Positions 1 through 34,296 of a stretch of DNA of 34,296 nt are shown here, in pieces (the first letter of the stretch is position 1; each line of letters opens with the position of its first letter). The DNA is from Hymenobacter sp. GTDB taxonomy: Bacteria > Bacteroidota > Bacteroidia > Cytophagales > Hymenobacteraceae. The notes beneath the pieces were generated by a model that was given only the letters and a program-made list of their open reading frames with translations, did no database searches and was not told the origin of the DNA. The stretch spans positions 1 to 34,296 of the forward strand of contig JANYFQ010000179.1 of NCBI GenBank assembly GCA_025362615.1. The letters run 5' to 3'. A program made the position numbers and the translations under genes.

Positions 1-103
1 GACGACTTTTTCAGTCGTCAGACCACTTCGTTGCACAGCTGACGTTTGGATGGTTTTAGGGCGGGTCGTTCAACGACGTGGTCAGACGACCGAAAAAGTC
101 GTC
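1..103. repeat. Imperfect inverted repeat (arms 1-33 and 71-103, 30/33 match) at the 3' end of rsmI
   Basis: gacgactttttcagtcgtcagaccacttcgttg vs reverse complement of 71-103 gacgactttttcggtcgtctgaccacgtcgttg. GTCGTCAGACCAC also occurs directly at 14-26 and 98-110. May be truncated by the window edge. Confidence 0.8.
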
Positions 104-842
104 AGACCACGTCGGCCTCATCGTCTTGCGCGTCGTCGCGCATCGAGCGGCGCTCCTTGCGTTCCACCGCCGCGCCTTCCACCACCAGCACGATTTCGCC
201 CTTGATGGCGGGGCGGGCGGCGAAGTCGGCGAGTAGGGCGGCCAGCGTGTCGGTGCGGGTTTCCTCGAAAAGCTTGGTCAGCTCGCGGCTGAGGGAAGCG
301 CGGCGGTCGGGGCCGAAAACTTCGCCGAGCTGCTGCAAGGTTTTGACGATGCGGTGCGGCGACTCGTAAAAAATGAGCGTCCGGGTTTCGGTGGCCAATT
401 CGGCCAGGCGGGTCTGGCGGCCTTTTTTGGCGGGCAAAAACCCTTCAAACACAAACCGTTCGGCCCCGAAGCCCGACTTGAGCAACGCCGGCACCAGGGC
501 CGTGGCCCCCGGCAGGCACTCGACCCCGAGGCCGGCGGCCAGGCACTCGCGCACCAGCAAAAAGCCGGGGTCGGAGATGCCCGGCGTACCGGCATCGCTG
601 ACCAAAGCAAAGGTTTCGCCGCGGCCCATGCGCTCCAGCAGGCGGGCCACCTGCTGGTGCTCGTTGTGGAGATGGTAGGGCAGCAGCGGTTTTTTGAGGC
701 CCAGGTGTTGCAGGAGCCGGCCGCTGGTGCGGGTGTCTTCGCAGAGCACGGTATCGACCTCGGCCAGGATGCGGATGGCCCGCAGCGTGATGTCTTCGAG
801 GTTGCCAATGGGCGTGGGCACGAGGGTGAGGGCGGGCAGCAT
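102..842 (-). CDS. rsmI: 16S rRNA (cytidine(1402)-2'-O)-methyltransferase RsmI
   Basis: LTLVPTPIGNLEDITLRAIRIL, EDTRTSGRLLQHLG, VSDAGTPGISDPGFLLVREC, FYESPHRI motifs of the RsmI family. Confidence 0.95.
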   Translation of the reverse strand: MLPALTLVPTPIGNLEDITLRAIRILAEVDTVLCEDTRTSGRLLQHLGLKKPLLPYHLHNEHQQVARLLERMGRGETFALVSDAGTPGISDPGFLLVRECLAAGLGVECLPGATALVPALLKSGFGAERFVFEGFLPAKKGRQTRLAELATETRTLIFYESPHRIVKTLQQLGEVFGPDRRASLSRELTKLFEETRTDTLAALLADFAARPAIKGEIVLVVEGAAVERKERRSMRDDAQDDEADVV

Positions 843-861
843 GGGGCAAAGCTACGGCGGG

Positions 862-892
862 CCGTAACGCGAGACTCCGTTTCGCGTTACGG
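862..892. repeat. Short palindrome ccgtaacgcga-N9-tcgcgttacgg between phhA and rsmI
   Basis: Perfect 11-bp arms. The phhA stop codon (887-889) lies inside the right arm. Confidence 0.8.
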
Positions 893-1636
893 CGCGTTGC
901 CCACGGCCAGCGCCAGCGCGGGGATGCAATCGGCGAGCTGCTGGTAGGAGGTGATGGTGAAATAAACGTCCTGCATCCGGTCTTTGGCGAAGGGCGTGGC
1001 CAGGATTTCGGCCACGTCGAAGGGCCGGCGAGCGGGTTTGGGGCCGAGGCAAAACGCGGTTTCGCCGGCCGAGGAAAGGATGCCGGCCCCGTAAATCCGC
1101 AGCGTGTCGGCTTCCTGTATCAGCCCAAACTCGACGGTGAACCAGTAGAGGCGGGCCAGCTTTTCGATGGCGGCGGGGTCGGCGAGGTGGCGCAGGGCCA
1201 GGGTGCCGAGGGCTTGCAGGAAATCGGCAAAAAACGGGTCCGTAAGCAGCGGCACATGGGCAAACACGTCGTGAAACATATCGGGTTCCTCCAGGTAATC
1301 GAGCTGGGCGGGGGTACGGAGCCAGGTGGTGGCCGGAAACTGCCGGCTGGCCAGCAGGTCGAAAAACGTGGCATCGTCCACGATGCCGGGCACGGCCACC
1401 AGCGCCCAGCCGGTAGCAGCTTGCAGGCGCGGATTGACCAAGCTAAAATCGGGAATCTCATTGGCCCGGAAACCGACGCGGTGCAGGCCGTCAAGAAAAC
1501 GCTGCGATGCTACCTGGGGCAGCACGGTAAGCTGACGCTCAAAAAGGCGCTGCCACACCCAGCGGTCGTCGGCAGAGTAGCGGGCGTAGTCTTGCTGCAC
1601 GGCAGCGGTCGGGGCGAAAGTTGGGTTGGCGGTCAT
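887..1636 (-). CDS. phhA: Phenylalanine 4-monooxygenase (aromatic amino acid hydroxylase)
   Basis: MTANPTFAPTAAVQQDYARYSADDRWVWQRLFERQ...EEPDMFHDVFAHVPLL (iron-binding HDxxxH region)...YWFTVEFGL. Start assigned to ATG at 1636; the ORF-track extension to 1936 is translated heptamer repeat. Confidence 0.9.
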   Translation of the reverse strand: MTANPTFAPTAAVQQDYARYSADDRWVWQRLFERQLTVLPQVASQRFLDGLHRVGFRANEIPDFSLVNPRLQAATGWALVAVPGIVDDATFFDLLASRQFPATTWLRTPAQLDYLEEPDMFHDVFAHVPLLTDPFFADFLQALGTLALRHLADPAAIEKLARLYWFTVEFGLIQEADTLRIYGAGILSSAGETAFCLGPKPARRPFDVAEILATPFAKDRMQDVYFTITSYQQLADCIPALALAVGNAP

Positions 1637-1860
1637 GGGTTTTTGGTGTTGGGTTTTTGGTGTTGGGTTTTTGGTGTTGGGTTTTTGGTGTTGGGTTTTG
1701 GGTTCTGGGTGTTGGGTTTTGGGTGTTGGGTTTTGGGTGTTGGGTTTTGGGTTTTGGGTTTTGGGTTTTGGGTGTTCGGTTTTTGGTGTTAGGTTTTTGG
1801 TGTTGGGTTTTTGGTGTTGGGTGTTGGGTGTTGGGTGTTGGGTGTTGGGTGTTCGGTTTT
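1637..1860. repeat. Heptanucleotide tandem array, consensus (+ strand) NGGTKTT, 224 bp = 32 x 7, abutting the phhA start codon
   Basis: Reads as gggtttt tggtgtt gggtttt tggtgtt ... gggtgtt gggtgtt cggtttt with exact 7-nt periodicity from the base after the phhA ATG. Confidence 0.95.
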
Positions 1861-1877
1861 GATTTTGCGAAAACGAA

Positions 1878-1912
1878 AAAAGCCTGCTTCCCAGGGCGGG
1901 AAGCAGGCTTTT
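1878..1912. terminator. Bidirectional intrinsic terminator-like hairpin between the pterin dehydratase gene and phhA
   Basis: aaaagcctgcttccc-agggc-gggaagcaggctttt: 15-bp arms with A/T flanks. Confidence 0.75.
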
Positions 1913-2069
1913 GCAGGGTTTGCAAATACGGGGCACCGGGGGTTAGCCGGGCCACGTCAGGGCCGCTTCGCACCGGGAAGGCACGCAATAAGCGGGGTAA
2001 TAATAGCAGAAGCTACGACTGACGGGCATGGGGCAAAGATAGGGGCGGATTTAGAAAAACGCCTACTAT

Positions 2070-2319
2070 TCAACTCACCACCTCACCACTTGCCAAAGCG
2101 TCGATGGCGGCGGCCAGGGCGTGGTCGCGGGCCGTGACGGTGTTGCCCGCGTCGTGGGTCGTGAGGCGAAATTCGACCACGTTGTATTCGTTGCTAAACC
2201 AGGGGTGGTGCTGCTGGCGCTCGGCCTCGGCGGCTACGGCGGTGAGGAAGGCGAAGGCCGTGCGGAAATCCGCGAAGCGAAAGGTGCGGGTCAGGGCGTT
2301 GTCGTGTTCAGTCCACATG
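2070..2319 (-). CDS. phhB: 4a-hydroxytetrahydrobiopterin (pterin-4a-carbinolamine) dehydratase
   Basis: MWTEHDNALTRTFRFADFRTAFAFLTAVAAEAERQQHHPWFSNEYNVVEFRLTTHDAGNTVTARDHALAAAID is characteristic of the PCD/DCoH family. Start set at 2319; upstream extension is repeat-derived. Confidence 0.92.
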
Positions 2320-2329
2320 GAAATTTTTG

Positions 2330-2441
2330 GGGTTAGGTTTTTGGTGTTGGGTGTTGGGTGTTGGGTTTTTGGTGTTCGGTTTCGGTTTCGGTTTTTGGTG
2401 TTCGGTTTTGGCTTTTGATGTTCGGTTTTTGGTGTTGAATT
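2330..2441. repeat. Second array of the same NGGTKTT heptamer family (degenerate), just upstream of the phhB start
   Basis: ggttaggtttttggtgttgggtgttgggtgttgggtttttggtgttcggtttcggtttcggtttttggtgttcggttttggcttttgatgttcggtttttggtgttg. Confidence 0.9.
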
Positions 2442-2522
2442 CAAGGCCAAACACCTAACAATCAAGGACCCAAGCCTCCGGCACCGGCCAATTATAGTCA
2501 AAGCCCAACCTCCGATTTCTCC

Positions 2523-3020
2523 CTATCCAAACAGCCCGCCTTTGGGCATGGGGCGCTCGAAGGCCAGCAGCCAGCGCTTGCGCGGCAGGCCGCCGGCGTA
2601 GCCGGTGAGGCTGCCGTCGGCACCCAGCACGCGGTGGCAGGGCCACACCAGGGCCAGGGGGTTTTGGCCGTTGGCGGCCCCCACGGCCCGCACGGCGTTG
2701 GGGTTGTGCAGCTGCCGGGCCACGTCGAGGTACGAGGCTGTTTCGCCGTGGGCGATGGCGGGGAGCAAGGCCCACACGCGCCGCTGAAAATCGGTGCCAC
2801 CGAGGGGCACGCAAAGCAGGTCGAACGCCGTAAGCTCGCGGCCGAAATAAGCGCGGAGCTGCCGGTAGGCTTCGGCGAGGCAGGCGGGCACGGCAGCGGC
2901 CGGCGTAGGCGCGGGCGAAGCCTGGTCGAGAAACTGCACCTGGTGCAGGCCGGCCGCAGAGCCGGTGAGGGCCAGCATTCCGAGGGGGGTGGAGAGGTGG
3001 GCAACAGCCGCCATGGGCAA
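2523..3020 (-). CDS. ogt: Methylated-DNA--[protein]-cysteine S-methyltransferase
   Basis: FQRRVWALLPAIAHGETASYLDVARQLHNPNAVRAVGAANGQNPLALVWPCHRVLGADGSLTGYAGGL; PCHRV active-site motif. Confidence 0.93.
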   Translation of the reverse strand: MPMAAVAHLSTPLGMLALTGSAAGLHQVQFLDQASPAPTPAAAVPACLAEAYRQLRAYFGRELTAFDLLCVPLGGTDFQRRVWALLPAIAHGETASYLDVARQLHNPNAVRAVGAANGQNPLALVWPCHRVLGADGSLTGYAGGLPRKRWLLAFERPMPKGGLFG

Positions 3021-3149
3021 GCAAAAAGGATGAGTAAGAAAGCCCGGAGAAAGCGGTTCCGAAAGATAACGCAGGCGGGCAAAACCCGGCCGGTGGCATC
3101 CGTGCTGGCACGGATAAAAGCAGCGTCAATAAATACGCACTGGCCCGGA

Positions 3150-3180
3150 TTGCAGGCCCTGGTGGCAAATACTACTTTTG
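3150..3180 (+). promoter_or_regulatory. Bacteroidota-type promoter (TTG-N20-TACTTTTG) for the 3242 gene
   Basis: TTG at 3150-3152, 20-nt spacer, TACTTTTG at 3173-3180, matching the TTTG/TAnnTTTG consensus. Confidence 0.65.
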
Positions 3181-3241
3181 ACTATTGCCACGGCTGGACC
3201 CGCTGGCCTTCTTCACTTGCCACCTCACTCCTTCTTTTTTT

Positions 3242-4285
3242 ATGAAAAAGCCCCTACTCACCACCTGCTTTGCCGCGTTGCTGACCGGAATAATGCTACT
3301 CGCAGGCACCCCCGCTGCCCAGGCCAAAATATGGCGCGTGGACAACAACGGCGGCTCGCCGGGCAACTTCACGTCGGCGCAGGCGGCGCATGACGCGGCG
3401 GCGGTGGTGAACAACGACACGCTGTATTTTAACGGCTCGGGGACGGGCTACGGCGACCTGACGATGACCAAGCGGCTGTACATCTTCGGGCCGGGCTATT
3501 TCCTGACCCAGAACCCTCAGACCCAGGCCGCGCCGGACCATGCCTTCGTGAACGAGTTGCGGGTGATGCCGGCGGCGGCCGGCTCCATCATTACCGGCAT
3601 GACCATGAACCGGGCGCGGCTCTTCGCCAGCAACACCTTGTTTAAGCGCAATTACGTGATTTCGGGCAACTTCCACTCGGTGGTCATTGGTGATAACAAC
3701 GTGTTTGTGGGCATCTACGCTCCCGCCAACGTGCTGTGCATTCAGAACTACGTAACGAGCGCCGGTAGCTACCGGGCATTATGGGTGTTCGGGGGCTGCT
3801 CCAACATCATTGTTACCAACAACCTGTTTTATTCGGGTGACGTGAGCTGGGATGCGGTGTTTGCCTCGTCGAGCATGATTTTCTCGAACAACGTGCTGTA
3901 CGGCAACGTGACGACGACCAGCACCGACCTGACCAACAACTACCTCTACGGGGGCAACACGGTGGGCGGCAGCAGCAACTCCTACCACAACAACATCTGC
4001 AACGGTACCCAATTCCCGACCGGCAACGGCAACATTCAAAACGAGTCCATTGCCAACGTGTGCGTGAACACGGGCAGCCCAGATGCCGCATTTATGCTGA
4101 AAACCGGGTCGCCGGCCATCGGCACGGGCGTGGGCGGGGTGGACATGGGGATGTTTGGCGGCGCCGACCCCTACGTGCTGAGCGGGCTGCCGGCTATTCC
4201 GGCCATCTGGTCCATCAGCGCGCCCAGCTCGGGCAGCGGGGCCAGCGGGCTGAACGTGAACATCAAGGCGAAGTCGCACAACTAG
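3242..4285 (+). CDS. Secreted right-handed beta-helix-like protein
   Basis: Signal peptide MKKPLLTTCFAALLTGIMLLAGTPAAQA, then beta-helix-like repeats (VVIGDNNVFVGIYAPANVLCIQNYVTS, CSNIIVTNNLFYSGDV, SSSMIFSNNVLYGNVTT, TDLTNNYLYGGNT). No T9SS C-terminal domain seen. Confidence 0.75.
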   Translation: MKKPLLTTCFAALLTGIMLLAGTPAAQAKIWRVDNNGGSPGNFTSAQAAHDAAAVVNNDTLYFNGSGTGYGDLTMTKRLYIFGPGYFLTQNPQTQAAPDHAFVNELRVMPAAAGSIITGMTMNRARLFASNTLFKRNYVISGNFHSVVIGDNNVFVGIYAPANVLCIQNYVTSAGSYRALWVFGGCSNIIVTNNLFYSGDVSWDAVFASSSMIFSNNVLYGNVTTTSTDLTNNYLYGGNTVGGSSNSYHNNICNGTQFPTGNGNIQNESIANVCVNTGSPDAAFMLKTGSPAIGTGVGGVDMGMFGGADPYVLSGLPAIPAIWSISAPSSGSGASGLNVNIKAKSHN

Positions 4286-4297
4286 GGGCAATGAGTG

Positions 4298-4402
4298 AAG
4301 GAGTGAATGAGCGGATGAGTGAATGACGAGAGGGCAATTTGCCGTCGTCAGTCCTTTTGTCTAAACCATTCACTCAGTCACTCATCCGCTCATTCACTCC
4401 TT
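4298..4402. repeat. Inverted-octamer cassette: perfect 25-bp arms (4298-4322 / 4378-4402) built of ATGAGTGA-like 8-mers
   Basis: AAGGAGTGAATGAGCGGATGAGTGA and TCACTCATCCGCTCATTCACTCCTT. Period 8: ATGAGTGA AGGAGTGA ATGAGCGG ATGAGTGA. Confidence 0.9.
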
Positions 4403-4415
4403 GAATGACTGTGTG

Positions 4416-7400
4416 ATGAATACGTCCCATCAACTTCCCAGGCTGTGGCCGTGGCTGAAGGTGCTCCTGCTGCTAGGAGTGCTGCTCGGCGGCCGCCTGG
4501 CGCAGGCCCAGAGCCTGACGCGCCTGGAGTATTTCTACGACACCGACCCCGGCTACGGCCTGGGGCAGCAGGTGGTGTTTCCGGGCGCGGCGGCGGGCCA
4601 GGATTACACTTACACGGCCAGCTTGAGCGGACTGATGCCGGGCTTTCATACCCTCTACACGCGAGTGCTGGAGCAGCGGCTGGCCGAGGTGAACCCGCTG
4701 GGCCCGTTGGGGCCGTTTGGGGCGTCGGCCACGGCTGGCGAGCCCACCTACCTGCCCGCCCGCAAGGTGTGGAGCATCAACCACGTGCGGCCGGTGTATG
4801 TGGGGCCGGTGGGCACGGGGCTCGACAACCTGACCTACCTGGAGTATTTCTTCGACACCGACCCCGGCTACCGGCTAGGGCACGGGGTGCCGCTGACCAC
4901 GCCGGGCACGAGCATCGACCAGAATTACGTGGCCGATTTGAGCAGCCTCGCGCCGGGCTTCCATACGATGTACACCCGCGTGAAAAACGCGGCCGGGGCC
5001 TGGAGCATCAGCAACGTGCGGCCGGTGTATGTGGGGCCGACCGGAGCCGGGAGCACCGTGCCCAACCTGACCTACGCCGAATATTACATCGACACTGACC
5101 CCGGCTACCGGCTGGGTACCCGCGTCAATTTCACTACGCCCGGCACCAGCATCGACCAGAATTTTGTGGCCGACCTGAGCGGGGTGAGCAACGGGATTCA
5201 TACCTTGTTTGTGCGGGTGCGGAATGCCAGCGGGGCTTGGAGCCTGACCAGCGTACGACCGTTTGTGCGGTCGGGCATCACCTCAACCGCGCCGCCCGTT
5301 GCCATTACGCGCTGCGAATACTACATCGACACCGACCCTGGGCACGGCCTGGCTACCAACGTGCCGATTACGGCCGGCACGAGCGTTGACCAGAGCTTTG
5401 TGGCCGATTTGAGCGCCGTGAGCAACGGCGTACATACGTTGTATGTGCGGGTGCGGGATGCCAGCCGGGCCTGGAGCATTGTGAGCGTGAAGCCGTTTGT
5501 GCGGCAGGGCAGCATTGCGGGGGCGGCGCGTCCGCTTATCACGCAGTTCCGGTATCAGGTGTTTCCCAGCGGCTCAGCCACGGCCAGCAGTCCGCCCGAA
5601 TACTACGTGCTGCCGGTGGCGGCGCGGGCGGCCGATGTGGACGTGACCTTTCCGACCAACGTGTGCGTGACTTCGGCGGGAAATTACATTCTGCGGGTGG
5701 CGGCGCTGGATGCCAATGGCGTTCCGGCCATTGAGTACGCCCACCCATTCGCCGTGACTACACCGTCGCAGTTCAACCCCAACCTGCCGGCGAACCTGGC
5801 GGGTTGCAGCGGGCAGCCGCTGACGATTACTTCGACTTCGGCGGGCACGGGCGGCACCTACCAATGGAGCCGCAACGGCTCGACTTTGGCGGGCGAAACC
5901 AATCAATCAATCACCGTGACCACGGCCGGTACCTACGCGGTGGCCGTGACGAGCGCGGCCGGTTGCACCGGCACGGGCAGCACGAACGTGACGTTCTCGC
6001 CGGCCCCGACCATTGCGCTGGCTCCGTTTACCGACGTGCCCTGCGCCCAGGCCAGCACCGTGCTGGATGCCGGGGCGGGCTACGCCAGCTATGCCTGGAC
6101 ACCGGGCGGCGCGACGACCCAAACGCTTACGGTTTCGTCACCGGGCACCTACTCGGTGACGGTGACGGGCGCTAGTACCGGCAGCTGCACGGCTACCGGC
6201 AGCACTGTGGTGCGGATGCCCAAGGCGGACATTGTGCAGGGCAGCGCCACGCAGTGCGCGGGCGTGAGCACGACGTTTACGCTAGTCACGCCCGTGAATG
6301 GCAGCATTGTGTGGAAGGCCAACGGCACGACCATCAGCGGGCAAACGGGCACCAGCCTGACGGTGGCCCCGGCCGCGACGACGACCTACTCGGCCGTGGT
6401 TTCGGATGGCTCGTTTTCGTGTTCGGATGCGGTGACGATTACCATTCCGCCCGCCTTGCCGCTGAATTTGCCGCCGACGACGGTGGTGGCGTGCAGCCAA
6501 ACCAGCGTGACGCTGGATGCGGGCAGCGGCGGCACGTCGTACCAGTGGAACTTGAGTGGTACGCCTATTGGCGGTGCTACCAGTCAGACCTACGTGGTGA
6601 ACGCGCCCGGCCTGTACGGCGTGACGGTGAGCAACGGCTGCGCGGTGAGCGACCAGACCATCGTCATCATGCCGCACGCCGATATTGTGCAGGCCAACCA
6701 GAGCATTTGCACGGGCGGCAGCCTCACGCTGACGCTGGTGACGCCCGTGAACGGCACGATAGTGTGGAAGGCCAATGGCACGACGATAAGCGGGCAGACG
6801 GGCACCAGCCTAGTGGTTTCGCCCACGGCCAGCACCACGTATTCGGCGGTGGTTTCGGACCAGGGCCAAAGCTGCACCGATGCGGTGACCATTTCGGTGG
6901 ATGCCCCGGCTACGGTGAGCTTGCCAGCGGATTCGTCGCCGGCCTGCGGCACGGCCAGCGTGACGGTGGATGCGGGCGCGGGCGCGGCTACTTATTTGTG
7001 GTCGCCGGGCGGGCAGACTTCGCGGACAATTACCGTGAGCACCCCCGGTACTTACTCGGTGACGGGCTACAACGGCACTTGCTCGGCTACGGCCAGCACC
7101 AACGTGTTTATGCCCTACGCCAGCATTGTGGGCGGGGCTACCCAGCGCGTTTGCGCCGGGCAACCCATTACCTTGAGCCTGGCCGCGCCGGTGAACGGCA
7201 CGGTGCTGTGGAGCAACAGCGCCACTGGCAACAGCATCACGGTTTCGCCTTCGGCTAACACCACTTACTCGGTGACGGTGAGCGCGGGCGGGCACAGCTG
7301 CACCGCCAGCGTGAACGTGGTGGTGGACCCACTGCCCACCGTGACGCTGGCCGCGCAAACCAACACCTGCGTGAACGCCAGCGCCTACGCCCTGACGGGC

Positions 7401-10400
7401 GGGCTGCCAGCGGGCGGCACCTACTCCGGCCCCGGCGTGAGCGGCAACAGCTTCAACCCGGCCTCGGCGGGGGTGGGGACGCACACTATCACCTACTCTT
7501 ATACCGATGGCAACGGCTGTCCGAACACGGCCACCCGGCCGCTGACGGTGCAACCGCTGCCCACCGTGACCCTCGCGGCCCAGCCCACTAGGTGCTACAA
7601 CGCGGCCAGCTTTGCCCTGACGGGCGGGGCACCGGCGGGCGGCACGTACTCGGGCACGGGCGTGAGTGGCGGCTCGTTCAGCGCGGCGGCTTCCGGCCCC
7701 GGCTCGTTTGCCATTACCTACTCCTACACCGACGGCAACGGCTGCGCCAATACCGCCCAGCGGACGCTGACGGTGCTGCCGCTGCCCACCTTCGCGGCCT
7801 CGGCCACGGAGCTGTGCCCCGGCTCGACGGCGACGCTGAGCGTGAGCAACGCCGGGCCGGGCGCGTCCTACCTGTGGTCGCCGGGCGGGCAAACCAGCAG
7901 CAGCATCACGGTGAACACGCCGGCTTCTACGGCTTCGCCCGATGCCTACTCGGTGACGGTGACCAACGCGGCCGGGTGTACTTATCCGTTCAACCAGACC
8001 ATCCGCCGCTCGCCGGCCTCGGTGGCCCCGCTGGCGGTGACGAATATGCAGCCGGTGGACAACTCGGCCGGGCTGGATTTGCCGGTTAATTTCGGCTGGA
8101 ACCCCGGCAGCGGCTCCAATGCCAGCAGCTTTGATTTGTACATCTGGCCCAGCGCCGGAACCCAGCCGGGCGCGCCCACGGTGGGCGGCATCAGCAGCCT
8201 GCAAACCAGCTACGGCGGGGCGCCGCTGGCTTATGGGCAGTCGTTTAAGTGGCGCATCATCGCCCGCAATGCTTGCGGCAGCACGGCCGGGCCGGTGCAG
8301 ATGTTCCAGATTCGGCAGTTGCCGGACTTGACGGTGCCCTTCGTGCAGGCGGCCGATACGGCCTATGCCGGGCAAACGGTGGCCGTGAGCTGGAACGTGC
8401 GCAACATCGGCACGGCCAGCACCCTGGCCCAGCAGTGGAGCGACGCAGTGTATTTCTCGCAAAACCCGACGTTTGATGGCACCGCCATTCTGATGGGCAC
8501 GGTGGGCAATGTGACGTATTTGCAGCCCAACGGCACCTACATCAGCCAGGGCACTTTCAACGTGCCGCTGAGCATGGCCGGCTACTACTACGTGTACGTG
8601 AAGGCCAACACCGGCGCGTTGCTCGAAACCGACTACAGCAACAACGTGGGCCGCGAGACCACCGGGCCGCTGCCGGCGCTGGGCCGCTGCCTGGTCATCG
8701 TGCCGACGACGCCCGATTTGATTGTGCAGAATATGTCGCACTTCAGCACCTACATTGGCGGCGACACGGCGGCGGTGGGCTTCCGGGTGCGCAACACCGG
8801 CAGCGTGCATTTGCTGAATGACAACTGGACCGATGCGGTGTATTTCTCGCCCGATACCACCATCAACATTGCCCAGAACACCGGGCAGGGCGTACTGGGA
8901 CCCACGGCGCGGCGCAGCTTCAAAACGCTGGTTCACACGAACGAGACGTTGAACATCAACGCCTTTTACAACGCCAACCTCAAGCTGCCCATCCCGCACA
9001 CTACCCTGACGGGCGACTACTATTTCTACGCTTTTGCCGACGACAACAACGACGTGTTTGAAACGGCGAGCACCAACAACGTCAATTCCAAGACGCTGGT
9101 GAACCACCCGGCCAACCCGGCCGCGATACCGCCCACGGCGGCCTACAGCAAGCTCGAATTCGTGCCGGTGCGCGTGACGCTGCGGCCCCCGCCCGATTTA
9201 ATTGTGCAGTCGGTGACGGCCCCGGCGGCGGCCACGGCCGGCACCACGCTCCCCGTGAGCTGGGTTGGGAAGAACGTCGGCCTGCTGCGGCCCTACCCGC
9301 GCCTGGAAGAATACTGGGCCGACAACGTGTACATCAGCCTCAGTCCGACCTTTAATGGCGGCGAAATCTACATCGGGCAGGTGTTTCATTACGAAAGCGC
9401 TGCCGGCCTGGTGCCCAACGCTACGTACGCGGCTGCGGGGACGCTGGCGCTGCCCAATGGCATCAGCGGCAACTACTACGTGTATGTGAAGACCGACGCG
9501 GGCAACAACGTGTTTGAGTACCTGAATGAGGGCAACAACGTGGCCCGCTCGGCGGGCACGGTGGCCATCAATTTGGTGTATGCCGATTTGAACCCGACGG
9601 CGCTGACGGCTCCGGGTTCGGTGTCGGCTCACAACTCGTTTGTGGTGAATTACACCGTGCAGAACACCACTACGGCCGTGATTCCGGCCGGGGGCAGCTG
9701 GACCGACCAGATTTCGGTGAGCGACGGGGCGGGGCACGCGGCTATGCTGGCTTCGCTACCGCGCACTGGGCCGCTGGCCGTGGGCTCGTCGTATTCGGGC
9801 ACGGCTACCATTGGCCTGCCCATCAACTTTGTGCCGGGGACGCTGACCGTGACTGTAACGACCGACGCGGGCGGCAACGTCTATGAGTTCAACAACGAAG
9901 GCAACAACCAGCGCAGCACGACGCTGACCTACATCTACTCCGACGACGTGGCGGTGCAGAACCTGACCGTTGCGCCGTCGCCGGCGGCTTCGGGCAATGG
10001 CCTGACCGTGGGCTGGCAGGTGCAGAACCTGGGCATCTTCAAAACCCTGGCTTCGAACTGGACCGACGAGGTGTATTTGTCCCAGGACAACACAATTGAC
10101 GGCTCGGACCTGCTGCTGGCCAACCCCGGCAGCCTGGGCGGGCAGATGCTGCCCAATGCTTTTTACAACCAGAGCATTGTCGCCACCTTGCCGCAGGGCA
10201 TCAGCGGCAGCTACTACGTGCTGGTGCGGACCACCAACAACCCCAACGGCACCCTGGCCGACACCAACCCGGCCAACAACACGGCCGTGCTGGCGTTGCC
10301 CATCACGCTGACCCCGCCCGCCGATTTGCAAATCGTGACTAGCGGCGGCAACGCGCCGACCGTTTCGAGCAGCGCCCCGCTGGCCGGGCAGCAGGTGACG

Positions 10401-13400
10401 GTGACGTACCGGGTGCAGAACTTCGGGCCGGGCATCACCCCGGCCGGAAGTTGGAACGACGGCATCTACCTAAACACCTCGCCCACGCTCAGCGGCGCTA
10501 CCCGCATTGGGGTGGTGGGACGCAGCGGCAGCCTGGCCGCCAACGGCTTCTACAACGTGAGCACGACGGTGACGATTCCGGGCTACCTGGCTGGGAATTA
10601 CTACCTGTTCATCGCTACCGACAACAACGACCCCGGCGGCTACGGCCCGCAGCAAACCTACTGGGGCGGGGCCGTGCAGGTGGGGCAGGTGTATGAACAC
10701 CAGCAGGAATTCAACAACACCTGGCAGGCCCCGACGACCATTGCTGTGACCGTGCCGCTGCCCTCCGACCTGGTGGTGACGCTGGTGTCAGTGCCCGGCA
10801 CGGCCAAGCTCGGCAAGAAGATGGGCGTGACCTACTCGGTGCGCAACCAGGGCAGCAACCCCGCCGTGGGCTTGCTCAAAGACGGCCTCTATCTGAGCAG
10901 CAACCGGGTGCTGAACACCAGCACCGACAAGCTCTTCGGCACCAACACCCGCAACCTGAGCATCGCGGCGGGCGCTACCGTCACGGGCGTTATCCGCGAC
11001 CGGGTGCAGGGGCTGAACCCCGGCGTCTACCACGGCATTCTGGGTACGAATCTGTTCAACGACATCTTCGAGAACAACTACCAGAACGACACGCTCTCGC
11101 AGCAGGCCCCAACCAACGTGACAGTGAACATCCTGCCGCTGAATACGCTGGTGCCGTTTGCGCTCGACCGCGACTCGCTGGAGTTTTACAAGGTGACGCC
11201 GGGCGCGGGCTTCGATTTGCGCATTGCCCTGGGCTCGAACCAGAGCTACGGCCAGAACGAAATCTACGTAGCCTACAACCGGGTGCCGACGACCTCGGAC
11301 TTTGACTACATCTACGAAGACCCCATCAATACGCGCCAGGAATTGCTGATTCCGAGCACCCAGGCTGGACCGTACTACATCATGGTGAAGACGCCGTATG
11401 TGTACGCCGGCACCCAGACGACCACGCTTTTTGCCGAGGCGCTGCCCTTCCAGGTGCGGAGCATCGACAGCGACACCGTGGGCCAGGGCCGCGTCACGAC
11501 GCGGGTGCTGGGCGCGGGCTTTGTGCGGCGCACGGGCAGCACAGCCCCGCTGGCCGGTACCAGGTTCTACCTCACCAAAGGCAGCAGCATCACGCCGCTG
11601 GCCTATGCCGACATCGTGCGCTTCCGCAGCAGCGTGGAGGTGACGCTGCGCTGGCACCTGGACCGGGACTCGGTGAAGCTGGGGCAGTACAACGTGGTGG
11701 CCTTGCAGGCCAACGGCACCAAAGTGCAGCTCACCAACGGCCTGACCGTGGTGCCCAACTCGGGGCAGCTCGTGAACTTCGCCACCATCACGCCGCCGGT
11801 GCTGCGCGTGGCAACCCGCGGCAACTGGACGTACTTCCTCACCAACTCCTCCAACGTGGACATTCCGTATTGGGAGTTCCAGTTGGCGGTGCCGCTGGGG
11901 TCGGGCGTTATCGCAACCCACACGCCCAACGTGCGGAAGAAAAGCCAGTTTGCGCCGGCCGTGGCCCTGTCGAACTCCGCCGACAACGGCTTCACGCTGG
12001 GCACCGGCCTGACCGGCACCGAGGTGCTGCCCTTCATCGGGCAGGATTTGCGGCCCGGCGAAATCATGCAGGTGAACCTGAATATGCTGCCCCCCATCAG
12101 CTACCACGACCTGGTGTACGGCCCCGGCACGGTGCATTTTCCGGTGGTGCTCAACCAGCAGCCCAAGTCGGAGCAGGACTACGCCCGGCGCACCCTCGAC
12201 TACGTGGCCCGCTACAAGGCGGCCGTGCTGGCCAGCCCCGGCCAGTTTGCCCCCGGCGTGGTGGCGTTGGCCAACAACCCCAGCCCGACCATCTGGCGCG
12301 ATTCGCTGCAACGGCACTTCGTGCGCATTGGCCTGCTTGACTCGGCCTGGACCGTGCCCCGCCACAACCCGAAGGCGCTCAAGTACACCCACAAAAACCG
12401 CCAGACCTTCGTGCCCGGCGGGGTGGCCGCCGATTGGTGGACCATTGAGGAGCAGTACCACGAGTTCCGGCCCGACCCGTTCACGGCCGGCTACCCGCTG
12501 GCCCTGCGCCCGGCCGCCGACTCGGTGCTGTTCCGCTACAACTCGCGTGGGGCCACGAGCACCGAAATCTTCTCCTCGATGGACCCCAACCTCATTGCCG
12601 GCCCCAACGGCTACGGGCCGCGCCGCATGGTGGGCATCCAGCAGCAGCTCAACTACCAGGTGCAGTTCGAGAACGACCGGCTGCAAGCCACCGGCCCCGC
12701 CCAACGGGTGCGGGTGAGCGTGCCGCTCGACGTGACGACCAACCTGCAGGCCTTCCGCCTGGGCAGCTTCGGCTTCAACGGCCAGACCTACCCCGTGCCC
12801 GCCAACAGCAGCACCTACTCGCAGGTGCTGGCCCTCAGCCCGCTGCCCTACGACGTGCGCGTGGTAGCCGGGGTGGACGTTTCGACCCGCCAGGCGTTCT
12901 GGGATTTCCAGACCATCGACCGCGCCACCGGCCTGCCGCCCGAAAACCCGCTCGCCGGCTTCCTGCCCGTGTCCGACACGCTCGGCAACGGCCACGGCTT
13001 CGTGACCTACGCCATTCAGGCCGGCGGCACGGCCCTCACCGGCGACTCGCTCATCGCCCAGGGCGGCATCGTGTTCGACAACAACTCGCTCATCAAAACC
13101 AACCGCTGGAGCAATATTGTGGATGCCGCCGCGCCCATTTCGCGCGTCAATACGCTGCCCGCCAGCCAAACCAACCGCACCGTGAACCTGAGCTGGATTG
13201 GCTCGGATGACGTGGGCGGCTCCGGCCTGCGCAGCTACGAGGTGTTTGCTTCGGAAGACAGCGGCCCCTTCGTGCGGGTGGCGCAGGATATTGGCACGAC
13301 CAGCTACGCCTTCGTCGGCCAGCCCGGTTCGCGCTACGACTTCTTCACCCTGGCCACCGACCACACCGACAACCGCGAAAAGCTCAAGCTGGCGGGCGAC

Positions 13401-14516
13401 GCCTTCACCGTGATTGAGGACACGGCCATCGCGGTGTACAACCTCGTCCAGAACCAGTGCCTCACCTCCGATGTCCTCGTCAGTACCGGCAGCGGCCTCT
13501 GGCAGCGCCTCAAGCTGAACGGCAAAACCGTGGCCGCCATCAACGACCAGGGCCGCGTACTGGGCAACGTGCAGGTAGAGTTCTCGGTGATGACCGGCCC
13601 CACCCGCCAGGATGCGCGGGGCACCAAGTACCTCGACCGCAACTGGCACATCATCGCCCAAAACCCGCTCGGCACCGGCAACTCGGTACAAGTCCGTTTC
13701 TACGGCCTCACCACCGAGTTTAACAGGCTGAAGCTGGACGACCCGACCAACGTGACCAGCCTCAACAGCCTGCGCCTGACCCAGTACAGCGGGGCCAACG
13801 AAGACTGCAACCTGAGCAACAACGTCACGGCCGGCTCGCAAACCCGCCTGCTCACGCCCCAGGTGACGAACCACCTCGACCCGCCCTATTTCGTGGCCCA
13901 GGCCACCATCACCGACCACTTCTCGGAGTTCTACGTGAACGGCGGCAATGCTCCGCTGCCGGTCGAACTCCTGCGCTTCGCGGCCACCAACCAGGGCACC
14001 AACGTGCTGACGACCTGGGCCACGGCCACCGAGCGCAACGCGGCCTACTTTGCCGTCGAAACCTCGGCCGATGCCCGCGCCGGCTTTACCGAAGTGGGCC
14101 GGGTGGCCGCCGCCGGCAGCAGCAGCAGCCCCCACAACTACGCATTCGTTGACCGCAACCCCGGCACCGGCACCCGCTACTACCGCCTGCGGCAAGTGGA
14201 CGCCGACGGCGGCGGGGCCTACTCGGGCGTGGTAGCCGTGCGCCGCCCGGCGGCGGCCCGCCTCGCCCTGCAAGCGGCCCCGAACCCCTTCCGGGGCCAT
14301 GAGCTGCTCGCCACCGCCACGGCCCCGGCCGCTACCCCCGCCACCCTGCAACTGCTCGATTTGGCAGGCCGCGTCCTCGTCACCCAAAAGCTGACCCTGG
14401 CCGCCGGCCCCAACGCCCTGCCCCTGCCCGAACTCGCCCGCCTGCCGGCCGGTGTGTACGTCCTCACCCTGCAAGCCGGGGCCGAGGTGCGGCAGCAAAA
14501 AGTGGTGAAGGAATAG
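4416..14516 (+). CDS. Giant T9SS-secreted multidomain surface protein (DTDPG repeats, Ig-like repeats, CARDB array, C-terminal sorting domain), 3366 aa
   Basis: Signal peptide MNTSHQLPRLWPWLKVLLLLGVLLGGRLAQAQ; four EYxxDTDPGxxLG repeats; Ig-like GTYSVTVTG repeats; repeated PDLxVxxVxxP...VSWxVxNxG (CARDB); tail APNPFRGHELL...LLDLAGRVL...LPAGVYVLTLQAGAEVRQQKVVKE. ATG at 4416 preferred over TTG at 4401. Confidence 0.9.
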   Translation: MNTSHQLPRLWPWLKVLLLLGVLLGGRLAQAQSLTRLEYFYDTDPGYGLGQQVVFPGAAAGQDYTYTASLSGLMPGFHTLYTRVLEQRLAEVNPLGPLGPFGASATAGEPTYLPARKVWSINHVRPVYVGPVGTGLDNLTYLEYFFDTDPGYRLGHGVPLTTPGTSIDQNYVADLSSLAPGFHTMYTRVKNAAGAWSISNVRPVYVGPTGAGSTVPNLTYAEYYIDTDPGYRLGTRVNFTTPGTSIDQNFVADLSGVSNGIHTLFVRVRNASGAWSLTSVRPFVRSGITSTAPPVAITRCEYYIDTDPGHGLATNVPITAGTSVDQSFVADLSAVSNGVHTLYVRVRDASRAWSIVSVKPFVRQGSIAGAARPLITQFRYQVFPSGSATASSPPEYYVLPVAARAADVDVTFPTNVCVTSAGNYILRVAALDANGVPAIEYAHPFAVTTPSQFNPNLPANLAGCSGQPLTITSTSAGTGGTYQWSRNGSTLAGETNQSITVTTAGTYAVAVTSAAGCTGTGSTNVTFSPAPTIALAPFTDVPCAQASTVLDAGAGYASYAWTPGGATTQTLTVSSPGTYSVTVTGASTGSCTATGSTVVRMPKADIVQGSATQCAGVSTTFTLVTPVNGSIVWKANGTTISGQTGTSLTVAPAATTTYSAVVSDGSFSCSDAVTITIPPALPLNLPPTTVVACSQTSVTLDAGSGGTSYQWNLSGTPIGGATSQTYVVNAPGLYGVTVSNGCAVSDQTIVIMPHADIVQANQSICTGGSLTLTLVTPVNGTIVWKANGTTISGQTGTSLVVSPTASTTYSAVVSDQGQSCTDAVTISVDAPATVSLPADSSPACGTASVTVDAGAGAATYLWSPGGQTSRTITVSTPGTYSVTGYNGTCSATASTNVFMPYASIVGGATQRVCAGQPITLSLAAPVNGTVLWSNSATGNSITVSPSANTTYSVTVSAGGHSCTASVNVVVDPLPTVTLAAQTNTCVNASAYALTGGLPAGGTYSGPGVSGNSFNPASAGVGTHTITYSYTDGNGCPNTATRPLTVQPLPTVTLAAQPTRCYNAASFALTGGAPAGGTYSGTGVSGGSFSAAASGPGSFAITYSYTDGNGCANTAQRTLTVLPLPTFAASATELCPGSTATLSVSNAGPGASYLWSPGGQTSSSITVNTPASTASPDAYSVTVTNAAGCTYPFNQTIRRSPASVAPLAVTNMQPVDNSAGLDLPVNFGWNPGSGSNASSFDLYIWPSAGTQPGAPTVGGISSLQTSYGGAPLAYGQSFKWRIIARNACGSTAGPVQMFQIRQLPDLTVPFVQAADTAYAGQTVAVSWNVRNIGTASTLAQQWSDAVYFSQNPTFDGTAILMGTVGNVTYLQPNGTYISQGTFNVPLSMAGYYYVYVKANTGALLETDYSNNVGRETTGPLPALGRCLVIVPTTPDLIVQNMSHFSTYIGGDTAAVGFRVRNTGSVHLLNDNWTDAVYFSPDTTINIAQNTGQGVLGPTARRSFKTLVHTNETLNINAFYNANLKLPIPHTTLTGDYYFYAFADDNNDVFETASTNNVNSKTLVNHPANPAAIPPTAAYSKLEFVPVRVTLRPPPDLIVQSVTAPAAATAGTTLPVSWVGKNVGLLRPYPRLEEYWADNVYISLSPTFNGGEIYIGQVFHYESAAGLVPNATYAAAGTLALPNGISGNYYVYVKTDAGNNVFEYLNEGNNVARSAGTVAINLVYADLNPTALTAPGSVSAHNSFVVNYTVQNTTTAVIPAGGSWTDQISVSDGAGHAAMLASLPRTGPLAVGSSYSGTATIGLPINFVPGTLTVTVTTDAGGNVYEFNNEGNNQRSTTLTYIYSDDVAVQNLTVAPSPAASGNGLTVGWQVQNLGIFKTLASNWTDEVYLSQDNTIDGSDLLLANPGSLGGQMLPNAFYNQSIVATLPQGISGSYYVLVRTTNNPNGTLADTNPANNTAVLALPITLTPPADLQIVTSGGNAPTVSSSAPLAGQQVTVTYRVQNFGPGITPAGSWNDGIYLNTSPTLSGATRIGVVGRSGSLAANGFYNVSTTVTIPGYLAGNYYLFIATDNNDPGGYGPQQTYWGGAVQVGQVYEHQQEFNNTWQAPTTIAVTVPLPSDLVVTLVSVPGTAKLGKKMGVTYSVRNQGSNPAVGLLKDGLYLSSNRVLNTSTDKLFGTNTRNLSIAAGATVTGVIRDRVQGLNPGVYHGILGTNLFNDIFENNYQNDTLSQQAPTNVTVNILPLNTLVPFALDRDSLEFYKVTPGAGFDLRIALGSNQSYGQNEIYVAYNRVPTTSDFDYIYEDPINTRQELLIPSTQAGPYYIMVKTPYVYAGTQTTTLFAEALPFQVRSIDSDTVGQGRVTTRVLGAGFVRRTGSTAPLAGTRFYLTKGSSITPLAYADIVRFRSSVEVTLRWHLDRDSVKLGQYNVVALQANGTKVQLTNGLTVVPNSGQLVNFATITPPVLRVATRGNWTYFLTNSSNVDIPYWEFQLAVPLGSGVIATHTPNVRKKSQFAPAVALSNSADNGFTLGTGLTGTEVLPFIGQDLRPGEIMQVNLNMLPPISYHDLVYGPGTVHFPVVLNQQPKSEQDYARRTLDYVARYKAAVLASPGQFAPGVVALANNPSPTIWRDSLQRHFVRIGLLDSAWTVPRHNPKALKYTHKNRQTFVPGGVAADWWTIEEQYHEFRPDPFTAGYPLALRPAADSVLFRYNSRGATSTEIFSSMDPNLIAGPNGYGPRRMVGIQQQLNYQVQFENDRLQATGPAQRVRVSVPLDVTTNLQAFRLGSFGFNGQTYPVPANSSTYSQVLALSPLPYDVRVVAGVDVSTRQAFWDFQTIDRATGLPPENPLAGFLPVSDTLGNGHGFVTYAIQAGGTALTGDSLIAQGGIVFDNNSLIKTNRWSNIVDAAAPISRVNTLPASQTNRTVNLSWIGSDDVGGSGLRSYEVFASEDSGPFVRVAQDIGTTSYAFVGQPGSRYDFFTLATDHTDNREKLKLAGDAFTVIEDTAIAVYNLVQNQCLTSDVLVSTGSGLWQRLKLNGKTVAAINDQGRVLGNVQVEFSVMTGPTRQDARGTKYLDRNWHIIAQNPLGTGNSVQVRFYGLTTEFNRLKLDDPTNVTSLNSLRLTQYSGANEDCNLSNNVTAGSQTRLLTPQVTNHLDPPYFVAQATITDHFSEFYVNGGNAPLPVELLRFAATNQGTNVLTTWATATERNAAYFAVETSADARAGFTEVGRVAAAGSSSSPHNYAFVDRNPGTGTRYYRLRQVDADGGGAYSGVVAVRRPAAARLALQAAPNPFRGHELLATATAPAATPATLQLLDLAGRVLVTQKLTLAAGPNALPLPELARLPAGVYVLTLQAGAEVRQQKVVKE
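4511..5550 (+). repeat. Four tandem ~79-aa 'EYF(I/F)DTDPGYxLG...GxHTLYxRVR(N/D)AxxAWS' repeats in the giant protein
   Basis: Copies begin near 4511, 4828, 5065 and 5303. Copy 1 carries an extra ~25-aa insertion (LAEVNPLGPLGPFGASATAGEPTYLPARK). Confidence 0.9.
6279..6859 (+). repeat. Recent-looking internal duplication (453-bp offset) in the Ig-like region
   Basis: 6279-6406 and 6732-6859 both encode TLVTPVNGxIVWKANGTTISGQTGTSLxVxPxAxTTYSAVVSD. Confidence 0.9.
7334..7790 (+). repeat. Tandem pair of 'LPTVTLAAQ...FALTGGxPAGGTYSGxGVSG...ITYSYTDGNGCxNTA' domains
   Basis: Two adjacent ~76-aa copies visible in the translation. Confidence 0.88.
8310..11130 (+). repeat. CARDB-type domain array (about eight copies)
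   Basis: Repeated PDL(T/I)V...AGxxxxVSWxVxNxGxxxxxxxWxDxVYxSxxPxxxG...YYVYVxTDxxxxVxExxxxNN motifs. Confidence 0.82.
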
Positions 14517-14539
14517 CACGGAGCTTTCTGCAAAAAGCC

Positions 14540-14572
14540 AAAAAAGTCCCGGCCGGTGGCCGGGACTTTTTT
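14540..14572 (+). terminator. Strong intrinsic terminator after the giant gene
   Basis: aaaaaagtcccggcc-ggt-ggccgggactttttt: 15-bp perfect arms with T tract. Confidence 0.9.
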
Positions 14573-14688
14573 GGTGGCCACTGCCCCCGTCGCCGCACCT
14601 TTTTTTTACCGCAACCGACCGGCCCGTGGGCCGCAGCAGTGCGGTTTTGGGCGGTCGGTTGGTTGATGCGGATGGCGGGGATGGGCAC

Positions 14689-15318
14689 TCACTTGTACAG
14701 CCGAAACCGCCCCTCGCCGGTGGTGAGGAAGTGCCACATGGCCACGGGGTAGCGGGCGTGGCCCGTCACGGGGGCGATGGAGTCGCGCAGGGCCACGGTG
14801 GCGGTGGCCGGCGTGAGGGGGCCGCGCAGCAGCCCGGTGGTGCGGTAGTACACGGTGTCGGCCGTTACGCGCTCGATTTCGGCCAAGGCGTAGGGTCCCA
14901 GCTCGCCTTCGTCCAATTTCATCTTGAAGCGTTGGCCCACCACGGGCACGGCGGGGTCGGGCGCAGGGCCGTTGCGGATGCGCCCGACCACGGCCGACAG
15001 CATCGCAAACGCCAGCCCGGCCCCGAACACGGCCAGCAGCGCGTAGTGCCAGAAAGGCGTTTTAGCGCGGGCCGCCACGGCAGCCACCGGGGCCAGGTAG
15101 GCGGCCGGCTGCTCGCCGGGGCGCAGCGTCTGGCGGCAGTGGCCGCACACAGTGGTAGCGGCCTTGCCCAGCGGCAGCACCGGAATGAAAAACACCTGCA
15201 CGTAACGCGCCACGACGTGAACGACCAGGTTGCCAGTAGTTTGGCAGTATTGGCAGGTGAGGTTGGGCAGCGGCTCGCTGGCCGTAACGGTGCTGCCGGT
15301 GCCGAAGAGGAAAAGCAT
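14689..15318 (-). CDS. Zinc-ribbon-containing membrane protein
   Basis: CQYCQTTGNLVVHVVARYVQVFFIPVLPLGKAATTVCGHCRQTL zinc ribbon plus TM segment FWHYALLAVFGAGLAFAMLSAVVG. Confidence 0.75.
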   Translation of the reverse strand: MLFLFGTGSTVTASEPLPNLTCQYCQTTGNLVVHVVARYVQVFFIPVLPLGKAATTVCGHCRQTLRPGEQPAAYLAPVAAVAARAKTPFWHYALLAVFGAGLAFAMLSAVVGRIRNGPAPDPAVPVVGQRFKMKLDEGELGPYALAEIERVTADTVYYRTTGLLRGPLTPATATVALRDSIAPVTGHARYPVAMWHFLTTGEGRFRLYK

Positions 15319-15340
15319 AAGGAGTCGAGAGTGTAAAAGG

Positions 15341-15400
15341 TTGAGGCTGAAAACCGGTACCGCGAAGCTCCCGCTTCGCGGTACCGGTTTTCAGCCTCAA
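15341..15400. repeat. Perfect 28-bp inverted repeat with 4-nt loop at the tamL 3' end
   Basis: ttgaggctgaaaaccggtaccgcgaagc-tccc-gcttcgcggtaccggttttcagcctcaa. The tamL stop codon (15397-15399) is within the right arm. Confidence 0.95.
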
Positions 15401-17736
15401 AACGGATACCCGATGGCCAGGTTCAGCCGGCCCGCCGAATTATCTGGCGTGCCGTAGGCGGCTTGCACGGGCACGGCGTAATCAAACCGCACGACCAAAA
15501 ACTGGGCGTCGATGCGAATGCCGGCTCCGGCGCCGACGTTGAGCTGCTGCAAGAACGAGCCGGCCTGAAACTGCCCGCCCGGCCGCGTGGGGTCGTTGTT
15601 GACGAGCCAGATGTTGCCCGCGTCCACGAACACGGCCCCCTTGACGTAGGGCACGAGGTCCTGGCGGTATTCGAGGTTGCCTTCGAGGCGCAGGTCGCCC
15701 ACCTGGTCGTAGAAGCTGTTGAGGGTAGCGTTGTCGGGGCGGTAGGTGCCGGGGCCGAGGGCGCGGGCGGCAAAAGCGCGGATGGAGTTGGGGCCGCCGA
15801 TGCCGTACTGGCGCAGGTAGGGCAGCACGGTGGCGTTGCCGTAGGGCAGGCCCGCGCCCACGAGCAGGCGGCCCACGAGGCGGTTGCCCTTGGCGGGGTC
15901 GGCCGAGAGGCGGAAGTACTCGCGCAGCTCCAGGTCGAACTTGGCGTACTGGCTGAATTCCTGCCCGGCCAGGGCGTAGGCCCCGCGCTCGTTGGTGGTT
16001 TGGCCGCTGGCGCGGGCCAGGGCCTGGGCCACGTTGCCGGCCACTTCCACCCCGCCGCCGAAATAAATTTGCTGCCGCCGCTGCTCCAGCACCTGTTGGT
16101 TGAAGGTGTAGCGGTAACTGCTTGAGAGAATAAACTGCTGGCGGAACGAATTGGCCAGAAACGGCCGCCGCAGCAGCAGCTTATCGAAGGCCGAGTCGAG
16201 GCTCGTGACGCGGGCGTACTCCACGTTGAGGGGCGTGAGCTGCTGCTCGTTGGTGATTTTCTTCTTCCACGAGTAGCCGTAGTTGGCGCTGAATACGTCC
16301 TGCCGGAAGTACCCGGCCCGCACTACCGATTTGACCCCCGCGCCGAGCGTGGTGCGGGGCTGAAAGTCGGAATTAGGCAGGCGCGGGCTCAGGAACGGGA
16401 TGTCGGGCACCACAAGGCGCGGGATAAGCAGTTGGGCATCAAGGCCCAGCTCGTAGCTCGTGAGGCCGCCGCCGGTGGCTTCGTTGGTGGCCCCACGGGT
16501 TTGGGTTTCGGTCGAGGCCGTGAGGTTCACCAGCAGTTGTTCGGCCCCGCGCAGGGCCGAGCGGTCGCGGTAGGTGAGGCGCAGGCCGGGGCCGGTGAAG
16601 CCGTTGCTTTTGCTGACGAGCTGCAGCTCGGCCCGCAGGCTCTTGCGCTTGATTTGGGTCATCAGCACGTCGGCATCGAGCAGGGGCAGGCCGTAGCGGC
16701 GGTTGGCGGCGGGCGTGTTGGCCGGGGCCGGCACCACGGCCCCGCTGCGGGGCACGGCGGCCAGCGAGTCAGCCACCTGCCGGAAACGGATTTCGACGAA
16801 CTTGAACGTGCCCAGCGACATAAGGCGCGAGAGCGTTTGGTCGCGCCGCCGCCGCCGGTAGAGGCTGTCGGGCACCAAAAACGTGGCCCGCGTAATGGCC
16901 TGGGCCCTGAACACTTTTTCGTCGGGCAAATAGCGAAACCCGCCCGCCATCACCGGCGGGCGGGTGGTGGTGTCGGTGAGGACGTAGTTGGTGTTGAGGC
17001 TCACCGAGCGCAGGCGGTAGGGTTGCAGGGCGCGGCGCGGCGCGGCGGGCTTCACTTTTATATCAACGCTGGCCATGTTCTTCCCCAGTGTGGTATCAAC
17101 TTGAAAAACCAGCAAGTCGGACCCAAAATAGTAGTAGCCCTGGTTCTTCAGCTCGGCATCAATCCGCACCCGCTCCAGCGTCAGCAAAGTCAGGTTGTAG
17201 GGGTCGCCCACCTTCAGCAGCGAGGCCGGCGCGGTGGCCCGAATGGCGGCATCCACAAGTGTGTCGTGGGGCGGGAAGGTGACGGTTTGCCAGGTCGTAA
17301 CCGGCCCGGCCTCGGCGGTGTAGTTCACCTCGGCGGTCTTGTCTTTTTTGACGGTTTCGCTGCTGACGCGACCCCGGAAATAGCCGTTGTTGTGGAGGCG
17401 GTTCGCCATCAAGTCCTGCGTTGCCGCAATTTTGACCTGCGAGAGCAGCACCGGCGCTTCGCCCAGCTTGTCGGCCAAAAACTTGCCGATGCCCTTGGTT
17501 TTGCCCACGCCCAGGTGCCAGAAATAGAGCTTCGGCCGCAGGCCCAGCAGCGAGGCGTTGGGCTTGGGCCGGAAGAGCGAGGTAAGCTCGGTTTGCAGCG
17601 CGGCGGCGTTTTTAGGCTTAGCGGCGGGGTAGTTTATTTTGACGGACGAGCCGGTGTAAAGATGCTCCTTTTCGGGCACGTAGCGCAGGCCCGAACAGGA
17701 GGTGAGGAGGAAGAGTAAAGCGAGGGGTAATTTCAT
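15397..17736 (-). CDS. tamL: BamA/TamA-family outer-membrane lipoprotein (TamL-like)
   Basis: Lipobox N-terminus MKLPLALLFLLTSCSGLRYVPEKEHLYTG; C-terminal barrel signatures GGPNSIRAFAARALGPGTYRP...GDLRLEGNLEYRQDLVPYVKGAVFVDAGNIW; adjacent to tamB. Confidence 0.88.
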   Translation of the reverse strand: MKLPLALLFLLTSCSGLRYVPEKEHLYTGSSVKINYPAAKPKNAAALQTELTSLFRPKPNASLLGLRPKLYFWHLGVGKTKGIGKFLADKLGEAPVLLSQVKIAATQDLMANRLHNNGYFRGRVSSETVKKDKTAEVNYTAEAGPVTTWQTVTFPPHDTLVDAAIRATAPASLLKVGDPYNLTLLTLERVRIDAELKNQGYYYFGSDLLVFQVDTTLGKNMASVDIKVKPAAPRRALQPYRLRSVSLNTNYVLTDTTTRPPVMAGGFRYLPDEKVFRAQAITRATFLVPDSLYRRRRRDQTLSRLMSLGTFKFVEIRFRQVADSLAAVPRSGAVVPAPANTPAANRRYGLPLLDADVLMTQIKRKSLRAELQLVSKSNGFTGPGLRLTYRDRSALRGAEQLLVNLTASTETQTRGATNEATGGGLTSYELGLDAQLLIPRLVVPDIPFLSPRLPNSDFQPRTTLGAGVKSVVRAGYFRQDVFSANYGYSWKKKITNEQQLTPLNVEYARVTSLDSAFDKLLLRRPFLANSFRQQFILSSSYRYTFNQQVLEQRRQQIYFGGGVEVAGNVAQALARASGQTTNERGAYALAGQEFSQYAKFDLELREYFRLSADPAKGNRLVGRLLVGAGLPYGNATVLPYLRQYGIGGPNSIRAFAARALGPGTYRPDNATLNSFYDQVGDLRLEGNLEYRQDLVPYVKGAVFVDAGNIWLVNNDPTRPGGQFQAGSFLQQLNVGAGAGIRIDAQFLVVRFDYAVPVQAAYGTPDNSAGRLNLAIGYPF

Positions 17737-17757
17737 CGTTCTGGTTTATTTAGCTTG

Positions 17758-17927
17758 GGGCTTCGGCCCTGACGTTCACCCCACCCCCTAACCCCCTCCC
17801 CGATGTGGAGGGGGAACTAGTTTCTAGCTCTAAAAATCTAGAAACAAACTGACTAGAAACTAAGACTAGTCCCCCTCCCCATCGGGGAGGGGGTTAGGGG
17901 GTGGGGTGAACGTCAGGGCCGAAGCCC
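17758..17927. repeat. 170-bp nested inverted-repeat element between tamB and tamL: perfect 47-bp outer arms (17758-17804 / 17881-17927) and a heptamer-like inner region
   Basis: gggcttcggccctgacgttcaccccaccccctaaccccctccccgat is exactly the reverse complement of 17881-17927. Inner actagtttctag ... ctagaaactaagactagt continues the inversion imperfectly. Confidence 0.95.
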
Positions 17928-20900
17928 TCAATCGGCAAGGGCCGAATCCGTCGCCACGTGGGTCGAGTCTTTCTCCGTTTTCTTGTCCACCTTTTCCTGC
18001 TTCCGGTTCTCGCGCCGCTCGCGCTTCACCTCGCCGGCCACCTTCGTGAACAGCTCGCTCACGTCCTTAAAATCGCGCTGAAACACGAGCGCCCCGCCGG
18101 TGCGCACGATGGCCCCGTCGATGTCTTCGTAGCCGTTTTGGCGGAAGGCACGCAGGCGCAGGCGGCCGTCGCGCAGGATGGTGTATTCGATGCTCACGTC
18201 GCCGGCCAGGTTGCTGGCGGCGCTCGTGCCCTGGGTGGCCTGGGTGCCGCTGCTGCCCGAGAGCGGAATGTCGGTGCCGACGCGCACCGAGAGGCGGTTG
18301 TTCAGCAGTTGGCGGCGAAAAGCCACGTTGAGGTCGGTGCGGCTGCCGTTGGCCCCGGAGCTGTAATCGGCCTGATTGGTCACGCCCAAATCCAGCCCCA
18401 GCCCGGCCAGGTACTTGCCGGTGAGGCTATTAAGTTGGTCGGTGAGCACGGCGCTGGCCGAGCCGCGCAGTTGCGAGGCCACGAAGCTCTCGCTCTGGCT
18501 GGCCTGAAACGGGTTCTGCTGCACGAAGCGCCCCAGCTCAGCAGCGAAAACACCTGCTTGCTCTGCTCCGAGCTTTGGCTGGGCTGCCGCAGCTGCGCCA
18601 GCCGGGCCTCGACCTGCCCGCCCAACGCGCCCTGCTGGTTTTCGGGCAGCGTGATGTCGAAGCCAATGGCCGGCTTGCTGAGTTGCTCGGTCACATTAAG
18701 CAGTACGTTGAACGGCAGCCGGTTACGGGCTACGGTATTGGAGGTAGCGTCGTCCAGTCCCTGCCCGGCGAGCAAATCGGCGGGCGCGGCCTGCACCCGG
18801 TAAATGGCCGTCAGGTCGAGTTCGGCGTTGTAAGGGTCGCCATTCCAGGTCAGCGACGAGCCGGGCCGGATGACGAACTCCTTGCTGCTGAGGCCGTAGA
18901 GCGAGAGGCGGTAGCGGCCCCGCGCCACGGCCAGCCGCCCGCTCAGGCCAATGTTGCCGCCGCTGTCGAGGGTGGTGTTGAGAGTACCCTCGGCCCGCAG
19001 GCGCAGGTTGTCGCCGCTCACCGGGTCGATGATGAGCGTGAAGGGGGTGCGCCGCGTGACGGTCACGACGGCCTTGATGTTGTAGCCCGTCACACCGGTA
19101 TTGGCCGTGTCGAGGGCCATGCGGCGGGCCAGCAGCGAGTCGAGCGGGGCGCTTTTGTCCACAAACTGCACGATGCCTTCGGTGTCGGTTTTACTGGGGT
19201 CGGCGGCCGGCGACTCCACCGTCAGGTTCGAGCCGTCGGCCACCGTCACGCGGGTGTCCACGTCGATGAGCGTGAGCGGGCCGCTGAGGCGGGTTTCGGA
19301 GTCCAGCACCAGCCGCCCGTAAAAGAGCGGGTTGTTTTTGCGGGTGCTCCGCACGGCCGTAAAGTTGTTGGTGACGGCCGTGAGGTCGAAGCGGTAATCG
19401 ACCAGGTTTCGGGTCCGCAGGTAGCCGTTGGCCACGGCCTTGTGCCCCGCCGAGTCCGTCACCGTAAAGTCATCAAACTTGATGCCCTGCTCGTCAAGCG
19501 TCAGCGTCTGCCGTACCAACCGGTAGGGTGCGCCGAGTTGCGGCACCACAAACTGCGCGTCGTCGGAAGTCGTAACCGCGCCCCGCACCTGCGGCGCGGC
19601 CGGGCTACCCAGCACCGTGAGCTTGCCGCTGGCGTAGCCTTGCGTCTGGGCCACCTGCCCGGCCGAAAACGGCTCTATCAGCTTGAGATTGAGCCGCCGC
19701 ATATCCACTTCAAAATGCAGCGGGGCGGGGCCGCTGGCCAGGTAATAGCCCGTCAGGGCCACGTCATGACCGGGCTGGGTGCCGCCGGTCAGGCGGGCGT
19801 CCACGTCGTAGCGGCCGGGGGTGTTGTTCGTGGCTCGCAGGGCCACGTCGCCAATCAGGGCCTTCTGAAACACGAGGCCGGTGAGGGTGGCATCGGCCGT
19901 AAAGGCCAGGTTTTTAGTGCCCAGGCCGCGCACTTCGGCCGTGCCGTCGAGGGTGCCGGCCACCAGCGAATCCTGCTGCTGCACGGCGCGGGCTATTTCG
20001 GCGAGGTCGAATTTGGTGAAGGTGATGCCCAGCGGCGACGCGGCCACGGCCGGGTTGCGGCTCTGCACGGCCAGGCTGCTGCGGCCGTTGGTGAGGTTGA
20101 GCTTATCGGCCACCACGCCCCCACTGCCCGCGTAGTAGCGCAGGAAATTGCCCGCGCCGGCGGTCCACTTTTCGTAGTTGATGATTTGGTCGGGGGCGGC
20201 TTCGAATTGGAAGATTGTTTCTTGTTTCTTGTTTCTGGTTGCGCGTTCGGTGAGACTTGAGAGGGCACCGGCCAGGGCTAGGCGCTCGCGGTTGCTGCTG
20301 TCGCCGAGGATGGCCACGCGGGCGTTGAGCTTGTTTTGGGCCACGTTGCCCACGAGGCTGGGGCGGCGCAGGCGCAGGGTGGTATCCTGGCTGGCCTGGG
20401 CCAGATGCAGGTCGTAGTCAAGCTTTTGCGGGTCGGAGGTCACGGCCAGGCGCAGCGAATCGAGGCGGTAGTTTTGGTAGCGAATGCGCGGGATGGCGGC
20501 GTTGGCCGTGAGGCGGGCGGCGCGGCGCGAGTAGTCGCCGGCCAGGGCGAAGGGCGAAATTTCCTTTAAGCCCGGCACCAGCTTGGTGGCGAGCGCGGCA
20601 TCCTTCAAGCGCACGGCGTAGGTGAACTGCCGCTCCGCCCCGCCCGTGGGCAGCGCCGCCACGCCGGCCAAATGAAAGTAGCGGTCGATGTGCCCTTGCA
20701 GCTCCGGCGCGAGTTGCCCGAGGCGCACGTTGCCATCAAGCTTCGCATCCAAAATGGACGACGTGAAAACCACCGCCGTGCGGCTGACCGTCTGGGTGAT
20801 TTTCCCGTCCAGCGAGTCGAGCGCAAACGGCACGTTGTCGCGCACCACCACCACGCGCCGCCCGGCAAAGGTGCCGTTGAGCGCGTCGAGGTTGGCCCCG

Positions 20901-23137
20901 CGCAGGTTGGCCGCAAAGTCGCCCTGCACCCGCAGGTCGCCATCGTAGAGCTTGAGGGCCTTCAAGTTAGCGCCTTTCAGCTTCACGTCGAAGGCGTAGG
21001 CGGGCGTGTTCGGGTCGCGCAAATTCACGTTGCCCGTGAGGTCGAAGGCCAGGTTGGGGTCTTGCCGGCTTGTGGCTTTGATAGCGTACTTGTTGCGGTC
21101 AATCCCGACCGTGGCGGCGATGCCGCGGTAGGCGTAGCCGCCGTATTCGGCCCGCTGCACGGTGGCTTGCACCTGGCCCACGAGCGTGGCCGGGTCCTGC
21201 AAATTGCCGCTCGCGTTGATGCGCCCCGTGGCCGTGATGCGGCCGAGTTGCGGGTTTTTCAGCAGCTTGCCCGCGTCGAAACTCCGCAGCGCGAAGGTGC
21301 CCAGCAGCGGCTGCCGCCCGCTGGCCTGCTTCGCGCCGAGGTCGCCCGAAAAGGCCACGTCGCCGTAGCTTGTGTTCACGGTCAGGTTGGTGTTGAATTG
21401 CAGCGTCGTGGGCCGCCCCCGAAACGTGCCGCGCAGCGCAATGACGGGCGGCAGGCTGATGTTGGCCGGCAGCGTACCCTTGGGCACCAGACTGTTGATG
21501 TCTTCCCGCGAGGTGCGAAACTGCGTGATGTCCACGTCCACCAGCAGCCGCGCATCGGTGTTGGGCAGGCCCTGAATGCGCCCGCGCCGGGCTTTCAACA
21601 CCGTATTTCGCAGGCCCACAAACTCCAGGTTTCGCACCGTAAAGTCGCCCACGCGGCCCGCAATCTGCCCGTTTAGCAGCACGCTTTGGTTGGGGCCAGT
21701 CGTGAAGGGCGGCGTACCCGCGAGCTGCGGCGCGAGGTAGAGAATGTCCCGAAACCCAATCCGCGTGTCGCGCAAATCGCCGCTGATTTTAAGCTGGGCC
21801 AGGTTGTCGGCGATGGTGTTCAAACTGGCAAACCCGATGCCCAAACTCCGCCGGATACGAGTGTGCGGCGTCACCAAATCGAGGCTGTCGAGCCGGATTT
21901 GCACCGAATCGTACACCACCGCCGCCCGCCACGAATCAATGCGGAAGCCGCTGCTTTCGCGCCCGGCCAGGTTTTCGACCAGCGCCGTGGTGCGGTTTTC
22001 CGAGAAGGCCAGGTTGCGCGTGTTCAGCACCAGGTCGCTGAAATGCAGATGGTTGTAGTCGAGGGCGGGCAGGCGGGTAAGCTGCCGGGGCTGGTTGAAG
22101 TTGTCGAATTTCACGTCCACGTCGCTGATGGCCGACTGGGCCAGGCTCACGCGCCAGCGCAGGGGCTGGCCGCTGGCGGCGCGGGCCTGGTCGGTGGCCG
22201 CGTCGAGCTTCCGCACCGCCTCGGCCGGGTTTACCACGCGCTGGGCCACCGGCACGGCCTCGTTCTGGGCGTAGGCGAAGGTGGTTTTGGTTAGCGTCAG
22301 CTTCTGCAAATCAATGCGCTGTCGCTGCAAGTCAATGTTTTTGGCCGTCAGCGCCGCCTGCCCGATGGTGGTGCCGATGTACTGGGCCGCCGGGTCGTTG
22401 CGGTAGGTAAAGCTGACAGAATCGAGCGTCAGTTCCTTCAACCCGAACTGCACCGTGAGCGGCGCCGTGGGCGCGGGGTTGTCCACTTCGGGGGCCGTTT
22501 TGGTCTGCCGGATGCTGACGGACGTGCCCGCCAGGGCCGCCTTCTCCACCTTGTACACCGACTTATCCACATCCACCTCGTCCATGTGGATAAGTGCCGT
22601 GCCGATGCGGGCGCGGGTGTCGGTGCCGGTCACGGCATCGAGTTGGGTGAAATAGACGCGCCGCAGCGTCGCCTCGCCGATGTTGTACTTGAGGCCCGAA
22701 GCCGTGGTGTCCACCGGGGCTGTGGGGTCGGTGAAGGCCCGGATGATGAAGTCGTAGTTGTTCACCGAGTCCGGCTCGGTGCGCGTGAGGCGGATGCGGC
22801 CGTCGGTTAGCTCAATGCTTTTGATGCTGACTTGCTTACTGGCCAGCGCCCACAAATCGAGGCTCACGCCGAGGTGGCCCACGGCGAGCAGCGTGTCGCG
22901 CCGCTGGTCGGCCAGGTACACGTCGTCGAGGTTGATTGCGTGGCGGAAATCGGTGCGGAATTTCCCGATTTTGACTTCCGTGCCGAGCTTGTTGCGCAGG
23001 TACGTTTCGGCCTTGCGGGCCACAAAATCCTGCGTTCCATCAAACTGCAATGCCACCACCACGCCGACTACCAGCAGCAACACGAGGCCCAGCAGCCCCA
23101 GCAAAAAATAAAGAACGCGGCGCAGAATAACAGGCAC
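17928..23137 (-). CDS. tamB: TamB-like translocation/assembly module protein (DUF490), interrupted by a frameshift near 18534-18540
   Basis: N-terminal TM MPVILRRVLYFLLGLLGLVLLLVVGVVVAL...; TamB C-terminal pattern split between frames: ...QSSEQSKQVFSLLS | (W)GRFVQQNPFQASQSESFVASQLRGSASAVLTDQLNSLTGKYLAGLGLDLGV... Confidence 0.87.
20213..20241 (-). repeat. Heptamer tract (AACCAGA AACAAGA AACAAGA AACAATC, minus strand) inside the tamB coding region
   Basis: Shares the exact 21-mer AACAAGAAACAAGAAACAATC with the intergenic array ending at 23492. Encodes TRNKKQETI in frame. Confidence 0.8.
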
Positions 23138-23307
23138 AAGAGTAAATTAGCGCAGGTTTTCGACCCACGGAATAGCAAAAAACGTGTTCCAAACGGGTCA
23201 AAGGTCGGCGCTCTACAACGAGAAAGCCGGGCTGCGGGTTGAAGCAGTTGCTTCAAGGGCAACGCCCAGCCCACCGGGCAAGCGGCCCGACGTGAGCGGC
23301 CCGCGCC

Positions 23308-23350
23308 AATTTCCGTCGCGCAACAGCCACGAACAACTGCTGTTGCGCGG
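23308..23350. repeat. Short inverted repeat cgcgcaacagc-N11-gctgttgcgcg (approximate coordinates)
   Basis: Arms of 11 bp in gtcgcgcaacagccacgaacaactgctgttgcgcggg. Confidence 0.75.
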
Positions 23351-23366
23351 GCAATTTGGGTGCCTT

Positions 23367-23492
23367 GTGTTTCTGGTTGTTTCTCGTTGCTTGTTGCTCG
23401 TTTCTGGCTGCCTTCGTGCTTCAAAAACCGCTCAGAAACCGCCAACCAGAAACCAGAAACAGGAAACAAGCAACAAGAAACAAGAAACAATC
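23367..23492. repeat. Inverted heptamer cassette (GTTTCTNGTT... / ...AACNAGAAAC) between divergent tamB and the J-domain gene
   Basis: Left gtgtttctggttgtttctcgttgcttgttgctcgtttctgg; right ccaaccagaaaccagaaacaggaaacaagcaacaagaaacaagaaacaatc; 7-nt period in both. Confidence 0.88.
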
Positions 23493-23614
23493 CGCGTAAC
23501 AGCAGCAAACAACCCAACCCGTTAGCTTCGGGTTGCTGGTTGTTGCCGGCACTGCTAACATCGGTGCATTGGCCGTAATTTGTGCCCCCAACCCTCACAC
23601 TGCCGTCCCTCATC

Positions 23615-24769
23615 ATGGCCAAAAAAGCAGCCGCCCCCAAGCCCCAACTTGTTCATATTCAAGCCACGAGTGCCGACAATCCACTACTCTCGAAGGCGCA
23701 GAAGGAGTTCAACCGCCTCACCCGACGCATTGCCAAGCTCGAGAAAGAGGTAACCGACTACCGCACCGCCGCCACCGCCCTGCGGCAACGGGTGCAGGCC
23801 GAGTACCGGCCGTTGCAAGCCCAACACAACGCCGAGCGGGCTAAGCTGGTGCAAGTATTTGATTTCGCGCTCGAAAACCACAAAATTACGAAGGGCGAAC
23901 GCACCAAAATCCTCGATTTGCTGGTAAACGGCTGCATCGACCTGCTGGAGCGCGGGCACCCCGAACTGCAACCCATCTTCGACAAATACGCCCCGCCGCC
24001 CACGCCCGAAGAAGATGCCGAGCTGGAAAAACAGGCCTCGGAAATGATGAAAATGATGTTTGAGCAGCAGTTCGGCATCAAGTTCGACCCGAAGGTGGAC
24101 GTGAGTACGCGGGAGAAATTTCAGGCCTACGTGGACGAGCAGATGAACGCTCAAGAAGCTGACTACGAGGCCAAAGAAGCCCAGCAGGCCGAGCGCCGCG
24201 CCCAACGCAAAAAGACCCCGAAGCAGCAGGCCGCCGAAGACAAGCGCCTGGCCGAAGAGAAAACCATCACCAAGTCGGTGCGCGGCCTGTACCTGGATTT
24301 GGTGAAGGCCCTGCACCCCGACCGCGAGCCCGACGAGGCCGAAAAAATCCGCAAAACCGAGCTGATGAAAAAGGTGACGGTCGCCTACGAGCAAAACGAG
24401 CTGCTGACGCTGCTGCGCCTGCAAATGGAACTCAACCACATCGACCAGACCCACCTCGAAAACCTGGCCGAAGACCAGCTCAAAACCTACAACAAGCTCC
24501 TGCGCGAGCAAGTGGCCGAACTCGACGGCCAGCTCTACGACGAGCAGATGAACCTGCAAAGCTTTACGGGCCAGCCGTACTACAACTTCCTCTCGCCCAT
24601 TGCGATGGAGTACGACTACCAACGCCAGAAAACCCAGCTCGAGTACAAGATAAGAACCTTAGCAGCCGAGGTACTGGCCTTCGAGCACGACCCGGCGGCG
24701 CTCAAAGCGTTTTTGAAAACCCACAAGGTGCCCCGGCCGGGCCACGGGCCGATAATGATGCAGTTTTAA
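23615..24769 (+). CDS. J-domain (DnaJ-like) protein with long coiled-coil N-terminus
   Basis: VRGLYLDLVKALHPDREPDEAEKIRKTELMKKVTVAYEQNELLTLLRL: HPD motif in a J-domain context; charged helical N-terminal half. Confidence 0.75.
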   Translation: MAKKAAAPKPQLVHIQATSADNPLLSKAQKEFNRLTRRIAKLEKEVTDYRTAATALRQRVQAEYRPLQAQHNAERAKLVQVFDFALENHKITKGERTKILDLLVNGCIDLLERGHPELQPIFDKYAPPPTPEEDAELEKQASEMMKMMFEQQFGIKFDPKVDVSTREKFQAYVDEQMNAQEADYEAKEAQQAERRAQRKKTPKQQAAEDKRLAEEKTITKSVRGLYLDLVKALHPDREPDEAEKIRKTELMKKVTVAYEQNELLTLLRLQMELNHIDQTHLENLAEDQLKTYNKLLREQVAELDGQLYDEQMNLQSFTGQPYYNFLSPIAMEYDYQRQKTQLEYKIRTLAAEVLAFEHDPAALKAFLKTHKVPRPGHGPIMMQF

Positions 24770-24841
24770 GCGCCTGTCCGAATAGCGGTGCAGCCATCAC
24801 GGATGCGGGCGGGCGGCTTTTTTCGCCGCCCGTCCGCTAAT
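24768..24841 (-). repeat. ~72-bp repeat copy B (inverted relative to copy A at 27986-28060)
   Basis: Reverse complement tagcggacgggcggcgaaaaaagccgcccgcccgcatccgtgatggctgcaccgctattcggacaggcgctt aligns along its length with copy A. Confidence 0.88.
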
Positions 24842-24979
24842 CGTTGAACGACGGCCCAAAAACGGCCGGACGACCAGCGGCCGGCCGGCACCAAGACCCA
24901 AAATCCTGGTCAGGCGAAAGCCTTCGGACGATTCGCGCCAACTGCTTGCCGCGCCAATAAACCGGTTTGTAATTATCTG

Positions 24980-25772
24980 ATGAGCAAGCGGTGGTGGTCG
25001 ATTCTTGCGTTGATTGCCGCTGGTGCTGGCCGCGCCACCGGGCAGGCCACACGCCTGGGCTGCAACCCTGGGGCAGTTGGCTCGTGGCCACGGTGCAGTG
25101 GCCGGGCGGCGGGGCCAGCCGGCCCTGGGGCGGCTTCGCCGCAGGCCAGCTCCGCGCCAATGGCGTAGCCCGACATTTTTTTTACCACGAGGCCAAAGCG
25201 GGCCTCAGCTACGATTTCAGCGGCACGACCACGGCGCTGCTCGGCGGCGGGCGCTACACCACTTACAATTACCAGGCGCTGGAAGCCGGCCCCACCATCG
25301 CCGAAAACCGGCTGTGGCAGCAGCTTACTTTCACGCACCGCGCCCACCGCCTCGAGCCCGAACACTGCGGGCGTTGGGAGCAACGCTGGCTGGCCCTGAC
25401 CCCGGCCAGTGGCCCTGCAACCAGCGTGTTTCGGCCGCGCCTGCGCTACCGCCTCAACGCTCTTTTGCGCTCAGCGGGCCAATGCTGCAACCGGGCGGGG
25501 CATTTGTGTCGGCTTACAACGAGGTGTTTCTGGACCCCAGCCCGGTCGCCCTTCAACGCAACCGCCTCTACTTGGGCGCGGGCTACCGGTTTTCGGCGGC
25601 CCTCACCGGGCAGTTGGGCTGGCTGTTTCAGGCCGATTTCAACCAGCGTTTCGGCCCTGCGGAGCCCGGCACCGTGCTCAAAAACAACTTGGTACTGGCC
25701 TGGAGCTGGCGCATCCGGCGCGGCAAACCGGGCGAAGCCCCCACCGAACGCCTGCCCACCCAACAAGACTGA
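24980..25772 (+). pseudogene. DUF2490-like outer-membrane protein, disrupted by two frameshifts (near 25050-25068 and ~25460)
   Basis: Start/signal MSKRWWSILALIAAGAG in one frame; PWGSWLVATVQWPGG...AGQLRANGVARHFFYHEAKAGLSYDF...RLRYRLNA in a second; ALSGPMLQPGGAFVSAYNEVFLD...RNRLYLGAGYRFSAALTGQLGWLFQADF in a third. Confidence 0.65.
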
Positions 25773-25845
25773 GGCGGCGCGGGGCCACTGCCATAGGCTA
25801 CCCCAGAACAATTTTTGCGGTTTTTGCGTGAACTGTTCAATCCGC

Positions 25846-25895
25846 AGTGGCCGGACGAACCGCTGCGCGGGATTCGCCCGACCACTGGCCTACCG
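25846..25895. repeat. Imperfect palindrome just 3' of the S9 peptidase stop codon
   Basis: cagtggccggacgaaccgctgcgcgggattcgcccgaccactggcc; CAGTGG/CCACTG outer and CGAAcC/GgaTTCG inner pairs. Confidence 0.55.
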
Positions 25896-25897
25896 CC

Positions 25898-27943
25898 CTA
25901 CTTTTTCAGCGTTCGCGCCAGCCACTCGAAGTACACGCGCTGCCACAACACCGCATTCTGCGGCTTCAAAATCCAGTGGCCTTCGTTGGGAAAGTACAGA
26001 AACCGGCTCGGAATGCCTTTAAGTTGGGCCGTGCCAAAGGCTTCCATGCCTTGGCCTTCAGGCACCCGAAAGTCCTTGCCGCCGTGGATGACGAGGATGG
26101 GCGTGTCCCAGTTTTTGGCGAATTGCTGGGGGTTAAAGTCGGTGTAGGATTTGTGGAGCGGGGCTTCCCAGGGTGCCCCGCCGATGTCGTGCTTGGCGAA
26201 GAAAATTTCTTCGGTGATTGAATACCAGCTGGTTAAGTTGTAAAGCCCGCAGTGCGCGATGAAGGTTTTGAAGCGCCCCTGGTGGTTGCCGGCCAGGTAG
26301 TAGGCCGAGTAGCCGCCGTAGCTGGCCCCCACGCAGCCGCGCCGGTCTTTGTCCACGTAGGGCTCCTCCGAAATCTTATCGATGGCGCTCAAATAATCGC
26401 GGATTGGCTGCCCGCCCCAGTCGCCCGAAATGGCATCGTTCCACTGGCGGCCGAAGCCGGGCAGGCCACGCCGGTTGGGCGCCACCACAATGTAGCCGTT
26501 GGCGGCCATGAGCTGGAAATTCCAGCGGTAGCTCTGGCTCTGGGTGATGGGCGACTGCGGCCCGCCCTGACAATAGAGCAGCGTTGGGTACTTCTTAGCC
26601 GGGTCAAAGTCAGGCGGGTAGATGACGTACACCTGCATCTGCTGCCCGTCGGTGGTCGTCACGCGCCGGTCCTCCACCTTGCCCAGCTTGATGCCTGCCA
26701 GCTCCTGCTCGTTGATAGCAGTGAGCTTGGTTTCGCGGCCGGTTTTGAGGTCAAGGCGCACCACGTCGGCAAAGGCCGCCAGGGTGGTGCGGTTCGCCAC
26801 GGCGGTGTTGTTAGCGCTCAGTTCAAAGGCGTTGTAGTTCTGCGGGCCGCTCGTGATTTGGCGGATTTTCCCGCCCGTGGCGGCCACCGAAAACAACTGC
26901 TCGGTGCCCGCCACCACGGCCAGAAAATACAGCGTTTTTCCGTCGGCGCTCCAGCGCACGTTACTGGCACTCAGCTCCGAGCCGGCCGTGAGGTCGGTGC
27001 GGGTTTTGGTGCTGAAATCGTAGCGCAGGATGGCGTTGCGGTCGCTCTCGAAGCCGGGCGTGGCCATGCTCAGCCACACCATTTGCTGGCCGCCGGGGGC
27101 GTAAGCCGGCTCCGTGTCGTAGCCGTTAAGCCCTTCGCTCAAATTGAGCGTTTTGCCGGTCCGAATGTCGAACTCGTAGATGTCAGCGTTGGTACTTTCG
27201 GCTTCGGCCTTGCCCACGAGCTTGCGCGAGGTGTAGGCCAGCCGGAAGCCATCGGGCGCAAACGCGAGCTGCTCGGAGCCCCCGTCGGGCATGAGCGGCG
27301 CGTCGAATTTCTCGCCCGCCATCACATCTTTTCCGTAGCCAACGGGCTTGCCATCAGCCCCCACGGCCTGAAAAAAGACGTGCGAAGCCTGGTGGTCGTC
27401 CCACGCATTCCAGTGCCGGTAGTTCAGGTCATCGATGATTTTGGCATCGGCCTTGGGCAGGTCCGGGAACAGGTCGAGCGTCGTGGCCGACGACTTTACG
27501 TCCTGGGTGTAGAGGATGAAATTGGCCTTCGGCGCGTACTTCAGGTTGCCCAGGCCCTGGTCCGCAAAGTCGCTGAGTCTGGCCTTGCCCCCACCGTCGG
27601 CCCCGATGACGTAAAGCTGGTCGGTGCCACTTTCCGCCGACATAAACGTGAGCTTGCCATCGGGCCGCCAATTCAGCGTGTTTTCCGACACGGGGGTGTC
27701 GGTCAGGCGCTTGGCTGCACCGCCGGCTACGGGCAGCACGTAAATGTCGGCGTTGCCCTTGTTGTCGGCCAGGCTGTATTTGGTGACGGTGTAGGCCAGC
27801 AGTTTGCCATCGCCCGACACGGCCATCTCGCCCAGCCGCCCCAGTTGCCAGAGTTTTTCGGGCGTGAGCCGGTCAGTAGGCGCGGAAGCGGTTTGGGCCG
27901 CAACGCCCAGCGGCAACAGGCCCAGAAGAAGCAGTTTTTTCAT
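25898..27943 (-). CDS. Secreted S9 family (prolyl oligopeptidase-type) peptidase
   Basis: Signal peptide MKKLLLLGLLPLGVAAQ; TolB-like propeller repeats; CVGASYGGYSAYYLAG nucleophile elbow (GASYGG), HGGKDFRVPEGQGMEAF, FPNEGHWI. Confidence 0.93.
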   Translation of the reverse strand: MKKLLLLGLLPLGVAAQTASAPTDRLTPEKLWQLGRLGEMAVSGDGKLLAYTVTKYSLADNKGNADIYVLPVAGGAAKRLTDTPVSENTLNWRPDGKLTFMSAESGTDQLYVIGADGGGKARLSDFADQGLGNLKYAPKANFILYTQDVKSSATTLDLFPDLPKADAKIIDDLNYRHWNAWDDHQASHVFFQAVGADGKPVGYGKDVMAGEKFDAPLMPDGGSEQLAFAPDGFRLAYTSRKLVGKAEAESTNADIYEFDIRTGKTLNLSEGLNGYDTEPAYAPGGQQMVWLSMATPGFESDRNAILRYDFSTKTRTDLTAGSELSASNVRWSADGKTLYFLAVVAGTEQLFSVAATGGKIRQITSGPQNYNAFELSANNTAVANRTTLAAFADVVRLDLKTGRETKLTAINEQELAGIKLGKVEDRRVTTTDGQQMQVYVIYPPDFDPAKKYPTLLYCQGGPQSPITQSQSYRWNFQLMAANGYIVVAPNRRGLPGFGRQWNDAISGDWGGQPIRDYLSAIDKISEEPYVDKDRRGCVGASYGGYSAYYLAGNHQGRFKTFIAHCGLYNLTSWYSITEEIFFAKHDIGGAPWEAPLHKSYTDFNPQQFAKNWDTPILVIHGGKDFRVPEGQGMEAFGTAQLKGIPSRFLYFPNEGHWILKPQNAVLWQRVYFEWLARTLKK

Positions 27944-27985
27944 GCCGCGAAGGTAGCCCGGACACCGCCGCCGCTCGTTCAGCAA

Positions 27986-28060
27986 GTAGCGGGCGGGCGG
28001 CGAAAAAGCCGCCCGCCCGCACCCGACGGCCGCACCGCCTATTCCGTACAGGCGCTAAAT
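27986..28060 (+). repeat. ~72-bp repeat copy A with GC-rich hairpin
   Basis: gtagcgggcgggcggcgaaaaagccgcccgcccgcacccgacggccgcaccgcctattccgtacaggcgctaaat. Confidence 0.88.
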
Positions 28061-28130
28061 TGCACCACCGTAGCCAGCCGCGTCGGCGGCGTATCCGTTC
28101 CAACCGTTAAATCTGTTCTATTCTGCGGTC

Positions 28131-28385
28131 ATGCGCCACGTTGCCGACATCCCCCACCCCCACGTCAAAATCACGCTCCTCGCCTGGAACGCCAAGTTCC
28201 TGCTCAAACTAGAGCAAGGCAACTTCGAGCAAACCTACAAAGTGCCTGAGCTTGACCTGCTCACCGGCACCGATGCCGAGGTGCGCGAATTGCTCGACGC
28301 CGAGTTTCTGGCCGCTGCCATCGCCCGCTTCCCCGCCATGCGGGCCGACCTGCAAGCCGCCCAGGCCCGCCAGGAACTGCGCTGA
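28131..28385 (+). CDS. Small conserved-looking hypothetical protein
   Basis: Intact 84-aa ORF MRHVADIPHPHVKITLLAWNAKFLLKLEQGNFEQTYKVPELDLLTGTDAEVRELLDAEFL... in a gap between annotated genes. Confidence 0.6.
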   Translation: MRHVADIPHPHVKITLLAWNAKFLLKLEQGNFEQTYKVPELDLLTGTDAEVRELLDAEFLAAAIARFPAMRADLQAAQARQELR

Positions 28386-28438
28386 ACCCCGTATTTTTGA
28401 GGGCACCAATTGCTCATTTTCCTTTGCCGCAGCGCCCC

Positions 28439-29164
28439 ATGTTCCGAATTGCCACCCTTTGCGCCTTTGTTTCCTTACTAAGCACCGCCCCCGCCTTCGC
28501 CCAACTCTACGACGTGCGAACCGGCGATGTCAGCTTCGACAAACGACCGCGCACCGCCCTCAAAGTGCAGGTCGATGGCCAGGCCACGGCCGTGCGCGAG
28601 TTCCTGCAAGCTTGGATGAAGCAGAGCTACAACGTGCGCTTCAAAACGGGCGGGGTGTTTGGCATTGGCAAAAGCGACGGCCTTGCCGCCCGCCAAACGC
28701 CCGCCAGCACCGTTTCGGGCAAACTGATTGACCTTTACGCGTCCTTCGTCGCGCCCTCCGATTCGGTGACGGAAGTGGCGTTCTTCGGAGGCTTCGATGA
28801 CAACACGTTTTTCTCGCCCGAGGCCACGCCCAATGAGTTCGGCTCCTTGCGCTCCATTGCCCAGAACTTCGCCGGCGCGGCCCGCCTCAAAGCCTACCGC
28901 GACCTGATTGCCGAAGCCGAGAAAAAGCTCAAAGAGGCAGAGAAAGAGAAAGAAAAGCTGGACAAAAGCACCGCCGATGCCCAGCGCAACACCACCAACA
29001 ACCTGGCCCGGATGGAAGAAATGCGGACCCAAAACCTGGCCAACCGCCGGCAAATAGCTTCCGATTCGGTGGCGTTGGGTAAGAATATCGTCGTGCGCCA
29101 AGCCGCCCAATTGCGCCTCCAGCGCCGCCGCGACCGCCTCACGGCCCTCGACCGAAAGAATTAG
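28439..29164 (+). CDS. Secreted hypothetical protein with C-terminal coiled coil
   Basis: Signal peptide MFRIATLCAFVSLLSTAPAFAQ; heptad-rich EAEKKLKEAEKEKEKLDKSTADAQ. Confidence 0.7.
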   Translation: MFRIATLCAFVSLLSTAPAFAQLYDVRTGDVSFDKRPRTALKVQVDGQATAVREFLQAWMKQSYNVRFKTGGVFGIGKSDGLAARQTPASTVSGKLIDLYASFVAPSDSVTEVAFFGGFDDNTFFSPEATPNEFGSLRSIAQNFAGAARLKAYRDLIAEAEKKLKEAEKEKEKLDKSTADAQRNTTNNLARMEEMRTQNLANRRQIASDSVALGKNIVVRQAAQLRLQRRRDRLTALDRKN

Positions 29165-29200
29165 TTTCAGCCCACCAGTTACCGTCTGTTCGCGTCGCCC

Positions 29201-29830
29201 ATGTCCCCTGGTTCCAACGATTCGCCCCTCGAAACCCTGCGGCAGCTCCGCGAAATGCTCGACGCGGGCACGCTGTCGCAACCCGAATTTGAAGCGTTGA
29301 AGCAGCAGTTGGTATTTAGGCCGGTTGCCCCCGAGCCGCCCGTACCAGCCGCGCCCCCCATCCCAGCAGTGCCCTCTGCTATCGCCCCGCAGCTCGCGGC
29401 CGAAGACGAGTCGAACTACCCGCCCGACGAGCCCAGAGAACTACGCCCAGCCGCCGCGCCCAGTGCCTTTGTGGTAGATAGCTACGAGGCCGCCGCCACC
29501 CCGCCGCCGGCCAACTACCTGAACCTGATACTGTCTATCGGCGGATTGCTGCTGCTTTTTGGGCTGGTGTTGTACCTGGCCGCCAACCGCCATCCGTCGG
29601 AACACATCGACAGCAGCAGCCTGCTGGCCAGCGACTCCGTGGCCGTGGTCGAGGTGGGGCCGCAGGCTGCCCCGCTACCCGCCGTGCCCGTCGCCGCGCC
29701 CGAAACCGTGCGCCTGGCCCCCGCCAACCCCGCGCCGCCGGTGCGGTACCCCAGCCGCCCGGCGGCCGACTCGGCGGCGACCCCAGCCGCCGACAGCGAC
29801 ACGGCTGCCGCCGAAGGGAATTCGCGTTGA
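29201..29830 (+). CDS. SHOCT-like domain protein with single TM segment
   Basis: N-terminal LETLRQLREMLDAGTLSQPEFEALKQQLV (SHOCT-like) and TM YLNLILSIGGLLLLFGLVLYLAA. Confidence 0.65.
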   Translation: MSPGSNDSPLETLRQLREMLDAGTLSQPEFEALKQQLVFRPVAPEPPVPAAPPIPAVPSAIAPQLAAEDESNYPPDEPRELRPAAAPSAFVVDSYEAAATPPPANYLNLILSIGGLLLLFGLVLYLAANRHPSEHIDSSSLLASDSVAVVEVGPQAAPLPAVPVAAPETVRLAPANPAPPVRYPSRPAADSAATPAADSDTAAAEGNSR

Positions 29831-29922
29831 ACAGTGTACCACCAAGCTCTGGGGCAGCACAGCTTGGTGGTACAGTCGTCCAACGCGAAACCCCTCCGGT
29901 GGCAGCACAGCTTGGTGGTACA
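29821..29922. repeat. Composite repeat: IR tgtaccaccaagct/agcttggtggtaca (29835-29848/29861-29874), outer IR ttcgcgttg/caacgcgaa (29821-29829/29881-29889), and 22-bp direct repeat (29853-29874, 29901-29922)
   Basis: ggcagcacagcttggtggtaca occurs twice exactly; nested inversions read directly. Confidence 0.92.
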
Positions 29923-29988
29923 TCGCTCTAACCCGCACATTTTCTACGCGTAACACAAACGTAACACGCCCCGGCCCGGCCCCGGCGG

Positions 29989-29996
29989 TAACTTTG
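29989..29996 (+). promoter_or_regulatory. TAACTTTG -7 element upstream of the response regulator
   Basis: Matches TAnnTTTG; supports a GTG start at 30032 rather than 29996. Confidence 0.55.
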
Positions 29997-30031
29997 TGGG
30001 CATAAGTGTTTCTCACGAAAACCCTCGTCCC

Positions 30032-30727
<696 letters not shown>

Positions 30728-30732
30728 GTTTA

Positions 30733-30949
30733 TCATTTAACATTTAGCATACAACATTTAGCATTGAATTGACTGCGAACGAAGTGTTCGGCGCGTAATT
30801 TTAGGGTTTGATTTGTGGACGGCCATTGCCCTGTGTCCAAACCCAGGGCAATGCCCTCAACGTGTCCGAACCCAAGGCGATGCCCTCAGTGGCTTGCCCC
30901 GCGTCAGACACCGTTGCCTGGTAAGTGTTAAATGCTAAATGTTAAATGA
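30733..30949. repeat. Inverted-heptamer cassette between response regulator and histidine kinase; perfect 18-bp arms (30733-30750 / 30932-30949)
   Basis: TCATTTAACATTTAGCAT vs ATGCTAAATGTTAAATGA; 7-nt period (ACATTTA GCATACA ACATTTA GCATTGA). Confidence 0.9.
30833..30890 (+). repeat. Two tandem 29-bp units inside the 30733-30949 cassette
   Basis: gtgtccaaacccagggcaatgccctcaac / gtgtccgaacccaaggcgatgccctcagt (24/29 identical). Confidence 0.85.
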
Positions 30950-30952
30950 AAA

Positions 30953-32005
30953 ATGAACCTCTCCTCCCGCACCGTTGCCGTCATCGTGGCTCTGCTCGTG
31001 GGCGCAGTGCTGACTACCTACGCCCGCATCGGCCCGACGCTGCCGTTTCGGGAGGCATTTCTGGCAGCGGGCATCACGGTGGCGGCCTGTTTCCTGCTGG
31101 TGTATTTGACATTTGAGGCGCTGCTTTTCCGCGAAATCAACGGCATTTACGCCGGCCTCGAGCACATCAAGCGCAAGGAGTTCAAGAAGCTGAGCAACAA
31201 ATTTCTCTTCCGACCCGAGCCGGTGAAGCGGGTGCGCGACGAAATTCTCGAAATGGCCGAGCGCCGCCAAGCCGAGCTCGACGAGTTGATGCGCCTGCAA
31301 GCCCTGCGCCGCGAGTTTCTGGCCGATGTGTCGCACGAGCTGAAAACGCCGCTCTTCGCCGCTCAAGGATTCGTTCACACCATCCTCGATGATGAAGACA
31401 ACGACATTGACCCCGCCACCCGCCGCAAGTTCCTGACCAAAGCCGCTGCTTCCCTCGACACCCTCGACACCTTGGTGCAGGACCTCGTAACCATCGCCCA
31501 ACTCGAAAAAGGCGTGGTGCGGATGCGCCGCCAACGCTTTGACCTCGTGGGCTTGGTGCAGGAAATATTTGAGCTGCTGGAGCAGCAGGCGGCCCGGCGC
31601 GACACCGCCCTGGAGCTGTTCCCGCCCAACCTGCCTACCGAGGGACTGTTGGTAGTAGCCGACCGCAACCGCATCCGACAGGTACTTATCAACATGATAG
31701 ACAATGCCATAAAGTACGGACGCGATGCCGGTACGGTGCGCGTTTCGTTGGTTGAGGGCAACCGGCAAATCCGCCTCGCCGTGCGCGACGATGGGGACGG
31801 CATTGCCCCCGAACACCAGGGCCGCATTTTTGAGCGTTTCTACCGCGTCGATAAAAGCCGCTCGCGTGACTCGGGTGGCACCGGTTTGGGCCTGGCCATC
31901 AGCAAGCACATCGTGGAAGCCCACAAGTCCAGCATTCGGGTGCAAAGCGAAGTGGGCGAGGGCACTACGCTCTCCTTCAAGCTCAACAAGCCAAAACCGA
32001 TGTAG
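30953..32005 (+). CDS. PhoR-type sensor histidine kinase
   Basis: Two N-terminal TM segments; FLADVSHELKTPLFAAQGF H-box; NMIDNAIKYG N-box; DDGDGIAPEHQGRIFERFYRVD; GGTGLGLAISKHIVEAH. Confidence 0.95.
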   Translation: MNLSSRTVAVIVALLVGAVLTTYARIGPTLPFREAFLAAGITVAACFLLVYLTFEALLFREINGIYAGLEHIKRKEFKKLSNKFLFRPEPVKRVRDEILEMAERRQAELDELMRLQALRREFLADVSHELKTPLFAAQGFVHTILDDEDNDIDPATRRKFLTKAAASLDTLDTLVQDLVTIAQLEKGVVRMRRQRFDLVGLVQEIFELLEQQAARRDTALELFPPNLPTEGLLVVADRNRIRQVLINMIDNAIKYGRDAGTVRVSLVEGNRQIRLAVRDDGDGIAPEHQGRIFERFYRVDKSRSRDSGGTGLGLAISKHIVEAHKSSIRVQSEVGEGTTLSFKLNKPKPM

Positions 32006-32145
32006 CGCGGGTTTTCAACCCGCGACGAGCGCAGCGAGTGTTTCGCGGCTGAGTTGGCGTAAGCACCGGCGCAAGGGTTGTACCATTCAACGAAGCCAAC
32101 GCAAGCCACTCGCTGCGCTCGTTGCGGGTTGAAAGCCCGTGCTAC
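32002..32145. repeat. REP/BIME-like pair: two 39-nt arms in inverted orientation (32002-32040 / 32107-32145, 36/39), each starting GTAG followed by a palindrome
   Basis: GTAGCGCGGGTTTTCAACCCGCGACGAGCGCAGCGAGTG vs reverse complement of the right arm GTAGCACGGGCTTTCAACCCGCAACGAGCGCAGCGAGTG. Confidence 0.88.
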
Positions 32146-32156
32146 CTGCCCCGGCC

Positions 32157-32164
32157 TACCTTTG
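32157..32164 (+). promoter_or_regulatory. TACCTTTG -7 element 10 nt before the RluA-family start codon
   Basis: ggcctacctttgcccttccctATG. Confidence 0.6.
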
Positions 32165-32173
32165 CCCTTCCCT

Positions 32174-32887
32174 ATGAAGCCTCCTCATTTCCCGGATTTA
32201 ATTATTTTCGAAAACGACGATTACGTCGTCGTGAACAAACCGCCGTTCCTCGCTTCGCTTGACGAGCGCGTGGGCGGCGCGCCCAACCTGTTGCGCCTCG
32301 CCCGCCAACACTACACCGACATTCAGCCCGCCCACCGCCTCGACCGCGACACCAGCGGTGCCATGGCCCTGGCCAAGCACCCCGAAGCCTACCGCCACTT
32401 GGCCATGCAGTTCGAGAGCCGCGAAGTCAGTAAGCAATACCACGCCGTGGTGTGGGGCACCCCCCAGCTCGATAACGTGCTGGTGCAGCGCAATATCGAA
32501 ACCACCAGCCGGGGCAAGGCCCGCCTCGCCTACAAGGGCAAGGAGGCCGAAACCCGCTTCACTACCCTCGAAACCTACGCCCGCCACGCCCTCGTGCTGG
32601 CCGAGCCCATCACCGGCCGGATGCACCAGATTCGTCTGCATCTCCAGTACCTGCAAGCCCCCATCGTGGGCGACCTGGCCTACGGCGGCGAAGATTTTTA
32701 CCTCTCGTCCCTCAAAAAGAAGTTCAATTTGAAGGACGGCGAAACCGAACAGCCCTTCATCAAGCGCTTCGCCCTGCACGCCCTGCGCCTCAAGTTTGCA
32801 GGGCTCGACGGAGCCGAAATCGCGGTGGAAGCGCCTTACCCGAAGGATTTTCGGGTGCTGGTGGAGGTGCTGGGACAGGCGCGGTAG
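32174..32887 (+). CDS. RluA-family pseudouridine synthase
   Basis: IIFENDDYVVVNKPP...AHRLDRDTSGAMALAKH (HRLDxxTSG) ...ITGRMHQIRLHLQYLQAPIVGDLAYGG. Confidence 0.95.
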   Translation: MKPPHFPDLIIFENDDYVVVNKPPFLASLDERVGGAPNLLRLARQHYTDIQPAHRLDRDTSGAMALAKHPEAYRHLAMQFESREVSKQYHAVVWGTPQLDNVLVQRNIETTSRGKARLAYKGKEAETRFTTLETYARHALVLAEPITGRMHQIRLHLQYLQAPIVGDLAYGGEDFYLSSLKKKFNLKDGETEQPFIKRFALHALRLKFAGLDGAEIAVEAPYPKDFRVLVEVLGQAR

Positions 32888-32912
32888 ACAAACTTTTTTC
32901 GGAAGGCCGTCG

Positions 32913-32920
32913 TACCTTTG
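32913..32920 (+). promoter_or_regulatory. TACCTTTG -7 element for the candidate ncRNA
   Basis: gtcgTACCTTTGtaacaac, exact match to TAnnTTTG. Confidence 0.6.
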
Positions 32921-32925
32921 TAACA

Positions 32926-33028
32926 ACAAAAAAATCGGTGTTAAAACCTTTCGGTTTAACCCCCTGCGTAAATCCTAGGTAGCCCAACGAAACACCCGTG
33001 GCTCTAGGCGCAAGCGCAGGGGGTTTTT
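32926..33028 (+). ncRNA. Candidate ~100-nt structured small RNA with intrinsic terminator
   Basis: Hairpin GTTAAAACC-TTTC-GGTTTAAC (32940-32960); long stem CCCCCTGCG (32960-32968) / CGCAGGGGG (33015-33023) followed by TTTTT; internal stem CCTAG(GT)AGCC (32974-32984) / GGCT-CTAGG (33000-33008). Confidence 0.6.
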
Positions 33029-33035
33029 CGTGCCA

Positions 33036-33422
33036 TTACAAGTCGACAACGCCCAAGTCATAAAAATTGACCAAATCCGGGGTTTCGCGTACGTAAAGCC
33101 AAATCAGGTACACCGTGCCGTTGAGTTCGTGCCGGGTTTCGAACCTGTGAATGAAGATGCCGGGTCGGGGTGGTACGTGGTTGTCGGCCTCTTTGCCCAA
33201 GTAAACGGCCTTCGACAAGATGACGGGTAAGTCAACAAGTGCCAAAGTCCGCAAATGGGTGTTGGGATACCGGCGCGAAATGCAGTGCTTCACGCCTTTG
33301 CGATTGATTATAATTGCTTTGTAAAGCGCAGGATGCGTAACGCAGGTGCCTGATAGGGTATCTAATACCCGGGCCTGCAACTGCCGACGTTCTGTGTCGG
33401 AAGGAATGGGATTGGGTTCCAT
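33036..33422 (-). CDS. Small protein resembling LPD3/BECR-type (phage polyvalent-protein nuclease-like) domains
   Basis: IIINRKGVKHCISRRYPNTHLRTLALVDLPVILSKAVYLGKEADNH...FIHRFETRHELNGTVYLIWLYVRETPDLVNFYDLGV resembles LPD3/PBECR patterns recalled from memory. Confidence 0.5.
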   Translation of the reverse strand: MEPNPIPSDTERRQLQARVLDTLSGTCVTHPALYKAIIINRKGVKHCISRRYPNTHLRTLALVDLPVILSKAVYLGKEADNHVPPRPGIFIHRFETRHELNGTVYLIWLYVRETPDLVNFYDLGVVDL

Positions 33423-33526
33423 GGGGTTTCTGTTTTCACTATTCTAGTACGAAACCCAGCCGTCCCTCTCCTTATGATGCGCCCCGTAATCGGTGCTGCC
33501 CGGTTGCAGATGTTTTGCGAAGGTAG

Positions 33527-33557
33527 TTGTTTGTCTGGCCTAAAAACAGTACCTTTG
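33527..33557 (+). promoter_or_regulatory. TTG-N20-TACCTTTG promoter for rplM
   Basis: TTG at 33527-33529, TACCTTTG at 33550-33557. Confidence 0.65.
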
Positions 33558-33631
33558 TGTCCGTTTTTCCCTGAGCCTACCCGGCTTGGGGTTCTTTTTC
33601 AGTTGCTTAGATTACTTTTTCAACACCTCTC

Positions 33632-34084
33632 ATGGACCACCTGAGCTTCAAGACGACCCACGTCAACAAGGCCAACGCCCACAAAAGCTGGGTCATCGTC
33701 GATGCCAGCGTCGCCCCGCTCGGCCGCGTGTGCAGCCAAATCGCCAACATCCTGCGCGGCAAGCACAAGCCCTCCTTCACCCCCAACTCCGACTGCGGCG
33801 ACAACGTGATTGTCCTCAACGCCGACAAGGTGCGCGTGACGGGCAAGAAACTGACCGAGAAGGTGTACATCACCCACTCGGGCTACCCCGGCGGCCAGAA
33901 GCGCCGCAGCCTGCGCGAGCAGATGAACCGCGACTCGCGCCGCGTCATCGAGCACGCCGTGCGCGGAATGCTGCAAGGCAACCGCCTCGGCGCTGAGCAG
34001 TACCGCAATATGTACGTTTACGCTGGCACCGAGCATCCGCACGAGGCCCAGCAGCCCCAGGCAATTGAACTGACCAACCTGTAA
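33632..34084 (+). CDS. rplM: 50S ribosomal protein L13
   Basis: SWVIVDASVAPLGRVCSQIANILRGKHKPSFTPNSDCGDNVIVLNADKVRVTGKKLTEKVYITHSGYPGG. Confidence 0.97.
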   Translation: MDHLSFKTTHVNKANAHKSWVIVDASVAPLGRVCSQIANILRGKHKPSFTPNSDCGDNVIVLNADKVRVTGKKLTEKVYITHSGYPGGQKRRSLREQMNRDSRRVIEHAVRGMLQGNRLGAEQYRNMYVYAGTEHPHEAQQPQAIELTNL

Positions 34085-34107
34085 GCCAACCGGCTTACGC
34101 TTTTTTT
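34081..34107 (+). terminator. Intrinsic terminator/attenuator-like hairpin between rplM and rpsI
   Basis: GTAAGCC-AACC-GGCTTAC-GC-TTTTTTT; overlaps the rplM stop codon. Confidence 0.65.
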
Positions 34108-34118
34108 ACTTTCACTAA

Positions 34119-34296
34119 ATGGCAATTACCAACACCTCTGGTAGAAGAAAAACCTCGGTGGCCCGCATTTATATGCAGGCCGGGCAAGGGAATATCACTA
34201 TCAACGACCGCGACATTAAGGTTTACTTCAGCAACGAGTTGCTGGAGAACGTCGTGAACCAGCCCCTCACCCTGCTTGAGCAAGTCGGCCAGTACG
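34119..34296 (+). CDS. rpsI: 30S ribosomal protein S9, 5' portion truncated by the window end
   Basis: MAITNTSGRRKTSVARIYMQAGQGNITINDRDIKVYFSNELLENVVNQPLTLLEQVGQY. Confidence 0.95.
   Translation, partial: MAITNTSGRRKTSVARIYMQAGQGNITINDRDIKVYFSNELLENVVNQPLTLLEQVGQY

Follow-up and report, generated by a model that had tools for sequence, protein, structure and literature searches.

A candidate small RNA facing an LPD3-domain gene in Hymenobacter and the recurrence of such gene-RNA pairs in phages and bacteria

Does the gap downstream of an rluA-type gene in a Hymenobacter sp. contig hold a small RNA gene and, if so, what would its product act upon? For this stretch of DNA (34,296 nucleotides, hereafter the window), an initial annotation had proposed a compact, structured non-coding RNA equipped with a promoter and terminator of its own. 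The promoter element, hairpin, 9-bp closing stem, inner helix and T5 run that it described are all present at the positions named. The gap that the candidate fills is bounded on the right by a gene that is convergent with the candidate and encodes an LPD3 domain, and this gene had been missed. Very probably the candidate is a genuine small RNA, placed tail to tail with this LPD3 gene, and the pairing of gene and RNA is well supported. In the feature list below, the promoter element, terminator arm and T-run were read from the sequence, the 5' hairpin from sequence and fold, and the inner helix from the fold.

32174..32887, plus strand: rluA-type pseudouridine synthase gene, left flank (Pfam PF00849)
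32913..32920, plus strand: promoter -7 element TACCTTTG, of the Bacteroidota TAnnTTTG type
32926..33028, plus strand: predicted small RNA of about 103 nt, from its fold and a layout common to other LPD3 loci
32940..32960, plus strand: 5' hairpin GTTAAAACC-TTTC-GGTTTAAC
32960..32968, plus strand: closing stem, 5' arm CCCCCTGCG, 9 bp, extendable to 12 pairs (AACCCCCTGCGT)
32974..33008, plus strand: inner helix, CCTAG/CTAGG and AGCC/GGCT
33015..33023, plus strand: closing stem, 3' arm CGCAGGGGG, the terminator stem
33024..33028, plus strand: T5 run, end of the intrinsic terminator
33036..33422, minus strand: LPD3-domain gene, 128 aa, putative toxin (Pfam PF18798)
33518..33525, minus strand: possible LPD3 promoter element TACCTTCG, 7/8 identical to TACCTTTG, judged on sequence only
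33632..34084, plus strand: rplM (ribosomal protein L13), right flank (Pfam PF00572)

The candidate RNA and its locus

The 5' end of the RNA (32926) is an inferred position, about 6 nt 3' of the TTTG of the promoter element, for which no -33 TTG element was obvious. Three copies of TACCTTTG were found in the window against 0.6 expected, the other two lying just upstream of rluA and rplM. Base 32960 is common to the 5' hairpin and the closing stem, whilst the arms of the inner helix are formed by CCTAG (32974-32978) with CTAGG (33004-33008) and by AGCC (32981-32984) with GGCT (33000-33003). Folding of a 108-nt stretch gave an energy of -40.5 kcal/mol, relative to -25.9 +/- 3.5 in 200 dinucleotide shuffles (z -4.1), none of which was as low. 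The opinion that the RNA is not an SRP, 6S or tmRNA agrees with Rfam covariance models, which returned no match in the window at the gathering score and nothing relevant at a relaxed threshold. The hairpin was also considered as an integron attC site or a REP element, and both readings were dropped because the motif order is wrong and the sequence is single-copy. That the RNA encodes a small immunity peptide was likewise rejected, there being no ATG inside the window RNA, and the part conserved in relatives being a covarying hairpin.

The product of the convergent gene matched PF18798 with an E value of 5e-14 (52.9 bits, relative to a gathering cut-off of 27), and its stop codon lies 7 nt past the T-run. 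It was the only LPD3 copy found among 120 genomes of the genus, and no close relative was identified in the genus, genome contigs, viral contigs, phages or plasmids; in the LPD3 tree it sits on a long branch whose position is uncertain, and no other member is more than 27% identical to it. The RNA sequence is likewise single-copy in its source genome (4.28 Mb, 720 contigs, 81% complete). BLAST searches for homologues of the RNA gave only short chance matches in the 119 other genus genomes and a family sample of 205, as they did in phages and plasmids, and the closing-stem pattern had three matches in genome contigs, all on unrelated contigs. Conservation beyond one strain was therefore not borne out at the level of primary sequence, which is confined to one genome amongst the genus genomes and family sample; because of this, support for the window RNA comes from recurring architecture and context and not from homologues.

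Although rluA and rplM are neighbours across the genus, the content between them varies. In the nearest relative, with an rluA 95% identical, a 490-aa membrane protein is encoded there instead, and neither the RNA nor LPD3 was found at this site in the 119 other genomes. A conserved RNA of the rluA-rplM site was thus rejected, relatives having other genes or nothing there; as these relatives lack both, the RNA and LPD3 share the same pattern of presence and absence. The interval itself (window 32888-33500) is about 140 bp in many genus genomes, and 1.7-2.3 kb with other genes in others. A MITE-like inverted repeat, TTTTCAACCCGCGACGAGCGCAGCGAGTG ... CACTCGCTGCGCTCGTTGCGGGTTGAAA, was also observed at window 32020-32145, between a sensor kinase gene and rluA.

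Recurrence of the gene-RNA pair at LPD3 loci

LPD3 genes elsewhere in the order were compared together with C-terminal LPD3 domains of phage MuF-like proteins. At these other LPD3 loci the same opposite-strand layout was seen, consisting of TAnnTTTG, a long closing stem and a U-run that lies against the LPD3 stop codon or overlaps it. A convergent TAnnTTTG 40-135 nt past the stop codon was found in 17/19 Bacteroidota LPD3 clusters and in 28/368 other genes (Fisher 8e-16), and the motif combined with a closing stem of at least 8 bp in 15/19 clusters and 6/368 other genes (Fisher 5e-19). When the viral and g58 loci, which have many close members, were left out, motif and stem were found in 7/9, and in 6/8 with the window also removed. 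The LPD3 genes of L096 and L097 were without such an RNA. The window RNA has this architecture, with TACCTTTG located 123 nt past the LPD3 stop codon, a 12-pair stem and T5 ending 7 nt from the stop. With the layout recurring at LPD3 loci far above the control rate, a compact structured RNA with its own promoter stands as the best reading, and the proposal that the closing stem doubles as the terminator gains support from the recurrence of the U-run abutting the LPD3 stop codon. The window RNA in all likelihood belongs to this LPD3-RNA module. Rfam gave no match on the LPD3-associated RNAs of 17 relatives; an RT-3 RNA (RF03068, 153.8 bits) was seen near a gut-phage LPD3 gene (L122 1886-2033).

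These counts bear upon a simpler reading in which the window holds no RNA gene, the stem being a bidirectional terminator shared by rluA and LPD3 with a chance TACCTTTG upstream. Such a terminator would account for a strong plus-strand stem with T5, for a second hairpin before T7 on the minus strand, and for a sequence confined to one genome. Against it, a promoter and stem lie by the stop codon in so few control genes relative to LPD3 genes, the other TACCTTTG copies in the window mark gene starts, and in relatives the strand is specific to the RNA, which together render a shared terminator improbable.

Searching from the RNA gave a concordant result. A pattern comprising the promoter and hairpin of the phage RNAs had 55 matches on 54 viral contigs, and these were called structured on the hairpin and closing stem alone. 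All 26 structured matches faced an LPD3 ORF, and no structured match was without LPD3 (Fisher 7e-8); the remainder comprised 19 unstructured matches without LPD3 and 10 LPD3-bearing matches below the structural threshold. Whilst the fold and promoter alone would suit any small RNA, including a trans-acting regulator that lies beside LPD3 by chance, this independent role is very unlikely given that the RNA-first scan yielded structured RNAs only beside LPD3, and that RNA and LPD3 are both missing from the window site in relatives. The same pattern had no match in the 395 bacterial genomes of a class sample, and the phage subclass is therefore rare in bacterial genomes. On one phage contig two consecutive LPD3-RNA pairs were observed, and another carries a second downstream RNA copy without a second LPD3 (loci L231 / L134 and L132 / L247). 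An RNA nearly identical to that of L233 was also found at L253 1513-1560 with no LPD3 ORF detected beside it, possibly an orphan antidote RNA.

Within genus g58 (48 genomes), whose counts are not independent because the genomes are related, 10/10 genomes with a stand-alone LPD3 carried the RNA, one of the ten LPD3 genes (L114/L146) being frame-shifted. Eight further genomes (L143, L147, L149-L154) carried the RNA hairpin without an intact LPD3; one of the eight retains only the last 13 or so LPD3 residues, and in L154 the hairpin is now a nearly perfect palindrome. The TAnnTTTG element was kept in 10/10 LPD3-bearing and 2/8 LPD3-less genomes (Fisher 0.0015), so that the promoter is lost where LPD3 is gone, and the hairpin sequence persists after the loss of both. 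Such persistence is not what a pure antidote role predicts, unless the losses are recent. It was also considered that the RNA could be a co-factor or guide required for LPD3 activity, since association alone carries no sign of the effect; however, RNA without intact LPD3 in eight g58 genomes, and stand-alone LPD3 without RNA in none, is the pattern usual for antidotes, and a co-factor is accordingly the most improbable of the readings considered.

The pair is not limited to the Bacteroidota. Convergent hairpin RNAs were also found at LPD3 loci of Helicobacter prophages, Neisseria, Burkholderia phage BgManors32 and phage WC36-2, and the gene with its facing RNA thus recurs in phages and bacteria of three phyla. 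Promoters of these RNAs outside the Bacteroidota were mostly of the sigma-70 type, TAGAAT or TATAAT boxes replacing TAnnTTTG at the Helicobacter, L284, Burkholderia and WC36-2 loci. The Helicobacter and Neisseria RNAs have a common core, GGGUUAAAUGCUU...AAGCUAUCCC, that is absent from the window RNA; a 19-base pattern of this core matched three viral contigs, 3/3 of which carried LPD3. The Burkholderia-phage and WC36-2 RNAs have another core in common. RNA class was clustered on the LPD3 tree, with 6 changes compared with a shuffled mean of 11.6 (0/200 as low). Two 2.17-Mb Neisseria gonorrhoeae records listed as plasmids (NZ_CP119142.1 and NZ_CP119140.1) look like chromosomes.

Covariation, strand and the central hairpin

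Covariation across relatives, proposed as a check in the initial annotation, was present in the relatives' RNAs along with strand-specific G-U pairs, but the window RNA has no homologue with which to be compared. In 28 phage RNAs, both-sided changes occurred at 5/7 pairs of the central stem, with a covariation score of 0.464 relative to 0.189 +/- 0.029 when shuffled and at most 0.135 in slid versions; only the outer pairs are informative here, because the search pattern fixed the innermost three pairs in most rows. A first set of 12 RNAs, mostly gathered before the pattern was used, scored 0.485 vs 0.229. In the closing helices, G-U pairs outnumbered A-C pairs by 76 to 17 in viral loci and by 10 to 1 outside phages, an excess that would follow from the RNA being the strand that converges on LPD3.

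In the phage subclass the hairpin carries a 7-nt loop, UUG(C/U)AGU, with A-U and G-C as its closing pairs. The nearest tRNA arm, from three genomes of the phylum, was that of tRNA-His (UUGUGGU, 6/7 loop bases), and the arms of tRNA-Tyr and tRNA-Cys have U33 and G34-Y35-A36 in common with the phage loop. Cys and Tyr were dropped as the preferred target tRNA, as the host tRNA comparison places tRNA-His nearest. From its sequence the phage-subclass hairpin fits a mimic of an anticodon arm, though such 7-nt loops are too common for this to amount to proof. Loops in other RNAs were UUGCAAC or UUGCAUC (g58) and CUGUA (L094). An anticodon-like hairpin was looked for in the window RNA and not found, its inner loop being a 7-nt AAACACC, closed by a 3-bp ACG/CGT, that is not anticodon-arm-like. 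Nor did the window RNA match the covariance model R1 of the viral RNAs at E <= 1, and a local similarity between it and the RNA of L091 (p 0.005 by shuffling) is too slight to carry an argument.

The position of the conserved hairpin also bears upon an antisense role similar to type I systems, in which the RNA would pair with the LPD3 transcript at the 3' end of the latter and so govern its stability or translation, the fold serving only termination and RNA stability. The convergent layout is as expected of antisense control, the 3' arm of the RNA abuts or enters the LPD3 coding end in many loci, and the C-terminal lysine runs of several LPD3 proteins are, by their sequence, the antisense of the terminator U-run. 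However, conservation and covariation are strongest in the central hairpin of the RNA, a part situated past the LPD3 stop codon, and at L284 and for the second RNA of L132 the RNA is about 100-200 nt away from LPD3, so that an antisense role alone appears unlikely.

A possible antidote role and its relation to known systems

LPD3 is a domain of 'polyvalent' proteins of phages and conjugative elements, noted alongside PBECR RNase domains in a 2017 description in which most LPD domains were left without function (PMC5512222). AlphaFold models of the window LPD3 and one phage LPD3 had pLDDT values of 85-86 (85.5 for the window protein), and neither matched a solved structure in the PDB at E <= 1e-3; because no solved structure matches confidently, RNase activity of LPD3 is a guess from the company that it keeps. 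The most suggestive match was a weak resemblance of the phage LPD3 to chain 7m5f_C of a CDI system (probability 0.95, TM 0.40). We envisage LPD3 as a small, probably RNA-targeting toxin domain, which may stand alone or form the C-terminus of phage MuF-type head proteins.

We favour, with moderate confidence, the interpretation that the window RNA and the convergent LPD3 gene are partners in a two-component module of a toxin and an RNA antidote. A short RNA would be transcribed from its own promoter toward LPD3 and would fold into a closed hairpin, the closing stem also acting as terminator; its 3' end would fall at the LPD3 stop codon or slightly within the gene. The folded RNA would likely bind LPD3 and inhibit it directly, in the manner of type III toxin-antitoxin systems. 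The inner hairpin is the presumed recognition element, and the inhibition may be reinforced by antisense pairing to the 3' end of LPD3 mRNA. That the window RNA has an antidote function acting through its fold, as we infer by extension from its better-supported relatives, seems rather probable. We suggest only tentatively that these are widespread phage and bacterial modules in which the antidote mimics the RNA substrate of the toxin, the anticodon-arm-like hairpin of Bacteroidota phages perhaps being a tRNA decoy, and other LPD3 subfamilies, that of the window RNA included, using other hairpins.

Type III toxin-antitoxin systems (ToxIN and its kin) resemble the proposed module in combining a protein toxin with a small structured RNA, here proposed to block it, and in their presence on phages and mobile elements. 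Their antitoxin RNAs consist of tandem repeats, are encoded upstream of the toxin and co-transcribed with it, and are processed by the toxin itself. At LPD3 loci, by contrast, one hairpin RNA (occasionally two) has its own promoter and faces the gene, and LPD3 is an unrelated domain; the window RNA is single, convergent and downstream of LPD3, and so lacks the type III hallmark of a tandem-repeat RNA upstream of the toxin. In convergent type I toxin/antisense-RNA pairs the genes likewise lie tail to tail, their 3' ends overlap, and a terminator hairpin marks the junction. Most type I toxins are small membrane peptides held in check through base pairing, whereas the conserved part of the LPD3 RNA is a folded hairpin outside the overlap.

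Several LPD3 loci are C-terminal domains of phage proteins in regions similar to those of the MuF polymorphic toxins of temperate phages, which carry C-terminal toxin domains on head proteins with an antidote gene directly downstream (PMC5576092, PMC11699363). Immunity to MuF toxins is described as protein-based (PMC11699363), encoded by the adjacent gene, whereas the candidate antidote here is an RNA of the opposite strand. The polyvalent-protein LPD3 and PBECR description concerns the same Pfam family, PF18798, but no mention of an associated RNA was encountered there (PMC5512222). No description of an LPD3-associated RNA, or of a tRNA-like RNA antidote to a phage toxin, was found in open-licence PMC papers, and because the scope was these papers only, this is weak evidence of novelty. 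The recurring pair, with its frequent anticodon-like hairpin, hints at a kind of RNA antidote not yet described. Few RNAs act as antidotes to protein toxins, and phage polymorphic toxins have, in the papers cited, proteins as their immunity factors. A compact RNA that repeatedly faces a single toxin-like domain across three phyla, its promoter being of the type used by the host phylum and its hairpin resembling a tRNA arm in one large subclass, offers a direct and cheap test of RNA-based immunity; it would also predict the target of an uncharacterised domain family, and name an RNA family absent from Rfam. At one locus (L092, reverse complement 1050-1863), LPD3 was observed directly 3' of an HTH (XRE-like) gene, an order resembling that of protein antitoxin operons.
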